Source of the DNA: Pontibacter oryzae
GTDB lineage: Bacteria > Bacteroidota > Bacteroidia > Cytophagales > Hymenobacteraceae
Length of the DNA stretch: 64,000 nt
Assembly (NCBI RefSeq): GCF_003576375.1
Contig: NZ_QWGE01000002.1
Coordinates: 186,001 to 250,000, forward strand
Direction: 5' to 3'
Shown: in pieces, positions 1-64,000 of the stretch
How positions within the stretch are numbered: position 1 is the first letter of the stretch
How the letters are laid out: every line of letters starts with the position of its first letter
Notes under the pieces: model-generated
What the model was told of the DNA's origin: nothing
Database searches by the model: none
Seen by the model: the letters and a program-made list of their open reading frames with translations, nothing else
Translations under genes and position numbers: made by a program

Positions 1-917
1 TGTTGCTGAACTTCGGTTACCAGGGCGTAGTATCTATCATTGATGCATTGGTTGACCGCCACGATGTGATTGTTTACGATGCCGAGTCTCACGCCTGTAT
101 CATTGACGGTGTGCGCCTGCACCAAGGCAAACGCTTTGTGTATGGTCACAACGATATGGAGAGCTTGGAGAAACAGCTGGAGCGCGCTACGCGTTGGGCT
201 GAGAACACAGGTGGTGCCATACTTGTGATCACGGAAGGTGTATTCGGTATGTCTGGTAATCTGGGCAAACTGCGCGAGGTAGTAGACCTGAAAGAGAAAT
301 TTAAATTCCGTCTGTTGGTAGATGATGCCCACGGTTTCGGTACAATGGGTGCAACAGGCGCTGGTACCGGTGAGCACTTAGGTTGCCAGGATGGTATTGA
401 TATTTACTTCTCTACGTTTGCCAAATCAATGGCAAGTATAGGTGCCTTCGTTTCTTCTAATGAGCAAGTAGTAGAGTACCTTCGTTACAACATGCGCTCG
501 CAAATTTTCGCGAAGTCGCTGCCTATGCCATTGGTTGTAGGTGCCCTTAAGCGTTTAGAGTTGCTGCGCAACAAGCCTGAGCTAAAGAACAAACTATGGG
601 AAGTGGTGCACGCACTGCAGAGCGGCTTGCGTGAGAAAGGTTTCAACATCGGCACGACAGAGTCTCCGGTTACGCCTGTGTTCCTGAATGGCCAGATTCC
701 TGATGCCACCCAGTTAACCCTTGACCTGCGCGAGAACTACAGCATTTTCTGCTCTATCGTGGTTTACCCGGTAGTTCCAAAAGATGTGATCATGCTGCGC
801 CTTATCCCAACAGCCGCGCATACGCTGGCTGATGTGGAAGAGACAATCTCTGCTTTTGAGAAAATTGCACAAAAACTAGATAAAGGCTTGTACTCCAGCT
901 CTGCAGTTACCGCCTAA
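1..917 (+). CDS. Serine palmitoyltransferase-like alpha-oxoamine synthase (3' part)
   Basis: PLP-dependent enzyme of the alpha-oxoamine synthase family, which condenses an acyl-CoA with an amino acid. In Bacteroidota the usual member is serine palmitoyltransferase, the first step of sphingolipid synthesis; glycine C-acetyltransferase (Kbl) is the main alternative. The gene enters from the left edge, so roughly the first 90-100 residues are missing and the visible 304 codons are not a true start. Seen in the fragment: a DAESH segment near residue 30 (PLP-stacking His), DDAHGFG at 107-113 (the Asp that contacts the PLP ring nitrogen and its His), and FSTFAKS with the likely Schiff-base lysine at 141. 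The C-terminal domain is complete to the TAA at 915-917. The family is sure; the exact substrate is not. Confidence 0.85.
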   Translation, partial: LLNFGYQGVVSIIDALVDRHDVIVYDAESHACIIDGVRLHQGKRFVYGHNDMESLEKQLERATRWAENTGGAILVITEGVFGMSGNLGKLREVVDLKEKFKFRLLVDDAHGFGTMGATGAGTGEHLGCQDGIDIYFSTFAKSMASIGAFVSSNEQVVEYLRYNMRSQIFAKSLPMPLVVGALKRLELLRNKPELKNKLWEVVHALQSGLREKGFNIGTTESPVTPVFLNGQIPDATQLTLDLRENYSIFCSIVVYPVVPKDVIMLRLIPTAAHTLADVEETISAFEKIAQKLDKGLYSSSAVTA

Positions 918-1022
918 CAGGCTTGAAAGGCCTATATTAAAATTATTGAATCTTTGCTTGTTTGTAACTAATGTGTATATTAGAGCTATAAAATCAAATG
1001 TTTCACTATAACAATTGCTCTA

Positions 1023-1217
1023 ATGAACAACAACTTTAGCAAACTGAAGGACTTGGTTATGTCCCTGGAAGGTGACTTCGAAAAGTTCTACGACAAAGGT
1101 AATGCTGCTGCAGGTACTCGTGTACGTAAAGGCATGCAAGACCTTAAAAACATGGCTCAGGACATCCGTAAGGAAGTTCAGGATCTGAAAAACGATAAAG
1201 CTGAGTCTGCTAAGTAA
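1023..1217 (+). CDS. Histone H1-like (Hc1 family) DNA-binding protein
   Basis: A 64-residue, lysine-rich, helical protein matching the short Bacteroidota version of the Hc1 histone-like family. It probably binds DNA and contributes to nucleoid packing. The sequence has the characteristic LKDLV..LE.DFEKFYDKGNAAAGTRVRKGMQDLK segment (shown here with its variable positions dotted) followed by an amphipathic tail with repeated QDLK/QDIRK units. It lacks the long Lys/Ala/Pro tails of chlamydial Hc1. It stands alone about 105 bp after the preceding gene and is followed directly by a strong hairpin shared with convergent tyrS. The family assignment is firm; the in vivo role is inferred from the family. 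Confidence 0.85.
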   Translation: MNNNFSKLKDLVMSLEGDFEKFYDKGNAAAGTRVRKGMQDLKNMAQDIRKEVQDLKNDKAESAK

Positions 1218-1240
1218 TTAGTTGAATACAGTATAAATAA

Positions 1241-1272
1241 AAAAGGTGGTCTGCAAAGACCACCTTTTTTAT
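1241..1272. terminator. Bidirectional intrinsic terminator between the histone-like gene and tyrS
   Basis: A perfect 12-bp inverted repeat (1241-1252 with 1257-1268) around a GCAA tetraloop, with an A-run on the left and a T-run on the right. It lies between the stops of two convergent genes and can serve both directions. Confidence 0.9.
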
Positions 1273-1293
1273 TGTATTTACCCTTATAAACAG

Positions 1294-2598
1294 TTAGTTA
1301 ACGGAAATAAGGTAGTAATTCTTCTTGCCTTTCTGCACTACCAGGTACTTGCCCTGCAGCAGCTCGAAATTCACGGCATCATCGGCGTTCTGCACCTTCT
1401 GGCGATTTACGCTTACACCACCGTTCTTAATCATTCGGCGGGCTTCACCCTTAGACTCGAATACCTGGCCGCCTGTTAAATCAGAAAGCAGGTCGGTTAC
1501 AGAAGCAGCGCTTGCATAGTCGGACTGGCTAACCTGCATCTGGGGCACACCCTCAAAAACAGATAGCAAAATATCCTCTTTCAGGCCCTTCAGCGTCTCA
1601 AAATCGCCTTTTCCAAATAAAATTTCAGAGGCATCTACGGCTGCATTATAATCTTCTTCGGAATGTACACGAATTGTAACATCCTTAGCGAGGGCTTTCT
1701 GTAATAAACGCTGGTGAGGCGCCTGCTTGTGCTCTTCGGCTATTTTTTCGATCTCTTCCTGCGGAAGAAGTGTGTACACTTTTATGAGTTTCTCGGCTTC
1801 CTCATCCGACAGGTTAAGCCAGAACTGATAGAATTTATACGGCGAGGTTAAGGCAGCATCCAGCCATACGTTGCCACCCTCAGACTTTCCGAATTTTGTT
1901 CCATCCGATTTCGTGACAAGCTTTCCGACAAGGGCATAGGCCTTGCCGCCATCCATGCGGCGGATCAGTTCTGTGCCTGTGGTGATGTTACCCCACTGGT
2001 CGGAGGCGCCCATCTGTAGTTTCAGGCCTTTGTTCTTATATAAGTGGTAAAAGTCGTAGCCCTGGATCAGTTGGTAAGCGAACTCGGTGTAGGAGAGACC
2101 CTCGGCACGGTCGCCATCCTCATCGGCGTTGATGCGCTTCTTCACGGAGTCTTTGCTCATCATGTAGTTCACGGTGATGTGCTTGCCCACCTCGCGCAGG
2201 AAATCCAGGAAGCTGAAGTCCTTGAACCAGTCGTAGTTGTTCACGATCTCGGCAGAGTTTGCTCCGCAGTTAAAATCAAGGAATTTCTCCAACTGGCTTT
2301 GAATGCCTTCCTGGTTCTCGCGCAGCACATCCTCAGAGAGCAGGTTGCGCTCCGCGGATTTGCCCGATGGGTCACCGATCATACCTGTGGCACCGCCAAC
2401 CAATGCTACAGGCTTGTGGCCGGCACGTTGCAGGTGCACCAGTAGCATAATAGTGGCCAGGTTACCTATATGCAGCGACTTAGCCGTTGGGTCGAAACCG
2501 ATATAGCCAGCCGTCATTTCAGAGGCGAGTTGTTCTTCTGTACCCGGCATGAAATCATGGAGCATGCCTCTCCAACGCAGTTCGTCAATAAGATTCAT
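1294..2598 (-). CDS. tyrS: Tyrosyl-tRNA synthetase
   Basis: Class I aminoacyl-tRNA synthetase that charges tRNA-Tyr with tyrosine in the cytoplasm. The 434 residues are a normal length for the bacterial TyrRS family. The HIGH-type signature is HIGN at 43-46 and the KMSKS-type loop is KFGKS at 235-239. GYIGFDPTA near residue 31 and [11 protein letters not shown] near 195 belong to the tyrosine and ATP pockets. The last 65 or so residues form an S4 RNA-binding domain. The start ATG at 2598 lies about 26 nt downstream of a TATATTTG -7 box on the minus strand. It is monocistronic and ends against the shared terminator at 1241-1272. Confidence 0.97.
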
Positions 2599-2623
2599 CT
2601 ATACCTTAGTCTTCTGTTTAAGG

Positions 2624-2631
2624 CAAATATA
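2624..2631 (-). promoter_or_regulatory. Putative -7 promoter box for tyrS
   Basis: On the minus strand the sequence reads TATATTTG, a perfect match to the Bacteroidota -7 consensus TAnnTTTG, 25 nt before the tyrS start. I did not find a convincing TTTG -33 box at the usual distance. Confidence 0.5.
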
Positions 2632-2729
2632 AAAAAGAGTTGGCAGATTAGGGGCGGGGAAGTATGGAAAGCGTGAATGAATGGTGTTAGATTATATTCT
2701 TTATACTATATTAGAAGGTAAGGAAATGA

Positions 2730-2812
2730 AACTATAGTATAAGAAAGTCTTTTTACTCCACACATAATGCAGATAGTAGGAGTAGGTACTCCTGTTATAC
2801 AACAGTTAGCAC
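2730..2812 (+). repeat. attC-like imperfect palindrome 1 (upstream edge of the cassette-like block)
   Basis: The left arm AACTATAGTATAAG (2730-2743) is imperfectly complementary to the right arm GTTATACAACAGTT (2794-2807), with AAC at the outer left and GTT at the outer right, as in integron attC sites. Between them is a 7-bp hairpin (2778-2784 with 2787-2793). The right end runs into ACATAATTGAAG just before the start codon at 2830. A similar AATAATT-type string precedes the later start codons in this block. This is the most degenerate left arm of the set. Confidence 0.4.
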
Positions 2813-2829
2813 ATAATTGAAGTTAAGAA

Positions 2830-3486
2830 ATGAACATCTTTGACAAAGAATATTTTCCTCTGCATCACTTCAGCTATGAAGTGTTTGTAAGGTGCCCAAA
2901 ATGTAGTGGGCTCGGAAAAGTTACGACCGTCAAAGAAGGCTACTTTTATGAAAAGGACAAAAGCGCCAAGTTCAGTTGCTTAGAATGTGGACACTTATCA
3001 GCAAGTCTGAAAGAATGGTTGGGGTATTATGTCGGCTACATTGGGTTCGACTACAAAGGTAAAGCTTGTGGTAATTGCGGAAGCATATTCCAGAAGGAAT
3101 TTGAAATAACCAAAACACCTTACAAATCTGGAATGGCTGAATGTCCTGTTTGCCATAAAGAAAGAGAGTATGAAATAAACTGGTACAGATACAGGGGCGA
3201 ATCACCAACTGACCCTTTCTTTGGTCTGGACTTATACTTTCAGAAGCAGGTAAAAAATGGACTCCTGTGGGTCTATAACCTTGAGCACTTGCAGTACTTA
3301 AGGGACTACATTAATGCAACCGTAAGAAAAAGGGAGCGAGTAGGACTTTACTCTATGATAGCCAGACTTCCTGATTTTATAACTTCATCTAAAAATAGAG
3401 AAGCAATAACCAAACAGCTCAAAAACTTCGAAGAAGAAATAAGAAAATCAAGTGCTAACAAGGCACACAAGTTAAACATAGGCTGA
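2830..3486 (+). CDS. Hypothetical protein with multiple zinc-ribbon-like Cys pairs
   Basis: Function not recognised. The 218-residue protein has four CxxC pairs, C22/C25, C50/C53, C80/C83 and C105/C108, which could form two treble-clef or ribbon-type zinc sites. The C-terminal half (about 130-218) is helical and ends in a Lys-rich segment. The codons are clearly more AT-rich than in the flanking core genes, which fits horizontal acquisition. The last codons (NKAHK) are encoded by the left arm of the attC-like palindrome at 3457-3515, so the stop codon lies inside the palindrome, as is common for gene cassettes. No signal peptide or membrane segment is seen. A nucleic-acid or protein-binding role is only a guess from the Cys pairs. 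Confidence 0.7.
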   Translation: MNIFDKEYFPLHHFSYEVFVRCPKCSGLGKVTTVKEGYFYEKDKSAKFSCLECGHLSASLKEWLGYYVGYIGFDYKGKACGNCGSIFQKEFEITKTPYKSGMAECPVCHKEREYEINWYRYRGESPTDPFFGLDLYFQKQVKNGLLWVYNLEHLQYLRDYINATVRKRERVGLYSMIARLPDFITSSKNREAITKQLKNFEEEIRKSSANKAHKLNIG

Positions 3487-3525
3487 CGCCATGTTCACCT
3501 TATGTGCGAGCCGTTGCCAATAATT
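3457..3525 (+). repeat. attC-like imperfect palindrome 2
   Basis: The left arm AACAAGGCACACAAG (3457-3471) pairs imperfectly with CTTATGTGCGAGCCGTT (3499-3515), leaving unpaired bases on one side as in attC. The outer triplets are AAC and GTT. The palindrome overlaps the end of the preceding gene and is followed by CCAATAATTGTAAG directly before the next start codon at 3532. Confidence 0.6.
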
Positions 3526-3531
3526 GTAAGT

Positions 3532-4047
3532 ATGAATAAAACCGCAATTTACCTATTGGGCCTCTTAATGATAATGATCAGCTCATGTAGCTCAGGAATG
3601 TCAGAAAGTGAAGTGTACCAAATATTGAATCAGGTAATTGCAGATAATAAACTGCAGGTTAATAGAGTCTGTCAAGACTTTAAAAGCCTGCATCTCAAGA
3701 ATGAATACAAGGAAGAGTTTTCTAAGGACCTTGAGTTTATCAAAAAGCAGAAAGAGCAGTTCTCTGACTTGAAGATTAAGCCCAATAAGCTAAGATATTA
3801 CAACGAAAGAACAGGCAACTATGACTTTATAGAAGTTGATACTACCTGCAGCGAAGGCTTTCTCTATCATATCTCACTACCTATAGTCTCCGAAGACAGG
3901 CAAAAGGTCTTAATCGAGTTTAATGAAGATTGTAACTGTATGTTGGGTGGACAAGGAAGCAAAGAGCTTTATGTGAGAAGAAATGGGCGCTGGGAGAAAG
4001 AAAAATCTTTTGATAGGTGGATTAGCTTAGAAGGCTCGCCTATATGA
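3532..4047 (+). CDS. Hypothetical lipoprotein
   Basis: Function not recognised. I start at the ATG at 3532 rather than the upstream in-frame ATG at 3502, because 3502 falls inside the attC-like palindrome and only the later start gives a clean lipoprotein signal: MNKTAIY, a hydrophobic stretch, then the lipobox MISSC with the lipidated Cys near residue 18. The mature part is 150-odd charged, soluble residues with two further Cys (CNC, in the segment EDCNCMLGG) and shows no known domain. It should be anchored in the cell envelope. AT-rich codon use matches the rest of the block. Its stop lies 14 nt before the next palindrome. Confidence 0.65.
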   Translation: MNKTAIYLLGLLMIMISSCSSGMSESEVYQILNQVIADNKLQVNRVCQDFKSLHLKNEYKEEFSKDLEFIKKQKEQFSDLKIKPNKLRYYNERTGNYDFIEVDTTCSEGFLYHISLPIVSEDRQKVLIEFNEDCNCMLGGQGSKELYVRRNGRWEKEKSFDRWISLEGSPI

Positions 4048-4061
4048 AAAACAACAGTGGT

Positions 4062-4130
4062 AACAAGGCATATAAGTCATACTTCGGCTACGCCTCGTTT
4101 GCCTTCTATACAAGACTTTGTACAATAATT
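4062..4130 (+). repeat. attC-like imperfect palindrome 3 with altered right core
   Basis: The left arm AACAAGGCATATAAG (4062-4076) is nearly identical to that of palindrome 2. The middle holds a TTCGGCT motif that is also present in palindrome 4. The right arm is CTATACAAGACTTT (4106-4119). In the other copies the right core has GTT; here it reads TTT, a possible single-base loss of the core triplet. It is followed by ACAATAATTAAG and then the start codon at 4142. Confidence 0.6.
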
Positions 4131-4141
4131 AAGTTATAGAA

Positions 4142-4735
4142 ATGGGATTAGATTCAGTAGAACTACTTTTTGAAATTGAAGAAAATTTTGGAATTCAAAT
4201 CCCAGACTTAGAAGCAGAAAAAATCTATACTGTTGGTGACTTTGCTGACACCATTTATAAAAAAATAAAAACAGTTCCCAATCAAAAGTGCTTGACCCAA
4301 GTTGTGTTCTACCGTATCAGGCAGGCTATGGTAATCATGGGAAATGTAAGAGACAACATCTCGCCTGATTCTAAAATCTCAGAGTTGCTTCCAATTGGAA
4401 ATGTTCAAGCTGAGTGGGAAAGGCTACAAAAAGAAGTACAGCTGAAATTTCCTGAACTGGTCAAAATGGACATTGACAAAACCATTGAACAGGAAGTTAA
4501 GCTCTTTGGAATCAAAATCTACAAACGAACAGAGCCAGTAACAGAACATTCTATCAAAAAGCTGATTGACTGGGTTATCTCATTGAATTTTAAGCAGCTA
4601 ATTGATATTGAGCAAATCTCAAACAAGTATGAAGTTGAGAGAATTGTTGCTGGTATAATAAGCGAGAAGATGGGCATTCGAATCAATAAGATTGAGTTGA
4701 GACATTCTATCACAGACGATTTGGGCGTTGATTAA
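4142..4735 (+). CDS. Acyl-carrier-protein-like protein with unusual domain order
   Basis: A 197-residue protein related to acyl carrier proteins. It opens with MGLDSVELLFEIEENF, which is the helix-2 region of an ACP, with Ser5 in the DSVE position that normally carries phosphopantetheine. Helices 3-4 follow (FGIQIPD..AEKIYTVGDFADTI). The ACP helix 1 that should come first is absent, and an in-frame stop shortly upstream of the ATG rules out a longer start. The C-terminus (about 165-197) instead resembles an ACP helix 1 and the loop before the Ser, ending in TDDLGVD immediately before the stop. The protein thus reads like a circularly permuted or split ACP around a middle region of about 120 residues. 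The carrier function is inferred; the partner enzymes are not in the window. Confidence 0.65.
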   Translation: MGLDSVELLFEIEENFGIQIPDLEAEKIYTVGDFADTIYKKIKTVPNQKCLTQVVFYRIRQAMVIMGNVRDNISPDSKISELLPIGNVQAEWERLQKEVQLKFPELVKMDIDKTIEQEVKLFGIKIYKRTEPVTEHSIKKLIDWVISLNFKQLIDIEQISNKYEVERIVAGIISEKMGIRINKIELRHSITDDLGVD

Positions 4736-4745
4736 AAAATCATTG

Positions 4746-4818
4746 AATCGCAAGGTTTATATCCTATGCTTCGGCTGAATGCCTTGTACACGGTATACAC
4801 TAGACGTTAGGTGGAATT
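4746..4818 (+). repeat. attC-like imperfect palindrome 4
   Basis: The right arm GTATACACTAGACGTT ends in GTTAGGT at 4806-4812, a match to the integron core-site consensus GTTRRRY. The left arm (4746-4763) is degenerate, with AAT instead of AAC but retaining CAAGG and TTATAT. The centre again contains TTCGGCT. GGAATTATAAAG follows directly before the start codon at 4826. Confidence 0.55.
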
Positions 4819-4825
4819 ATAAAGT

Positions 4826-5260
4826 ATGAGTTTATTATCAAATATTGGTATCGTCAGTTCTATTATACTTTCAGCATATTTGTCTTCCTGCGCAGGTAGC
4901 AATACTACTATACCAGAAAGCGAACTATCTAGGAATACAGGAATTATCATCGACACATTCTCTGATCATCCACCTGAAATTAAAGGTTGCTCGTGTTTAT
5001 TCTCCAATAACAAGAATGACTTCGAAAGTGAGAAATACATTTACGCTGATGATTATCAAGGTCATGCGTTTATCTCAATCAATGGGGAAATGAAACGATT
5101 TACCTTGAGTAACTCTCATAAAGTTTCTGATAAGCACTTCATCCGAACTTGGACTTGAGAAGACTTTAATATTACTCTCGACTATAAGCAGGTGGGAGAA
5201 ATTGAAGAGACTTGGCAGCAAAAAGGAACAATAAAAATCAAGTCAAAAACTGGTACATAA
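4826..5260 (+). pseudogene. Hypothetical lipoprotein gene interrupted by an in-frame TGA
   Basis: Function not recognised. The reading frame starts with MSLLSNIG, a hydrophobic stretch and a lipobox ending in LSSC (Cys near residue 22). It runs 110 codons to a TGA at 5156-5158, directly after RTWT. The same frame then stays open for 33 more codons (EDFNITLDYKQ at the start, KSKTGT at the end) to TAA at 5258-5260, and the composition and style are continuous across the stop. This looks like a nonsense mutation that truncates the protein. Alternatives are a true shorter protein or a sequencing error. The residues after the stop look like beta-strand coding sequence rather than random DNA. Confidence 0.55.
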
Positions 5261-5302
5261 GTAGCTAAAGAGTTTTATGGAGAATGTGGTTGCTAAAAGA
5301 AC

Positions 5303-5347
5303 AACAAGCCATATCCACACCTATAAGTAAGCTATGCCACCTTATAG
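5303..5347 (+). repeat. Partial attC-like element at the downstream edge of the block
   Basis: AACAAGCCATAT (5303-5314) resembles the left arm AACAAGGCATAT of palindrome 3. A 7-bp inverted repeat CTATAAG/CTTATAG (5321-5327 with 5341-5347) follows, but no GTT core is present before the next, oppositely oriented gene. It may be a broken final site. Confidence 0.35.
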
Positions 5348-5357
5348 CCAAGCAACC

Positions 5358-6425
5358 TCATAACCTCCCCAACTCCTCCGCAACTCTCTTATTCCACTGC
5401 TCCTGGGCAGTTTTGTTTAATCCGTGTTGGGTTTCGGCGTCATACTTCTCCTGAAGTTGGTTCATCTCGCGGAACGATTCTATGAAATGGTACTGGATGA
5501 TGCTGTTGTAATCGGCCACGGAAAGTATATCCGGCGTTATTTTTTGCTTAAAGCGTTCGGCTACCAGTTTGGCTATGTCGAAATGTTTTTGCTCGTGGTT
5601 TAGGCCATAGGCATCCAGGGTGCCGGCTTTTGCCCACGACGAACTTTGGAGCATGTATACTTTCAGGTTGAGGTAGAGCAGCAGCGTGCCATTTTTTACC
5701 TCCGTGCGCCCGTCATAGGAAAAGCTGGGGAAGATGGCGGCCGCATACTTGCTCGGTTTGGAGGGGCTGCCTTTAAAATCAGACCAGGTCAGCGGCCTTT
5801 TAGAAGTATAAAATACGGTATCGTTTGTTTCCTTTTCAGGATGGTCCGTGAAAATAACTTTAATGCTGGTGGCGAGTTTGGGATTACTGGCAGCTTGCTC
5901 ATCCATCCAGTTATTCAAAAAAACCATCGATTGCACCAACGTTTTTCGAAGGGCCGGTTCTGCCACGTTCTGCTGGTTAGCCGGCCGGTCGTAGCGTAGG
6001 CCGCCGCGGTACTGGGTGAGGGGCACCGTTTCATCCTCGTTCAGTTTCAGCTCGAAATCCATCACTACCACAGCCTCGCCTTTTACGCGGCCTGGCGCCT
6101 CTGCTTTTTCCGAGAGGCGCAGTTCTTTCAGGCGCACAGTAATGGGCCGCAGGTTTGCGTTGCGTTTGAGGTTGGCAAGTATAAACTGCTGCACGGCTTT
6201 GTGCCCTCCGCCAGCTAAATCCAGTTTTCCTTCCGGTATTAGCTGCGCAACCGAAGATTTATCGGGGCGCTCATCAATCACCTCAGCAATATAAAACTCC
6301 TTTGGCGTGAAAGGCAGCGGCTCATGCTTTAGAACCAAGGGAGTGTTGCCTCCGGCCTCGGCACTAGCGGCAGGCGCAAGTATGAGCAGGAGCGAGAAAG
6401 TCAGCAGGGAAAGTATGATTCTCAT
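5358..6425 (-). CDS. Putative secreted DUF922-like zinc metalloprotease
   Basis: An exported protein of about 355 residues. I choose the ATG at 6425, which begins a good signal peptide (MRIILSLLTF, a Leu-rich core, APAASAEA), over the longer frame from 6470. The middle of the protein shows no known domain. The C-terminal part has the features of the DUF922 family: LTWSDFKG followed by NHEQKHFDIAKL, with His277 and His281 in an HEQxHFD motif that probably binds zinc. Members of the family are predicted but not proven peptidases. The gene is on the opposite strand to its neighbours, and its 3' end abuts the cassette-like block. Its G+C level is back to that of the core genome. Confidence 0.65.
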   Translation of the reverse strand: MRIILSLLTFSLLLILAPAASAEAGGNTPLVLKHEPLPFTPKEFYIAEVIDERPDKSSVAQLIPEGKLDLAGGGHKAVQQFILANLKRNANLRPITVRLKELRLSEKAEAPGRVKGEAVVVMDFELKLNEDETVPLTQYRGGLRYDRPANQQNVAEPALRKTLVQSMVFLNNWMDEQAASNPKLATSIKVIFTDHPEKETNDTVFYTSKRPLTWSDFKGSPSKPSKYAAAIFPSFSYDGRTEVKNGTLLLYLNLKVYMLQSSSWAKAGTLDAYGLNHEQKHFDIAKLVAERFKQKITPDILSVADYNSIIQYHFIESFREMNQLQEKYDAETQHGLNKTAQEQWNKRVAEELGRL

Positions 6426-6601
6426 AAAGTATAGCAGGTAGTAAGCACAGCGCGTGCTTGAAGAGAACAAGCGGCCATACTTTTGAGTTCTGCCGATGAA
6501 ATAACCTTTGCCATACTTTCATTTCGTGGGAGATGCCTTAATTTTGTAGGTGCAACAAGTGGCTGCGATCACGCGCATCCCTGAAACCGATACAACCACA
6601 T

Positions 6602-7648
6602 ATGGCCCTGACACCCGAATCCATTTTAGAGCAACTAAAGCAAAGGCAATTTGCCCCGGTATACTTTCTGCAGGGCGAGGAGTCTTATTACATCGATACC
6701 ATTGCCGACTATATTGAGGAGCACGCGCTGCAGGAGCACGAGAAAGGCTTTAACCAGGTAGTGCTTTACGGCAAGGATGTGGATGTGTCGACGGTGCTGC
6801 TGCAGGCCAAGCGCTTCCCGATGATGTCTGAGCGCTCCGTGGTGATCGTGAAAGAAGCCCAAAGTATAGCCGACATCGAGAAGGAAGAAGGAATGAGGCA
6901 GCTGGAAGCATACTTGCAGCACCCGCTGGCATCTACCATACTTGTGTTCTGCTTTAAGCACAAAACCCTTGATGGGCGAAAGGCACTTGCCAAAGCGGTA
7001 AACAAGCATGCCGTGCTGCTCACCACAAAAAAACTCTACGACAACCAGGTGCCCGCCTGGGTTACAGGTTACCTCAAAAGCAAAGGCATGAAAGCTACGC
7101 AGCAAGCCGTGCTGCTGCTCAGCGAGTTTATTGGCTCGGATCTATCGAGGCTGGCCAACGAAATAGATAAGCTGCTGATAAACCTGAAACCGGGAGCCAC
7201 CGTAGACGAGGGGCTGGTGCAGGAAAACGTGGGAATCAGTAAAGAGTACAACGTATTCGAGCTGCAGTCGGCCCTGATTGCCCGCGACGCCCTGAAGGCC
7301 AACCGGATCATACATTACTTTGAGGCGAACCCGAAGAACAATCCGCTCATCCCGAACCTGACGCTGTTGTTCACCTTTTTTACCAAGCTGCTCACGCTGC
7401 ACACGCAGCAGGATAAATCGGAGCAGGGCATACGCAAGGCGCTGGGCAACCGTGGCTTTCTGGCGAAAGAGTACATGCAGGCGCTGCGCACTTTCCCGTT
7501 GCAGCGCTGCATCGATATTATACACTTTGTGCGTGTAGCCGACCTGCAGGTGAAGGGTATAACAGGAGGCGATAGGAGTGATGCCGATATTCTGCGCGAG
7601 CTGGTGTTTAAGATCCTGCATCCGGTGCCACGGGCCATGGCTTCATAA
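6602..7648 (+). CDS. holA: DNA polymerase III subunit delta
   Basis: Clamp-loader delta subunit, which opens the beta sliding clamp during DNA replication. The length (348 residues) is typical. The start FAPVYFLQGEESYYID is the diagnostic N-terminus of the HolA AAA+-like fold, a P-loop relative that lacks a working nucleotide site. Later segments such as SDLSRLANEIDKL and the C-terminal helical collar domain (about 210-345, with FTKLL and FVRVADLQVKG) also match. It stands alone, preceded by a TAATTTTG -7-like box at 6539-6546 and about 55 nt of leader. Confidence 0.93.
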   Translation: MALTPESILEQLKQRQFAPVYFLQGEESYYIDTIADYIEEHALQEHEKGFNQVVLYGKDVDVSTVLLQAKRFPMMSERSVVIVKEAQSIADIEKEEGMRQLEAYLQHPLASTILVFCFKHKTLDGRKALAKAVNKHAVLLTTKKLYDNQVPAWVTGYLKSKGMKATQQAVLLLSEFIGSDLSRLANEIDKLLINLKPGATVDEGLVQENVGISKEYNVFELQSALIARDALKANRIIHYFEANPKNNPLIPNLTLLFTFFTKLLTLHTQQDKSEQGIRKALGNRGFLAKEYMQALRTFPLQRCIDIIHFVRVADLQVKGITGGDRSDADILRELVFKILHPVPRAMAS

Positions 7649-7777
7649 TTTCAGCGGTTATTTTTCCACAGGATAACAATAATACCAGCTTCCTGACTTT
7701 ATATAGTAGTTAAGCCATATTAAATGATAGAAGCGTCAGAATTCTGGTAAATCCGGTGGCTGCTTTCTAAAAATTAC

Positions 7778-7785
7778 TAACTTTG
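7778..7785 (+). promoter_or_regulatory. Putative -7 box for the TPR/TonB-type gene cluster
   Basis: TAACTTTG matches the Bacteroidota -7 consensus TAnnTTTG. It lies about 97 nt before the chosen start of the TPR gene and is the only good match in the region in front of this long same-strand run. Confidence 0.4.
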
Positions 7786-7882
7786 AATGAGGTATTGGCC
7801 GCGGTTAATGATTGCCGTGCAACGCATAATTCCTCTATTAAACAGAATAAAACGACGTGCCCACAGTGGCGAACAGGTAAAT

Positions 7883-10800
7883 ATGAAGATAGCTTACAAA
7901 GTAGCGCTTGCATCCGTACTGGCCGGAGGCTCCCATGTGGTAGCGGCCCAGCATACGCAAGTTTTCACCTCTGAAGAGAGATACTTCCACGAAGGAATCG
8001 AGCTTTTCGACCGCGCCAAGTATGGCTCGGCGCAGGAAGCTTTTAAGAAGTATATCGAGCTGATCGGAAATGACGCTAGAACAGCAGACGCACGGTATTA
8101 CTATGCTCTAAGCGGCTTATACCTGCTACACCCGGACGCGGAGCAGCTGGTACTTGACTTCGTGAAAAAGTACCCAACGCACCCTAAAACGGCACTGGCC
8201 AATTACGAGCTCGGTTTATACTACTTCGAGCAGAAAGACTACAAGAAGGCCGTTGAGCTTCTAAAAGATGCCCCGATACACCTGCTGAGTACCAAGCAGA
8301 ACGACGAACTAGAGTTTAAGCTAGGCTATTCATACTTTGCCACCAAGGATTTCGAGAATGCCAAGATCTGGTTCGATAAGAACAAGACGACCGGTTTCGA
8401 GCAAAACGAGCACCGCTTTGCCTATGCCTCTAACTACTACGCCGGCTATATTTCTTACCGCCAGGGCGATTACGCAGCAGCCAAAGCTGACCTAAAGATT
8501 GCAGAGAAAAACGAGGCATACGCCAGCATCGTGCCTTACATGATCACCGAGATCCTGTACAAGGAGAACGATATCTACGAAGTGATCCGCTACGGCGAAG
8601 CTTCATTGGCCAGAAAACCACAGGTGCAGCAAGCCGATGAGATTGCCCTTTTGGTAGGCGATGCCTATTATCAGAAAGCGGATTACAAAACGGCTGAGAA
8701 GTATTTTAGCCAGTACGCCAAAGGCAAGCGCACGCTGGAGCCAGTTATTCAGTACAAGATTGCCGTAACCGACTACAAGAACAACAACTACAAAAACGCT
8801 GTCGCCAATTTTAAGGAGGTCGCGCTTAAAAAGGATGCCCTTGGCCAGAATGCCGCTTACTATTTAGGCTTGAGCTACCTGAAGGAAGATAACAAACAGT
8901 TTGCCCTTACCGCCTTCGACCAGGCCCGTAAAAGCGACCTGGATAAAGACGTGACCGAAGCCGCTACGCTGAAGTATGCGCAGGTAAACTTTGAACTTGG
9001 TAACTTCCGGGAGGTGATTAACTCGCTGGCAGATTTCGGCAAGAATTACCCGAACTCTGACCAGGCTGAAGAGGCTGACCGCCTGTTGAGCGAATCATAC
9101 TTTGGCTCGAACGATTATGCCGCTGCTATCCGCCACATTGAGGGTTTGGAGAAGAAAAGCTGGCGCATTCTGCAGACCTACCAGCGCGTAACGTATTACC
9201 ACGGCGTAAACCTGTTTAACGACAGTAAGTTTCCGCAGGCTGTGCAAATGCTCGATAAGTCGCTGCAGTACCCTTATGATAAGGAAGTTACGGCTGCCAG
9301 CCATTTCGTAAAAGGCGAGGCATACTCTATTGGGCAGCGCTACAACGATGCTATCAACAGTTATGCCGCCGTTTTCCGTACAGCACCAAACGCTAAGGAA
9401 GATTACTATATTAAATCGCGCTACGGCATTGGGTATGCATACTTCAACACCAAAGAGTATGACAAGGCCCTGACACACTTTAAAGCTTACCTGGATAACA
9501 TTCAGCCAAGCAACCCGAACTACAACGATGCGACGGTGCGCCTGGCGGATACTTACTATGTAAACAAAAACTATAACGAGGCGCTTAACCTCTATGAGCG
9601 CGTTATTTCCACTAGCTCCCCAGACCGGGATTATGCGTTTTTCCAGAAGGGCGTAGTGCTCAGCATTCTTAACCGTAACGATAAAGCCAAAGGCGCGCTG
9701 CAGGAGCTCATCAATAAATTCCCGAACTCACGTTACCGCGACGATGCCATGTACCAGTATGCGGTGATCGATTTTGAGGGAGGTAACTACCAGGCTGCCG
9801 TCCAGGGCTTTACAAAGCTCATTAACGGAGTGCCGGACAGCAAGCTAGTACCAAACGCTCTACAGAAACGCGGTATAGCATACTCAAACCTGCGCCAAAA
9901 CGACCTGGCTATTGCCGACCAGCAGCGCGTGCTGAACGATTTCCCAGATTCTAAAGTAGCCAGCGGCGCTCTATACAGCTTGCAGGAAGTGTTGGGCCAG
10001 GAAAACAGAAGCAATGAGTTTGATCAGTATGTAGACAAGTATAAATCTGCCAACCCGGAGAGCAGTGCTCTGGAAAGTATTGAGTTTGAGGCGGCTAAGA
10101 CCTTATACTTTAACCAGAAGTATGACCAGGCTGTAGTGAAACTGGAGAACTACATAAAGTCTTACCCGAAAAGCAGCTTCGTGCCGGATGCGCGCTACTA
10201 CCTCGCAGATTCATACTTGCGCAATAACAATGCAGCTACAGGTATAAAACTGATGAAGCAGGTTGCAACCGAAAACCGCTCGGAGTTTGTGAACCGTGCC
10301 ATCCAGCGTGTGGCCGATTTAGAGTTTGAAGCAAAGAATTACCCAGAGGCCATAAAATATTACAGCCGCCTGCGCGATGTGGCAACCAACCGCAAGGAGC
10401 AACAAACTGCATTGCTCGGCCTGATGCAGACATACTTCCGCACCAGCGATTTCGCCGGTACGAAACGTGTAGCCGCCGAACTCATTAGCCAGGGCAACGC
10501 CTCGCTTAATGCTTACAACTCTGCTTTACTGTTTAGAGGCAAAGCTACTTATGCACAGGGAAGTATGGAGCAGGCGCTAACTGAATTGCGCGAAACCAGC
10601 AACTCGGCCAACGACATAAACGGAGCCGAGGCGCATTACCTTATCTCTGAAATTCAGTACAAGCAGAAGAAGTATAAAGAGGCACTGGATCATGCCTTTG
10701 AGTTCAGCAACAAGTTCGGCAGCTACGACTTCTGGCTGGGTAAAACGTTCCTGCTGATCGCTGATATTTATACGGCGCAGAACGAGACGTTCCAAGCACG

Positions 10801-11008
10801 CGCTACGCTCAACTCTATCATCGATAATGCTCCTAACCAGGAGATTGTGGCAGAAGCGAAGCAGAAATTGGCTAAAATGGATGGCAAAAACGCCTCTAAA
10901 GCCACACAGCAGGCGCAACCGCAAAATTTGCAGCCAAACGCTCAGCCAGCACGCATCGATACCACGATCAATGAGCAGCCAGCCGACACAACCGGACAGC
11001 AGAACTAG
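7883..11008 (+). CDS. Secreted tetratricopeptide-repeat protein (about 1041 residues)
   Basis: A periplasmic or outer-membrane-associated scaffold built almost entirely from TPR units. The frame is open from an ATG at 7787, but I start at 7883, where a signal peptide begins (MKIAYKVALASVLAGG..VVAAQ). Repeats run from about residue 25 to 990. Examples are YFHEGIELFDRAKYGSAQEAFKKYIE, written here only to show the A/Y spacing, and later units of the form Y..A..F......P.S. The C-terminus is a Gln/Pro/Thr-rich tail. TPR proteins of this kind hold protein complexes together; no enzyme domain is present. The gene is the first of a run leading through an outer-membrane barrel to ExbB/ExbD/TonB-like proteins, suggesting a partner of that system. 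This is inference from context. Confidence 0.85.
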   Translation: MKIAYKVALASVLAGGSHVVAAQHTQVFTSEERYFHEGIELFDRAKYGSAQEAFKKYIELIGNDARTADARYYYALSGLYLLHPDAEQLVLDFVKKYPTHPKTALANYELGLYYFEQKDYKKAVELLKDAPIHLLSTKQNDELEFKLGYSYFATKDFENAKIWFDKNKTTGFEQNEHRFAYASNYYAGYISYRQGDYAAAKADLKIAEKNEAYASIVPYMITEILYKENDIYEVIRYGEASLARKPQVQQADEIALLVGDAYYQKADYKTAEKYFSQYAKGKRTLEPVIQYKIAVTDYKNNNYKNAVANFKEVALKKDALGQNAAYYLGLSYLKEDNKQFALTAFDQARKSDLDKDVTEAATLKYAQVNFELGNFREVINSLADFGKNYPNSDQAEEADRLLSESYFGSNDYAAAIRHIEGLEKKSWRILQTYQRVTYYHGVNLFNDSKFPQAVQMLDKSLQYPYDKEVTAASHFVKGEAYSIGQRYNDAINSYAAVFRTAPNAKEDYYIKSRYGIGYAYFNTKEYDKALTHFKAYLDNIQPSNPNYNDATVRLADTYYVNKNYNEALNLYERVISTSSPDRDYAFFQKGVVLSILNRNDKAKGALQELINKFPNSRYRDDAMYQYAVIDFEGGNYQAAVQGFTKLINGVPDSKLVPNALQKRGIAYSNLRQNDLAIADQQRVLNDFPDSKVASGALYSLQEVLGQENRSNEFDQYVDKYKSANPESSALESIEFEAAKTLYFNQKYDQAVVKLENYIKSYPKSSFVPDARYYLADSYLRNNNAATGIKLMKQVATENRSEFVNRAIQRVADLEFEAKNYPEAIKYYSRLRDVATNRKEQQTALLGLMQTYFRTSDFAGTKRVAAELISQGNASLNAYNSALLFRGKATYAQGSMEQALTELRETSNSANDINGAEAHYLISEIQYKQKKYKEALDHAFEFSNKFGSYDFWLGKTFLLIADIYTAQNETFQARATLNSIIDNAPNQEIVAEAKQKLAKMDGKNASKATQQAQPQNLQPNAQPARIDTTINEQPADTTGQQN

Positions 11009-11041
11009 TCAGAATTACAGTATTAGAAGAGATTCATCCCC

Positions 11042-12733
11042 ATGAAAAATAAAATAAGATTAGCTTCCCTTGCCATCGTGATGTCTGTTGGGTACAGTTA
11101 CCTGAACACGGCGCAGGCGCAGAACCAAGGCTGGAATGAAGGCACCAAACTAGAGGATGCTGAGGTAGTAGTGGAAAAGAGCCGTGTGATCGAACTGCCG
11201 CAGGCTGCCCGTAACTACGAGAAGTTCCGAATTAACCCGCCCCAGATCGGCGACCGCAACGTGCGCTACCGCTTCAATGATTACCGCCTGCCGTCGCAGG
11301 ATATTGAGCTGCAGATGCGCGTGCTTACCATTAAGCAGGACGAGCTCACGAAACTTTACGGAAACTACTTGAAAGCCGGCCTGGGCAACTATGGCTCGCT
11401 TTACCTAAAGGGCTATTTCCACAACAAGCGCAGCGATGTTGCTAGCTACGGCGCGCAGGTTAGCCATATTTCTTCTTCGCGCGGGCCGGTGGATAAGGAC
11501 AACTCAGCAGTCTCTAACTCAGACATCAGCCTGAACGGAGAGCGCTATCTGAAAGGCTTTACCGTTGGCGGCGACCTGAAGTATGGCCGTGAGAAGCGCT
11601 ATTTTTACGGGTACGAGCCGTTGGTTGATGGCGCCGAGGTTGACCGCGATACCATCAAGCAGGTGTTTAACAGAGTGCAGGCGCAGGGCTTTTTCCATAA
11701 CCAGACCTCCGGTGCGCCTTTCCTCTACAAAGCCAATGCCCGCGTGCAGTACATCAACGATGCCTACGACATGAGCGAGAGCAACTTTGCCGTAGACCTT
11801 CGCAGCGAGTATGGCATAGATGAGCTTTCAGCTTTTAAGGTAGATGCTGATCTGTCATTCCTGTCGCACCAGGATTCATCCTCGGTTAGCCGTGGCTTCT
11901 TCAAAGTGCATGCCGCTTACGAACGCAAACTAAATGCACTTCGCCTGACTTTAGGTGCTAAGGTGGCTTACACCGGTGATGATGTAAACTCCACGCGCAA
12001 CTTTAACGTGTACCCGATGGTGCAGTTGGGCCTTGAGCCGGTAGAGGGTAACCTGTTGATTTACGGTGGAATAGGAGGTGATCTTGAAAGAACTACTCTA
12101 TACAGTCTGACTCAGGAAAACCCATACCTTGCGCCAAACGTGCAAGTGGCTGATGTAAACAAAGGACTAGAGCTTTACGGTGGTTTCCAGGCGAACATTG
12201 CCAACTATGTGCACCTGAATGGCCGCGTAGCCTACCAAAACTTCCGCAACCTATACTTCTTTAACAACAACGCAGCCGACCCTTCTAAATTCGATTTGAT
12301 TTATGACGATGGAGTAACAAATGTGTTCAATGTTTTTGCAGAGGCTTCATTCAACTATTCCGATGAAATCCGTTTGGGTTTAAAGGCTGACTATAACAGC
12401 TATAACACGGATGACCTGGAGCAACCCTTCCACCGCCCAGAGCTGATGGCAAGTGTTTACGGCACGTACAACTTCTACGACAAGATTCTGTTTAATTCAG
12501 AACTTTATTATATTGGGGATTCATTTGGCCAAATCACGCAAATGGACGGTACCACTGTGTTGCGCCAGACCGATTCTATCATCGATCTGAACCTGAAAGC
12601 AGATTACCGTTTCACGAATAACTTTACAGTTTTCCTGATGGCCAACAATATATTTGGTAAGAAATACGAGCGTTTCGTAAATTACCCGAACAAAAGTGTT
12701 AACCTACTTGGAGGAGTAACATATTCCTTCTAA
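11042..12733 (+). CDS. Outer-membrane beta-barrel protein (TonB-dependent-receptor-like, plugless)
   Basis: A 563-residue protein with an N-terminal signal peptide (MKNKIRLASLAIVMSVGYSY..AQA) and a long series of alternating aromatic beta strands. It ends in NLLGGVTYSF, with the terminal Phe expected of outer-membrane barrels folded by the BAM complex. The last third resembles the C-terminal barrel of TonB-dependent receptors (FTVFLMANNIFGKKYERF). No plug domain or carboxypeptidase-like extension is present, and the protein is shorter than real receptors. It follows the TPR gene after 33 bp and precedes the HU/SPOR gene by about 10 bp, so co-transcription is likely. Its ligand is unknown. Confidence 0.8.
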   Translation: MKNKIRLASLAIVMSVGYSYLNTAQAQNQGWNEGTKLEDAEVVVEKSRVIELPQAARNYEKFRINPPQIGDRNVRYRFNDYRLPSQDIELQMRVLTIKQDELTKLYGNYLKAGLGNYGSLYLKGYFHNKRSDVASYGAQVSHISSSRGPVDKDNSAVSNSDISLNGERYLKGFTVGGDLKYGREKRYFYGYEPLVDGAEVDRDTIKQVFNRVQAQGFFHNQTSGAPFLYKANARVQYINDAYDMSESNFAVDLRSEYGIDELSAFKVDADLSFLSHQDSSSVSRGFFKVHAAYERKLNALRLTLGAKVAYTGDDVNSTRNFNVYPMVQLGLEPVEGNLLIYGGIGGDLERTTLYSLTQENPYLAPNVQVADVNKGLELYGGFQANIANYVHLNGRVAYQNFRNLYFFNNNAADPSKFDLIYDDGVTNVFNVFAEASFNYSDEIRLGLKADYNSYNTDDLEQPFHRPELMASVYGTYNFYDKILFNSELYYIGDSFGQITQMDGTTVLRQTDSIIDLNLKADYRFTNNFTVFLMANNIFGKKYERFVNYPNKSVNLLGGVTYSF

Positions 12734-12743
12734 CAAAGTGCCT

Positions 12744-13901
12744 ATGGTTGAGAAACATATAAAGTCTCTGCTCTACGATCACGACTGCGTTATCATCCCT
12801 GAATTTGGAGGGCTGATTGCGCGTTATGTTCCTGCCCGTATAAATCCGGTAAAGCATACGCTGGCACCACCATCCAAAAAGATTGCTTTCAACGAAAAGC
12901 TGATCCTGAACGACGGTCTGCTGATCAGTACGATTGCGCATTACAACGACATCACCAAGGAGGAAGCTCATCGGCGCGTGGCGGAGTTTGTGCATCAAGC
13001 CAAAAGCAAACTGCATCACTATAACCGCTTTGAGCTGAGCGACATCGGTGTTTTCCGGTACAACGCTGAGCGTAGGCTGGTTTTTGAGTATGTAGAGGCT
13101 GATAACATGCTGGAGGCAAGTTTTGGTTTACCTGAGCTTATTGCCAGGCCGGTACGTGTGGAAGAGCCTGCCGTGCTGCGCACGCTTATTAAAGAGCGGC
13201 AGCAGGAACTGGCTGAGGAGAAGCAGCCGCTGCGCCGCCGCATCAAACGCGCCTACCACATGGCTGCCGGCTTAGCGTTGGCGGGTTTATCTGTGTCTGC
13301 TTTGTACTTCCTGTCTTTGCAGGCGGATTATAACCTGAGCAGCCTGAACCCAATGGCCTTGTTTGCGAACGGGTATAGCAGCAGCGCACATATTATGCCT
13401 AACCGTTACGATGTAAATTATGTGCCTTTCACAGAAGATGAGCGACAACAAGCTTATTCAGCCATACTTCCTGTGGCTGGTGCAGATGGTTCCGGGCTAT
13501 CAGAGGAGTTTACAACGGACGAATCTGTGGATGATTCTGTAGCTGTTTCTGAAAGTATAGCTACAGCTGGTTCTGATGAATGGCTTGCTGCTGAGCAAGT
13601 TATAGAGGAGCCTGAAGCCGCGAAAGAGATTGTAGAATCAAAAATACCGGCACACATAATTAATAACCGAGATGGGCGTTCTTACATTATCTCTGGCGGT
13701 TATGCCCGTTTGGAGAATGCTGAGATGAGCCGGGAGCAGTTCAAGGAAAAAGGTCATCAAGTTAAAATCCTGACGCCTTATCCGGGCAGCCGCTTGTTCC
13801 GTGTGGCCGTAGCTGACTTCAATTCACCGGCAGAAGCGCAAGAGGCCCTGGACACTTATAGAAAGAAATTCGGAGACACACTTTGGGTACTTAATAATTA
13901 A
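12744..13901 (+). CDS. Membrane protein with HU-like (CCDC81-type) N-terminus and SPOR domain
   Basis: About 385 residues. The first 130 or so match the paired bacterial HU-CCDC81 domains (HIKSLLYDHDCVIIPEFGG, then ELSDIGVF near residue 95). These are HU-fold modules repurposed in Bacteroidota, probably for cytoplasmic protein or nucleic-acid binding. One membrane helix follows at about 170-192 (AAGLALAGLSVSALYFLSLQ), then a Ser/Glu-rich periplasmic linker. A C-terminal SPOR domain (about 308-385: YIISGGYARLENAE, LFRVAVADF) is expected to bind peptidoglycan stripped of stem peptides at division sites. A GTG six bases upstream is a possible alternative start. The protein links cytoplasm, membrane and cell wall next to the proton-channel genes. 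Confidence 0.85.
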   Translation: MVEKHIKSLLYDHDCVIIPEFGGLIARYVPARINPVKHTLAPPSKKIAFNEKLILNDGLLISTIAHYNDITKEEAHRRVAEFVHQAKSKLHHYNRFELSDIGVFRYNAERRLVFEYVEADNMLEASFGLPELIARPVRVEEPAVLRTLIKERQQELAEEKQPLRRRIKRAYHMAAGLALAGLSVSALYFLSLQADYNLSSLNPMALFANGYSSSAHIMPNRYDVNYVPFTEDERQQAYSAILPVAGADGSGLSEEFTTDESVDDSVAVSESIATAGSDEWLAAEQVIEEPEAAKEIVESKIPAHIINNRDGRSYIISGGYARLENAEMSREQFKEKGHQVKILTPYPGSRLFRVAVADFNSPAEAQEALDTYRKKFGDTLWVLNN

Positions 13902-13902
13902 C

Positions 13903-14613
13903 ATGACATCACTCTTATTACAAATCACTACATCGGCTGCGGCCGATACTACCGCAGCACTGGCAGAGGGGACTGAAGCTGCAGCGGACACCTCCGTATC
14001 GCTCTTTGATTTGGCCATGAATGGCGGGTGGGCCATGATTCCGCTTGCCCTGCTTTCGCTTGGTGCTATTTATATCTTTATGGAGCGTTATTTAACACTG
14101 AAGAAAGCTGCAAAAAATCCTGATGGGTTTAACGATCGCATTAAAAGTATGGTGTTGGCCGGTGATATTAACGGCGCCAAAATGCTTTGCGCCCAAACCA
14201 ACACGCCGGTTTCGCGCATGATCAGCAAAGGCGTGTCGCGCATTGGCAGCCCGCTGAAAAACATTGAGACATCCATTGAGAACGTAGGCAAGATCGAGAT
14301 CAGCCGCCTGGAGAAAAACCTTTCGGCACTTGCCACCATTGCGGGTGCGGCGCCAATGCTGGGTTTCCTGGGTACGGTAACAGGTATGATCGGTGCCTTT
14401 ATCGCGATCGCGCAGGCCGAAGGTTCTGTGAGCCCGAAGCTGCTTTCAAGCGGTATCTACGAGGCGATGGTAACTACGGCAACTGGCCTGATTATTGGTC
14501 TGCCAGCCTACGTAGGGTATAACTACCTGGTGTCTAAGATCGATAGCATTGTGCACGCCATGGAATACTCTTCCATCGAGTTCCTTGATCTACTACAAGA
14601 ACCACAGCTTTAA
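13903..14613 (+). CDS. exbB: MotA/TolQ/ExbB-family proton channel protein
   Basis: A 236-residue inner-membrane protein of the ExbB/TolQ family, which with ExbD forms a proton-driven motor that powers envelope processes. It has three membrane segments: about 40-62 (MIPLALLSLGAIYIFME), 145-172 (the conserved GAAPMLGFLGTVTGMIGAF stretch) and 188-210. The cytoplasmic loop lies between the first and second. The conserved Thr residues of the channel helix are present in GTVTGM. It follows the SPOR gene by one base and precedes exbD by two, so the genes are surely co-transcribed. Whether it works as Ton or Tol cannot be read from this subunit alone. Confidence 0.93.
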   Translation: MTSLLLQITTSAAADTTAALAEGTEAAADTSVSLFDLAMNGGWAMIPLALLSLGAIYIFMERYLTLKKAAKNPDGFNDRIKSMVLAGDINGAKMLCAQTNTPVSRMISKGVSRIGSPLKNIETSIENVGKIEISRLEKNLSALATIAGAAPMLGFLGTVTGMIGAFIAIAQAEGSVSPKLLSSGIYEAMVTTATGLIIGLPAYVGYNYLVSKIDSIVHAMEYSSIEFLDLLQEPQL

Positions 14614-14615
14614 GA

Positions 14616-15011
14616 ATGAATTTCCGCTCAAAAAACAGGATAAATGCAGAGTTCAGCATGTCGTCCATGACCGACATTATTTTCCTGTTGCTGATCTTCT
14701 TCATGCTTACCTCAAATTTCGTTACGCCATCAGGTTTACCAGTTAGCTTGCCTAGCAGCAAAACCTCTGACATTGTGATGCAGAAAATCAGCGTGACAAT
14801 TACTGAGGACATGCAGTATTACTTGAACGACAAGCCAATTGCGTTGGAGGAGATTGAGCCACAGCTGACTGAATTGCTGCAAGGAACAGAGGAAGGCGCC
14901 GTGGTGTTACACGTTGATAAGAGTGTGCCGGTAGAGCACCTCGTAAAGGTTGCCGGCATCGCCAAAAACCTGAATGCAAGTGTAACTTTGGCCACTGTGC
15001 CAACTGAATAA
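14616..15011 (+). CDS. exbD: ExbD/TolR-family biopolymer transport protein
   Basis: A 131-residue partner of the ExbB-type channel: a short cytoplasmic N-terminus, one membrane helix, and a periplasmic domain. The helix contains the essential proton-carrying Asp at residue 20 (MTDIIFLLLIFFML). The periplasmic part (about 45-131) is the usual ExbD fold, with VVLHVDKSVPVEHLVKV as the conserved strand-helix. It lies two bases after exbB and 11 before the TonB-like gene. Confidence 0.93.
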   Translation: MNFRSKNRINAEFSMSSMTDIIFLLLIFFMLTSNFVTPSGLPVSLPSSKTSDIVMQKISVTITEDMQYYLNDKPIALEEIEPQLTELLQGTEEGAVVLHVDKSVPVEHLVKVAGIAKNLNASVTLATVPTE

Positions 15012-15022
15012 GGATTTATACT

Positions 15023-15949
15023 ATGGCAATTGCCCTATCACAGGAAGAAGAGAAGAATAAACGGATAGCAGCCGGTGTGAGTATTGGCGTGCACGTCCTT
15101 ATTCTGCTTTTCCTGATTTACATGCTCGCATGGCGCGCCCCAGACCCGCCTGCACCCGAGTTAGGCATACAGCTTAACTTTGGTATGGATAACGTGGGCA
15201 GTGGTGATGTTCAGACACAGGCAACCCCTAACGAGTCGAAAAACGTGGAGGACAGCAAGCCTGCGCCCACGCAGCCAGACCCTGAACCGGAGCCGCAACC
15301 TGTGCCTGTTACCCAGCCAACACCGCCAGCGCAGCCAGTCGAGACGCCGAAGGTGACTACCACCACCGCCGAAGCACCTGTTTCGGTGAAAGAGGTAGTG
15401 AAGCCACAGCCAAAACCTACACCTACCAAGGAGCCGGCAAAGGAACCAACGCCTAAGCCACAGCCGCCAAAAGAGGAAGTGGTGAAGAAGGAGCCTGAAA
15501 AACCACGGTCATTGTATCCGGGCCAGCCGACAAACAGCACCGGAACCGGTAAAAACGGAACCTCGGATAAAGCCACAGGTAACAATAACGGCGACGACAC
15601 GGGCAAAGTAGGCGATAAAGGTTCTCCCGACGGTGACGTGAACGCAAAAGCGCTATATGGCAAGTCTGGAGGTGGAGCCGGTGGCTCGCTTAACATGCCA
15701 GGCTGGCGTTATGATATTGAGCCTAAACGCGACCCTTACAGTAACGAAACCGGCCTGATTCGCTTCAGAATCAGAATTGACGCTGACGGAAACTTTATGG
15801 GGGCCGAGGTTTTAGAGAGCAATGTATCTCCTAAGGTTTTAGACTGGTACAAGAAGCAACTCGAAAAAACCACCTTCAGCCCAACCGGCTCAGGAAGTGC
15901 CACCTCTGGCGCAACTGGTGTGGTTACCTTCCGTATTACTGCCCGCTAA
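15023..15949 (+). CDS. TonB-family energy transducer
   Basis: A 308-residue TonB-like protein. The N-terminus has a single membrane helix (about 15-36) with a His at residue 24, the position of the functional His in TonB. A long Pro/Lys/Glu-rich spacer follows (about 65-165, with repeated PEPEPQP- and PTKEP-type units) that can span the periplasm, then a Gly/Asp/Asn-rich hinge. A compact C-terminal domain (about 225-308: GLIRFRIRIDADGNF, TGVVTFRITAR) resembles the TonB/TolA C-terminal fold. It transmits the force of the ExbB/ExbD motor to an outer-membrane partner; the barrel and TPR proteins encoded upstream are the obvious candidates, by context only. Confidence 0.85.
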   Translation: MAIALSQEEEKNKRIAAGVSIGVHVLILLFLIYMLAWRAPDPPAPELGIQLNFGMDNVGSGDVQTQATPNESKNVEDSKPAPTQPDPEPEPQPVPVTQPTPPAQPVETPKVTTTTAEAPVSVKEVVKPQPKPTPTKEPAKEPTPKPQPPKEEVVKKEPEKPRSLYPGQPTNSTGTGKNGTSDKATGNNNGDDTGKVGDKGSPDGDVNAKALYGKSGGGAGGSLNMPGWRYDIEPKRDPYSNETGLIRFRIRIDADGNFMGAEVLESNVSPKVLDWYKKQLEKTTFSPTGSGSATSGATGVVTFRITAR

Positions 15950-15969
15950 TTTTAAATTATTTACATTTG

Positions 15970-17265
15970 ATGACTTATCAAGCCTGTCTTGATTACTTAT
16001 ACCAGCAATTGCCGATGTACCAACGCATCGGCAATGCTGCTTTTAAGAAGAGCCTGGACAATATTATAGCCCTGTGCGATGCCTTGGGCCAGCCGCAGCA
16101 CAAGTTTAAAAGTATACATGTGGCCGGCACCAACGGCAAGGGGAGCAGCTCTCACATGCTGGCTGCTGTTTTGCAGGAGGCTGGCTACAAAACCGGCCTT
16201 TATACGTCGCCCCACTTAAAGTCTTTCACTGAGCGCGTTCGGATAAACGGGGAGGAGTTGCCGCAGGCATACCTTGTGGACTTCGTGAAGCAGCACCAAG
16301 GTTTGTTCGAAAGTATAAAGCCTTCATTTTTCGAGATGACGGTGGCGCTCGCTTTTCAGTATTTTGCCGAAGAGCAGGTTGATGTTGCCGTGATAGAAGT
16401 AGGCTTGGGTGGCCGACTGGATTCCACGAACATTATCACACCCGAATTATCCCTGATCACCAATATCAGCTTTGACCACCAAAGTATGCTAGGTGATACA
16501 CTCGGGGCAATTGCCGCAGAAAAAGCAGGTATTATTAAGCCAAATGTACCGGTAGTAGTTAGCATGCGCCAGCCCGAGGCAGAGGAGGTATTTGTTGCCA
16601 AAGCCAGGGAAACCGGCTCTGATCTATACTTTGCCCCAGATTATTTTAGCTTAGATCCTACAGAAAGCAGTCTTGAAAAGCAGGTTTACAATGTCTACAA
16701 GCAGGGCCAGTTATACTTGTCTGAACTGGAGCTTGACCTAACAGGCATTTACCAAAAGTATAATTTGCCGGGCGTGTTGCAAGCCGTGCAGGTGCTGCAG
16801 GAGCAAAAAGAATATTTTATTTCTGAAGATGCCATGCGGCGTGGCCTTGCCAATACTAAACGTAATACTGGCTTAAAAGGCAGGTGGCAGGTTTTATCGC
16901 ATAATCCTTTAACTATTTGCGATACAGGGCATAACGAGGACGGTATTAAGCAAATACTGCAAGGCTTAGCCAGTCTAGACCCCAAGCAGGTGCACATGGT
17001 CTTTGGCGCCGTGAACGACAAGGACGTCAGTAAGATTCTGCGATTGTTACCTCAAAGCTATACTTACTATTTTTGCCAGGCCGAGATTCCGCGCGCGTTG
17101 CCGGTAGAGGATTTAGTAAAGCAGGCCAAAGAAGTAGGCTTGACAGGCGCTGCTTATGCTTCTGTGGCATCGGCTATACTTGGTGCGAAGGCAAATGCAG
17201 CCTCGGATGAGGTTATTTTTATCGGAGGTAGTACCTTTGTGGTTGCAGAAATAGAAGAACTATAA
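15970..17265 (+). CDS. folC: Bifunctional dihydrofolate/folylpolyglutamate synthase
   Basis: A Mur-ligase-family enzyme that adds glutamate to dihydropteroate and extends the polyglutamate tail of folates. The P-loop is GTNGKGSSSHML near residue 50. Other family marks are the segment around TSPHLKSFTERVRI, SFDHQSMLGDT near 170 and the C-terminal domain with CDTGHNEDGI near 320. The ATG at 15970 follows a TTG in frame; the ATG is preferred. It begins 20 nt after the TonB-like gene and is followed by trmB after three bases, so it probably shares the long transcript although its function is unrelated to the envelope genes. Confidence 0.93.
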   Translation: MTYQACLDYLYQQLPMYQRIGNAAFKKSLDNIIALCDALGQPQHKFKSIHVAGTNGKGSSSHMLAAVLQEAGYKTGLYTSPHLKSFTERVRINGEELPQAYLVDFVKQHQGLFESIKPSFFEMTVALAFQYFAEEQVDVAVIEVGLGGRLDSTNIITPELSLITNISFDHQSMLGDTLGAIAAEKAGIIKPNVPVVVSMRQPEAEEVFVAKARETGSDLYFAPDYFSLDPTESSLEKQVYNVYKQGQLYLSELELDLTGIYQKYNLPGVLQAVQVLQEQKEYFISEDAMRRGLANTKRNTGLKGRWQVLSHNPLTICDTGHNEDGIKQILQGLASLDPKQVHMVFGAVNDKDVSKILRLLPQSYTYYFCQAEIPRALPVEDLVKQAKEVGLTGAAYASVASAILGAKANAASDEVIFIGGSTFVVAEIEEL

Positions 17266-17268
17266 ATA

Positions 17269-17922
17269 ATGGGAAGATCGAAACTGGCAAAATTTGCCGC
17301 CATTGCAGAACGTGAGAATGTGATAGAGCCTGGAGACGCACTCTACGGCCAGCTGAAAGGAAAATGGCGCGAGGAGCACTTCGAAAATCAGAATCCTTTG
17401 GTGCTTGAAGTGGGCTGTGGCCGTGGGGAGTATACCGTGGGTATGGCACGCCTGTTCCCGGAGAAAAATTTTATAGGCACCGACATTAAAGGCGCACGCA
17501 TCTGGAAGGGAAGCTCGATGGCAGAGGAGGAGGAAATGGATAACGTTGCTTTCCTGCGCTCCTTTATTGAGAATTTGGAAGAGAACTTTGCTGAAAATGA
17601 GCTGGACGAGATCTGGATCACATTTCCTGACCCACGCCCGCGTGACCGCGACATCAAGCGCCGCCTTACATCACCGCGTTTCCTGGATATTTATGAGCGC
17701 CTCGTTAAGCCAGGCGGAATCATCCACCTTAAAACCGATAACGGCCCGCTGTTCGACTATACTTTAGAAGTGCTGCAGGAGCGCAAGGTGAAAGGCTTGC
17801 TGCATACTGCAGACCTTTACAACTCAGACCTGCAAGATCATACCATGGGTATTTATACTACCTACGAGAAACGCTACCTGTCAGAAGGCATTTCAATAAA
17901 ATACCTGCAGTACACGGTATAA
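17269..17922 (+). CDS. trmB: tRNA (guanine-N7)-methyltransferase
   Basis: SAM-dependent enzyme that makes 7-methylguanosine at position 46 of tRNAs. The SAM-binding motif I is LEVGCGRGEY near residue 46, followed by FIGTDIKGARIWKG. The family-specific segment ITFPDPRPRDRDIKRRLTSP lies near 125-144 (usually PDPWPKKRHHKRR). The length of 217 residues is typical. It is the last gene of the run and is followed by a very strong hairpin. Confidence 0.93.
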   Translation: MGRSKLAKFAAIAERENVIEPGDALYGQLKGKWREEHFENQNPLVLEVGCGRGEYTVGMARLFPEKNFIGTDIKGARIWKGSSMAEEEEMDNVAFLRSFIENLEENFAENELDEIWITFPDPRPRDRDIKRRLTSPRFLDIYERLVKPGGIIHLKTDNGPLFDYTLEVLQERKVKGLLHTADLYNSDLQDHTMGIYTTYEKRYLSEGISIKYLQYTV

Positions 17923-17940
17923 GTATAAGTTCTGGCCAAG

Positions 17941-17984
17941 TATAGAAAAAGCCCGCTAACCTAAATTAGCGGGCTTTTTCTATA
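17941..17984. terminator. Strong bidirectional terminator after trmB
   Basis: A perfect 19-bp inverted repeat (17941-17959 with 17966-17984) around a six-base loop, GC-rich in the centre with A- and T-runs on the outside. It separates convergent trmB and the TrpF-like gene. Downstream is a short imperfect repeat of AACTCAGAA-like units (about 17988-18013). Confidence 0.9.
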
Positions 17985-18017
17985 CTTAGAACTCAGAATT
18001 CTTAACTCAGAACTAAA

Positions 18018-18641
18018 TTAAGCTTCCTCTATTTCCTCAAAAATCTCAGCGAGTTCATCAAAATCCTTCAGGCCAGGCTTAATTTCGTGGCCGCCTTGCA
18101 GGCCTATACCGGCTGGCTTTATACTATTCAGGATAGGGGTGATGTTATCTTTATCTATGCCGAAGCCCAGGTATATTTTGTGGTTGGCAGCTAGGCTGGC
18201 CAGGAAACGCGTGTTCGTTTCATCCACAGAGCTGAAGTCATCGGAGAAGATGATGAACGAGTGCACATACGGGCTGTAAAGCTCCATCATTTCCATCAAC
18301 TCGCTCTCTACGGTGTCCTTGTTAATGAACACCTTTTGAATTACCGGGCGATTTATTTCCTCAATTTCATCAATCAGGTAAGGCACATCCAGCTGTATGT
18401 AGTCCAGGTTAAACTCCTCAGCCAGTTCGTTGATCAGGTCAGGGCGGGCACGCAGGAACTCACCGGCAATCTGTACACCGGCAATCCAACCAGCAATCTC
18501 TTTAATTGTTTCAGGCTGCACGCGCTCAGGATCATCCAACTTTAGGTTAAATCCAACGATATCTACACCCATGCCGGCACAGTAGCGGGCGTCGCTAAGG
18601 TTGTTTATGCCGTTCACTATCACAGAGGTACGTAAGGCCAT
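18018..18641 (-). CDS. TrpF-like TIM-barrel paralogue lacking catalytic residues
   Basis: A 207-residue relative of phosphoribosylanthranilate isomerase. Compared with the genuine TrpF encoded at 38124-38750, the opening KVCGMRN is replaced by IVNGINN (Asn10 where TrpF has the catalytic Cys). The segment YFLFDTRG, with the general-acid Asp128, aligns with SFIIFSDD (Ser133). The fold-defining parts are kept: DIVGFNL near 27-33, YIQLD near 81 and the phosphate-binding C-terminus LGFGIDKDN with GIGLQGGHEIKPGL. It is therefore probably not an isomerase; a binding or regulatory role, or a different reaction, is possible. It is monocistronic, convergent with trmB, and far from the trp cluster. Confidence 0.75.
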   Translation of the reverse strand: MALRTSVIVNGINNLSDARYCAGMGVDIVGFNLKLDDPERVQPETIKEIAGWIAGVQIAGEFLRARPDLINELAEEFNLDYIQLDVPYLIDEIEEINRPVIQKVFINKDTVESELMEMMELYSPYVHSFIIFSDDFSSVDETNTRFLASLAANHKIYLGFGIDKDNITPILNSIKPAGIGLQGGHEIKPGLKDFDELAEIFEEIEEA

Positions 18642-18830
18642 GTTGTTTTATACTTTAAGTTTTTAATTCGATTTGTATACAATTTTCAGTAGTTCAAAGT
18701 AAATGCGATTTTCCGTCCAAAGCCAAATTTTTTTACTTTTTTTAGGCAGCAAGGTGCATTTGCATCAGGACTCGGGCGGGTACTGCACCATTATTTAGAA
18801 CCTTAATCTGTATAACTCTGTTGTTGTTGC

Positions 18831-18838
18831 TATATTTG
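18831..18838 (+). promoter_or_regulatory. Putative -7 promoter box for mnmA
   Basis: TATATTTG, a perfect TAnnTTTG match, 46 nt before the mnmA start. The expected upstream TTTG is not clear. Confidence 0.5.
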
Positions 18839-18884
18839 CATCAACTAGAAATTATTTTTAAATAGAGACATACCTTTAATATAA

Positions 18885-20012
18885 ATGAGTACAAAAGGAA
18901 GGGTATTAGTAGCCATGAGTGGCGGCATCGATAGCTCGGTGGCGGCCGTAATGCTACATGAGCAAGGCTATGAGGTAGTAGGGATGACCATGAAAACCTG
19001 GGACTATGCCTCCAGCGGTGCAAGCAAGAAAGAAACTGGTTGCTGCTCCCTTGACTCCATCAACGATGCCCGCAATATTGCCGTTCAACTTGGATTTCCG
19101 CATTATATCATTGATATCCGTGATGAGTTTGGTGATTTTGTGATCAACCACTTTACAGATGAGTACCTGGCGGGTCGCACCCCAAACCCGTGCGTGCTGT
19201 GCAATACCCACATTAAGTGGGATGCCTTGCTGCGCCGCGCCGACCAATTAGGCTGTGACTTTATAGCGACTGGCCACTATGCTAACCTGCGCCAGGAAAA
19301 CGGCCGTTACGTTATCTCAAAAGGTCTTGACGAAAACAAGGATCAGTCCTATGCGCTTTGGGGAATTTCGCAGGAAAGTCTGAGCCGCACCATATTCCCG
19401 CTGGGCAAACTTCATAAGTCTGAGATTCGTGAGATGGCCTTGGAGCGCGGTTTTACGGAACTTGTGAACAAGCCGGAGTCTTACGAGATATGCTTTATCC
19501 CGGACAACGATTACCGCGGCTTCCTGAAGCGCAGGGTAGAGGGCCTGGAAGAGCGTGTGGCCGGCGGAGAGTTTGTGCTGGAAGACGGCACCGTAGTTGG
19601 CAAGCACGAAGGGTATCCGTTTTATACCATTGGTCAGCGTAAGGGACTTGGCGTAGCGCTGGGTTTCCCGGCTTATGTAACCAGAATAGAGAAGGATAAC
19701 AACCGCGTAGTGCTTGGCAACTATGAGGAGCTTTCTAAAAATGCCATGACGGTGGGTAAACTAAACATGTCTAAGTATGAGAACCTGGTTGGCCAGCCAA
19801 TTCCCACAGTTACCAAAGTGCGCTACAACGATGGCGGCACAGAGGCTATTATAGAGCAGGAAGGTGATAAAATGAAGGTTCATTTCTTGAGCGGGGTGCA
19901 TGCCATTGCGCCGGGCCAGGCTGCTGTTTTCTACGAAGGCGACGATGTAGTAGGCGGTGGTTGGATTGAGTCTAACTACAACTCAGAGTTTTCCCTGAAC
20001 GTGTTGCAATAA
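18885..20012 (+). CDS. mnmA: tRNA-specific 2-thiouridylase
   Basis: Enzyme that thiolates U34 of tRNAs for Glu, Gln and Lys, using ATP and a relayed sulfur. The ATP-binding PP-loop is SGGIDSSVA at 12-20. The two catalytic cysteines are Cys103 (NPCVLCN) and Cys203 (SYEICFIPD). DYASSG with GCCSLDS is the family's variable insert, and IGQRKGLGV lies near 250. The length of 375 residues is standard. The stop overlaps the start of the following lipoprotein gene (TAATG), so the two are translationally coupled. Confidence 0.96.
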   Translation: MSTKGRVLVAMSGGIDSSVAAVMLHEQGYEVVGMTMKTWDYASSGASKKETGCCSLDSINDARNIAVQLGFPHYIIDIRDEFGDFVINHFTDEYLAGRTPNPCVLCNTHIKWDALLRRADQLGCDFIATGHYANLRQENGRYVISKGLDENKDQSYALWGISQESLSRTIFPLGKLHKSEIREMALERGFTELVNKPESYEICFIPDNDYRGFLKRRVEGLEERVAGGEFVLEDGTVVGKHEGYPFYTIGQRKGLGVALGFPAYVTRIEKDNNRVVLGNYEELSKNAMTVGKLNMSKYENLVGQPIPTVTKVRYNDGGTEAIIEQEGDKMKVHFLSGVHAIAPGQAAVFYEGDDVVGGGWIESNYNSEFSLNVLQ

Positions 20013-20728
20013 TGAGAAACGTACTGTTACTTTTAGTGCTGCTTACAGGCCTTTTAAGTGCCTGCAACGACAAGTATAAAGATCCTGACCCAGAAGCGAT
20101 GGGCTATGATTATTTTCCGTTGGAAGTAGGTGATTTTCGAATCTATAATGTAACAGACATTCGCTTTAAAAGCAATAAAGGAGATACCACGCGCTTCCAG
20201 ATGCGTGAGCGCGTGGACGCTACCTTTTACGACCAAACTAACACGCTTAACTATAAGGTTATCCGGTCTATACGTGTAGATGCATCCACGCCATGGGTTG
20301 ATGATTCGGTTTATACTATCATACAGAATAAAACCAACCTTCTACTGACCAAGAACAACACCAAGTATGTGAAAATGGTCTTTCCGGTAAAAGAAGGCAA
20401 ATCCTGGACAGCCGACGCTTTCAATGACCGTTTCATTAACGTAGATGAGAAAGAGCGGTCTTCATACACAAATGTTGGTGAGGCTTATACTGCAGGTGAA
20501 AACACCTATGGTAACACAGTTACCGTAATACAGGGCACACCCAGTGATGGTATTCTGATACTGGACGATCGTAAAGAAGTTTATGCAGCCGAAGTAGGTC
20601 TAGTGTACAGGGTGTTCAATAAAGTTATTTATTGTAATGATTTTAATGGTGAATGTGAGTTCGGTACAGGCTATAAGCTGTTTGGCCACGAACGTCACGA
20701 AACACTGCTAACACACGGCAAAGAATAA
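20012..20728 (+). CDS. Hypothetical lipoprotein
   Basis: Family not recognised. The 238-residue protein has a clear lipoprotein signal, with Leu-rich MRNVLLLLVLLTG and the lipobox LLSAC (lipidated Cys18). The mature part looks like an all-beta domain with strands such as YFPLEVGDFRIYNVTDI and TYGNTVTVIQGTP, a style common in Bacteroidota surface lipoproteins. It overlaps the mnmA stop by one base and is followed three bases later by a secreted subtilase, so the two exported proteins are probably made together. Confidence 0.75.
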   Translation: MRNVLLLLVLLTGLLSACNDKYKDPDPEAMGYDYFPLEVGDFRIYNVTDIRFKSNKGDTTRFQMRERVDATFYDQTNTLNYKVIRSIRVDASTPWVDDSVYTIIQNKTNLLLTKNNTKYVKMVFPVKEGKSWTADAFNDRFINVDEKERSSYTNVGEAYTAGENTYGNTVTVIQGTPSDGILILDDRKEVYAAEVGLVYRVFNKVIYCNDFNGECEFGTGYKLFGHERHETLLTHGKE

Positions 20729-20731
20729 CCC

Positions 20732-22390
20732 ATGCGCTACCATCTTCTGCTTTTTCTGAGTATGTTGGTACTGCCGCTTAAAGCGCAGCAGACAACTAAT
20801 GCAGCAGAGGGGCAGAAGCGCTTAGTATACTTCACCGATAAGGAAAAATCTCCTTATTCCTTTTCTGATCCTGAGCAATTTTTGTCAGCAAAATCAATCG
20901 CGCGGCGGCAAAGGCAAAACATTCCGCTTAACGCCCGTGACTTGCCTGTAGACCCTGCCTATGTTGCCGGGCTAAAGCAGACAGGTATTACAGTGTGGTA
21001 TACGTCACGGTGGTTTAATGCTGCGGTAGTCCAATGCACCGATGAGCAACTGGAACAACTATCCGGTCTCTCCTATATCAAAAGTACCCGAACCTTAAAC
21101 CGATCGGCTCAACCAGAAGCCAGCCAGTTACGCGAAAACCAACACAAACTCGAGCGTGCCAGCAGTGTGCCTAATTACAGCCGTACCGCAAGTATAGACT
21201 ACGGCCTTACGTTTCATCAGGCCGACATGCTTGGAACCGATGAGTTGCATGCGGCAGGTTATACTGGTACAGGCATGACGGTTGCCGTGTTTGATGCAGG
21301 CTTTCCGGGAGTTAACACCATCTCGGCTTTCTCACATTTATTTCAAGGTGAGCGCTTAAAAGGCACCTTTGATTTTGTAAAAAAAGAGGAGAACGTTTTT
21401 AGCGCAGACTGGCACGGAACGGCTGTATTGTCAACCATGGCGGCTTATGAACCCGGAAAAATCATTGGCACTGCCTATGATGCTAACTATATCCTGCTAC
21501 GTACCGAGGATGCTGCCACTGAACATAACATCGAAGAGATCAATTGGTTAATCGCCGCTGAGTATGCTGACAGCGTAGGAGCGGATGTGATAAACTCCTC
21601 GTTGGGTTATACTTTGTTCGATGCACCATCCACGAGTTACTCCTACGCGGATATGGATGGGAACACCAGTTTGGTTACGAAGGCAGCCGACTTAGCTGCA
21701 GCAGTAGGAATACTGGTAGTAGTGGCAGCCGGAAACGAGGGAAATAATACCTGGCGCTATATTAGCGCCCCTGCCGATGCTGACTCTGTGCTGACTGTTG
21801 GGGCTGTGGATTCATTGGGCGCGAAAGCTTTCTTTAGCTCATTTGGTCCAACCGCTGATGGAAGGATAAAACCCGATGTGGTGGCCATGGGTTACAAAAC
21901 CTATGTGTTACAGGCTTCTGGCAACTTGGCGCAAAGCAACGGTACCTCCTTTTCCAGCCCTATTATGGCCGGCTTTGCAGCAAGCTTATGGCAGGCCAAT
22001 CCATCCAAAACCAACCTTGAAATAATAGCATTGTTGCGTCAGATAGGCAGTAATAGCGCTAACCCAAACAATAGCATTGGCTATGGCATCCCGTCTTATA
22101 GTACCTTGGTTACAGCCCTTCCCGTAGTTAAAAATGAGGGTTCAGCATTTATAACGAACCCTGTACAACACGGGCCTATTGTACTTACCTTGGGGGAGGA
22201 GTGGCATCAGCAATCTGTTGATGTTCAGTTGATTGATATAACAGGTAAACGAGTGTTTCAGCAGCGTATAACCAGCGCGCTGCCAAAACAAGTGTTAGAG
22301 TTGCAGCCTCAGCGCCTGCAGAAAGGCCTGTATGTTTGCCGTATCCGTTCCGGCAGCCGAACCCATACTTTGCGTTTTGTTAAGTTATAA
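20732..22390 (+). CDS. Secreted subtilisin-like serine protease with type IX-type C-terminus
   Basis: A 552-residue S8-family peptidase. The signal peptide is MRYHLLLFLSMLVLPLKA. A prodomain-like region follows to about 150. The catalytic triad is Asp188 (VAVFDAG), His228 (DWHGTAV) and Ser406 (NGTSFSSP), with oxyanion Asn335 (AAGNEGN). The last 75 residues form a beta-sandwich with a conserved pattern (DITGKRVF, LQKGLYVCRIRS, HTLRFVKL) that matches type IX secretion sorting domains, so the enzyme is probably exported through the outer membrane by that system. The secretion machinery itself is not in this window. The substrate is unknown. Confidence 0.88.
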   Translation: MRYHLLLFLSMLVLPLKAQQTTNAAEGQKRLVYFTDKEKSPYSFSDPEQFLSAKSIARRQRQNIPLNARDLPVDPAYVAGLKQTGITVWYTSRWFNAAVVQCTDEQLEQLSGLSYIKSTRTLNRSAQPEASQLRENQHKLERASSVPNYSRTASIDYGLTFHQADMLGTDELHAAGYTGTGMTVAVFDAGFPGVNTISAFSHLFQGERLKGTFDFVKKEENVFSADWHGTAVLSTMAAYEPGKIIGTAYDANYILLRTEDAATEHNIEEINWLIAAEYADSVGADVINSSLGYTLFDAPSTSYSYADMDGNTSLVTKAADLAAAVGILVVVAAGNEGNNTWRYISAPADADSVLTVGAVDSLGAKAFFSSFGPTADGRIKPDVVAMGYKTYVLQASGNLAQSNGTSFSSPIMAGFAASLWQANPSKTNLEIIALLRQIGSNSANPNNSIGYGIPSYSTLVTALPVVKNEGSAFITNPVQHGPIVLTLGEEWHQQSVDVQLIDITGKRVFQQRITSALPKQVLELQPQRLQKGLYVCRIRSGSRTHTLRFVKL

Positions 22391-22435
22391 GGTTATCGCC
22401 CTTAATTCATTGTTAAAAAAGTTACCTTTACAGGT

Positions 22436-23089
22436 ATGAGACCGATCATTGCGCCTTCACTACTTGCTTCAGACTTTGCAAACCTACAGTCAGAAGTAGA
22501 GATGCTTAATAACAGCCAGGCCGACTGGCTTCACATCGATATTATGGACGGGCGCTTTGTGCCTAACATTTCCTTTGGCTTTCCGGTGATGGAGGCAGTT
22601 AAACGCTTTTCCAAAAAGCCGATGGATGTGCACCTGATGATCGTGGAGCCTGAAAAGTATATTGAGCAGTTTCGGGAGGCTGGCGCTGACTATATTTCGG
22701 TGCATGTTGAGGCCTGCACACACTTGCACCGCACCTTACAGCAAATCAAAGCAACAGGAGCTAAGGCTGGCATTGCGGTTAACCCCCATACATCGGCACG
22801 TCTGCTGGAGGATGTTATCACTGATGCAGACTTGGTATGTATCATGTCGGTAAACCCAGGCTTTGGGGGGCAGAAATTCATTGATAATACCTATCGCAAA
22901 ATTGAGGGTATAAAAGACCTTATTATCCAGCGTAACTCTCAGGCGCTTATTGAGGTGGATGGAGGCGTTAACCTACAAAACGCGCCGCTGCTGCTCGAAA
23001 AGGGAGCTGATGCACTGGTGGCCGGTAGCTTTGTGTTCTCATCTGCCAACCCAACACAGACTATTGCCAACCTAAAATCTGCCAAATAA
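22436..23089 (+). CDS. rpe: Ribulose-phosphate 3-epimerase
   Basis: TIM-barrel enzyme of the pentose phosphate pathway that interconverts ribulose 5-phosphate and xylulose 5-phosphate. The family motifs are all present: IIAPSLLASDFANL at the start, LHIDIMDGRFVPNISFG near 32-48 (metal-binding His and Asp), VHLMIVEPEKY near 66, MSVNPGFGGQKF near 138 and IEVDGGVN near 174. The length of 217 is normal. A TACCTTTA sequence close to the -7 consensus sits only six bases before the ATG, so the transcript may be nearly leaderless. Confidence 0.96.
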   Translation: MRPIIAPSLLASDFANLQSEVEMLNNSQADWLHIDIMDGRFVPNISFGFPVMEAVKRFSKKPMDVHLMIVEPEKYIEQFREAGADYISVHVEACTHLHRTLQQIKATGAKAGIAVNPHTSARLLEDVITDADLVCIMSVNPGFGGQKFIDNTYRKIEGIKDLIIQRNSQALIEVDGGVNLQNAPLLLEKGADALVAGSFVFSSANPTQTIANLKSAK

Positions 23090-23106
23090 ATTACGGGTTT
23101 ACTCTG

Positions 23107-25542
23107 ATGCTGAGATATTTGCTGGTATGGATTAGTATACTTTTGCCTGTTGGCGCTTTAGCGCAGCAGGCATCACTTACAGGAACTATCCGAAACCAGC
23201 AGCATGAACCATTAGAAATGGCTACCATTGCCGTGGAAGGTTCTACCATAGCTACCCAAACGAATGCGCTGGGTGAGTTTTCCTTTACCTTGCCCGCGCA
23301 ACAGGACGTGGTGCTAATCGTACGCTACCTGGGCTACAAAACGCAAAAGCAATCGCTTCGGTTTAAGCAAAACGAAAAACGCAAGATCGGTTTCGTACTT
23401 CAGCCCGACCCGCAGCAACTCCAGACGGTTGATGTAAGAGGGAAAAACCAGGATGCCAGCCGCGAACAGGTCAGCGTTACCAAGCTGGATCCCCGGGATG
23501 TGAGGCAGCTACCCTCTGCTTTTGGTGATTTTAACAAGATGCTTGCTACTTTGCCGGGCGTTTCCAGTAATAACGAGCTTTCGAGCACCTATTCGGTTAG
23601 GGGTGGTAATTACGATGAAAACCTGGTCTACGTGAACAACATCGAAATATATAGGCCATTTCTCATTTCTTCGGCGCAGCAGGAGGGGCTATCCTTCGTA
23701 AACCCTGACTTGGTCGCTGATATTCAGTTTTCATCCGGTGGCTGGCAACCAAAATATGGCGATAAGCTTTCTTCTGTGCTGAATATCCAGTACAAACAAC
23801 CTAAAACATTTGCTGCGTCGGTTAGCGGCGGATTAACGGGCGGAAATATCCATGTAGAGTCTTCCTCCAAAAATAAGAAAGCATCTTACCTTTTCGGTGC
23901 CCGCCACAAAAACGGGCAGTATATTCTCAACGGTCTGCAAACCGAAGGTAAGTATAACCCTATCTTCACCGATGCGCAAGGCTATATAAGCCTCGATCTT
24001 TCTAAGGATTCGCTAAACCCCGGCCGCACCAGGCTTGGTGTTTTGGCAAGCTATGCGAAAAATGATTTTCAGGTAGAACCGGAATCGCAGGTTACTACGT
24101 TTGGCACCAGGCAAACACCTTTGCGCCTATTGATTGGCTTTGATGGGCAGGAGCAGATGGCCTACACCACATACCAGGCTGGCATTAATCTGACACACAA
24201 TTTCAGCACGAGCTATACTTCAGAATTTATACTTTCGGGGGTGCACTCCCGTGAGCGTGAGTTCAGAGATGTAGAGGCTGGCTATCGCCTTTGCGATGTG
24301 GACATGAACGGCAATAACTTTGGCGAATGCCAGCAGGAGCGAGGCGTTGGTAGTGAGTTTAACCATGCCCGTAATACCTTGTTGGCTCGCATGTTAACTG
24401 CCGAACTACGTAACGATCTCAAGCTCAACCAGCGGAGCAACCTGCAGTTCGGAGCTAAGGTGGGGTCAGAAAATATTAAAGACGCACTCCAGGAATACGG
24501 CTTCACGGATTCAGCGGATTACGTTTCCGCTGATTACTATCTGAATACTTCCCTCGACCTGAATACACTCCGATACAGTGGCTTTGCGCAGCATACCTAT
24601 GAGCTGGATTCGCTGAAAACAATAACCTATGGTATCAGGGCAACTTACTGGGACTATAACCAAGAGTTTAATATTTCCCCAAGGATCCAGTACTCGTTCA
24701 TCACACGCCACAACCCTAATTTATCTTTTAAAACAGCACTTGGTATATATTATCAGCCCCCTTTTTACCGTGAGCTCCGTGATTTTGAAGGCAACCTGAA
24801 TCCCGAGATAAAAGCGCAACGATCTGTACATGCCATTGTAGGTAGCGATTACCTTTTTGATGCATGGGGCCGTAACTTTAAGCTAACTGCAGAGGCGTAT
24901 TATAAATGGATGACCAATGTAATTCCTTATGATCTGGATAACATTCGTTTACGCTACTATGCCAAAAACAATGCTAAGGCATACGCGGCAGGGTTTGATG
25001 TACGTGTAAACGGAGAGTTTATTCCGGGTGCAGAGTCTTGGTTGAGCTTGGGCGTATTGACCATAAAAGAAAATGTGGAAGGCGATTCAGTTTCTACATT
25101 TAATGGGCAAGGTGAGCTTACCGGTCGCAAGGAGCAGGGCTACATCAGCAGGCCCACCGATCAGTTACTGAATATTGGCGTATTCTTTCAGGACCACCTG
25201 CCAGACAACCCCACGGTGCGCATGTATTTGAACCTGGTGTATGGCAGCGGACTTCCTTTTGGCCCACCGAAGCAGCCGCAATACCGAAATGCCTTTAGTG
25301 GCAGCTCCTATAAGCGCGTAGATATCGGATTTTCCAAGGTTATTGTAGTAGAGAGCGATGTGGTGCAACGGAAAAAGCTAGGGCTGGAAAGCCTTTGGAT
25401 AGGATTGGAAGTTTTAAACCTGATCGATGCCAATAACCGCGTTTCCTACAACTATATCAGCGATGTGAACGGTGTAACGTATGCCGTGCCAAATTACCTG
25501 ACAGGCCGACGATTAAACCTGCGCTTCGTTGCCAAGTTCTAA
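23107..25542 (+). CDS. TonB-dependent receptor with carboxypeptidase-like N-terminal domain
   Basis: An 811-residue outer-membrane receptor of the SusC/FecA-like class. It has a signal peptide (MLRYLLVWISILLPVGALAQ), then a CarboxypepD-regulatory-like beta-sandwich at about 22-105 (LTGTIRNQQHEPLEMATIAVEGS). A plug domain follows at about 125-235 (LPGVSSNNELSSTYSVRGGNYDE, broken here only by its variable loops; YVNNIEIYRPF). The barrel ends in LNLRFVAKF with the terminal Phe. It begins 17 bases after rpe. No SusD partner is adjacent, so a glycan-uptake role is not supported; the ligand cannot be told. Confidence 0.9.
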   Translation: MLRYLLVWISILLPVGALAQQASLTGTIRNQQHEPLEMATIAVEGSTIATQTNALGEFSFTLPAQQDVVLIVRYLGYKTQKQSLRFKQNEKRKIGFVLQPDPQQLQTVDVRGKNQDASREQVSVTKLDPRDVRQLPSAFGDFNKMLATLPGVSSNNELSSTYSVRGGNYDENLVYVNNIEIYRPFLISSAQQEGLSFVNPDLVADIQFSSGGWQPKYGDKLSSVLNIQYKQPKTFAASVSGGLTGGNIHVESSSKNKKASYLFGARHKNGQYILNGLQTEGKYNPIFTDAQGYISLDLSKDSLNPGRTRLGVLASYAKNDFQVEPESQVTTFGTRQTPLRLLIGFDGQEQMAYTTYQAGINLTHNFSTSYTSEFILSGVHSREREFRDVEAGYRLCDVDMNGNNFGECQQERGVGSEFNHARNTLLARMLTAELRNDLKLNQRSNLQFGAKVGSENIKDALQEYGFTDSADYVSADYYLNTSLDLNTLRYSGFAQHTYELDSLKTITYGIRATYWDYNQEFNISPRIQYSFITRHNPNLSFKTALGIYYQPPFYRELRDFEGNLNPEIKAQRSVHAIVGSDYLFDAWGRNFKLTAEAYYKWMTNVIPYDLDNIRLRYYAKNNAKAYAAGFDVRVNGEFIPGAESWLSLGVLTIKENVEGDSVSTFNGQGELTGRKEQGYISRPTDQLLNIGVFFQDHLPDNPTVRMYLNLVYGSGLPFGPPKQPQYRNAFSGSSYKRVDIGFSKVIVVESDVVQRKKLGLESLWIGLEVLNLIDANNRVSYNYISDVNGVTYAVPNYLTGRRLNLRFVAKF

Positions 25543-25583
25543 AGCAAAGAGTGGTGGCTATTGTGCTACCACTCTTTGCTTTA
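25540..25583. terminator. Terminator between the TonB-dependent receptor and the DUF2911 gene
   Basis: A perfect 16-bp inverted repeat (25540-25555 with 25568-25583) around a 12-base loop. It starts at the receptor's stop codon, with A- and T-rich flanks that suit both convergent genes. Confidence 0.85.
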
Positions 25584-25597
25584 TGATTTTGCTGGAC

Positions 25598-26464
25598 CTA
25601 TCTTCTTCTTTTCCACTCGCTATGCGCAGTTTCGATTTGCTTAGCATAGGTTTTGTAGCTTTCAGGCTCTGTATTGCCTAACTGCATGGCCTTTTGAGAC
25701 AGCGCCGCAGCAATCTGGAACTCATTGTTATAAGCGTATAACTTCGCCTTAATCCAATTGTTATAAAAATTCTCTTTGATAGAAATGGATTTGTTGACCC
25801 ACTCCAGTGCTTTTTGATGGTGTTCTTTGCGTGGAAGCATGTATTCTGCACACTGTGCCCACGTGTACCAATCATCGGCAGCAGCGTTCTTCAAAGCTTT
25901 GTTGATGTTGGCTAAAGCTTTTTTTTCCAGCTCAGTCTCTATGGACAAAGTAATTTCCGTGTTTTCCCAGGCAAGGTTGAGCTTGGCTTGATTCGTAGAT
26001 ATATCAGAAAAGTAAAAGCGCATGGTTTCCGTGAAGGCCGTTTTATGGGGTTTAACCTCCAAATAGGCTACATCGTCTAATTCGTTGTAGCCTTCCAAAC
26101 CCCAAAGCGTAGTGTCCTTGTTAAGCACTACATGCCACAGCGAATCGCTTTGAGGAAGTATAAAGAACGAATAAGTACCAGCCGGAACACGCTCATTATT
26201 CAGAAAAAGCTCATCTTCAAAAGTGATAAGCGTTGCCTCGTTAGCTCCAGCCCGCCAAAGCTCTTTCATAGGCACAAGACCCCCAAAAACCTTTCGGCCT
26301 TTAACACTTGGCGCATGGTAGTTTACAGTAACATTAGTAAGGCCAATGGTTTGCTTAATCATAGCTGCTGGGCTAGCCTGCGGTAATTGTACCTGCGCTA
26401 ATACCTGATTGCCTGCTAAGGCAAGGCAAAAAAGTATAATAAACCTTATCAAGGGGGTTTTCAT
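25598..26464 (-). CDS. DUF2911-domain secreted protein with C-terminal helical repeats
   Basis: An exported protein of 288 residues of unknown function. The ATG at 26464 gives a good signal peptide (MKTPLIRFIILFCLALAG..VLA). Residues about 25-170 are a DUF2911 beta domain, recognised from VNYHAPSVKGRKVFGGLVP, LWRAGANEAT and GTYSFFILP. The last 100 residues are helical and TPR-like (YTWAQCAEYML, NWIKAKLYAYNNEFQIAAALSQKA). DUF2911 proteins are common in Bacteroidota and have no established function. It is monocistronic on the minus strand. Confidence 0.8.
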   Translation of the reverse strand: MKTPLIRFIILFCLALAGNQVLAQVQLPQASPAAMIKQTIGLTNVTVNYHAPSVKGRKVFGGLVPMKELWRAGANEATLITFEDELFLNNERVPAGTYSFFILPQSDSLWHVVLNKDTTLWGLEGYNELDDVAYLEVKPHKTAFTETMRFYFSDISTNQAKLNLAWENTEITLSIETELEKKALANINKALKNAAADDWYTWAQCAEYMLPRKEHHQKALEWVNKSISIKENFYNNWIKAKLYAYNNEFQIAAALSQKAMQLGNTEPESYKTYAKQIETAHSEWKRRR

Positions 26465-27051
26465 AATCAATATGTGCTTGCTTTTAATATGCCAACTTTC
26501 AGATTACAATGCTGAAAAAATTATGCCAATCCTATGTGCATCACTGGCTTTAAGTTACAAATCTAAAATATTTTGGCTTACTGCCTTCATTTCGACTTAT
26601 AAGTATAGTTAAGGTTTAGTTCATTATATCACATTACCTTGAACTTATAATTTAAACGATTATTGTACAGCTCTGGTGAGCGCATGCTAAAACAATTTCC
26701 TTACAAAAAATCATATAAAAATTTACCCTGATTCTATGGTTTTAATAGCGGCGGCTATTTGCTTGGCTCATAGGTAATTCCATAAACCGGCTTTCTTTTT
26801 AACTTTAATAATGAACATTTGTAGGCTTGTGGCATTAGCGTTTGGACAACAACCTTTTGAAAAAAGGGCGGTATAGTAGGGTAATTACTTATGCTTTGCG
26901 GCGGCCTCTGACTAAACAGAGCTGTAAGCAGGCAGCCTTTTACCATGATCGTTTGCAGAATTATTTTTAGAAGACTGATTAGGCTTATCTCCGAATAACA
27001 TAAGGCTTTAGCAGACCAGCTTCAGCCAGCGAAGGAGAAAACTTTTTAAAG
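26465..27051. other. Intergenic region of about 590 bp with no recognisable gene
   Basis: AT-rich DNA between the divergent DUF2911 gene and the hisG leader. Only short open frames without family resemblance or a codable look are present. I see no tRNA, repeat array or strong terminator. Confidence 0.6.
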
Positions 27052-27098
27052 TTTGTTTTTTATATAAACAAAAACAGCTTTACTTTGTACCCAAGTAC

Positions 27099-27197
27099 AT
27101 GAGCACATACTATTCATATAGCATCCTTTCTGATATGGCAGCGCCAGTTGCCAGGGTTGCGCATGTACATTTCCATCACTTCCATCATTCCTCGTAA
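27099..27197 (+). CDS. hisL: his leader peptide upstream of hisG (six His in nine residues)
   Basis: A 32-codon ORF, too short for routine calling, ending in the run HVHFHHFHH followed by SS and TAA (His codons between 27162 and 27188). It lies about 120 bp upstream of hisG. An internal ATG at 27135 could also be the start. A run of this kind in front of a his operon marks ribosome-mediated attenuation: low charged tRNA-His stalls the ribosome in the run. A small GUAA-loop hairpin (27188-27203) overlaps the stop codon, and a T8 run (27257-27264) lies before hisG. A second, independent his leader occurs before hisH, which supports this call. Confidence 0.75.
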   Translation: MSTYYSYSILSDMAAPVARVAHVHFHHFHHSS

Positions 27198-27271
27198 GAG
27201 GAAAACTACTACTATATTGCCCCCGCTGGGCGTGTGCCCAATTTAAACTTGCCCGATTTTTTTTCAGGCAA
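27188..27271 (+). promoter_or_regulatory. Putative attenuator region of the hisGDCB operon
   Basis: Downstream of the His run are a 6-bp hairpin with a GTAA loop (27188-27193 with 27198-27203) and a 5-bp stem (27227-27231 with 27236-27240). The competing GGGC/GCCC pairing (27228-27231 with 27251-27254) is followed by A and eight T residues. The last could be the terminator stem and excludes the second. The stems are weaker than those of the trp and hisH attenuators, so the exact fold is uncertain. Confidence 0.45.
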
Positions 27272-27317
27272 CATCTCATATTATTGTTAATTTCATACCT
27301 TACTATACTCTCATAGC

Positions 27318-28169
27318 ATGCTACGATTAGCTATCCAGAAATCCGGCAGGCTGAGCGACGACTCGCTGAACCTGATCCGTGAATGTGGTATTTCCTTTAT
27401 AAGCAGTTCCCTTAAACTTAAAACCGAGTGCACTAACTTCCCGCTGGAAATCCTGTTTCTGCGCGACGACGATATTCCGGGCTATGTAGCCGACGGCGTG
27501 GCCGATATAGGCATTGTTGGGGAGAACGTGCTGGTTGAGGAAGGGAAACAGTCGCTTACCGTGGAGAAGCTCGGTTTCTCTAAATGCCGGCTATCCCTGG
27601 CTGTGCCTAAAAGCGCAGAATATAACTCCATTGCTGACCTTAACGGTAAGAACATTGCCACATCATACCCTAACTTGTTGCAGGCATACTTGGATGAGCA
27701 GGGTGTGCAGGCCAACATTCACACCATTAGCGGCTCCGTAGAGATTGCCCCAAGCATAGGCTTGGCGGAGGCCATCTGCGATATCGTGAGCTCGGGCAGC
27801 ACCCTGATCAGCAACGGACTGAAAGAAGTAGAGCGCGTTTTCAAGTCTGAAGCAGCGTTAATTGCCTCGGAGCAACTCTCCGATGAAAAACAGCAGATCT
27901 TGGAAAAGCTTCTTTTCCGCATCCACGCCGTGCAGCGTGCCCGCAAAGCCAAATACATCCTGCTTAACTCACCGAACGATAAGATAGAAGAGATCAGCGA
28001 CCTGTTGCCGAGCGTAAAAGCGCCTACGGTTCTGCCTTTGGCCGAAGAAGGCTGGAGCTCGCTGCACTCCGTCGTAAACGAAGACGATTTCTGGGAGATC
28101 ATTGAGAAAATAAAGGAAGCCGGTGCGCAAGGTATACTTGTGGTGCCAATCGAAAAGATGATTATCTAG
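27318..28169 (+). CDS. hisG: ATP phosphoribosyltransferase
   Basis: First and committed step of histidine synthesis: joins ATP and PRPP to give phosphoribosyl-ATP. The 283-residue length marks the long form, with the catalytic two-lobed domain (LRLAIQKSGRL, DIGIVGENVL near 66, ICDIVSSGSTLISNGL near 152) plus a C-terminal ACT-like domain (about 210-283). That domain gives feedback inhibition by histidine, and no HisZ subunit is needed. It is the first structural gene after the His-rich leader and is followed by hisD after six bases. Confidence 0.96.
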   Translation: MLRLAIQKSGRLSDDSLNLIRECGISFISSSLKLKTECTNFPLEILFLRDDDIPGYVADGVADIGIVGENVLVEEGKQSLTVEKLGFSKCRLSLAVPKSAEYNSIADLNGKNIATSYPNLLQAYLDEQGVQANIHTISGSVEIAPSIGLAEAICDIVSSGSTLISNGLKEVERVFKSEAALIASEQLSDEKQQILEKLLFRIHAVQRARKAKYILLNSPNDKIEEISDLLPSVKAPTVLPLAEEGWSSLHSVVNEDDFWEIIEKIKEAGAQGILVVPIEKMII

Positions 28170-28175
28170 ACTGTT

Positions 28176-29465
28176 ATGCGGAAGATAATTAACCCTGCTC
28201 GCGAGACCTGGGCAGAACTTGCCACGCGGCCCACCAAGAACCTGCAGGAACTTGAGCCCGGCATTATGGAAACGTTCCGGCTTGTGCAGGAGAAGGGCGA
28301 TGCCGCACTGCTGGAGCTTGCCAAAAAGTATGACGGCGTGAAACTGGATAGCCTGTTTGTGTCTGCAGACGAGTTTAAAGCCGCAGAACAACTGGTGCCC
28401 CAGGAGTTAAAGGAGGCCATACTTCAGGCCTACAGTAACATTCAGCTTTTCCATACGCAGCAGGCAGAGCCTGTAAAGCAGGTAGAGACCATGGCTGGCG
28501 TAACGTGCTGGCGCAAAAGCGTTGCCATTGAGCGCGTAGGCTTATACATTCCCGGTGGCACAGCTCCACTGTTCTCTACCTTGCTGATGCTGGGCGTTCC
28601 CGCGCGCATTGCCGGGTGCCAGGAGCTGGTGCTGTGCACGCCACCCGCTAAATATGGAAGTGTGCACCCTGCCATACTTTACACGGCCTCGTTGCTAGGT
28701 ATAAACCGCATTATAAAGGCCGGAGGTGCACAAGCTGTTGCGGCAATGGCCTTCGGTACGGAAAGCGTGCCTGCTGTTTACAAGATCTTCGGGCCCGGAA
28801 ACCAGTATGTTACTGTGGCAAAGCAGCTTGTAAGCAAAGCAGGCGTGGCCATAGATCTGCCTGCCGGGCCTTCGGAGGTGTTGGTGATGGCAGATGAATC
28901 GGCTAACCCGGCGTTTGTGGCTGCAGACCTGCTTTCTCAGGCAGAGCATGGCGCAGACTCCCAGGTGGTGCTATTAACAAACTCCAAAGAAGTACTGACC
29001 CAGGTGCAGCAAGCGCTGGAGGAGCAACTACTCGTATTACCACGCATGGAGTTTGCGCAGAAGGCTTTGCAGAACAGCCTAGGTATTGTGCTGCGCGATA
29101 CGGAAGAGATGCTGGCGTTCTCTAACCTTTATGCGCCCGAGCACCTTATACTTTCTGTTTCTGATTTTGAGGGGCTGATGGATGGCATTACCAATGCCGG
29201 TTCCGTATTTCTGGGGCATTATAGCCCGGAGTCTGCCGGCGACTATGCCTCCGGCACCAATCATACTTTGCCTACCAATGCCTATGCGCGCGCTTACAGT
29301 GGCGTGTCGCTGGATAGCTTCGTGAAAAAGATTACGTTCCAGTACATCACTCCCGATGGGCTGCAGCAGATTGGCAAAACCATAGAAACAATGGCCGCCG
29401 CCGAAGGGCTGGAGGCGCACAAAAATGCCGTAAGTATTCGTCTTAAAGAACTGAACCGTGTTTAA
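28176..29465 (+). CDS. hisD: Histidinol dehydrogenase
   Basis: NAD-dependent, zinc-containing enzyme for the last two steps of histidine synthesis (histidinol to histidine). The 429 residues show the family marks: YIPGGTAPLFSTLLM near 124, AGGAQAVAAMAFGT near 183, IFGPGNQYVT near 205, DLPAGPSEVLV and the zinc/active-site region with DLLSQAEHG near 260 and APEHL near 320. The C-terminal HTLPT segment carries a further conserved His. It overlaps hisC by eight bases. Confidence 0.96.
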   Translation: MRKIINPARETWAELATRPTKNLQELEPGIMETFRLVQEKGDAALLELAKKYDGVKLDSLFVSADEFKAAEQLVPQELKEAILQAYSNIQLFHTQQAEPVKQVETMAGVTCWRKSVAIERVGLYIPGGTAPLFSTLLMLGVPARIAGCQELVLCTPPAKYGSVHPAILYTASLLGINRIIKAGGAQAVAAMAFGTESVPAVYKIFGPGNQYVTVAKQLVSKAGVAIDLPAGPSEVLVMADESANPAFVAADLLSQAEHGADSQVVLLTNSKEVLTQVQQALEEQLLVLPRMEFAQKALQNSLGIVLRDTEEMLAFSNLYAPEHLILSVSDFEGLMDGITNAGSVFLGHYSPESAGDYASGTNHTLPTNAYARAYSGVSLDSFVKKITFQYITPDGLQQIGKTIETMAAAEGLEAHKNAVSIRLKELNRV

Positions 29466-30501
29466 CCTGAACGATATCATCCGCCCAAACGTGCTGCGTA
29501 TGAAGCCCTACTCATCCGCCCGCGACGAGTTTAAAGGCACAGCCAGCGTGTTTCTGGATGCCAACGAGAATAACCTTGGCAGCCTGGCAGGCGAAAATTA
29601 TAACCGCTACCCAGACCCGCACCAGAAAGAGCTGAAGCAACGCATTGCCGAAATTAAAGGCGTAGAGCCAGACCAGATTTTCCTAGGCAACGGCTCCGAC
29701 GAAGCTATTGACCTTCTTTTCCGGATGGTGTGCCGCCCGGGCCAGGATAGTATGCTGCATTTGCCCCCAACATACGGCATGTATGAAGTATCGGCCAACC
29801 TGAACGAGGTGCGGCTGGATGCCATCCAGCTTACCGCCGATTACCAGATTCCGGTGGAGGAGGTGCTGCTTGCCATCAAGCCCGAAACTAAAATTATATT
29901 TATCTGCTCGCCTAACAACCCTACTGGCAACCTGATCGAGCCGGAAAGTATAGAGGATATTCTGCGTGCCTTTAAAGGCTTAGTTGTGGTAGATGAGGCG
30001 TATATTGATTTTGCGTCGGATCAAAGCTGGACCAACCGCCTGCAGGAATTTCCGAACCTGGTTATACTTCAGACCTTTTCCAAGGCCTGGGGAATGGCCG
30101 GTTTGCGTCTGGGCCTGGCCTTTGCCTCTGCCGAGATCATCAGTGTGATGGATAAGATAAAGCCACCTTACAACATAAACGAGGCCACCCAGGAACTTGC
30201 GCTGCAGGCTTTAGAGCGTGAAGAAGCGCTGAAGGACATGGTGGAAGAGATTGTGCAGGAGCGCGAATTGCTGATTAATGCCTTGCCAGCTTTAGCCACT
30301 GTAGAGCACGTTTACCCGTCGGATGCCAACTTTATACTTGTTAAAGTAAAAGATCCTAACGGACTGTATAACTTCTTACTGGGTAAAGGTATAGTTGTGC
30401 GGAATCGAGCGTCTTTGCCGGGCTGTGAAGGCTGCCTGCGCATATCGGTAGGCACCTTAGAAGAGAACCAGGAATTACTGAAAGCCATAGCAGAGTTTTA
30501 G
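29458..30501 (+). CDS. hisC: Histidinol-phosphate aminotransferase
   Basis: PLP-dependent class II aminotransferase that converts imidazole-acetol phosphate to histidinol phosphate. It starts at a GTG (29458) that overlaps the hisD end by eight bases, indicating coupled translation. Seen motifs: LGNGSDEAID near 76, SPNNPTGN near 151, VVDEAYIDF near 178 and the PLP lysine in TFSKAWGMAGLRLG near 205-218. The C-terminal segment GIVVRNR..PGCEGCLRISVGT is typical. It is the third gene of hisGDCB. Confidence 0.95.
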   Translation: MFNLNDIIRPNVLRMKPYSSARDEFKGTASVFLDANENNLGSLAGENYNRYPDPHQKELKQRIAEIKGVEPDQIFLGNGSDEAIDLLFRMVCRPGQDSMLHLPPTYGMYEVSANLNEVRLDAIQLTADYQIPVEEVLLAIKPETKIIFICSPNNPTGNLIEPESIEDILRAFKGLVVVDEAYIDFASDQSWTNRLQEFPNLVILQTFSKAWGMAGLRLGLAFASAEIISVMDKIKPPYNINEATQELALQALEREEALKDMVEEIVQERELLINALPALATVEHVYPSDANFILVKVKDPNGLYNFLLGKGIVVRNRASLPGCEGCLRISVGTLEENQELLKAIAEF

Positions 30502-30590
30502 ACTGTAGCACCTATTCCGCGTCACTATGAGCAGTTTTTATTAGTCTCCCCACGACTCGGGATACATGCTACGCGATACAAAAATTACCA

Positions 30591-31694
30591 ATGAAAAAAG
30601 CGTTATTTATAGACCGTGACGGCACCATTCTGGTTGAGCCTAAGTCTGATTACCAGGTAGACTCCTTCGATAAGTTTGCCTTTATCCCTAAATCCATCAG
30701 CAACCTGGCTAAAATCTACCGCGAGCTGGATTATGAGTTTGTAATGGTTACCAACCAGGATGGGCTCGGCACCGATTCTTATCCGGAGGATACGTTCTGG
30801 CCCTATCAAAACAAGATGCTCGAGATACTGGAAACCGAAGGGATCAAGTTTGATGATATTTTGATTGACCGCAGCTTCGAGCATGAAGGCCTGGAGTCGA
30901 GAAAGCCGGGTATAGGTATGATGAAGCGCTACCTGGCCGGCGAGTATGACTTGGCTAACAGCTTTGTGATCGGCGACAGGCTGACGGACGTGAAACTGGC
31001 CGAAAACCTGGGGGCGCAGGCAATCTTTATCGGGGAGCAGCCGGCAGCGGGTGCTGCCCTTTCAACAGAGAACTGGGATGAGATTTATACTTTCCTGAGG
31101 CAGCAGAAACCAAGCAGACGCGCCAGCGTGCGCCGCGCCACTTCCGAAACCGACATCCAGGTTGACCTGGATTTGGACGGCAGCGGGAAAATGGATATAA
31201 AAACTGGCCTCGGCTTCTTCGACCACATGCTGGAGCAGGTTGCCAAACACGGCAAGTTGGACCTGACCATCAAGGTAAAAGGCGATCTGCACATTGACGA
31301 GCACCATACAATCGAAGATACTGGGTTAGCGCTGGGTGAGGCCTTTTTGCAGGCGCTTGGAGATAAGCGTGGCATTAGCCGCTACGGATTTTCCCTGTTA
31401 CCAATGGACGAAACGCTAGCGCAGGTGGCCATCGATTTTAGCGGTAGGCCGTGGGCTGTGTGGAACGCCGAGTTTAAGCGCGAGAAAGTAGGGGATATGC
31501 CCACTGAAATGTTCTTCCACTTTTTCAAGTCGTTCTCGGATGCGGCAAAGGCCAACCTTAACATAAAAGTAGAAGGCGATAACGAACACCATAAAATTGA
31601 AGCGATTTTTAAAGGCTTTGCCCGTTCCATACGAATGGCGGTAGAGCGAAACCTACTGGATAACACCATACCCAGCACAAAAGGCATCCTATAA
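30591..31694 (+). CDS. hisB: Bifunctional histidinol-phosphatase / imidazoleglycerol-phosphate dehydratase
   Basis: A fusion of two histidine-pathway activities in 367 residues. The N-terminal part (about 1-165) is a HAD phosphatase with the nucleophile motif FIDRDGTI near 6-13 and [13 protein letters not shown] near 125. The C-terminal part (about 175-367) is the manganese-dependent dehydratase, with [23 protein letters not shown] and [17 protein letters not shown] as its metal-binding blocks. The ATG is 90 bp after hisC. The gene ends the first his cluster. Confidence 0.96.
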
Positions 31695-31699
31695 TTTGC

Positions 31700-31751
31700 C
31701 TCACCAACAAAAAAGGGAAGCCATTACAAGCTTCCCTTTTTTGTTGGTGAG
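31700..31751. terminator. Very strong bidirectional terminator after hisB
   Basis: A perfect 22-bp inverted repeat (31700-31721 with 31730-31751) around an eight-base loop, with A- and T-runs within the arms. It closes the hisGDCB cluster and the convergent gene at 31760-32170. Confidence 0.92.
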
Positions 31752-31759
31752 AAATAAGT

Positions 31760-32170
31760 TTATACTTGTAGTCGTAGCCAATCTTGCGCTAAATCCAAAT
31801 CATCAAAAACCTTGACTTGCTTCGGGAAATCAGCTAATTTAAGAGTCTTGTCTGTAGAAAGGCGGCTTAGCGTGCTCGGCGAGTAAATCCAGGCAAATGA
31901 TTTTAAACCGGCTTCAAACATAGCCGGAAACCATACATCAGCACCCCATTTGGCGGCAGCAGACCATTGTCCTTCTACCCGAGTATTGTCGTTTAAAATA
32001 CGATAACAAGCCTGAGCCTTCATTAGCTCAAGTATTTTTTCGCAGCCAGCCACCACAGTATCGTAGTTTTGATAGCCTTTCCAGTTAACGTAAATCCAGT
32101 TATCAACTGCATTATACTCTAAGGCAATGAAAGTATCTCTGTAAAGGATTTCTGTGCGGTTTCGTATCAT
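31760..32170 (-). CDS. Hypothetical protein, possibly SpoIIAA/STAS-like fold
   Basis: A 136-residue cytoplasmic protein without signal or membrane segment. The pattern of strands and helices (ILYRDTFIALEYN, WIYVNWKGYQNY, YDTVVAGCEKILELMKAQACYRILNDNTRVEG with breaks, then KVFDDLDLAQDWL at the end) resembles the STAS/SpoIIAA-like proteins frequent in Bacteroidota, but no diagnostic residue is seen. It is monocistronic and convergent with hisB. The fold is a tentative reading and no function is proposed. Confidence 0.6.
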   Translation of the reverse strand: MIRNRTEILYRDTFIALEYNAVDNWIYVNWKGYQNYDTVVAGCEKILELMKAQACYRILNDNTRVEGQWSAAAKWGADVWFPAMFEAGLKSFAWIYSPSTLSRLSTDKTLKLADFPKQVKVFDDLDLAQDWLRLQV

Positions 32171-32453
32171 TTAAGTAGGACGTAATTATTCTGTTTATAG
32201 CACCTCTAAAATCACAGATTCAGATTAGAGAACCTATGCTTACTGCAGGAGCAAAACGTATGCTAAGATAAATTATTGATACTACATACGAAGCAACAAC
32301 TAAGCCCGATCACGTTATTTTCTAATAGACGGCTTAAAGTGCCAATGTAACAGTTAGTTATGTTGTTGCAAATATAATGGCATAAGGAATAATTTTCCAA
32401 AAAGTAGAAGTTTACACATTGAATTTTCCAGTAGAGGGACCAAAAGACTTATT

Positions 32454-33938
32454 ATGAGCCGGATATTTTTAATTTTTATACTTTGTGTATTGCAGGTTAC
32501 TGGCGAACTATATGCAACAGACACTACAGCTGTAGGTAAGCCTGCACGCACTGTATTAAAGCTGGCTAAGGCCATTCGTTATAAAACCATCTCCGCAGTA
32601 GATCCAAAAAAAACTAATTACAGTGAGTTTGCAAAGCTTCATCGGTGCCTGCAGCTATCCTTTCCAAGAGTCAGCGATGAGTTACAGCGAGAGGTCATCG
32701 GGCATAGCTTGCTTTACACCTGGAAGGGGAGTAACCCACAGCTAAAACCTATACTACTTAGTGGCCACATGGATGTAGTGCCTGTGGAGCAGGCATCTGC
32801 AGAGGCTTGGGAACACCCACCGTTCGAGGGTATTGTAGAGGGAGGGTATATTTGGGGGCGCGGCACCATGGACGATAAGTATAGGGTGGTTGCCATGCTA
32901 GAAGCTGTGGAGCGCTTGCTTGAGGAAGGTTATAAGCCAGACCGCACTATACTGCTAGCTTTTGGGCATGACGAAGAAGTTGGCGGCTATGAAGGGGCAG
33001 GTGATATGAGTAAGCACCTGGCAAACAAAGGTATAAGCTTAGAAGCTGTGTTTGATGAAGGGTTAGCTGTAGCTGAAAACATCTTACCAGGCGTAGACCA
33101 GCCAATTGCTTTAATAGGAACGGCCGCAAAAGGCAATATTAACCTGAAACTTACCGTGGTTGGCCCTGGAGGGCATTCATCCGTTCCGCCAGATGAAACG
33201 CCGATAGGTATACTAAGCCAGGCTATTTACAAACTGCAGCAGCAGCCGTTCGAACCCCGCCTTACACCCACCACTCGGGAGACCTTGGAAAAGTTAGCCC
33301 CTCTCTTGGGTGCCAAGTATGAATTTGCCATGCAGCACTATGGGCTTTTTAAAGGCAGAGTGCTAAAAGCTTTGTCCAGGGATCAGGCTACAGATGCATT
33401 GATCAGAACGAAAATGGCACCTACAATTATTAACGCCGGAGATAAGTTTAACGTGTTGCCCAGAGAGGCCTCCGCCATAATTAATATCAGGATCTTAAAT
33501 GGAGAGAACGAAGAAACAGTGCTCGGGCACGTGCGTTCTGCCATTGGAGATGAAAGGGTGCGAATTGAGCGGTATGGTGTCTATACGCCCCCATCAGCTG
33601 TTACGCCAACAAATAGTGCGCTCTATGGTGCTTTAGAAAAAACAATTCTGGAAGTATATCCAGAGGTTGTAGCGGCTCCAGCGCTCTTTCCGGGGGCAAC
33701 TGATTCGAGACACTACGCCAACTTAACCGAAAATATTTTCAGGTTCGCCCCGCAGGTAGTTACCAGGGAAAAAGCACAATTGGTACATAATGTGAACGAA
33801 AGACTGGCAGTGGATATGCTTGAAAACTGTGTCTTATTTTATAAACTACTACTAAAGAATACTTGTGGAGTTGGCTCAGGAGGTTTTTTAGTGGAAGAAA
33901 ACAGTGCAACCTTACCGAAACTTATCCCGGTAGACTGA
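32454..33938 (+). CDS. Secreted or membrane-anchored M20-family metallopeptidase
   Basis: A 494-residue dizinc peptidase close to the carboxypeptidase S / PM20D1 branch. The N-terminus is a signal peptide or anchor (MSRIFLIFILCVLQVTG). Zinc-binding and catalytic motifs are seen: LLSGHMDVVPV near 99, WGRGTMDDKY near 134 and GHDEEVGGYEGA near 170. The dimerisation domain follows, with GPGGHSSVPPDETP near 240, and a zinc His in a C-terminal HNVNER segment. Upstream sequence of about 280 bp shows no clear gene. It is monocistronic. Confidence 0.88.
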   Translation: MSRIFLIFILCVLQVTGELYATDTTAVGKPARTVLKLAKAIRYKTISAVDPKKTNYSEFAKLHRCLQLSFPRVSDELQREVIGHSLLYTWKGSNPQLKPILLSGHMDVVPVEQASAEAWEHPPFEGIVEGGYIWGRGTMDDKYRVVAMLEAVERLLEEGYKPDRTILLAFGHDEEVGGYEGAGDMSKHLANKGISLEAVFDEGLAVAENILPGVDQPIALIGTAAKGNINLKLTVVGPGGHSSVPPDETPIGILSQAIYKLQQQPFEPRLTPTTRETLEKLAPLLGAKYEFAMQHYGLFKGRVLKALSRDQATDALIRTKMAPTIINAGDKFNVLPREASAIINIRILNGENEETVLGHVRSAIGDERVRIERYGVYTPPSAVTPTNSALYGALEKTILEVYPEVVAAPALFPGATDSRHYANLTENIFRFAPQVVTREKAQLVHNVNERLAVDMLENCVLFYKLLLKNTCGVGSGGFLVEENSATLPKLIPVD

Positions 33939-33958
33939 AAAAAATTTAAGAACAAAAG

Positions 33959-33989
33959 TTTGGACTTGCCGTTTTACAGTATACTTTTG
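33959..33989 (+). promoter_or_regulatory. trp operon promoter (Bacteroidota type)
   Basis: TTTG at 33959-33962 and TACTTTTG at 33982-33989, separated by 19 bases. This matches the TTTG-N19-TAnnTTTG consensus exactly. It lies 50 nt before the trp leader ORF and is the best promoter in the window. Confidence 0.8.
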
Positions 33990-34039
33990 TATCAGGAAGC
34001 GAGAAAAACAGATTTCGTTTATAGCATTCAGAAAGAAAA

Positions 34040-34126
34040 ATGACTCAGAATCTTCATATGGCATGGTGGTGGCACGTTACAGAAATGAACGTGAACAGCA
34101 CTGCTATATCCATTATGAAGCGATAA
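34040..34126 (+). CDS. trpL: trp leader peptide (three consecutive Trp)
   Basis: A 28-codon ORF starting MTQNLHMAWWWH and ending in MKR-TAA, about 85 bp upstream of trpE. Tryptophan codons 34064-34072 are consecutive, and Trp is normally rare, so the run is very unlikely by chance. In attenuation the ribosome stalls here when charged tRNA-Trp is low, leaving the downstream RNA free to form the antiterminator. The ORF follows a consensus promoter and ends before the terminator hairpin at 34150-34184. Confidence 0.88.
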   Translation: MTQNLHMAWWWHVTEMNVNSTAISIMKR

Positions 34127-34190
34127 TATTAGCAATAAGATAAAGGTTTAAAGGCCTGCTGTTCACCCCGAACAGCAGGCCTTTTTTATT
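34091..34190 (+). promoter_or_regulatory. trp attenuator: antiterminator and terminator
   Basis: Terminator: perfect 15-bp stem (34150-34164 with 34170-34184), five-base loop ACCCC, then TTTATTTT. Antiterminator: GTGAACAGCA (34091-34100, inside the leader ORF) is perfectly complementary to TGCTGTTCAC (34157-34166), which takes in most of the terminator's left arm. A ribosome stalled on the Trp codons would leave 34091-34100 free to pair, blocking termination. A ribosome reaching the stop codon would cover it, allowing termination. Confidence 0.85.
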
Positions 34191-34209
34191 TTCTACACCT
34201 TACCAAACT

Positions 34210-35622
34210 ATGAGCAAGTATAAACTCCACACCACCTACAAGCGCCTACTGGCCGATACCCTGACTCCGGTGAGCGTGTACCTGAAGCTCCGCGATAAAT
34301 TTTCGAACAGCATTCTGCTGGAAAGCTCTGACTACCACGGGGCTGAGAACAGCTTCTCATACATCTGCTGCAACCCAATGGCAAGTATAAAAGCTGAGAA
34401 CGAGGTGCTAACGGAGGTATTCCCGGACGGCAGCATACGCAAAACAGGCATTACCACGGAAACGGATGTGCCGGGTTTACTGGGCGAGTTCTCGAGAAGC
34501 TTTGAGGTGGAGGAAGATGCCCAATTTGGCTTTATACACAATGGCCTGTTCGGCTACATGAGCTACGATGCGGTGCGCTATTACGAGGATATTAACCTGA
34601 CAATGCGTGAGGGACGGGCTGATATTCCGGACTTATACTATGCCGTTTACCGTCACATCATCGCCATCAACCACTTCACGAACGAGGCATACATCTTTTC
34701 GCACAGCTACAATCAGGGCACTGACGATGGCATTGCGCAACTCGAAGCCCTCCTGAACAGCCGCAACATTCCGAGCTATACGTTTAAAACTGCCGGTGAG
34801 GAGGAACATAACATTACAGCGGAGGATTTTCTGGAGAACATTGCTAAAGCTAAGCAACATTGCTACCGGGGTGATGTGTTTCAGTTAGTGCTTTCGCGGC
34901 GGTTTGCGCAGGGCTTTCAAGGGGATGAGTTTAACGTATACCGTGCCTTGCGCTCCATCAACCCGTCTCCATACTTGTTTTACTTTGATTACGGCAGCTT
35001 TAAGATCTTTGGTTCCTCGCCTGAGGCACAATTAGTTATCAAAGATCAAAAGGCAAGTATTTTCCCAATAGCAGGCACTTTCCGGAGAACAGGAGATGAT
35101 GCCGCCGATGCTGCTTTGGCCGAAAAACTATTGGCTGACCCTAAAGAAAATGCCGAGCACGTGATGCTGGTGGATCTTGCCCGCAACGACCTGAGCCGTA
35201 ACGGACATAGCGTACAGGTAGAGACTTTCCGGGAGATCCAGTTTTACTCGCACGTTATACACCTGGTTTCTAAAGTATCAGGCACGCTGCATAGCCAGGA
35301 AGATGCCCTACAAATGGTTGCAAGCACTTTTCCGGCTGGCACACTTTCCGGAGCACCAAAGCACATGGCCATGCAACTTATAGACAGGTATGAAACAACA
35401 AACCGTGCTTTCTACGGTGGCTGTATCGGCTTCCTGGATTTCAACGGGAACTTCAACAGTGCCATCATGATCCGTTCCTTCCTCAGCAAAGACTATAAAT
35501 TATACTTCCAGGCTGGTGCTGGCATTGTGGCGGCCTCCAACCCAGAGAGCGAACTGCAGGAAGTTGACAATAAATTAATGGCGCTGCGCCGCGCCCTTCA
35601 ACTAGCCCAAGAGATAAACTGA
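34210..35622 (+). CDS. trpE: Anthranilate synthase component I
   Basis: Chorismate-using large subunit that makes anthranilate with ammonia from TrpG. The 470 residues show the N-terminal domain with LLESSDYHGAENSFSYI near 38, a variant of the LLES tryptophan-feedback site. The chorismate-binding C-terminal half follows (DVFQLVLSRRF, SPYLFYFDYG, GSSPEAQLV, PIAGTFRRTGD, EHVMLVDLARND and FPAGTLSGAPK). It is the first structural gene behind the Trp-rich leader, and trpG starts two bases after its stop. Confidence 0.96.
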   Translation: MSKYKLHTTYKRLLADTLTPVSVYLKLRDKFSNSILLESSDYHGAENSFSYICCNPMASIKAENEVLTEVFPDGSIRKTGITTETDVPGLLGEFSRSFEVEEDAQFGFIHNGLFGYMSYDAVRYYEDINLTMREGRADIPDLYYAVYRHIIAINHFTNEAYIFSHSYNQGTDDGIAQLEALLNSRNIPSYTFKTAGEEEHNITAEDFLENIAKAKQHCYRGDVFQLVLSRRFAQGFQGDEFNVYRALRSINPSPYLFYFDYGSFKIFGSSPEAQLVIKDQKASIFPIAGTFRRTGDDAADAALAEKLLADPKENAEHVMLVDLARNDLSRNGHSVQVETFREIQFYSHVIHLVSKVSGTLHSQEDALQMVASTFPAGTLSGAPKHMAMQLIDRYETTNRAFYGGCIGFLDFNGNFNSAIMIRSFLSKDYKLYFQAGAGIVAASNPESELQEVDNKLMALRRALQLAQEIN

Positions 35623-35623
35623 T

Positions 35624-36187
35624 ATGGACGTTCTGGTAATAGATAACTACGACTCGTTTACTTACAACCTGGTGCACCTGCTGCAGGAATTAGGCGCCAC
35701 GGTTACGGTTCGTCGCAACGATAAAACTACGCTGGAAGAAGTTGCGAACTTCGACAAGATCATGCTTTCGCCAGGGCCGGGCATTCCGGATGAGGCAGGC
35801 TTGCTCAAGGAGATCATCCGAACCTTTGGCCCTACAAAAGACCTGTTTGGCGTGTGCCTGGGGCATCAGGCAATAGGTGAGGTATACGGCGGCAAGTTGT
35901 TTAACAGCAACGAAGTATGGCACGGGATAGCTATTCCGGTGCAAGTGGTAAAAGAGGATGAACCTCTTTTCAAAAACCTGCCAAAGCAGTTTGGTTCTGG
36001 GCGCTACCATTCGTGGCTCGTGGAGCAGCAGCTGCCGGATTGCCTGGAAATTACAGCTACAGACGCGCAAGGCCACATTATGGCGCTGCGCCACAAAGAG
36101 CACAAGGTGCGTGGCGTTCAGTTCCACCCGGAGTCGGTGCTTACCGAGCATGGCAAGGAAATAGTTAAGAACTGGTTAGAGAGTTAA
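35624..36187 (+). CDS. trpG: Anthranilate synthase component II (glutamine amidotransferase)
   Basis: Class I amidotransferase of 187 residues that supplies ammonia to TrpE. The catalytic triad motifs are visible: nucleophile Cys in FGVCLGHQAIGE near 80, and His/Glu in VQFHPESVLTEHG near 168. DNYDSFTYNLVHLL opens the protein, and LSPGPGIPDEAG is the usual glutamine-site loop. It is not fused to TrpD, unlike in enterobacteria. Confidence 0.95.
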   Translation: MDVLVIDNYDSFTYNLVHLLQELGATVTVRRNDKTTLEEVANFDKIMLSPGPGIPDEAGLLKEIIRTFGPTKDLFGVCLGHQAIGEVYGGKLFNSNEVWHGIAIPVQVVKEDEPLFKNLPKQFGSGRYHSWLVEQQLPDCLEITATDAQGHIMALRHKEHKVRGVQFHPESVLTEHGKEIVKNWLES

Positions 36188-36231
36188 GAGTTAAGAGTCG
36201 TGATACGTGTGTCGTGATACGTGATACGCCA
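36188..36231 (+). repeat. Short direct repeats between trpG and trpD
   Basis: The 51-bp spacer contains GAGTTAAGAGTTAAGAGT-like tandem units running on from the trpG end, followed by three imperfect copies of CGTGATACGTG. A CGTGATAC copy also occurs near 47,582. Their meaning is unknown. Confidence 0.5.
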
Positions 36232-36238
36232 ATAAAAT

Positions 36239-37246
36239 ATGAAAGAAATACTAAACCACTTATTCGAGCATAAAACGCTGACCAAAGCGCAAGCCAGGGA
36301 GGTTTTGGTGAACATTGCCGGCGGTAAGTATAATCAGAGCCAGATTTCCAGCTTCCTGACGGTTTACATGATGCGCAGCATTACCGTGGAGGAACTGGAA
36401 GGGTTCCGGGATGCGCTGCTGGCCCTTTGCCACCGCGTGGACCTGGAGGCCTATAACCCGATAGACCTTTGCGGCACTGGCGGCGATGGAAAGGATACCT
36501 TTAATATTTCGACGCTATCTTCCTTTGTAGTAGCGGCTAATGGTGTGGCAGTGGCCAAGCACGGCAATTATGGCGTATCGTCTTCCTGCGGATCGTCTAA
36601 CGTGCTGGAGGCGCTGGGAATAAACTTTACCACAGATACAGATGCCTTGGAGCGCAGCATAGAGAAGTATAATATCTGCTTTTTGCACGCGCCGCTGTTT
36701 CACCCGGCCATGAAGAGCGTGGGCCCAATCCGGAAGGAACTTGGCGTGAAGACCTTCTTTAACATGCTCGGCCCAATGGTGAACCCGGCCTTCCCGAAAC
36801 GGCAGCTGGTCGGTGTTTTCAGCCTTGAGCTGGCCCGCATGTATGGCTACCTCTATCAGCAAACCGATACCCGCTATACCATCCTTCATACCCTGGATGG
36901 CTACGACGAAATCTCCCTGACCAGCCCGTTTAAAGTGATCTCTGATAACAAGGAGGCACTGCTGGATGCCGCTGCATTAGGGTTGCCAACCTTGGAGCAC
37001 GAGCAGATAAAAGGCGGCACAGATGTGGCCACATCCGCAGAAATATTTGTTAAGGTACTGAAAGGTGAGGGCACGGAAGCGCAGACAGCCGTGGTATCTG
37101 CTAATGCAGGCATGGCGCTGCAGTGCGCCCGCCCCGAGTTAGGCGTGCAGGATGCAGTAAGTATAGCGAAAGAAACACTTGAGTCTGGCAAGGCTTACCA
37201 CCTATTCCAGAGCTTAGTAAAAGATCAGAAACTAATCAAAGTATAA
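36239..37246 (+). CDS. trpD: Anthranilate phosphoribosyltransferase
   Basis: Transfers the phosphoribosyl group of PRPP to anthranilate, the second step of the tryptophan branch. The 335 residues carry the glycine-rich PRPP motif CGTGGDGKDTFNIST near 79-93, KHGNYGVSSSCGSSNVLEALG near 107 (a KHGN block with its variable spacing) and MNVLGP-type NMLGPMVNPA near 178. It is separated from trpG by the short-repeat spacer at 36188-36231. Confidence 0.96.
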   Translation: MKEILNHLFEHKTLTKAQAREVLVNIAGGKYNQSQISSFLTVYMMRSITVEELEGFRDALLALCHRVDLEAYNPIDLCGTGGDGKDTFNISTLSSFVVAANGVAVAKHGNYGVSSSCGSSNVLEALGINFTTDTDALERSIEKYNICFLHAPLFHPAMKSVGPIRKELGVKTFFNMLGPMVNPAFPKRQLVGVFSLELARMYGYLYQQTDTRYTILHTLDGYDEISLTSPFKVISDNKEALLDAAALGLPTLEHEQIKGGTDVATSAEIFVKVLKGEGTEAQTAVVSANAGMALQCARPELGVQDAVSIAKETLESGKAYHLFQSLVKDQKLIKV

Positions 37247-37311
37247 ACTGGGTGCGGCTTACACATCGCCTCGCTCTTTCAACAGAATCTAAAAAATATC
37301 AGCATACAACC

Positions 37312-38127
37312 ATGAACATCCTAGACGAAATTATTCAATACAAATACAAAGAAGTAGCCGAGCGCAAAGAACTGTACCCGGTCAAGCTGCTGGAGAAAAG
37401 CTTATACTTCGAAACGCCATGCATCTCGCTGGAGCGCTACCTGCTGCGCCCGGATAAGAGCGGTATCATCGCAGAGATCAAGCGTAAATCTCCTTCCCGT
37501 GGCGATATTAACCCTTATGTATCGGTGGAGCGCACCTCCATCGGCTACATGCAGGCGGGAGCCTCGGCGCTGTCTATTTTAACGGATGGTCCATACTTTG
37601 GAGGCAAGAACGAGGACCTGATGACCGCCCGCAAGTATAACTACTGCCCGATTTTGCGCAAGGATTTCACCGTGGATGAATACCAGATCGTGGAAGCGAA
37701 GTCGATTGGGGCCGATGCCATACTTCTGATTGCTGCTGCCCTGGAGCCCGCCCGCCTGAAAGAACTGGCTGCCTTTGCCCGCTCGTTTGGCTTGGAGGTG
37801 CTTTTGGAAGTGCGCGACCGCGAGGAGCTGGATGCCACACTAACGGATGACATCAATGTAGTTGGGGTAAATAACCGCAACCTAAAGGATTTCGTGACCG
37901 ATGTGAACACGTCTTTCGAGATGGCCAATTTCATACCAAAGGGAATCACGAAAATATCCGAGAGCGGCATCAGTAACCCAAAAACACTGCTTGAGCTTGG
38001 GGCGGCGGGTTATAACGGTTTCCTAATCGGGGAAAGCTTTATGCACAACAGTCGGCCGGAGCGTGCGGCAGCAAACTTCATCAAGGAGTTTAGGCAGTTG
38101 CGCGATAAGCAAGGGGTGCTAGCATGA
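37312..38127 (+). CDS. trpC: Indole-3-glycerol phosphate synthase
   Basis: TIM-barrel enzyme that closes the indole ring. I start at the ATG at 37312 (MNILDEIIQYKYKEVAERK), which matches family N-termini; an upstream in-frame ATG at 37252 would add 20 unrelated residues. Catalytic motifs: IAEIKRKSPSRGDI near 56, LTDGPYFGG near 92, PILRKDFTVDEYQI near 114, VGVNNRNL near 184 and ISESGI near 219. It overlaps trpF by four bases (ATGA) and is not fused to it. Confidence 0.95.
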   Translation: MNILDEIIQYKYKEVAERKELYPVKLLEKSLYFETPCISLERYLLRPDKSGIIAEIKRKSPSRGDINPYVSVERTSIGYMQAGASALSILTDGPYFGGKNEDLMTARKYNYCPILRKDFTVDEYQIVEAKSIGADAILLIAAALEPARLKELAAFARSFGLEVLLEVRDREELDATLTDDINVVGVNNRNLKDFVTDVNTSFEMANFIPKGITKISESGISNPKTLLELGAAGYNGFLIGESFMHNSRPERAAANFIKEFRQLRDKQGVLA

Positions 38128-38750
38128 AAGTGAAAGTATGCGGCATGCGTAACCCGGAGAATATCCGCCAGGTTGCGGCCCTGAACCCCGATTATATGGG
38201 CTTTATCTTCTACGAGCCATCAAAACGTTACGCAGAAGGCCATATTACACCGGAACTGCTGCAGGAGTTGCCTCAAAGTATAAAAAAGGTGGGCGTGTTT
38301 GTAAACGCTTCCGCAGAAAGTATAGCGGGCACAGTGGCAAAGTATAATTTGGATGTCGTACAACTGCATGGCCGCGAAACGCCGAAAGTATGCGCTGCCG
38401 TGAAGGATCTGGGCGTGGAAGTAATAAAGGTTTTTTCGGTGGGTGATGCCTTTGCCTTTGAGAACACGCTGCTCTACGAGTCATGTGCCGATTACTTTCT
38501 CTTCGACACCCGTGGCAAAGAGTATGGCGGTAATGGCATTCCCTTCGATTGGGAACTACTGACAGGCAACCTTTCGCCGAAACCATACTTCCTGAGCGGT
38601 GGACTTAACTTGGAGAATGTAAAACATCTGGATAAAGTCAGACCGACGCCTTTTGGCATCGATGTGAACAGCGGCTTTGAAAAGGAGCCAGGCCTGAAGA
38701 ATGTTGAGGAACTGGAGCGCCTAATGGCGGAATCAAAAATTAGAAATTAG
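38124..38750 (+). CDS. trpF: Phosphoribosylanthranilate isomerase
   Basis: TIM-barrel isomerase of 208 residues with both catalytic residues: Cys6 in KVCGMRN and Asp128 in YFLFDTRG. The phosphate-binding C-terminal part is LSGGLNLENV followed by GIDVNSGFEKEPGLK. The start overlaps the trpC stop. Together with the divergent paralogue at 18018-18641 it gives a built-in comparison of active and inactive forms. Confidence 0.95.
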   Translation: MKVKVCGMRNPENIRQVAALNPDYMGFIFYEPSKRYAEGHITPELLQELPQSIKKVGVFVNASAESIAGTVAKYNLDVVQLHGRETPKVCAAVKDLGVEVIKVFSVGDAFAFENTLLYESCADYFLFDTRGKEYGGNGIPFDWELLTGNLSPKPYFLSGGLNLENVKHLDKVRPTPFGIDVNSGFEKEPGLKNVEELERLMAESKIRN

Positions 38751-38886
38751 AAATTCAAAATTAGAAGTTAAGGTGATTAGAATAATAAGCTGGAAAAGTA
38801 ATGCTTGCCTCTCCATATCAAACTTGGTGGCGTAGGTCAAATCAATATCCGGCATTTCTAATTTTTAATTTCTAATTCATAATTAT
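38735..38886. repeat. AT-rich inverted repeat between trpF and trpB
   Basis: The left part (about 38733-38770) has repeated ATTAGAAATTAGAAATT-type units. The right part (about 38857-38886) holds the reverse complement of the same units. The arms are about 30 nt, imperfect, and separated by about 90 bp. The 141-bp spacer is the longest in the trp cluster and could affect messenger stability or hold an internal promoter. Confidence 0.5.
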
Positions 38887-38891
38887 AAGAA

Positions 38892-40082
38892 ATGAGCTAT
38901 CACGTTAACGAAAAAGGATTTTACGGTCAGTTTGGCGGTGCATACGTGCCGGAGATGCTGTACCCCAACGTAGAGGAGCTGCGCCAGAATTATCTGCGCA
39001 TCATCCAGGAACCTGATTTTCAGGAAGAGCTGCAGTTGCTACTGAAAGATTACGTGGGCCGACCGACGCCTTTATACTTTGCCCCACGGCTATCAGAGAA
39101 ATATAACACCAAAGTATATCTGAAACGCGAGGATCTAAACCATACAGGTGCGCACAAAATCAATAACACCATCGGGCAGGTTTTACTTGCAAAGCGATTA
39201 GGCAAGAAGCGCATTATCGCCGAAACCGGTGCCGGCCAGCATGGCGTGGCCACCGCTACGGTTTGCGCGCTCATGGGCTTGGAGTGCATCGTATACATGG
39301 GCGAGGTGGATATTGAACGCCAGGCCCCAAACGTGGCCCGCATGAAAATGCTAGGCGCACAGGTGGTACCTGCCACCAGCGGAAGCAAAACTTTAAAAGA
39401 TGCCACCAACGAGGCTATCCGCGACTGGATTAACAACCCCGAAGACACGTATTACATCATCGGATCAGTAGTTGGTCCCCACCCATATCCGGACATGGTG
39501 GCACGTTTTCAGGCGGTAATTTCGGAAGAGATGCGCGCGCAGCTTTTGGAAAAAGAAGGAACAGAAAATCCGAAGTATGTTATTGCCTGTGTGGGCGGTG
39601 GCAGTAATGCGGCAGGTGCCTTTTATCATTACCTCGATGAACCGAATGTTGAGCTGATTGCTGTGGAAGCAGCCGGTAAGGGCATCGACTCCGGCGAGTC
39701 GGCGGCCACATCCATACTTGGCAAAGACGGCATCATACATGGCAGCCGCACCTTGCTGATGCAAACCGAGGACGGGCAGGTTACAGAACCATACTCTATT
39801 TCGGCGGGGTTGGATTACCCTGGTGTTGGACCGCTGCATGCGCACCTTTTCGTGAGTGGCCGTGCTAAGTTCATGAATGCCACCGATGAAGAAGCTCTGC
39901 AAGCGGTGTTGGAATTAACGCGCCTCGAAGGCATTATTCCGGCCCTGGAAAGTGCGCACGCCTTGGCAGTGCTCAACAGGCTGGGAGCCAAACCAGAAGA
40001 AATTGTAGTGATCAACCTTTCCGGGCGTGGCGACAAAGACCTATCTACTTACCTTAAGCATTTCCACTTCGATGAACAATAG
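38892..40082 (+). CDS. trpB: Tryptophan synthase beta subunit
   Basis: PLP enzyme that joins indole and serine to give tryptophan. The 396 residues open with [15 protein letters not shown]. The PLP lysine lies in [11 protein letters not shown] near 85-95, followed by [14 protein letters not shown] near 110, [10 protein letters not shown] near 233 (phosphate loop) and [11 protein letters not shown] near 300. The gene overlaps trpA by 11 bases. Confidence 0.97.
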
Positions 40083-40848
40083 AATCAAGAACCTTTTTGC
40101 CAACAAGCCGAAGGGTTTGCTATCGGTATACTTTACGGCTGGCTTCCCGAGCCTCAACGATACGGAGACCGTTATTCTGGAGCTGGAGAAAAACGGTGTG
40201 GACCTGATAGAGGTTGGTATGCCTTTCTCGGACCCGCTGGCCGACGGGCCTACCATTCAGCAAAGCAGTACGGTTGCCCTGCGCAACGGCATGACCATCC
40301 CGAAACTGTTTGAGCAATTGCAGGGCATCCGCCAGAAAACCGACATCCCGTTGGTGCTGATGGGCTACCTAAACCCAGTTATGCAGTATGGCGTGGAGCG
40401 TTTCTGCCAGAAAGCTGGTGAAATCGGCATAGACGGCATCATTCTGCCTGATCTGCCGTTGCGCGAGTATGTGGATGAGTATAAAGCGATTTTCGAGAAG
40501 TATAACTTAAGTAAAGTTTTCCTAATCACACCGCAAACGCCGGAGGAGCGCATCCGTGAGATCGATAGCCACACCAATGGCTTTATCTATATGGTGTCAT
40601 CGGCCTCTACAACAGGCAAAACCCTTGGGCTGGCCGAGCAGAGCCAGGCATACTTCCAGCGAGTGGCAAGTATGAAATTGCAGAACCCTGGCGTCATTGG
40701 CTTCGGCATACATGATAACGAGACTTTTGCTTCTGCCTGCAACCATGCCAGCGGCGCTATTATTGGGAGTGCCTTTGTAAAGGCGCTGCAGCAGGAGGGA
40801 AGCCTGCAGGAAAATATTTCAACATTTATTAAAAGCATCAAACACTAA
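40072..40848 (+). CDS. trpA: Tryptophan synthase alpha subunit
   Basis: TIM-barrel subunit of 258 residues that cleaves indole-3-glycerol phosphate and channels indole to TrpB. The start is taken at the ATG at 40072 inside the trpB end; the longer frame from 40027 only reads trpB sequence out of frame. Catalytic Glu lies in [17 protein letters not shown] near 40 and Asp in [11 protein letters not shown] near 120. [12 protein letters not shown] and the C-terminal GFGIHDN and [10 protein letters not shown] are also typical. Confidence 0.95.
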
Positions 40849-40849
40849 T

Positions 40850-41860
40850 ATGATCATTAAGCTGCAACAAGGAATCCCCACCGAACTGAAGGAGAATATC
40901 CTGAAACAAGTGGAGGCTATAGGCTATAAAGCCAACGAAGTAATAACGCAGGAATCCCATTATCTGGTGGCTATCGGCAAAAAGGATTTTGACATACGCC
41001 ATATTGGCCAGTTGCCGGGCGTAGCCGACATTCATCGCGTGTCAGAAGACTATAAACTTATCTCGCGCAAGTGGCGCGTAGAGCCAACCCGCATCGATTT
41101 AGGGGATGGCGTAGTGGTTGGCGAAGGCTCGTTCAGCATCATGGCTGGCCCATGCTCCATCGAAAGTGAAGCGCAAATTGAGCAAGTAGTGGCCCATCTG
41201 AAGGAAAATAACGTGAAAATTATGCGTGGCGGTGTATTTAAGCCCCGCAGCTCGCCGTATGCCTTCCGGGGTATGGGTATGGATGGCCTGAAGATGTTCC
41301 ACCGCATCTGCCGCGAGAATGATATCAAAATCATCACCGAAGTGATGCAGGTATCGCAAATCGAAGAGATGATTGATTATGTCGATGTTTTCCAGGTGGG
41401 TGCCCGAAACAGCCAGAACTTTAACCTGCTCGATTCGCTGGGCGAGGCGCAGAAACCAGTGTTGCTTAAACGTGGTATTTCCGGTACACTAGAGGAACTA
41501 TTGCAGGCGGCAGAGTATATTTTCTCTCATGGCAACGAAAAAATTATGTTGTGCGAGCGCGGCATCCGCTCTTACGAGGGCGCTTACCGCAACGTGCTGG
41601 ACCTGAACGCGGTGCCAGTGCTTAAGGAGAAAACGCATTTGCCGGTTATCGTGGACCCATCGCACGGCATTGGCCTGCGCGATTACGTGGAAAGTATGTC
41701 GTTGGCGGCGGTAATGGCCGGTGCTGACGGGGTGATTTATGAAACGCATCAGGTACCCGAGAAAGCTTTCTCAGACGGGCAGCAAACCCTTAATTTCTGG
41801 GAATCAGAGCGCGTAATTGAGCGCATGCGCAAAGCCTACGATTTGCGCGAGAGTTTCTAA
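40850..41860 (+). CDS. aroF: 3-deoxy-7-phosphoheptulonate (DAHP) synthase, type I-beta
   Basis: First enzyme of the shikimate pathway, condensing PEP and erythrose 4-phosphate. The first 75 residues are a ferredoxin-like regulatory domain (MIIKLQQGIPTELK, LPGVADIHRV). The catalytic barrel follows, with MAGPCSIESEAQ near 98, RGGVFKPRSSPYAFRG near 125, QVGARNSQNF near 182, LLKRGIS near 205 and VDPSHGIG near 268. Placement one base after trpA means it is co-transcribed with, and attenuated together with, the trp genes. That raises chorismate supply when tryptophan is short. Confidence 0.93.
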   Translation: MIIKLQQGIPTELKENILKQVEAIGYKANEVITQESHYLVAIGKKDFDIRHIGQLPGVADIHRVSEDYKLISRKWRVEPTRIDLGDGVVVGEGSFSIMAGPCSIESEAQIEQVVAHLKENNVKIMRGGVFKPRSSPYAFRGMGMDGLKMFHRICRENDIKIITEVMQVSQIEEMIDYVDVFQVGARNSQNFNLLDSLGEAQKPVLLKRGISGTLEELLQAAEYIFSHGNEKIMLCERGIRSYEGAYRNVLDLNAVPVLKEKTHLPVIVDPSHGIGLRDYVESMSLAAVMAGADGVIYETHQVPEKAFSDGQQTLNFWESERVIERMRKAYDLRESF

Positions 41861-41882
41861 CGCAGTAACATATTCATACTTG

Positions 41883-41927
41883 TGCCTTTTAGGTGGAGCT
41901 TCCATGCTTCTACCTGAAAGGCATTTT
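41883..41927 (+). terminator. Terminator at the end of the trp-aroF transcript
   Basis: A hairpin of about 17 bp with two wobble pairs and one bulge (41883-41899 with 41906-41923), followed by TTTT. It lies 22 nt after the aroF stop and before mgtE. Confidence 0.7.
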
Positions 41928-42003
41928 GCATATATCCTTTTACTATACTTCCTGCGTACTAGTACCGACCTGCATCAAGCCGATCCAAGCCCATACCTTA
42001 TTT

Positions 42004-43347
42004 ATGACTCCGACAAGTACCGACGTAAACCTGCGTGACCTGCGCCACAAGCACCCGAACGACATCGCCGAAACCATCACGGAACTGAATGTCAAAGAGC
42101 GCATTCTGGCGTTCCTGCTGCTCCCCGGCGACATGAAGGCCGATGTGTTTACTTATTTCAACCATACGGTGCAGGAAGAGATTCTGAAAGAGCTCGGCTC
42201 CACCGAAACGGCTAACATGCTGGAGAACATGGCCCCCGACGACCGCACCGAGATCTTCGAAAACTTTCCAGATTTGCTTATCAAGGAATCTATCAATCTG
42301 CTGTCGGCGGAAGAAAAAAGCATTGCGCTCAACCTGCTGGGTTACCCAGAGAAAAGCATTGCACGCCTCATGACGCCCTATTACATACAAGCCAAGAAAG
42401 GCTGGACCATAAAGCAGGCGCTAAACAACATTAAGAGGTATGGCAAAAAGGCTGAAACCCTGAACCATATTTACGTGGTGGATAAGGAGAACAAGCTGGT
42501 CGACGACATCCGTATCGGCAAGTTGCTGATGGCAGAGGAAGACCAGACTATGAGTTCGCTGATGGACTATGAGTTTGTGAGTCTCACCACAACCATGAAC
42601 CGGGAGGAGGCCATTGAGCAGTTTAACAAGTATGATCGCGCTGTTATGCCTGTGGTTTCTGAAAGCGGCGTACTGGTTGGTATCGTTACTTTCGATGATA
42701 TTTTTGATGAGATTGAGCGCCGCGACACCGAGGATATTCAGAAATTCGGTGGTTTGGAGGCGCTGGAACTCTCCTATACCGAAACACCTTTGCTAACATT
42801 GGTGCGCAAGCGGGCCAGCGTGCTCATGATTTTATTTCTGGGAGAGATGCTTACGGCCTCAGCCATGGGCTTTTTTGAAGAGGAGATCGCCCAGGCAGTT
42901 GTACTGGCACTTTTTATACCTTTAATAATTTCGAGCGGCGGAAACTCCGGCTCGCAGGCAGCTACGCTAATTGTACGGGCAATGGCTATCAAAGAGCTCG
43001 ACCTTCGAGATTGGTGGTATGTGATGCGGAAAGAGGTGTTCTCCGGAGTGTTGCTTGGGCTTATACTTGGCACCGTCGGTTTCCTGCGTATACTTTTGTG
43101 GCAACAGGCCGGCTTTTACGATTACGGCGCACATGCCTACCTCATCGGCCTAACGGTAGGTTTCTCACTGATTGGCATTGTGCTTTGGGGCACGCTTTCG
43201 GGCTCCATGATTCCGTTCCTGCTTCAGAAACTGCGCCTCGACCCAGCTACTTCATCGGCTCCCTTTGTAGCCACACTTGTGGATGTTACCGGTTTGATCA
43301 TCTATTTTTCCATTGCGGCAACCATACTCAAGGGCACCTTACTGTAG
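42004..43347 (+). CDS. mgtE: MgtE-family magnesium transporter
   Basis: A homodimeric magnesium channel of about 447 residues. I use the ATG at 42004; an upstream in-frame ATG at 41893 would run through the terminator hairpin. The order is an N-terminal helical sensor domain (about 10-125), two CBS domains (about 130-250, with VVSESGVLVGIVTFDDIFDE) and five membrane helices from about 275. The pore signature SSGGNSGSQAATL lies near 312-324. No M-box riboswitch is recognisable upstream. The gene lies between the trp and second his clusters without an obvious functional link. Confidence 0.93.
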   Translation: MTPTSTDVNLRDLRHKHPNDIAETITELNVKERILAFLLLPGDMKADVFTYFNHTVQEEILKELGSTETANMLENMAPDDRTEIFENFPDLLIKESINLLSAEEKSIALNLLGYPEKSIARLMTPYYIQAKKGWTIKQALNNIKRYGKKAETLNHIYVVDKENKLVDDIRIGKLLMAEEDQTMSSLMDYEFVSLTTTMNREEAIEQFNKYDRAVMPVVSESGVLVGIVTFDDIFDEIERRDTEDIQKFGGLEALELSYTETPLLTLVRKRASVLMILFLGEMLTASAMGFFEEEIAQAVVLALFIPLIISSGGNSGSQAATLIVRAMAIKELDLRDWWYVMRKEVFSGVLLGLILGTVGFLRILLWQQAGFYDYGAHAYLIGLTVGFSLIGIVLWGTLSGSMIPFLLQKLRLDPATSSAPFVATLVDVTGLIIYFSIAATILKGTLL

Positions 43348-43410
43348 TAATATGAACAGTTGTACTGAAAAGTTTTTCATTTTCTAGTATACTTTATTAA
43401 ATGTATCGTA

Positions 43411-43418
43411 TATCTTTG
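43411..43418 (+). promoter_or_regulatory. Putative -7 box of the hisHAFI operon
   Basis: TATCTTTG, a perfect TAnnTTTG match, eight bases before the leader-peptide ATG at 43426. The leader may therefore be nearly leaderless, or begin at the internal ATG at 43447. No clear -33 TTTG is seen. Confidence 0.5.
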
Positions 43419-43425
43419 TCATACA

Positions 43426-43506
43426 ATGAAAGGCACTACAGCTCATATGCACCATCATCATGCACGAAGCAATCGTTTCGGAGCTGCTTGCCTATGGATT
43501 TTCTGA
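43426..43506 (+). CDS. hisL: his leader peptide upstream of hisH (HMHHHH)
   Basis: A 26-codon ORF: MKGTTA, then HMHHHH (His codons at 43444-43461, interrupted by one Met), then ARSNRFGAACLWIF and TGA. It lies about 175 bp before hisH and directly behind a -7 box. The His run and the downstream mutually exclusive hairpins make it a classical his attenuator leader. The ATG at 43447 is an alternative start that would still include four of the His codons. Confidence 0.87.
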   Translation: MKGTTAHMHHHHARSNRFGAACLWIF

Positions 43507-43565
43507 AAGTATACTTTATACATATCCAAAAGCCTGACTCCGAAACGAGTCAGGCTTTTTTGTTT
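43474..43565 (+). promoter_or_regulatory. hisH attenuator: antiterminator and terminator
   Basis: Terminator: perfect 13-bp stem (43528-43540 with 43547-43559), loop CGAAAC, then a T-run. Antiterminator: CGTTTCGGAG (43474-43483, within the leader ORF) is perfectly complementary to CTCCGAAACG (43538-43547), overlapping the top of the terminator stem. A ribosome stalled in the His run leaves 43474-43483 largely free; one reaching the stop codon at 43506 covers it. Confidence 0.85.
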
Positions 43566-43681
43566 CTCTAAATAGTATGAGGTATAATTCAGCCAACCTG
43601 GAAAGTATCATCTTATTGTGGTGAATTAATATAAGTAAGAATGTCACCATTTAACGTCTAAAATCTAACATCTATCAACTA

Positions 43682-44263
43682 ATGAACTTAGTTATTGTTG
43701 ATTACAAAGCCGGTAATGTACAGTCGGTGCTTTTCGCGCTGGAGCGGCTGGGGGTACAAGCAACCCTGAGCAGCGACTTTGAAACGATTAAAGCCGCTGA
43801 CAAAGTAATCTTTCCGGGCGTGGGAGAGGCTTCTTCAGCCATGGCGCAACTCAGAGCCCGCAACCTGCATAAGCTACTACCAACGCTGCAGCAGCCATTC
43901 TTTGGCGTATGCCTGGGCATGCAGCTTCTTTGCCAGCACTCCGAAGAAGGCGACACCGATATGCTTGGGATCATTCCGTTGCAGGTGAAGCGCTTCCAGA
44001 CGGATTTGAAAGTGCCGCACATGGGCTGGAACCAGCTGGAAAACCAGCAATCGCCGTTGTTTAGCGGTATAAACGAGAAAGACTATGTATACTATGTGCA
44101 CAGCTTTTACGTGCCTTTAAGCGAGTATACTATTGCCCAAACTTCTTACCCTGAGCCGTTTTCAGCGGCTTTACAGTATAAAAACTTTTACGCCGCGCAG
44201 TTTCACCCCGAAAAAAGCGGGCCTGCCGGTTCTCAAATCCTCAAGAACTTTTTAGCCTTATGA
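43682..44263 (+). CDS. hisH: Imidazole glycerol phosphate synthase, glutaminase subunit
   Basis: Class I amidotransferase of 193 residues that feeds ammonia to HisF. It starts MNLVIVDYKAGNVQSV. Catalytic Cys lies in FFGVCLGMQLLC near 79 and His/Glu in AAQFHPEKSG near 178. It is the first structural gene after the His-rich leader. Its stop overlaps the hisA start (ATGA). Confidence 0.96.
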   Translation: MNLVIVDYKAGNVQSVLFALERLGVQATLSSDFETIKAADKVIFPGVGEASSAMAQLRARNLHKLLPTLQQPFFGVCLGMQLLCQHSEEGDTDMLGIIPLQVKRFQTDLKVPHMGWNQLENQQSPLFSGINEKDYVYYVHSFYVPLSEYTIAQTSYPEPFSAALQYKNFYAAQFHPEKSGPAGSQILKNFLAL

Positions 44264-44982
44264 TGGAAATTATCCCTGCCATAGACCTGATCGGCGGCCA
44301 GTGCGTACGCCTGACCGAAGGCGACTTTGCACAGCAAACCACTTACGACAGCAACCCGCTAGAGGTCGCCAAGCGCTTTGAAAGTCACGGCATTAAACGC
44401 CTTCACCTGGTAGACCTGGATGGTGCCCGTGCACGCAAGCCTGTAAACCTGAACGTTCTGGAAAGCATCGCCGCCAATACAAGCTTAACCATCGATTTTG
44501 GCGGTGGTTTGCAGTCTGACGAAGCTGTGAAACAGGCTTTTGATGCCGGAGCAGCCCAAATTACGGCCGGAAGCATTGCCGTGCGTGAGCCTGAAACCGT
44601 GAAAAGCTGGCTTTTGAAGTATGGCTCTGATAAGATCATCATAGGGGCAGATTTTAAGGGTACAAACATTGCTATCAGTGCCTGGACCGAGGAAAGCAAG
44701 TATCCATTGCAGGATTTCATCTCAGGGTACGTGCAAACCGGTGCCAAACTTTTCATTTGTACCGATGTAAGCAAAGATGGCAAACTGCAAGGCCCATCGC
44801 TTAATACTTACCGCCACCTTAAGCTTACACAGCCTGAGGCCGGTATAATTGCCAGCGGCGGCGTAACGACAATAGCTGACTTGAAAGAACTCCAGGAAAT
44901 CGGTGTGAAGGGGGCAATTATAGGTAAGGCAATTTACGAAGGCACCATCCAACTAAAAGATTTAGAACGATTTGTATGCTAA
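44260..44982 (+). CDS. hisA: ProFAR isomerase (phosphoribosylformimino-AICAR-phosphate isomerase)
   Basis: TIM-barrel isomerase of 240 residues in the middle of the histidine pathway. It has catalytic Asp in [19 protein letters not shown] near 5-20 and the second Asp in [15 protein letters not shown] near 165-180. The phosphate sites are DFGGGLQ and IASGGVTT. A second ATG three bases later is equally possible as the start. It overlaps hisH by four bases and hisF by seven. Confidence 0.95.
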
Positions 44983-45734
44983 CTAAACGCATTATCCCCT
45001 GCCTGGATATTAAAAATGGCCGTACGGTAAAAGGGGTGCAGTTCGAGAACATCCGCGATGCCGGCGACCCTGTGGAACTGGCAAAATGGTACGCCGCCGA
45101 GGGGGCCGACGAGTTGGTGTTCCTGGACATCACGGCCACCAACGAAGGCCGCAAAACCTTCGCAGAGCTTGTGCGCGACATTGCCAGGCACATTGATATT
45201 CCGTTTACAGTTGGTGGCGGTATAAGCTCCGTAGCTGATGTAGAGGTTCTGCTGCATGCCGGAGCCGACAAAGTTTCCGTTAACTCATCAGCCATTAAAA
45301 ACCCCGACCTGGTTTCAGAGCTGGCACGCCATTTCGGTAGCCAGTGCGTTACGGTGGCCATCGATACAAAGTATACCCCTGAGGCTGGCTGGAAGGTTTA
45401 TACCCGTGCTGGAACCGTTGAAACAGAGCATGCCACTGTGGATTGGGCCAAGCAAGTTACTGCGCTTGGGGCCGGCGAAATTCTACTGACTAGTATGAAC
45501 AACGATGGCACAAAAGCCGGCTTTGCTTTAGATATTACCGGCCAGGTTGCCAAAGCCGTGACTGTTCCGGTTATTGCTTCTGGCGGTGCCGGAAGCATGG
45601 AGCACTTTTTAGATGCATTTACTAAAGCACACGCCGACGCAGCTCTGGCAGCCAGCCTTTTTCACTTCCGTGAGCTGGGCGTGCCTGCGCTAAAGACATA
45701 CCTGAAAGAGCAGGGTATAGACGTACGCCTTTAA
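44976..45734 (+). CDS. hisF: Imidazole glycerol phosphate synthase, cyclase subunit
   Basis: TIM-barrel cyclase of 252 residues that with HisH forms IGP and AICAR. Catalytic Asp residues are in [16 protein letters not shown] near 5-20 and [14 protein letters not shown] near 170-183 (Met-Asn-Asn in place of the common Met-Asp-x). [18 protein letters not shown]-like VNSSAIKNP and [11 protein letters not shown] are the phosphate and barrel blocks. The commoner family sequence at the second site is SMDRDGT; here the residue before NDGT is Asn, while the catalytic Asp of DGT is retained. Confidence 0.95.
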
Positions 45735-45809
45735 CATTTAAGAATTGAAGCGTAGCTTTCAGGAGCAGGCACTTGAAATTCTTCATTCGCAATTTTAAAT
45801 TTATACACA

Positions 45810-46421
45810 GTGGAACTAGATTTTGATAAGGAAGGCGGCTTAGTGCCAGCCGTGATACAGGATAACTTGACCGGCCAGGTACTGATGCTGGGTTACATGA
45901 ACCAGGAAGCGCTGGACAAAACCCGTGAGCAAGGCTTGGTTACGTTCTTTTCCCGCTCAAAAAACCGCCTCTGGACCAAAGGCGAAACTTCCGGCAATAC
46001 GTTGGAGGTTATCAGCATTACCCGAGATTGCGATGCAGATTCTTTGCTCATAAAAGTCAAGCCTAACGGGCCTACCTGCCATACTGGCTCAACCAGCTGC
46101 TTTGGCGAGGAAGAGGCTGCCAACCGTGCCGCAGCCATCCGGTTTATTGCTCAGCTCGAAGAGGTAATTCAGGCGCGTAAAACCACTCCAGTGGAAGGGT
46201 CCTATACTAATTTCCTATATGAAAAAGGTGTGAATAAAATCGCCCAGAAAGTAGGAGAGGAGGCTGTAGAAACGGTAATAGACGCCGTAGCAGGAAAGCT
46301 AGACACCATGAAGGGTGAAGCGGCAGATCTATTGTATCACTTGTTGGTTCTCTTATCTGCTACTGGCCTGGAACTAAAAGATGTGGTTGCAGTCCTTAAG
46401 GAGCGGCATCAGAAAAAATAA
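45810..46421 (+). CDS. hisI: Bifunctional phosphoribosyl-AMP cyclohydrolase / phosphoribosyl-ATP pyrophosphatase
   Basis: A fusion of HisI and HisE activities in 203 residues, catalysing steps two and three of the pathway. The start is a GTG at 45810. The N-terminal cyclohydrolase (about 1-105) shows VLMLGYMNQEALDKT, FFSRSKNRLWTKGETSGN and the metal site DCDADSLL with TCHTGSTSCF. The C-terminal pyrophosphohydrolase (about 110-203) shows EGSYTNFLYEKGVNKIAQK (spaced over its helix) and KVGEEAVETVIDA. It ends the second his cluster. Confidence 0.95.
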   Translation: MELDFDKEGGLVPAVIQDNLTGQVLMLGYMNQEALDKTREQGLVTFFSRSKNRLWTKGETSGNTLEVISITRDCDADSLLIKVKPNGPTCHTGSTSCFGEEEAANRAAAIRFIAQLEEVIQARKTTPVEGSYTNFLYEKGVNKIAQKVGEEAVETVIDAVAGKLDTMKGEAADLLYHLLVLLSATGLELKDVVAVLKERHQKK

Positions 46422-46445
46422 GTAGCCGGTTAAAAAGTTATGTTA

Positions 46446-46479
46446 AGCAGTGGCGGGTTTATACTTGCCGCTGCTTTTT
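46446..46479 (+). terminator. Terminator after hisI
   Basis: A 9-bp stem with one wobble pair (46446-46454 with 46467-46475) around a 12-base loop, followed by TTTTTA. It lies just after the hisI stop and before the end of the convergent hydrolase gene. Confidence 0.65.
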
Positions 46480-47350
46480 ATGTGTGGGCTTGCATAAACG
46501 TATGTATAGCCTCTGAAACCTCGCCTCCTTTTTCTTCCTGCAAAAAATGCCCTGCGTTTATATGACGGATTTCTGCATCAGGATAAACAGCTTGCCATGT
46601 GTCTAAAAAGTTAGTAGGTAGTAGCTTATCCTTGTCGCCCCAAAGTATAAGTTTAGGTATTTTGCTGAGTTTTCCACGTTGTTTCCATAGTTCAGCAAAG
46701 TAAGGGTTTGCCTCGTGGAGCGCCTTTGCAAAATGCCAGGTGCCCAGCCGTTGCTTTGCAGATGTGAGGGGTTTCTGGTAGTGCTGGCGAATATCCTTAG
46801 TAAGGTGCTTCCGCTGTGAATACCCCATCGGTAGAAGCATACGGGCAGAAAAACCTAACTGTAAGTATAAAAACCTGCCAATAGGGCCGCTCATAAACTT
46901 ACTAACTTTCATCATATTTGCTTCTTTCTCCAGGCTCCACATCCAGGTATTCAAAATCACCACGCGCTTCACGTTTTCGGGGTGCTTTAAGGCATAGCGT
47001 AACCCAATTGGCCCACCAAAATCGTGAACCACCAAGGTAATATTCTTCAATTCCATGCTTGTGATGAGCTCTTCGAGGTTATCCGCATGTGCTTCGGGTG
47101 AATAGCTGAATTCGGATACAGGCTTATCTGATAGCCCAAAGCCCAGATGGTCGGGGGCAATGCAGCGATAGTTCCTTCGAAGAGACTTTAATTGCTGCCT
47201 CCACAAAAAAGACCAGGTAGGGGTGCCATGTACAAATACAATCGCCTCGCCTTCGCCTTCATCCACATAGTGCATGTTGCCATATTGCAGTCGCAACCAG
47301 CGGTGTTGAAAAGGGTAAAGTATAGTGTCAAGCCATTGTGGAGTTTTCAT
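46478..47350 (-). CDS. Alpha/beta hydrolase, haloalkane-dehalogenase-like
   Basis: A 290-residue alpha/beta hydrolase. The sequence is closest in style to haloalkane dehalogenases: oxyanion loop FVHGTPTWSFLWR near 41-53, APDHLGFGLSDKP near 66, nucleophile Asp110 in VVHDFGGP, and catalytic His in HINAGHFLQEE near 269. However, the residue after the nucleophile is Phe, where dehalogenases have the halide-binding Trp, so dehalogenation is doubtful. An epoxide hydrolase or esterase-type activity is as likely. The ATG at 47350 is chosen over one two codons upstream. It is monocistronic. Confidence 0.8.
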   Translation of the reverse strand: MKTPQWLDTILYPFQHRWLRLQYGNMHYVDEGEGEAIVFVHGTPTWSFLWRQQLKSLRRNYRCIAPDHLGFGLSDKPVSEFSYSPEAHADNLEELITSMELKNITLVVHDFGGPIGLRYALKHPENVKRVVILNTWMWSLEKEANMMKVSKFMSGPIGRFLYLQLGFSARMLLPMGYSQRKHLTKDIRQHYQKPLTSAKQRLGTWHFAKALHEANPYFAELWKQRGKLSKIPKLILWGDKDKLLPTNFLDTWQAVYPDAEIRHINAGHFLQEEKGGEVSEAIHTFMQAHT

Positions 47351-47654
47351 GGGCATGCAGTTATTACATTTTATATTTCACAGATAGCAAAGTAACTTCC
47401 TCATTTTGAGTTAATCTCCTTTAAACTTCTACGTAATAGCAGTTAATAATTACTTTTAAAATAAAATATAACGTCGTTACGCTAAAGAAAGCAAGTTGTT
47501 GATGCACAGAGGTATATACAGATAACGGAACGCTTGTTTATCAGTATAGTTAGGTATATCTGGTTGTGCTATAGCACGCAGTCGTGATACTGGCCTGTAG
47601 GTTCATCAATTTAAGACGTGTCACGTATGTAGGATCAAACAATATACTGTATTT
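47351..47654. other. Intergenic region of about 300 bp without recognisable gene
   Basis: AT-rich sequence between two divergent genes. It contains one CGTGATAC copy (near 47582) like those between trpG and trpD. I see no RNA gene or strong hairpin. Confidence 0.5.
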
Positions 47655-49328
47655 GTGTCTCAGAATAATAAGTCGTCAAAAAAAGCGAAGCACTGGCTGC
47701 AAATAAGTGCATGGGTATTTGGAATATCAGTGTTTCTTTTTGTAGGGCTGCTAGGCTTTACAAATTGGATCCAGAACAAGGTGGAGCGCATGGTGGCACA
47801 GCAATCCGATGGCGTGTATGACTTAAAACTTTATGGGCTTGAGATCTCACCTTTTATCGGAAGCATGTCAGTGGATAGTATCTCGTTGGTGCCGGACTAC
47901 GAGCGTTGGGAGATGCTTCAAAAGCAGGGAAATGAGACGGCACGTATGCTACTGGATTTGCAAACCGGAGAAGTAGCAGTTAGGGGCCTTGATATGATCA
48001 GCGTGCTATTCGGCAAGAAAGTAGATCTTGACGCACTAATCCTTGAAAAACCGAAGCTATTGATGACGGTTATGCGGCGAGATACCACGGCACAGCATAA
48101 GCCCATGCACGAGAGAGCGTCCGATATGCTTAAAAACCTGCACATTGGTAAAATTGATCTGAACAAGGCCCAACTGCGCTACCGTGAACAACCTAAAAGC
48201 GATGCTTACATCTTTTCTGTTGCCGAGCTGATGCTATCAGTTGATGACTTTAAATTAGACAGCCAGTCTTTCCACGCACAAGATCGGGCTTACTACGCGA
48301 GGCGGATGAAGCTAAAAACAGGAAAAGCGAGTTATCTTTTACCGGATGGGCTATACAAGGCCAGTGCAGACTCGATAATGATAGACACAAAGCAGCAAAT
48401 ATTGCTGGCTAAGCAGGTTGCCCTAACACCTATAGCTACTATTGCACAGATGGCAAAGGCGAAAGGTAAAGCCACTACCCGGACTACGCTTAACATACCA
48501 CTAATTAGGTTCGATGGCCTAAGCTATACGGCTCACTCTCAGAACAACAACTTCATTGCCCAAAAACTACTCTTACAGGATTTAACAATGGAGGCATTTA
48601 AAGACAAACAACATTACAAGGACAAAGGAACCAAACAGCTAATTCATGAAATGGCACAAAGCGTGAAAACGCCTTTCCGTGTTGAGAAATTGGAATTAAA
48701 AAACGGGTATATACGCTATTCAGAGTTGGTGCCCAAAGCCATAGAACGAGGGCATATCACATTTAACTTTTTACAGGTATCAGGCTCAAATATCTCTAAC
48801 ATGCCTAAGTACATGACTCTGAAGACGCCTGCTGTTATACATGCATCTACCAAAGTAATGGGCAAAGCACCTTTGCAGTTTACCCTACGGATGCCGCTGC
48901 TAAGCAATAATGGCTACCACCGTATAGAAGGCCACATTGGCGAAACCGATCCGGCTATACTTAATCCTATCTTGTCGCCAACTGCGTTTGTGCGCATTGA
49001 GAGTGGGCATATAAGCAGAGGTGATTTCGACATTAAACTGACCAAGGATAACGCTACAGGTGAAATGAAAATCATTTACAGCAACCTCGACGTTGAGCTA
49101 CTCAATAAAGGGAGCGGCGGAAAACAAGGTTTGGGCAAAGAAATTATCTCCGAAATAGCCGATTGGGTTGCTATTAAAGACAGTAACCCCAAAGATGGCA
49201 AAGACCCGCGCATTGGTGATATCACAGTTAACCGAAACACACAAACATCGGCTTTCAGCTATTGGAAGGACTGCCTGGCAAGTGGTTTTTTGTCGAGCAT
49301 GGGGCTAAAGCAAGTAGCTAAAAAATAG
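47655..49328 (+). CDS. Membrane-anchored AsmA-like hypothetical protein
   Basis: A 557-residue protein with GTG start. One membrane helix lies near the N-terminus (about 16-38: ISAWVFGISVFLFVGLLGF). The rest is periplasmic and rich in beta strands, with an early segment (LKLYGLEISPFIGSMSVDSISLVPD with a break, then EVAVRGLDM) resembling the AsmA/DUF748-type repeating-groove proteins that bridge the envelope and may carry lipids. No catalytic motif is seen. It ends convergent to alr. The family is a tentative reading. Confidence 0.6.
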   Translation: MSQNNKSSKKAKHWLQISAWVFGISVFLFVGLLGFTNWIQNKVERMVAQQSDGVYDLKLYGLEISPFIGSMSVDSISLVPDYERWEMLQKQGNETARMLLDLQTGEVAVRGLDMISVLFGKKVDLDALILEKPKLLMTVMRRDTTAQHKPMHERASDMLKNLHIGKIDLNKAQLRYREQPKSDAYIFSVAELMLSVDDFKLDSQSFHAQDRAYYARRMKLKTGKASYLLPDGLYKASADSIMIDTKQQILLAKQVALTPIATIAQMAKAKGKATTRTTLNIPLIRFDGLSYTAHSQNNNFIAQKLLLQDLTMEAFKDKQHYKDKGTKQLIHEMAQSVKTPFRVEKLELKNGYIRYSELVPKAIERGHITFNFLQVSGSNISNMPKYMTLKTPAVIHASTKVMGKAPLQFTLRMPLLSNNGYHRIEGHIGETDPAILNPILSPTAFVRIESGHISRGDFDIKLTKDNATGEMKIIYSNLDVELLNKGSGGKQGLGKEIISEIADWVAIKDSNPKDGKDPRIGDITVNRNTQTSAFSYWKDCLASGFLSSMGLKQVAKK

Positions 49329-49357
49329 AGTATTTATACTTTAACTTGCCTAATGCA

Positions 49358-50509
49358 TCAATCTATAACATAGCGAGGTATATTTGCAGGTAACCTGGTG
49401 AGTAACTCGTAGTTAAGCTGTGTGCTTAGCTCTCCGAACGATGCGACAGTTATACTTTCGTTGCCTTGGCTACCTAGTAACACCACCTCATCGTTCTTTT
49501 GCACGTCCTGTAGCTCGGTGATATCAACCATCATCACGTTCATGTTTACGGTGCCTACCACGGCAGCGCGGGTTCCTTTTATTAGAACGTGGCCCTGGTT
49601 GCTGAGGGCACGGCTATAACCCCATGCATAACCCACTGGCACAATGGCCAGTTGCATATCCCGAGGTGCCTGAAAGGATGTGCCATAGCCAATAAACTCC
49701 CCCTGCGGCACAGATTTAATGCTCATCACTCGGCTTTTCCAAGTTATAAGTCGGCGTAGCGGGTCCTTTTTTATGGTATGCTGGCTCACATAATGGCTGT
49801 ATGTTTCGGGGCTTGGCCAAAAACCATATTGCATAATGCCGATGCGCACCATGTCCATGTGCGTTTCGGGGTAGGTTATCATGGCGGCTGAACAAGCTGT
49901 ATGGACCTGTTTTGGGCTTAAGCCACTGGTTCTGATGTAGGAAAGCTGATTTTTGAAAAGCTCATGTTGCGCCAACACGCGGTCATGGTTTTGCAGGCTT
50001 TCGGCTCCAGCGTAATGGGTGCATACTCCCTGAAGCTCAACTTGGGCTTTACACTTCTCTAACGATGCGAGGGCGTGCTCTAGGCTTGGTCTGTCAAATC
50101 CTGTTCGGTTCATGCCTGTTTCTAACTCCAGATGTAATTTTGCCTTTTTGCCCAGTTTTTCAGAAATGGTAGCCGCCTCTAACAAGCGGTCCAGTTCGAA
50201 AACGAAAAACTCAATATCGTGCGCAATGGCCCACTCCAGCTCCTCATTATCAAGGTAGCCCATAATCAGGATGGTTGCTGGTTTTGTAAGCGTTTGTAGC
50301 AGCCGGTGCGCCTCATCGGCACTGAAAACTGAAAAATGAGAGATGCCGCATTCCTGCGCGATTGGTACAAACTGCTCAATGCCATGGCCATAGGCATTGC
50401 CTTTTACTACAGAAGACAACTGTACGCCCGAGCCGATTTCCTGCCGCAGAAATGCAATGTTGTTTTGAAGTGCTGATTTACTAATCTCTATATAAGAGCT
50501 ATGAAACAT
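49358..50509 (-). CDS. alr: Alanine racemase
   Basis: PLP enzyme that makes D-alanine for peptidoglycan. The 383 residues show the PLP lysine Lys36 in SVVKGNAYGHG and the second catalytic base Tyr275 in FIGYGTSF. HLELETGMNRTGF near 126 and MVRIGIMQYG near 220 are the usual barrel and substrate blocks. It lies 10 bases downstream of an M20 amidohydrolase on the same strand and is probably co-transcribed with it. Confidence 0.95.
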   Translation of the reverse strand: MFHSSYIEISKSALQNNIAFLRQEIGSGVQLSSVVKGNAYGHGIEQFVPIAQECGISHFSVFSADEAHRLLQTLTKPATILIMGYLDNEELEWAIAHDIEFFVFELDRLLEAATISEKLGKKAKLHLELETGMNRTGFDRPSLEHALASLEKCKAQVELQGVCTHYAGAESLQNHDRVLAQHELFKNQLSYIRTSGLSPKQVHTACSAAMITYPETHMDMVRIGIMQYGFWPSPETYSHYVSQHTIKKDPLRRLITWKSRVMSIKSVPQGEFIGYGTSFQAPRDMQLAIVPVGYAWGYSRALSNQGHVLIKGTRAAVVGTVNMNVMMVDITELQDVQKNDEVVLLGSQGNESITVASFGELSTQLNYELLTRLPANIPRYVID

Positions 50510-50518
50510 AGGGTGTTA

Positions 50519-51682
50519 TTAGTTAATTATTTCTTGTATGATGGCGTAAAATAACCTTGCGCCGGTAGGTATCAGGTCATCAGGGAAGTCATAGTCGGAG
50601 TGGTGCAGTTGCGGCTGGTCGGTGCCGGATCCTAAACCAAAGAAGGCACCTTTATACTTTGCAGTGAAATGCCCGAAATCCTCAGACCACCTGAAAGGAT
50701 GTACGGCCTCCGTTACTTGGAGTTGAAGCGCCCTCGCCGCTTGGCGCACAAGCTGTACTTCCTGTTGATGATTTATAGTGGCCGGAAACTCCTCTGCAAA
50801 CCGGATGCTATGCTGTAAGCCATACGTAGCGGCTATTTGCTGAACAGCCGCTGCCGCAAGGATTTTAAGCGTTTGTAAATCCTGGGGCCGGTAGGAGCGG
50901 AGGGTAGCCATGACCGTTGCAAAACCAGGGTTTGTGCCGAAGGCTATCTCTCCTAAACGTGCGTGGATGACTGTTAAAAGCGTTAGGTCCTGAAAGGTTT
51001 GTTTTTGGGCTACGATGTTGTTGAAAGCAAGTACTATTTCGGCCATAGCTTGCCCAGGGCTGACGCCATTTTCCGGCTCTGCAGCATGCGAAGGTTTTCC
51101 TGTAAGCTCCACAACCATACCGGTGGAGGCTGCGGCAAACACATTATCCCTAACAATAACCTGGTGCTTTGGCCAGCCTGGCAAGTTATGCAACCCGAAA
51201 ACATAGTCGGGTTTGATGTTCGCTTGAAATACCTTATCCTGAAGTATGGCCCAGGCACCTGCACCGGTTTCTTCAGCGGGCTGGAAAAGCAAAACTACCT
51301 TTCCCTGTGCAGGTCTGCCCTGATGTAGCAGAGCTCCGAGACCTGCAAGGATAGCCATGTGTCCATCATGCCCGCATTTATGCCCTATCCCGGCACGAAC
51401 TGAAGTATAAGGTAGGCTCAGGTTTGTAGCAGCAATTGGCAGGGCATCTAACTCAGCCCGGAATATAATGGTAGGGCCATCTTTTGAAGCGTTGCCGTGG
51501 AAAACTAATGCCAAGCCATTTCCTCCCAGCCCGGTATATACCTCATCGGGATTATACTGAGTGATAAAGCCTTGGATTCGATCCGACGTTTCAGACTCAG
51601 AACCAGAAAGCTCCGGGTGCTGGTGTAAATTTTGCCGTAAAGTGATGAGGTTTGATAAGTCTGGAAATTCTTGATGCTGCAT
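50519..51682 (-). CDS. M20-family amidohydrolase
   Basis: A 387-residue dizinc amidohydrolase of the hippurate hydrolase / N-acyl-amino-acid amidohydrolase (HipO/AmhX-like) group. The motifs are LRQNLHQHPELSGSE near 14-28, GHKCGHDGHMAIL near 92-104 with the metal-binding Cys and His, QPAEETGAGA near 128, a dimerisation domain with GKPSHAAEPENGVSPG near 190, and GSGTDQPQLHHSDYDFPDD (spaced) near the C-terminus. No signal peptide is present, so it acts in the cytoplasm. The substrate is unknown; pairing with alr hints at amino-acid recycling, by context only. Confidence 0.87.
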   Translation of the reverse strand: MQHQEFPDLSNLITLRQNLHQHPELSGSESETSDRIQGFITQYNPDEVYTGLGGNGLALVFHGNASKDGPTIIFRAELDALPIAATNLSLPYTSVRAGIGHKCGHDGHMAILAGLGALLHQGRPAQGKVVLLFQPAEETGAGAWAILQDKVFQANIKPDYVFGLHNLPGWPKHQVIVRDNVFAAASTGMVVELTGKPSHAAEPENGVSPGQAMAEIVLAFNNIVAQKQTFQDLTLLTVIHARLGEIAFGTNPGFATVMATLRSYRPQDLQTLKILAAAAVQQIAATYGLQHSIRFAEEFPATINHQQEVQLVRQAARALQLQVTEAVHPFRWSEDFGHFTAKYKGAFFGLGSGTDQPQLHHSDYDFPDDLIPTGARLFYAIIQEIIN

Positions 51683-51765
51683 GGTTATGGTATTGGTTAT
51701 ACTTCATTCAGGCAATATCAAGTTACGGAAATAGCGGCAGAGCTGCTATTATTGGGCTTAAAGAA

Positions 51766-51802
51766 AAGACCTTGCAGCGGGCATAGCCACGAGCAAGGTC
51801 TT
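51766..51802 (-). terminator. Terminator for the type IX-secreted protein gene
   Basis: A perfect 10-bp stem (51766-51775 with 51793-51802) with a 17-base loop. On the minus strand it is followed by TTTTCTTT. It lies 25 nt after the stop of the gene at 51827-53125. Confidence 0.7.
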
Positions 51803-51826
51803 AAGTATAAAAACAGGAAAGGTTGA

Positions 51827-53125
51827 TTATCTTACTACCAATTTTTCGCGGTAAGTTATATTGTTGTGTGTAAGTAGCACAATATAAACACCCTCTTGCA
51901 GCTCGCCGGCTGCTAATATTTGAGTGCCTGGGGTTGCCTGAGAGAGTTCAACAGATTTGTTCCTAACAATGCTTCCTCCAAAGCTCATGATCGTAATGTT
52001 TGCTTGGCCGTTGTTAGCCACTCCCTTCAATTCAAATTTAACCTCCTGGTTTTGTACCAGTGTAGGGTAAACTGACATTTTAGCGCCAGATGTAGCGATA
52101 TTTGATGAAGCGGGTATTTCAGCCACGTTAGAAATCAGTTTGCTGCCGTCTTTATTAAACTGCGTTATGCGGTAGTATACTTTGCCAACCTTCGCGGTCT
52201 TGTCTGTGTACATATAAACCAGCTTATTATCTTCAAGGCTAGTGTTGAGTTGTGTAGCGCTTAAAGCCTCATATAATGTGCCGTCCTGGCTGCGTTCAAC
52301 GCTAAAAGCTAGCTTTTGCGCCTCAGCCTCCGTTGTCCAGGATAGGTTGATTTGACCTTTGTCGGCCACTGCTGTTAATTTCAGGAAATGAACCGCTGGC
52401 AGCAATACCTGGTTTTCAGTTATCGAGGTGGCTGTGAAGTTATCAAAAACAGCAGTGCTTGGCTTAGCTTCACAGGTGTCGTGCACATCGTTTGGAGCAA
52501 CGTATAAGTTATGACCCAAAACCGCATCGCCCGCATTCGCCCAACTTAATGGAATGCTTTTGCTCTCACGGTAAGCCACAAGTTCAGTGCCCATGTATAC
52601 TTCCATTTCGCCGGTTATAGGCAAGTAGCGAAAGCTGTAAAACGATAACTCATCGGTGGTTGGTACAGTGGCAATATCTTTTAGCATAACCACTTCGCCA
52701 TTGGCTAGCGTGTAGCGGAGCTGTAATTTGTAATCCTGAATAAATAGGCTAAATACTGGTGGTTGCGTGGCATCCTGATGAAGACGCGCAAAAAGGCTTC
52801 CGTTGCCATTAGTGTTATGCGCGTTAAACTCAAAGCTAACTTCCAATCCATCCACGTTAAAATCGCTGCCATCCATTACGAAGCTAACAGGGGCAGGAGC
52901 CGGGGCTGCATTGTGATCTTGCGCAATACCCAAACCGTTAGAGGCTGCAACACCACCCGACACAATTCCGGCATGAGCACCTAATGCTTTCGCTGACTTA
53001 CCATACTTCGCCGCAGTGGCAGGCTGGTTCCTGTCATCCCAATTAAACTCACTTATCAGCGACTGCGCAGCCAGTGAGTAAACGGTGAATAGAGATACAG
53101 CAAGTGTAAAGAAAGACTTTTTCAT
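51827..53125 (-). CDS. Secreted protein with type IX secretion sorting domain
   Basis: A 432-residue extracellular or surface protein. The ATG at 53125 begins the signal peptide (MKKSFFTLAVSLFTVYSLAAQ). Residues about 40-230 look like a lectin- or laminin-G-like beta sandwich (VSFEFNAHNTNGNGSLFARL, DYKLQLRYTLANGEVVML). A fibronectin-like domain follows at about 245-335 (LTAVADKGQINLSWTTEAEAQKL with a break, FSVERSQDG). The C-terminal type IX domain is about 350-432 (YPTLVQNQEVKFELKG, LQEGVYIVLLTH, YREKLVVR). No catalytic residues are evident. It is monocistronic. Confidence 0.82.
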   Translation of the reverse strand: MKKSFFTLAVSLFTVYSLAAQSLISEFNWDDRNQPATAAKYGKSAKALGAHAGIVSGGVAASNGLGIAQDHNAAPAPAPVSFVMDGSDFNVDGLEVSFEFNAHNTNGNGSLFARLHQDATQPPVFSLFIQDYKLQLRYTLANGEVVMLKDIATVPTTDELSFYSFRYLPITGEMEVYMGTELVAYRESKSIPLSWANAGDAVLGHNLYVAPNDVHDTCEAKPSTAVFDNFTATSITENQVLLPAVHFLKLTAVADKGQINLSWTTEAEAQKLAFSVERSQDGTLYEALSATQLNTSLEDNKLVYMYTDKTAKVGKVYYRITQFNKDGSKLISNVAEIPASSNIATSGAKMSVYPTLVQNQEVKFELKGVANNGQANITIMSFGGSIVRNKSVELSQATPGTQILAAGELQEGVYIVLLTHNNITYREKLVVR

Positions 53126-53276
53126 ATATAGCGCATTAGCGTTAAACACTAATGCTTCTTTAATGGCTAATGCTGTGCCATAAATTATTTTTTTTAAGAT
53201 GGTCTGTTTTTAGCCAATAAGCATAGATATAGCTATATGATAGTAATGTAATGTTCCAGATTAGGGAAATCAAAAA

Positions 53277-53307
53277 CGCCAGTTTTCCATTTTATGGAAA
53301 ACTGGCG
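53277..53307 (-). terminator. Terminator of the hybrid kinase gene
   Basis: A perfect 14-bp stem (53277-53290 with 53294-53307) and a three-base loop. On the minus strand it is followed by GTTTTTG, 24 nt beyond the kinase stop codon. Confidence 0.8.
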
Positions 53308-53330
53308 CCAGGGTGCTGATTATACTTTTT

Positions 53331-56300
53331 TTAGTTTATATCTGCCTTTAACTGGGCTATAACCTGATCCATGACTTCTGATAAGTATGAAATTTTATTC
53401 CTTACCTCCTCCAGGTTTTCTTGAGATTTAGCATTGCTCTCTATCTGGCGGATAATATCCTTCAAGCGCTCTATACGCATGGTGTCGATAGTAGACTTAA
53501 GCTTGTGCGCGGCTGCGCTAACACCCGTCCAATCCGCTTGTTGATATTTGTCCTGCATATCTGTGACTGTGGCAGGCACAGTATCCACAAAAAGCTGTTT
53601 TGTGCGTTTTAAGAATGCTTCGTTGCCTCTCGACATTTTCTGAAGCATCGTTAAATCATAAAGCGGTTCATTGAAGATCTGTTGCATGGCGTTATTTTCT
53701 GCTAATTCTCTGTTTGCTGTTAATGGCTGCCGTTTATGGGGCAGATTTAAGGCTATTTTCATGAACAGTTTCTCTTCCTCAAACGGCTTCGATATGTAGT
53801 CGTTCATACCGGCGGCTAGGTACTTTTCAGCATCGCCTTTCAGTGCATTGGCTGTGAGGGCTATGATGGGCACGCTGGCTTTGGCGGCATCCGGAAAACT
53901 ACGGATGAACCGAGTGGCATCGATGCCGCTTAGTTCGGGCATCTGTATATCCATCAGCACTACATCATATAGTTTTTGCTCGGCCAACTCCACGGCTTCA
54001 CGACCATTATGCGCAATATCAACTTTGGCACCCCAACCTTCTAAAATCGATTGAGCGAGGAAGATGTTCACTTCGTTATCCTCCGCCAAGAGAACATCAA
54101 TCGTGCCAAGGCTACTAAAGTCTGTTTGCTCCACCTGCATTTCAGGCTGCTGCACTTTCGCTTTTAGGTAGGTGAGCACGAAGTGGAACGTACTTCCTTT
54201 ATTTTCGGTGCTGTTAACCCAAATGCGGCCATCTTGCATCTCCACCAGGTTCTTAGATATATTAAGGCCAAGCCCAGTGCCTCCGTATTTTCTTGTTGTG
54301 CTAGAGTAAGCTTGCGTAAACCCTTCAAAAATGTATTCTATTTTATTTTGCGGAATGCCAATGCCTGTATCCGACACGCTAAACTGCACGGTAAGCAATT
54401 CTTCAGTTTCTTCCAGCACCTTGCTGCTCATCACAATATTACCTTCCTCTGTAAACTTGATCGCGTTGTTTAAGAGGTTGAGTAATACCTGGTTCAGACG
54501 GTATGGGTCTCCGATTACCATCGGGTGGTTAAACTTCGGTGACTGTAGGAAATAAGCTAACTCTTTTTCCTCGGCTTTATAAATCAGCGTCTGGAAAGCG
54601 GCTTGTATTGCCTCGGGCAGGTTAAACGGTATTTCCTCGAGGTCTAATTTGCCCGCTTCGATCTTAGCTATATCCAGAATGTCGTTGATTACAACAAGCA
54701 GATTATCTGCGGATTGCCTAATTATTTTAAGGTAGTTAAGTTGGACCTCGTTAAGGTCTGTTTTACGCAGTAAGCCAGCCATTCCCAGGATGCCGTTCAT
54801 TGGGGTGCGGATCTCGTGGCTCATGTTAGCCAGGAAATTCTCTTTTACCCGTGCCGACTCTTCGGCAGCATCTTTTGCTTTCTTCAGTTGCTGCTCGGTG
54901 CGCATACGGTCTGTAATATCCTGGGCAATGCCAATGATATAAGGATCCATGTTAGGCTCTTCAACCTTGTAGTTCTGATAGTAAAGGTAGCGCTCCTCCT
55001 GTTCTTTGTTAAGTATGGTCAGGACGCCATCTACCACGCTCTTATCATCAAACTGCTGCAAGTATAAATAGAAACCTGCTCGGTCGTCTTTTGGGAAGAA
55101 ATCAAAGAGGCTGTGCCCAATCATTTCCTCATTAGTGTACCCCAGCATGTTGAGCAAATATGGGTTGGCCGACTGGATAACACCGTTCAGGTCATGAGTG
55201 CAAATATATGCTTGGCTGTAGTTAATAAGGTCGCGGTATTTTTTCTCGCTGCTCTGAAGCGCCTCGTCGGATTTTCTACGTTCGGTTATATCGCGGGTGG
55301 CTGCCTGGATTTTAGTGACCTCGTTGTTAGTGTCGAAGATAGGGCGTATGCTTGTTTCAACCCAAAGCAGAGAACCATTGGACCGAAGCATCCGGTGTTG
55401 CAGGGTAGTATTGCGCCGTGTTTCTAAGGCAACAAGATAACCATGTTGATATACAGTATTAAAATCATCAGGATGGATTATGATGCGAGGGCTCATCTGT
55501 AAAACCTCGGCCTGGGTATACCCCAACATTTCTTCCACTGCTTTTGAGATGTAGATATAGCTGCCATCGATGTTATGCAGGCTCACCATGTCCTTCGAGT
55601 TCTCAGAGAGCAGGCGGTGCAGTTCTTCACTGTTTTGCAGCCTTTTATTGGCAAGGCGCTGCTCTGTAACATTCGTGGAAATGCCTAACACGCGCACCTG
55701 CCCGTTGCTGGTGACTATAGGTTTCTTGGTAGTGTTAAACCAGAGTACCTCACCGGTTTTAGTGGTGTGGCGCTCCTGTAGTTTTATCTCGCGGTTTTCC
55801 TCAATTACTTGCCTGTCAATTTCTAAATAGAATTCAGCTTCGCTAGGGTTCTGGTGGATGTCTAGGCCGCTGCTACCAATCAACTGATCGAGTGTTACTT
55901 CAAAAAGCTTACAATACTCTTGGTTAGCCAGTACAAACTTTCCCTCACTATCTTTTACATAGATTAGGCTCGGGCTGGCATCCAGCACTTGCCTGATGAA
56001 TTCGTTCTTTTCCTCAACTTCCAGGGCAGCGTTTTTCTCTTCAGTTACGTCACGGATAATGGCAAGCACCTCATTATCACTGTATTTAAGGATTCGTCCT
56101 TCATAATAGCGAAGGCCATCAGGCAGTTGCAAGTCGTAGCCGATTTTTTCGTAAAAGCCACTTTCTAGCACACGCTCGATCAACGACATTATTTTACTGG
56201 CAAGCTCCCTTGGCAGGAGGTTGAATATATTATTGCCTATAACGCTCTCCTTTGGAACAAGCAAGTGCTTCTGCTCCACATTCTTCATGTAGTGGTAATC

Positions 56301-57998
56301 GCCGTTTTGGCCGATGATGAACATGAGATCAGGTATGGCTGCAAGAATGGATCTATTCTTTGCCTCGCTGGCTATAATTTCATCTTGTGCCTTTCTTAGG
56401 TCGGTTATATCAAGGCCGTGCGCAATTACTAGTCCTACTTCGCCATCTGTGTTTAGAACCGGGTTAAGCCTGCGGATATGGTGAGTATAGTCGCCATCTT
56501 TCTTAAGTAGCCGTTCTTCAAACTCGACGCGCTTTTTATGGTCTAGTACAAGTTGTAGATGCTTGCTGCGCAGTTCCATGCGCTTAAGCGGTACACCACG
56601 TTCGCGGCTATAGTCTTCATTGGTTTTTCCAATAATCCATTTGCGAAGCTGCGGGTCCTGTACGGCAGCAGGGTTTAGAAATAGGTATTGCAACTGTCTG
56701 TTAAAGACAGCAACATCAGAGGGAATGTGGTTCAGGATGGATTCATAAAATTCCTTCTGGCGCAATAGTTCAAGGCTTTGCTCACGCATACCTGTAACAT
56801 CCTCGGCGGACCCAATAATTTGCTTGACCTGTCCGTTATCCTTGCGTTTAAAGATGCTTTCCCTGCAATAAAGTATTTTGGTGCTGCCGTCCTTTGCCTG
56901 TACTTTGCGTTCTGTTTCCTCGATGGCCCCATCCTTGGCCTCAATCATTTTAGAAACGTGCTCTTTGAAATTTAATAGCTGCTCTTCGTCTACCAAGGTT
57001 GTTAACATACTTGGAGACATGTTTTCTAAGTCGTTCTCATGATAGCCCAACACCTTTCGCACCTGGCCGTTCATGTACACGCATTTTTCTTCGTCTAGGT
57101 CGTAGATATAGACGATGTTAGGGATGGTGCGCGTAATGTTGCGGACAAAGTTTTTGCTCTCCTGCAGTGCCTCCTCCGCTTTCCGGCGCTCTGTAATATC
57201 AGACATATACAGGTTAAAGTAACCTTTGTCTGGCATTGGTATGATGAGTATATAGTAGTAGCGCTTTGCAATATAAGACTCGAAGGTAGTAGGGGTAGAG
57301 TTCTCCTTTATTTTAAGGTGGCTAATTTGGCTTAGCAACAGTCTCTTAAGCGGTTCAACACGGCTTTGTGTTATTTGTTGCATAAACTCGTATCCGGCTT
57401 TATTGCCGAATATCAAGTCTCCGTTGAAACTCAAGCGCAGCACCGGGTTCGGATATTCCTCCTGCAGTTCGGATTGTAACTCAATCTTGCGCAGATGTTG
57501 GCGCTTTTGGGTCACGTTGCGGTAGAACCACAGTGTGCCGCAAAGGTCTCCATCTGTTTGCAAGTGCAAGTGCTCACGCTCAACGATACACCCATTCTGC
57601 AAGGTGCCCTCATCTCCAGCAGATCCACCTTGCGCAACAACTTGGTGATGTGGGGCAAACCCGGCAAGCTCGGTAGCTTGCTCAAGCTCGCTGAGCGGCT
57701 TACCGAGGTAAAATTCTATTGGTTGCGGAAGAGAGAATAGCTTATGAAACGCAAGGTTCAAAGCAGTTATGCGCCCGGTATCATCAGTGGCAAGCGCAGC
57801 ATGATGGACGTTCTTCAACAGCCAACCATGCATGTGCGGGCATGGGTTTGGCTCTGTAGGCTGCCTACCTGAAAATTGCTGACGTAAAGAATCAAGTTCA
57901 CGCTCGAGCGCTGCCAAGCGATCTTCAGCGGATTGCCTGGCCTGGCGCTCGCGCTCTAAGTTTAGGCGCAGCTCTTCTTCATTGGGGACTACAGTCAT
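53331..57998 (-). CDS. Large multi-PAS hybrid sensor histidine kinase with receiver and Hpt domains
   Basis: A 1555-residue cytoplasmic phosphorelay sensor with no membrane segment. A short N-terminal coiled coil (about 5-45) is followed by about eight PAS domains in tandem (about 57-1030), each ending in variants of [12 protein letters not shown] or DVTEE. A kinase core follows: HisKA with phospho-His1061 ([12 protein letters not shown]) and the ATPase with [16 protein letters not shown] and YGGTGLGL. Next is a receiver with phospho-Asp1350 (VVLMDIQMP), then an Hpt domain with His1498 (AAHKLKST). All four phosphorelay stations are thus in one chain, but no output domain is present. The sigma-54 activator encoded upstream at 58216 is a candidate partner. 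The stimulus is unknown. Confidence 0.93.
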
Positions 57999-58215
57999 AT
58001 AATGTATGTTGTGCCTAAACTAAAAAGCATAATAAATGGTGCTATGTGCAGGCACATCAGTAATTTATATTTATTGAACTAAAAATGCGGATGTGGATTT
58101 AAAGGATATATCATTACCTGAAATCACAGGCGCTTAAGTCTAACTTGTTAAGATACATATTAAACGCTCACTTGCAAAATGAGCGTTCTTGTGGCTGTGT
58201 TAAGATGAGGTGAGG

Positions 58216-59571
58216 CTACCCTATGGTAAGTTCCTTATTCTGGATCATGCGGTAAATAGTAGACTTGCCTATATCTAGTTTATCAGCAACCAGCAATACG
58301 TTATTGTCATACTTAGTGAGGAAGCGCTGAATAATTTCAGTGGTGTACTCGCGTAAGCTGCGTTCTTGGGCTAAGAAGTCCTTGTCGCTGTTATTGGCAG
58401 TCAGGTTAATATCACTCGGCTTAATTTCATCATCGTCAGCCATTACTACGGCCAATTCTACCACGGCACGGAGCTCACGCACGTTACCAGGATAAGAGTG
58501 CGATAACAGCTTCTCTTGTGCCTCCGAAGAAAGGGTTTTCTTACCCATGCCGTTCTCTTTAGCGAAGGCCTCCATAAAGTACTTTGCAAGTACAAGTATA
58601 TCTGAGCCGCGGTCGCGGAGAGGAGGAAGCTCGATAGGCAAACCGAGTAGGCGGTAATAAAGGTCTTCCCTAAAATTGCCCTTTTTTACTTCTTCAGCTA
58701 AGTTTTTGTGCGTAGCTACAATAATACGGGTATCAATAGGCACTACGCTGTTGCCCCCTACACGGGTAATCTCTTTCTCCTGCAGCACGCGAAGCAACTT
58801 AGCTTGCAAGCTGATGTCCAACTCACCTATTTCATCCAGAAAGATGGTTCCCTTATGTGCCTCTTCAAACCTACCCAGCCTTCTAGCCACTGCACCTGTA
58901 AAAGCTCCCTTCTCATGTCCAAAAAGTTCGCTTTCGATAAGCTCTCGAGGAATTGCAGCAACGTTAACGGCTACATAAGGCATCTTGTTTTTAGGGCCAT
59001 TATAATGTATGGCCTTGGCCACAAGTTCTTTACCCGTGCCCGTCTCGCCGTTAACAGAGACAGTAATGTTAGTTTTCGCAGCTTTATCCATCATGCTGAA
59101 TACCCGTTTCATGGCATCGCTGTTTCCTATGATGAAATTGCTAAAATCATACTTCTGGACAATCTGTTCTCGCAACTGGTTAATTTCTTCCCGCAACGAG
59201 ACGTTCTCCCTGATTTTGTTAATCGTGTTCCAAAGGCGCTCTGGAGTATCTTCATCCTTTACGATATAATCGTAAGCGCCTTTTTTAAGCAAGTCTACCG
59301 CAGTAGCAACATCTTCCTGCCCGGAGATGATTACAACATGCGTGTCCGGGTTATGCTCCTTTATTTTTTTGAGCACCTCATCTCCGTTTTTATCGGGAAG
59401 AGAGTAATCAAGCGTAACCACATTGGGCCGCTGATACATGTTCGTAAGGCAGTCTTTGGCCGAGTGAAACTTCTTTAACTCGTAATCTGGATTTAGCGAA
59501 AGGTGGTATTCTAGTAACTCACTATACCATATATCATCATCCAGAATAAATATTTTAAAAGGAGTATTCAT
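58216..59571 (-). CDS. NtrC-family sigma-54-dependent response regulator
   Basis: A 451-residue activator. The receiver domain (about 5-118) has acidic DDD at 11-13 and phospho-acceptor Asp55 (VTLDYSLPD). The AAA+ domain (about 145-375) has Walker A GETGTGKE at 175-182, the sigma-54-contacting GAFTGA at 222-227 and the Walker B-like TIFLDEIGEL. The C-terminal Fis-type helix-turn-helix (about 410-451: NNVLLVADKLDIGKSTIYRMI) binds DNA. It lies 217 bp upstream of, and on the same strand as, the giant hybrid kinase; a small hairpin (58163-58187) lies between them. Pairing is inferred from position. Confidence 0.93.
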   Translation of the reverse strand: MNTPFKIFILDDDIWYSELLEYHLSLNPDYELKKFHSAKDCLTNMYQRPNVVTLDYSLPDKNGDEVLKKIKEHNPDTHVVIISGQEDVATAVDLLKKGAYDYIVKDEDTPERLWNTINKIRENVSLREEINQLREQIVQKYDFSNFIIGNSDAMKRVFSMMDKAAKTNITVSVNGETGTGKELVAKAIHYNGPKNKMPYVAVNVAAIPRELIESELFGHEKGAFTGAVARRLGRFEEAHKGTIFLDEIGELDISLQAKLLRVLQEKEITRVGGNSVVPIDTRIIVATHKNLAEEVKKGNFREDLYYRLLGLPIELPPLRDRGSDILVLAKYFMEAFAKENGMGKKTLSSEAQEKLLSHSYPGNVRELRAVVELAVVMADDDEIKPSDINLTANNSDKDFLAQERSLREYTTEIIQRFLTKYDNNVLLVADKLDIGKSTIYRMIQNKELTIG

Positions 59572-59941
59572 CGGTGTGTTTGTTTATAGCCCTATAAGAT
59601 TGAAGTGTGTATAAAAAAAGCAAGTTTAAATTATCCAAAAAGTATAAACTTTTAATCCTTTTGAAGGCTCAGCAAAAGTAGCTCTAAGTAACTTAATTTA
59701 ATTGATTTTAGAGCTAGAATTTTTGGAATTCTTTATTTGGGAACAGGTTGGCTGTATGTATAATACAAATTAATGGTTTAAGAAGTGCCCTTAAAATTTA
59801 GGTATGAGAGAAAAGCTGATTGCTGTTTATAAACTCTGTGTCAAAGGCGATTTCTGCTGGGTAAGTGGCAAGGGAAATGGGATAAGTTCAAGTTGGATGC
59901 TTGTGGTAACTTAGCCGTGAGGAGGTATGCTGCGAAATGAA
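59572..59941. other. Intergenic region of about 370 bp without recognisable gene
   Basis: AT-rich DNA upstream of the sigma-54 regulator. Only very short frames are present. I saw no convincing -24/-12 sigma-54 promoter and no RNA gene. Confidence 0.5.
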
Positions 59942-59977
59942 AAAGGCTTGCCGTTACATAGTGAACGGCAAGCCTTT
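59942..59977 (-). terminator. Terminator of the DUF1206 gene
   Basis: A perfect 14-bp stem (59942-59955 with 59964-59977) with an eight-base loop. Read on the minus strand the right edge continues into TTTTTC. It lies about 20 nt beyond the stop of the gene at 59998. Confidence 0.8.
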
Positions 59978-59997
59978 GAGATCTTAGAAGGTAATGA

Positions 59998-60831
59998 TTA
60001 TGATGTATATATTGGTTGGTATTTTGCGCGCATAAACATAAATACCCCGTAGCAAATTAAGCCTAACGCGAGAGCTCCAAGTATAAAAGAACCATATGCT
60101 GCGTTTTCAATAAACTGAAACGCGTCGCTGCTACCGCCTGCTTGCTGTGGGTTAGAATTTAGGGCTGCTTTTAAAAACATGTATCCTATTACCAGCCATA
60201 CTACGCCGCGGGCCATATAGCCAACTTTTCCAGCACGAATCATCTGGTGCTCCACCTCATGCTTCAAACCAGAGCTACGTACTTTTTTCTTGTATTTCTC
60301 GGAATAGCCGTAATAGATTTGGTAAATACCTACTAACATAGTGCCGGCAGCTAGTATGCCTACCAGCCATTGTCCGAAGGGTTGCTGCAATAGCTTGCTA
60401 ACCAAGGTTTCGCGGGAGTCGCCGCTTCCGCCGCCGCCATTGCCGAGTACTAAGCGGGCTGCTAAAAACGCAAGCGCTCCATATACCAACCCGCTAAAAG
60501 CGTATCGAAGCCGTTTGCCGATCCCTTCTGCGTCAGATCCTTTGCTTTCCGTGTCGTTTGCCGCCTGAATAAAGCGCCAGATAGCGTAGCTAAGCAAGCC
60601 AAGCGCCACAATTGCAAGGAGTATGTTGCCAGCGGGTAAATCCTGTATGGTTTTAAGTATGCCAGCTTTTCCTGCATTCTCCGTGGATTGGCCTTGTAGC
60701 TCAAACGCTGCCATAAAAGCTATAATGCCTACCAAACAGTATACAACACCTTTGGCCGAAAGGCCAAATTTTGCGAACTTCTTAACCCAGGCTGGTGGTG
60801 GGCTTGGAATTTGAGTCGAAATATCAGTCAT
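59998..60831 (-). CDS. DUF1206 multi-pass membrane protein
   Basis: A 277-residue integral membrane protein of unknown function. It consists of three similar units of two helices each, at about 14-85, 105-170 and 195-270. Each opens with a basic, Gly-containing segment such as KFAKFGLSAKGVVYCLVG, RLRYAFSGLVYGALAFLA and RAGKVGYMARGVVWLVIG. This internal threefold repeat is the mark of DUF1206. The upstream 290 bp contains no recognisable gene. No operon partner is present. Confidence 0.85.
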   Translation of the reverse strand: MTDISTQIPSPPPAWVKKFAKFGLSAKGVVYCLVGIIAFMAAFELQGQSTENAGKAGILKTIQDLPAGNILLAIVALGLLSYAIWRFIQAANDTESKGSDAEGIGKRLRYAFSGLVYGALAFLAARLVLGNGGGGSGDSRETLVSKLLQQPFGQWLVGILAAGTMLVGIYQIYYGYSEKYKKKVRSSGLKHEVEHQMIRAGKVGYMARGVVWLVIGYMFLKAALNSNPQQAGGSSDAFQFIENAAYGSFILGALALGLICYGVFMFMRAKYQPIYTS

Positions 60832-61123
60832 AGATTATGTAGTGCTTAAAATAGTGTAAGTTCTTCTCATACACGAAAATCTATATTGAGAAGTTGCTTA
60901 CGTTAAAGCGCCTCTTTTTTTCTAGGGGGCTTTGGGCCTAGTTAAGTACTTAGTTGCAAAGCAAGTATGGTTTTGCAAAATAGACCCATAACCACTATAG
61001 GTTACGGCACTGTTTGATCCTATGGCTGTTTATATGCTATTCCTTATATTTACAGACTTTTGTACAAGGTTCCGCATACTCGGCAGATCCAAAATCCGTA
61101 CAGCCTTAAAATTGATTTACGCT

Positions 61124-61714
61124 ATGAAAAAAGTACTGCAACCGGTTTTTGTCCTCTGTTTACTGTGTGGTTTGCTGGGGCTGCAGGGGTGTGTAACTAC
61201 ATCAGCCTCATTAGGTGCTAACGCCATTAAAGCTCCTTATGCCACAAATCTGCGCAACTATAAAACTTACGCATGGTTTCAAAACGAGCCACCTGCCGAA
61301 GCCTCATACTTGCCTGGCTATAGGCCAAGTTTAAATTCCCACATACGCCAGGCGGTAGAGCAGGAGCTAGAAAAACGCGGCTACACCAAGACAAGCAGCA
61401 AACCGGACATCCTTGTAGCCTATGATGTGAGCGTGTCGGTGCCGCTAGAGCAGGACCGAGCTGAAAACTTCGCGAAGGGCTTTGGCTATAGCTACGCCTA
61501 CATGAGCGGCTACCGCTATGATTATGGGTATTCGGACATGCCGGGCTATCGCAAAGTGGACCTTTTTAAACAGGGTACTTTAATTATTGATATTATCAAC
61601 CCGAAATCTAACTTGTTACTCTGGCGCGGCTGGGCAGAGGGCGCCGTAGGTAATTTTAAGGCTGGCTACAACCAGGTTGAAAGGCAAGTAAGTGAGGTAA
61701 TGCAAAAGCTGTAA
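61124..61714 (+). CDS. DUF4136 lipoprotein
   Basis: A lipoprotein of 196 residues. The frame is open from an ATG at 61022, but the ATG at 61124 starts a typical signal (MKKVLQPVFVLCLLCGLLG) with lipobox GLQGC. The mature protein matches DUF4136: an early YKTYAWFQNEP segment, AVEQELEKRGYTKTSSKPDILVAYDV (with a natural break), a Tyr/Gly-rich loop near 120-145, and TLIIDIINPKSNLLLWRGWAEG near the end. The function is unknown; members sit in the outer membrane or periplasm. It is convergent with the antiporter gene. Confidence 0.85.
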   Translation: MKKVLQPVFVLCLLCGLLGLQGCVTTSASLGANAIKAPYATNLRNYKTYAWFQNEPPAEASYLPGYRPSLNSHIRQAVEQELEKRGYTKTSSKPDILVAYDVSVSVPLEQDRAENFAKGFGYSYAYMSGYRYDYGYSDMPGYRKVDLFKQGTLIIDIINPKSNLLLWRGWAEGAVGNFKAGYNQVERQVSEVMQKL

Positions 61715-61724
61715 AACGCCTTTT

Positions 61725-63725
61725 TTATTCAGTCGCTTTCAGGTAATGATTAAAGCGCATCACATCGCCGGGTTTGCCCACCACGAAAAGTAAATCGCCC
61801 TGCTGTATGCGTGTATGAGCGTTAATATCTAGAATGGTTTTTTCCTTGCGCTTAATGGCTACAATCGTTATCTGGAACCTGTTGCGGATGTCAGATTCAA
61901 GTAAAGATTTGTCAATTACTTCAGGGTCTGACGTGAACACGCGCAGGCTGGCAACTTCAATATCTGGCAAATCTAAGGCAAGTTTACTCACCTCGCTGGT
62001 TCTGTTTGTGCTAAGGCTGCGCAGCATTTCGTAATTATCCGACCGAATCACTTGTGTGAAGTTATCGATCTCGTTTCGGGGCATAAGGTACTTGTTGAGC
62101 ACACGCGTGAAAATCTCGATGCTGGTTTCAAATTCTTCCGGAATTACCTCGTCGGCACCCAAGCGATAGTTTTCCTCCATCTCCTGCACAAAGCGGGTGC
62201 GCACAATAATGTGCACTTTGTCGGAGATTTCTCGAATGGAAGCAATGGTTCTTTTCGTTGCCTCCGGGTCAGAGATTGCAATAACCACCACGCGTGCCTT
62301 ATGTATGTTGATATGCGCCAGAATCATCGGGTGCACGGCATCGCCATACACTATTGGCTCACCTTGCTTGCGCTCATACTTTACTGTAACGGCGTTGAGC
62401 TCTACTATAACATAAGGGATTTTGGCATGTCGCGCAGCTTTCGCCACGTTACGGCCGTTAATACCGAAGCCTATAATAATGATGTGGTCATTTAGGTCTG
62501 GCAGGTCGCCGTGGAGCTCTTCGGGATGATGGTTGAAAGGCATGGGTTCTTGCGAAGAAGCAAAAGGGGCAGCAATTTTTTCGGCAAGTTGCCTGTAGTA
62601 CCCAATCACAAAAGGCGTAACAGCCATGGTTAACAACGACACAGAGAGGAAATACTGATATGTTTCCTGCGAGAGCAAGCCGCTGTCGATGCCCGCTTTA
62701 GAAAGTATAAAGGCAAACTCACCCACCTGAAACAGCGATAAGCCCACCAATAGAGAGATGCGTAACGGGTACTGCAGCATGCGCGCTGCCACCGTGGCAA
62801 CCAACCCTTTCAGAATAAAGGCTAAAACTGAAAAGAAAAGTATGACCGGCAAGTGTTGCAGCAAAAAACTGAAATCCAGGAGCATCCCGATAGATACAAA
62901 GAAGAAACTGGTAAAAATCTCCCGAAAGGGCAAAATATTACTGGTGGCCTGGTGGCTGTACTCTGATTCTGAAATAATGAGGCCGGCCATAAACGCGCCT
63001 AGTGCCAACGAAAGCCCTAGGCTGGAGGTGAGCCAGGCAACTGCAAAGCAAATAACGACCACGCTAAGTATAAACAGCTCCTTACTTTTGGTCTTGGCAA
63101 CAAGGTAGAGGAGGTTCGGGACCAAGTAGCGGGCACTAATCAACACGAAAACAATCACAAAAGCCCCTTTCAGTGCCATTAAAAATAGTTCTGTGGCGAT
63201 ATCTTCGGAGCCGCCTGCCATCAATGGCGCCACAAGCATCATAGGCACCACTATAATATCCTGGAAGATTAGTATGCCGAGCACTACCCGGCCGTGCGGG
63301 CTATTGATTTCGCCACGGTCTTGCAGTAGCTTGAGCACAATAGCTGTGCTGCTCAGGGCAATTAGGAAGCCCATGAAAACTGCTTGGTTCCACGCAAAAT
63401 CTAACAGCATCATCACCAGCGTGACCAAGCCGATTGTGGCGAGCACCTGGGTAGTGCCGCCTAACAACACCGTGCGCTTGATTAAGGCAAGTTGCTTTAG
63501 CGAGAACTCCATGCCAATAATGAACAGCAGCAGGATTACGCCAATTTCGGCTAGTATCTCAATGTCGTGAGTGGCATTGATAAGGCTTAAGCCATGTGGC
63601 CCGGCAATTACACCAGTGGCCAAAAAGCCAAGTATGGTAGGAAGTTTAAAGCGCTGGAACAGTAGAATAACGACCACTGCCAGGCCAAGTATAATTACAA
63701 CGTCTGAGAGTAAAGGTATCTCCAT
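61725..63725 (-). CDS. CPA2-family cation:proton antiporter (KefB/YbaL-like)
   Basis: A 666-residue membrane transporter. The first 385 or so residues contain about 12 membrane helices of the Na+/H+ exchanger fold, with ATGVIAGPHGLSLI near 36, FIIGMEFSLKQL near 68 and GAFMAGLIISESEY near 242. A Rossmann-type TrkA-N domain follows at about 400-520 (IIIIGFGINGRNVAKAA, VYGDAVHPMILAHINI), then a TrkA-C ligand-binding domain at about 580-660 (VASLRVFTSDPEV, GDLLFVVGKPGDVMRF). It probably exports potassium or sodium in exchange for protons; the ion cannot be told from sequence. Confidence 0.92.
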   Translation of the reverse strand: MEIPLLSDVVIILGLAVVVILLFQRFKLPTILGFLATGVIAGPHGLSLINATHDIEILAEIGVILLLFIIGMEFSLKQLALIKRTVLLGGTTQVLATIGLVTLVMMLLDFAWNQAVFMGFLIALSSTAIVLKLLQDRGEINSPHGRVVLGILIFQDIIVVPMMLVAPLMAGGSEDIATELFLMALKGAFVIVFVLISARYLVPNLLYLVAKTKSKELFILSVVVICFAVAWLTSSLGLSLALGAFMAGLIISESEYSHQATSNILPFREIFTSFFFVSIGMLLDFSFLLQHLPVILFFSVLAFILKGLVATVAARMLQYPLRISLLVGLSLFQVGEFAFILSKAGIDSGLLSQETYQYFLSVSLLTMAVTPFVIGYYRQLAEKIAAPFASSQEPMPFNHHPEELHGDLPDLNDHIIIIGFGINGRNVAKAARHAKIPYVIVELNAVTVKYERKQGEPIVYGDAVHPMILAHINIHKARVVVIAISDPEATKRTIASIREISDKVHIIVRTRFVQEMEENYRLGADEVIPEEFETSIEIFTRVLNKYLMPRNEIDNFTQVIRSDNYEMLRSLSTNRTSEVSKLALDLPDIEVASLRVFTSDPEVIDKSLLESDIRNRFQITIVAIKRKEKTILDINAHTRIQQGDLLFVVGKPGDVMRFNHYLKATE

Positions 63726-63796
63726 GTAGTATGATCAATTAGTCTAAGGTATTCTTAGCTAAGCGTGTTTGCGTAACCTGTCGTTAAAGCGGGTTT

Positions 63797-64000
63797 TTAC
63801 CGGTTGCCGTTCCACTCTGCGTAAAACTGCTCCAAAAATGCTTCCATATAGGCATGGCGTTGCTGGGCGAGTTGTCTGGCAGTCTCCGTATGCATACGGT
63901 CTTTTAGCAGCAAAAGCTTCTCGTAAAAGTGATTGATAGTAGGGGCGGTGCTGTTTTTATAAGCCTCAAAGGAGTCGTGCATAACCGGCGCTATGGCAGG
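63797..64000 (-). CDS. HD-domain phosphohydrolase, YedJ-like (C-terminal part)
   Basis: The frame runs off the right edge; 67 codons are visible and the ATG at 63982 is internal rather than the start. The segment STAPTINHFYEKLLLLKDRM followed by T.TARQLAQQRHAYMEAFLEQFYAEWNG is the characteristic end of YedJ-type HD proteins. The HD metal-binding motif itself lies outside the window. The exact substrate is unknown. Confidence 0.75.
   Translation of the reverse strand, partial: PAIAPVMHDSFEAYKNSTAPTINHFYEKLLLLKDRMHTETARQLAQQRHAYMEAFLEQFYAEWNGNR

Follow-up and report, generated by a model that had tools for sequence, protein, structure and literature searches.

The window analyzed here, a stretch of 64,000 nucleotides from Pontibacter oryzae, carries at 2761–5364 an array of four cassettes that has an attI-type docking site at its head, three attC sites, and a decayed attC-like site at its end. 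On its left the array is flanked by the host gene tyrS (1294–2598, minus strand), which lies outside the element and for which every one of the 50 genomes of the genus gave a single match; on its right lies a host gene for a DUF922 protein (5358–6470, minus strand), followed by the conserved neighbor holA (DNA polymerase III delta; 6602–7648, plus strand). The attI-type site (CACATAATGCAGATAGTAGGAGTAGGTACTCCTGTTATACAACAGTT) occupies 2761–2807 on the plus strand with an inferred crossover G^TT at 2805/2806. The original prediction, which had read this DNA as an integron-like cassette array without an integrase, had taken 2730–2812 for a fourth attC palindrome, which we replace with this attI-type site, and it had missed the degenerate attC-like site at 5307–5364.

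All four cassettes and their genes lie on the plus strand, and the sites that end them are read on the minus (bottom) strand, which is the folding strand of the first attC site. Cassette 1 (2806–3513) is the only one in the window with exactly matching ends (GTTAGCAC at 2805 and GTGCTAAC at 3452). Its open reading frame (ORF; 2830–3486, 218 aa) encodes a protein with weak zinc-ribbon similarity below the Pfam cut-off, and the stop codon (3484–3486) is the one that had been noted inside a palindrome, that of attC site 1 (3451–3521; GTGCTAAC-AAGGCACACAAG at 3452, right end GTTGCC at 3513). Cassette 2 (3514–4117) has an ORF of 171 aa (3532–4047) that matched no family and whose start looks lipoprotein-like by eye; it is followed by attC site 2 (4056–4125; GTGGTAAC-AAGGCATATAAG at 4057), the right end of which is mutated to TTTGTAC (about 4117). 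The ORF of cassette 3 (4118–4806) encodes 197 aa (4142–4735), at the N-terminus of which lies the latter half of an acyl-carrier-protein (ACP) domain (residues 3–38, PF00550, 21.9 bits with a cut-off of 20.8); a scan of genome contigs with this protein gave one weak ACP match. In attC site 3 (4743–4814) the left R box, near 4744, is degenerate and the right end is GTTAGGT (4806). The strings reported for the three sites were all located in place, and the TTCGGCT said to be common to two of them belongs to the second and third. Cassette 4 (4807–5350) carries a gene (4826–5260) with an in-frame TGA at 5156–5158, beyond which the frame stays open to 5260, and its terminal site (5307–5364) has lost the right R box. 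Three of five variable end bases match in cassette 2 and none of five in cassette 4, and the ends of cassette 3 are not scorable because GTT is lost from its left end; the 3' part of the array is decaying. The suggestion that the orphan genes might serve in defense gained no backing from PADLOC, which matched none of the four proteins at an E value of 0.01 or less. The array did not match phage records, and the window had no Rfam match at gathering scores.

The sites were scored with covariance models, first with R1, in which the central stem was off by one column, and then with its replacement R2, whose training alignment was gathered with R1 and contains the four window sites; the E values of both models are rough. 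With R2, sites 1, 2, and 3 scored 69.6, 70.3, and 61.0 bits and the terminal site 41.6 bits, all four being training-set members; R1, the training of which had not included the terminal site, gave it 21.6 bits (E 0.015). Folding of the sites as single strands, the check proposed with the original prediction, was convincing for the bottom strand of 3450–3520 (z = −3.0, with none of 200 shuffles folding as well) and was unconvincing for 4055–4130 (z = −1.5) and 4740–4818 (z = −0.5); site 1 is also the only one in the window with a clear bottom-strand preference. Single-site folding was persuasive for just one window site, and covariation between species had to be consulted. Among 105 related sites, which lie outside the R2 training set yet were found with the model and whose pair counts therefore lean towards the model structure, the stem is conserved and covaries, 307 stem cells having changed on both sides compared with 113.8 in shuffles. 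The bottom strand was more stable than the top strand in 96 of these 105 sites, all 105 have the same orientation, and the variable R-box bases were identical in 72 of 93 pairs of neighboring sites compared with 20 of 766 other pairs. A test for chains of matching R boxes, which has little power where arrays are short or decayed and in which some links are due to chance, gave a value of 1 for the window, no more than shuffles; 8 of 20 loci of the genus were likewise not above shuffles, and among 20 loci from distant Bacteroidota, some with little downstream sequence, six surpassed each of 60 shuffles, 13 did not, and one was a borderline case. The left-end pattern alone was too loose for array mapping (51 and 54 matches compared with 18 and 27 in the reversed control) and was abandoned. 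R2 matches were found in all 50 genomes of the genus and in 4 of 296 genomes of a sample of the phylum, the source genome counted among the four. The in-register alignment, the fold of site 1, and the model-found equivalents that mark cassette ends in relatives indicate that the sites are not random, and they lie at the ends of cassettes in the loci examined rather than occurring regardless of small ORFs. One recurrent cassette has no ORF.

The locus is variable between species. In related species the stretch from tyrS to holA has different cassettes or lacks them altogether, the attI site at tyrS being empty or differently filled, and in 11 loci the interval from tyrS to the DUF922 gene ranges from 325 to 7,087 bases with different genes, which is not the picture of a conserved operon. 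Cassettes of the orphan arrays of the source genome recur in integrase-containing arrays of other species. Cassette 4 belongs to a family that is also present in an integrase-adjacent array (L182) of another genome (G064), with 74.5% identity over 490 nt; similarity of its gene spans residues 13–143, and the 5' edge of the similarity is not sharp. In general, the similarity of shared cassettes ends near the cassette bounds.

The window attI is identical in 43 of 47 bases to an attI that lies beside an integrase (L197), and in relatives a related attI motif follows the stop codon of the recombinase gene. In the source genome, too, a related attI follows a recombinase gene, and it heads six other arrays, the window array among them; apart from the window array, five or more others in this genome are headed by an attI and lack an integrase. 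An attI pattern also picked up chance matches; a looser version of it gave seven matches in this genome compared with three in the control, and only the one at tyrS was attI-like, so attI sites were recognized by eye at cassette starts.

The recombinase is encoded on a separate contig (G000:C1:240883–242358, locus L088) as a tyrosine recombinase of 492 residues, in an integron that comprises the recombinase gene, the related attI, and seven or more attC sites. A homologue (WP_240773492.1) is carried on a plasmid of Pontibacter kalidii. The recombinase scored 200.2 bits with the IntI model TIGR02249, short of the cut-off of 265, with an alignment that breaks at profile positions 179–240; its best NCBIfam score was 207 bits with NF040815 (cut-off 220). 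The additional (patch) domain of IntI is absent from all 16 aligned members of the recombinase family and present in all three IntI sequences. In a tree with three IntI and three Xer rows, which leaves out XerA and other groups and carries a long-branch warning, IntI and the recombinase family lie on one side and XerC/D on the other (branch support 100/99). The N-terminal repeats of the recombinase faintly resemble the HARP domain of SMARCAL1 (profile against PDB 4o66, E 0.017), and the top PDB match of the repeat profile is an unrelated designed protein (E 0.0053). Among 22 repeats, Pfam HARP was found in four, with a best value of 2e-4 and below the curated cut-offs, and DUF5710 in five. Such a repeat would not fit into three of 18 distant recombinases, one of which (L235) lies beside a candidate array.

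Related recombinase loci in relatives have attC sites in 19 of 20 cases, these loci being chosen from 45 other near-full-length copies listed, mostly those with downstream sequence; the 20 distant loci were likewise chosen by us from a longer list. Eight of the 50 genomes of the genus have attC sites yet no recombinase at an E value of 1e-40 or less, and in a sample of the family attC presence tracks the recombinase that lacks the patch. A scan of viral contigs with the recombinase confirmed no relative.

The attI and attC sites, the cassette ends, the sharing of cassettes between species, and the association with a recombinase are read directly from these sequences. Judged from them, the window very probably holds an attI-anchored integron cassette array that lacks its own integrase and whose cassettes were inserted in trans by a tyrosine recombinase. 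Cassettes would have been inserted singly at the attI upstream of tyrS with crossover at G^TT, and the present candidate for the enzyme is the 492-residue recombinase or else a horizontally brought copy. By analogy with known integrons, the enzyme would catalyze the joining of a double-stranded attI to a folded, single-stranded attC bottom strand, and the N-terminal HARP-like repeats may, on weak grounds, help to recognize folded DNA. The reading preferred here is that several dispersed attI platforms, that of the window included, are served by one non-canonical integrase. The original observation is real, and its reading as integron cassettes with an attC of Bacteroidota's own is supported, but it was incomplete: the label CALIN fits the window in the literal sense, whereas the array stands on an attI and an integrase that IntI profiles reject is encoded elsewhere in the genome.

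Four other readings compete with that of an attI-anchored array served in trans. If the cassettes had been left by a canonical IntI that has since been lost, the recombinase without a patch would be an unrelated mobile enzyme. IntI-like genes above the TIGR02249 cut-off do occur in two genomes from a different genus of the family (one with an internal stop, the other catalytically changed by eye; repeats around them, among those listed, looked like coding repeats). However, none of the 50 genomes of the genus reaches this cut-off, and it is the patch-less recombinase that adjoins attC sites and has a related attI after its stop codon and whose presence attC sites track in the family, so we regard a lost IntI as improbable. 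Movement by host XerC/XerD at dif-like sites, as in pdif modules, would fit the two XerC/D-like enzymes of the source genome and the inverted repeat that the attI core often has; it is very improbable given palindromic sites with covarying stems, matching G^TT ends, and a dedicated recombinase that accompanies the arrays.

The array could also be a dead relic without recent activity, the remains of an ancestral integron from which a tyrS-side integrase was deleted. The decayed 3' half and the in-frame stop in cassette 4 agree with this, as does an orphan array at C7:184599 that, by eye in a nucleotide alignment, seems to retain the 3' end of an integrase gene, although tblastn gave no significant match there. 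At the window site no integrase remnant was found, and relatives carry different cassettes at the tyrS attI, which implies that the site was still active once the species had diverged; we consider a relic unlikely, if the least unlikely of the alternatives. An ordinary cluster of small genes with repeated terminator or REP-like palindromes would account for head-to-tail genes, short spacers, and hairpins near stop codons, and can practically be dismissed: gene content at the locus differs between species, R boxes pair across cassettes, the sites are nearly absent from the phylum sample, and shared cassettes end near cassette bounds.

Such an array, together with an integron elsewhere in the same genome whose recombinase lacks the patch, points to a gene-capture system of Bacteroidota that has escaped notice. 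The wider reading is evenly balanced in our judgment: a large overlooked branch of Bacteroidota integrons whose patch-less recombinases mostly carry one to three N-terminal HARP-like repeats that would help to read folded attC in place of the patch, with one integrase serving several scattered attI platforms in trans and a distributed cassette library per genome rather than one array, so that tools demanding the patch call CALINs or miss them. We hold it no more firmly because some distant members have no room for the repeats. Published accounts, as far as they cover this point, describe the additional domain as defining and necessary in known IntI, and it is a requirement of the standard search. 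A patch-less family that has attI and attC sites and cassettes, with sharing of the latter, would mean that hairpin recombination was solved differently or earlier. Such a family may also account for the apparent rarity of complete integrons in Bacteroidota that part of the literature conveys. It may give access to a store of unstudied cassette genes within a common phylum, and it may permit direct testing of cassette insertion in trans at several attI sites.

Compared with known systems, the window array resembles a CALIN in having at least two attC sites and no integrase nearby, and differs from one in the conserved attI at its head and in an integrase with a related attI elsewhere in the genome. 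The recombinase is like XerA, XerC, and XerD in having a catalytic domain without the IntI insert, and unlike Xer in its attI/attC arrays, its N-terminal repeats, and the supported branch that separates it from XerC/D; the repeats resemble the HARP domain of SMARCAL1 in profile, below curated cut-offs. With the integrons of IntI, whether class 1, Vibrio, or other chromosomal ones, the Bacteroidota arrays share an attI beside the integrase, a feature absent from the window but present at L088 and in relatives, where profiles do not class the recombinase as IntI. In both, tandem cassettes all have the same orientation, the R boxes of attC agree from one side of a cassette to the other, the fold is that of the bottom strand, and the ends are G^TT; the C-terminus of the recombinase is of the SPLD type, as in two of the three IntI compared. 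Features that set the Bacteroidota arrays apart from IntI integrons are a recombinase without the additional domain and, in most cases, with N-terminal repeats, cassettes oriented like the integrase gene, and several attI-headed arrays without an integrase in a single genome, here of a Bacteroidota host.

The row of four small plus-strand ORFs between tyrS (1294-2598, minus strand) and DUF922/holA (5358-7648) is, judged by its sequence, a real integron cassette array that is anchored by an attI site and partly decayed. The original prediction of an attC cluster lacking an integrase was right about the cassettes and incomplete in that the array appears to be attI-anchored and tied to a system with an integrase that lacks the IntI additional ("patch") domain. 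All sequence strings quoted in that prediction were found in the window (G000:C2:186001-250000 of a 4.23 Mb genome). Three sites aligned in register have the R''-stem-R' layout of integron attC sites, and the start of cassette 1, GTTAGCAC (2805), is the exact reverse complement of its end, GTGCTAAC (3452). When the proposed sites were folded as DNA, site 1 was supported on its bottom strand (z -3.0; 0/200 shuffles), and no other site was convincing. The product of cassette 1 has weak similarity to a zinc ribbon, that of cassette 3 a half ACP domain barely above the Pfam cut-off, and a family assignment was sought for cassettes 2 and 4 and none found. A PADLOC search of the cassette proteins for defence functions gave 0 matches at E<=0.01. 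The cassette 4 gene contains an in-frame TGA at 5156-5158, after which the frame runs on to 5260, and the similarity of a relative's cassette to cassette 4 extends across this TGA.

We built a preliminary covariance model of attC sites (R1) from 11 sites (set A1), which at E<=5 returned 18 matches in 25 sources: all 11 training sites, three new sites in L069 (a tyrS locus), a weak match at 5307-5364 (E 0.015) that adds a fourth site to the window, and three with E values exceeding 2, among them one judged by eye to be a real site. The refined model (R2) was built on 15 R1 matches, in which 26 cells show changes on both sides versus 6.9 in shuffles. With E<=0.01 and stricter filters, R2 matched all 50 genus genomes at 11 to 71 sites each. 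At E<=1e-4 it matched 76 of the 150 genomes in the family sample including all 50 of the genus; by other genus, the listed rows show 2 for g2, 8 for g3, and 16 for g6, and no match for g4 and g5 genomes. As a background control, 296 genomes of the phylum were searched at E<=0.001 and four matched, G000 included, in a procedure of low sensitivity that scored 16 candidates per genome and recovered 15 of the 31 attC sites found in G000. The other three (G213, G306, and G437) all carry a recombinase related to the one described below.

The tyrS gene was detected in 50/50 genus genomes. In the 11 loci with both genes in reach, window included, the interval between the tyrS and DUF922 matches ranges from 325 to 7087 bases: it is short, with no cassette seen, in L065 and L071, is occupied in L068 by a gene that lacks cassette ends, and contains differing small plus-strand genes in most other loci. 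By eye, the ends of the first cassette match exactly in L062, L063, L066, L067, L070, and L072 and bar one change in L073, and some later cassettes have altered ends (L066, L067). A conserved motif of about CATAGTGCAGATAA-N-TAGTTR lies 5' of the first cassette, ~140-235 bases from the tyrS start, and a script detected this motif at tyrS in 11 of 30 distinct genomes (31 rows, L051 and L081 being the same genome).

The cut-off of TIGR02249, the NCBIfam model for integron integrases, was passed in 0/50 genus genomes and 2/150 family genomes (both genus g3). Weaker matches occur in all 150 family genomes and all 14 control genomes, and many of those in the family are split (profile 7-179, 241-315) within a single ORF of ~490 residues. 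Four G000 genes pass the Phage_integrase cut-off: two XerC/D-like genes, one of 405 aa, and, corresponding to the ORF with the split match, a recombinase of 492 aa at C1:240883-242358 (8880-10358 of locus L088). Directly after the stop codon of the latter lies the motif GGCCAATAACCGGAATAACTCCTTATACACAGTA|GTTATAGGC, followed downstream, on the same strand as the gene, by seven sites of 28-66 bits and an eighth of 13 bits, which is chance level. Small ORFs separate most of these sites, and by eye six cassettes have ends matching over 7-9 bases and one interval lacks a match. A small divergent gene lies 5' of the recombinase in L088 (10448-10822; a zinc-ribbon-like ORF by eye), L279 (6499-6732), and L280 (6493-6873) and is possibly a regulator. 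IntI-like genes above the TIGR02249 cut-off are present in two genomes of another genus of the family (L010:1435-2424, L009:1501-2394); one has an internal stop, and the other, which has the insert, is changed at catalytic positions by eye.

From 45 other near-full-length recombinase copies listed, we fetched 20 loci, mostly those with downstream sequence. R2 matched 19 of them at 105 sites in total; the exception, L181, stops ~300 bases past the recombinase gene. The modelled strand is opposite the recombinase gene at all 105 sites, so cassettes and integrase share direction. In these sites, 307 cells show changes on both sides versus 113.8 in shuffles, a count biased towards the model by which the sites were found, and the bottom (modelled) strand has the more stable fold at 96/105 (Wilcoxon p 9.5e-18). 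For the 20 loci, L088, and the window, both R boxes were readable at 110/116 sites, and the five variable bases are identical in 72/93 neighbouring pairs versus 20/766 other pairs from the same locus; the window pairs match at 3/5 and 0/5 bases. Under a stricter chain test, 12/20 loci rose above shuffles and the other 8 and the window did not, with a maximum of 10 linked pairs versus <=3 in shuffles, some links being due to chance. Among family genomes of other genera, attC sites occur in 24/24 with a recombinase-type match (E 1e-28, a cut picked after the fact) versus 2/76 without; for G014 and G029, two of these 24, it is an IntI-like gene that matches best. In the genus itself, 42/50 genomes have the recombinase, some copies being broken, and 50/50 have attC sites.

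An attI-related motif follows the recombinase stop codon in all 20 loci (by eye), and that of L197 agrees with window positions 2761-2807 at 43/47 bases. The attI pattern gave 1-22 matches per genus genome, chance matches included, versus 0-2 for the reversed control; a looser pattern gave 7 in G000 versus 3, only the tyrS match being attI-like. Because the pattern admits chance matches, array heads were read directly. An attI-type motif opens seven of the 12 G000 heads examined (the integrase array, C1:1004412, C7:184599, C6:81130, C7:120384, C1:256016, and the window); C1:51205 begins at a cassette end, with attI absent from the sequence inspected, and the other four yielded no start within reach. 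The stretch leading up to attI at C7:184599 looks, in a nucleotide alignment read by eye, like the 3' end of the integrase gene, which would suit loss of that gene by deletion; a tblastn search for an integrase remnant at this and other orphan heads gave 0 significant matches. By eye, the attI core often contains an inverted repeat of varying sequence (GGAGTA/TACTCC, GTCA/TGAC), as though the palindrome were kept rather than its letters.

Comparison across species suggests that integrase arrays and orphan arrays (those without an adjoining integrase) have cassettes in common. One cassette of the orphan array C1:256016 shares 88.8% identity over 1047 bases with a cassette of the G002 integrase array, and one of C1:51205 shares 92.8% over 726 bases with a cassette of the G121 integrase array, with similarity dropping near the cassette bounds in both cases (40-column windows). 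For window cassette 4, identity with a cassette of the G064 integrase array is 74.5% over 490 bases, the 3' edge being sharp and the 5' edge not. Full-length recombinases, annotated as tyrosine-type recombinase/integrase and with mostly hypothetical proteins downstream, are encoded on plasmids of Rufibacter tibetensis (NZ_CP012644.1, 7 R2 sites) and Pontibacter kalidii (NZ_CP111080.1, 6 R2 sites). Both plasmids are typed mobilizable, so the integrase could come from outside. Short recombinases with ~54% identity to the catalytic part of the 492-aa enzyme are found on Acinetobacter plasmids (e.g., NZ_CP104735.1) and in an uncultured-bacterium record, one of these records calling it TnpF.

Some IS110/IS1111 elements target attC sites. 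Genes for IS110-kind transposases lie at array ends, inside arrays, or by one attI (L279:14292-15350 and L280:10183-11538, by annotation; L088:1004-2014 and L069 by the tyrS attI, by resemblance). A recurrent ~520-base cassette without an evident long ORF directly follows attI in four species (L185:1886-2402, L192:6460-6980, L197:1852-2330, and L181) and occurs elsewhere in two G000 arrays (L088:7405-7862, L154:2079-2596). The L185 copy has a predicted RNA fold of -209 kcal/mol (z -7.3), 17/137 predicted consensus pairs are changed on both sides with an unfavourable covariation energy term, and an Rfam search in four loci found none at gathering scores; this cassette may possibly carry a structured RNA.

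The recombinase contains the Pfam domains Phage_integrase (320-478) and SAM_4 (222-299), with no Pfam domain in residues 1-210, and scores 207 bits against NF040815 (cut-off 220) and 200 bits against TIGR02249 (cut-off 265). Most of the family carries N-terminal repeats, one to three per protein and each of ~70-80 residues (by eye). In a profile search these repeats hit the SMARCAL1 HARP domain (PDB 4o66) at E 0.017, second to a designed protein (0.0053), and Pfam gave HARP for 4/22 and DUF5710 for 5/22 repeats, below cut-offs in the tables. HARP binds structured DNA, and our hypothesis is that the repeats recognise hairpins. Relatives of the catalytic half occur in 98/296 phylum genomes (E<=1e-35, G000 included). 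Among 20 chosen distant loci, R-box chains lie beyond all 60 shuffles in six (L220, L223, L230, L233, L235, and L236), L228 is borderline (2/60), and the remaining 13 do not exceed shuffles. Eight of the 20 have recurrent spacers of 114-121 bases, implying that attC sites there would be longer, and R2 matched 2/19 short distant loci. Three of 18 distant ORFs (L221, L234, and L235) are <330 residues, leaving no room for the repeat; L235 is nevertheless among the six, its two-cassette chain being reached by 0/60 shuffles.

In the excerpts drawn on here, IntI is identified through its additional domain and CALIN cassettes are usable by IntI in trans (PMC9668308), the insertion is essential to integron function, yet not fully conserved in an integron-like subgroup (PMC8138268), and Bacteroidota are among the integron-bearing phyla, with origins given for CALINs (PMC8618304). 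Excerpts of PMC8352920 name no Bacteroidota group among 11 models, and those of PMC8565304 contain nothing on Bacteroidota integrons. Our literature search, which left preprints and most subscription papers outside, returned no description of the present system, and novelty in print is therefore not established. Judged from sequence comparison, the window array appears to be part of an integron system that has an integrase without the domain taken as defining and that would work like an integron, its recombination and action in trans being putative. Sixteen recombinase family members were aligned with IntI and Xer proteins, three of each; all 16 lack the IntI insert (~31 plus 11 residues) and, by eye, retain the catalytic residues. 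A tree of 43 rows places IntI and the recombinase family on one side of a supported branch (100/99) and Xer on the other, with few IntI/Xer rows and long-branch warnings. The family shares with two of the three IntI proteins a C-terminal SPLD, or a variant of it, whereas XerC/D lack an SPLD-type C-terminus. The system differs from IntI integrons in the very feature of the integrase by which membership in that class is decided, its recombinase being without the patch.
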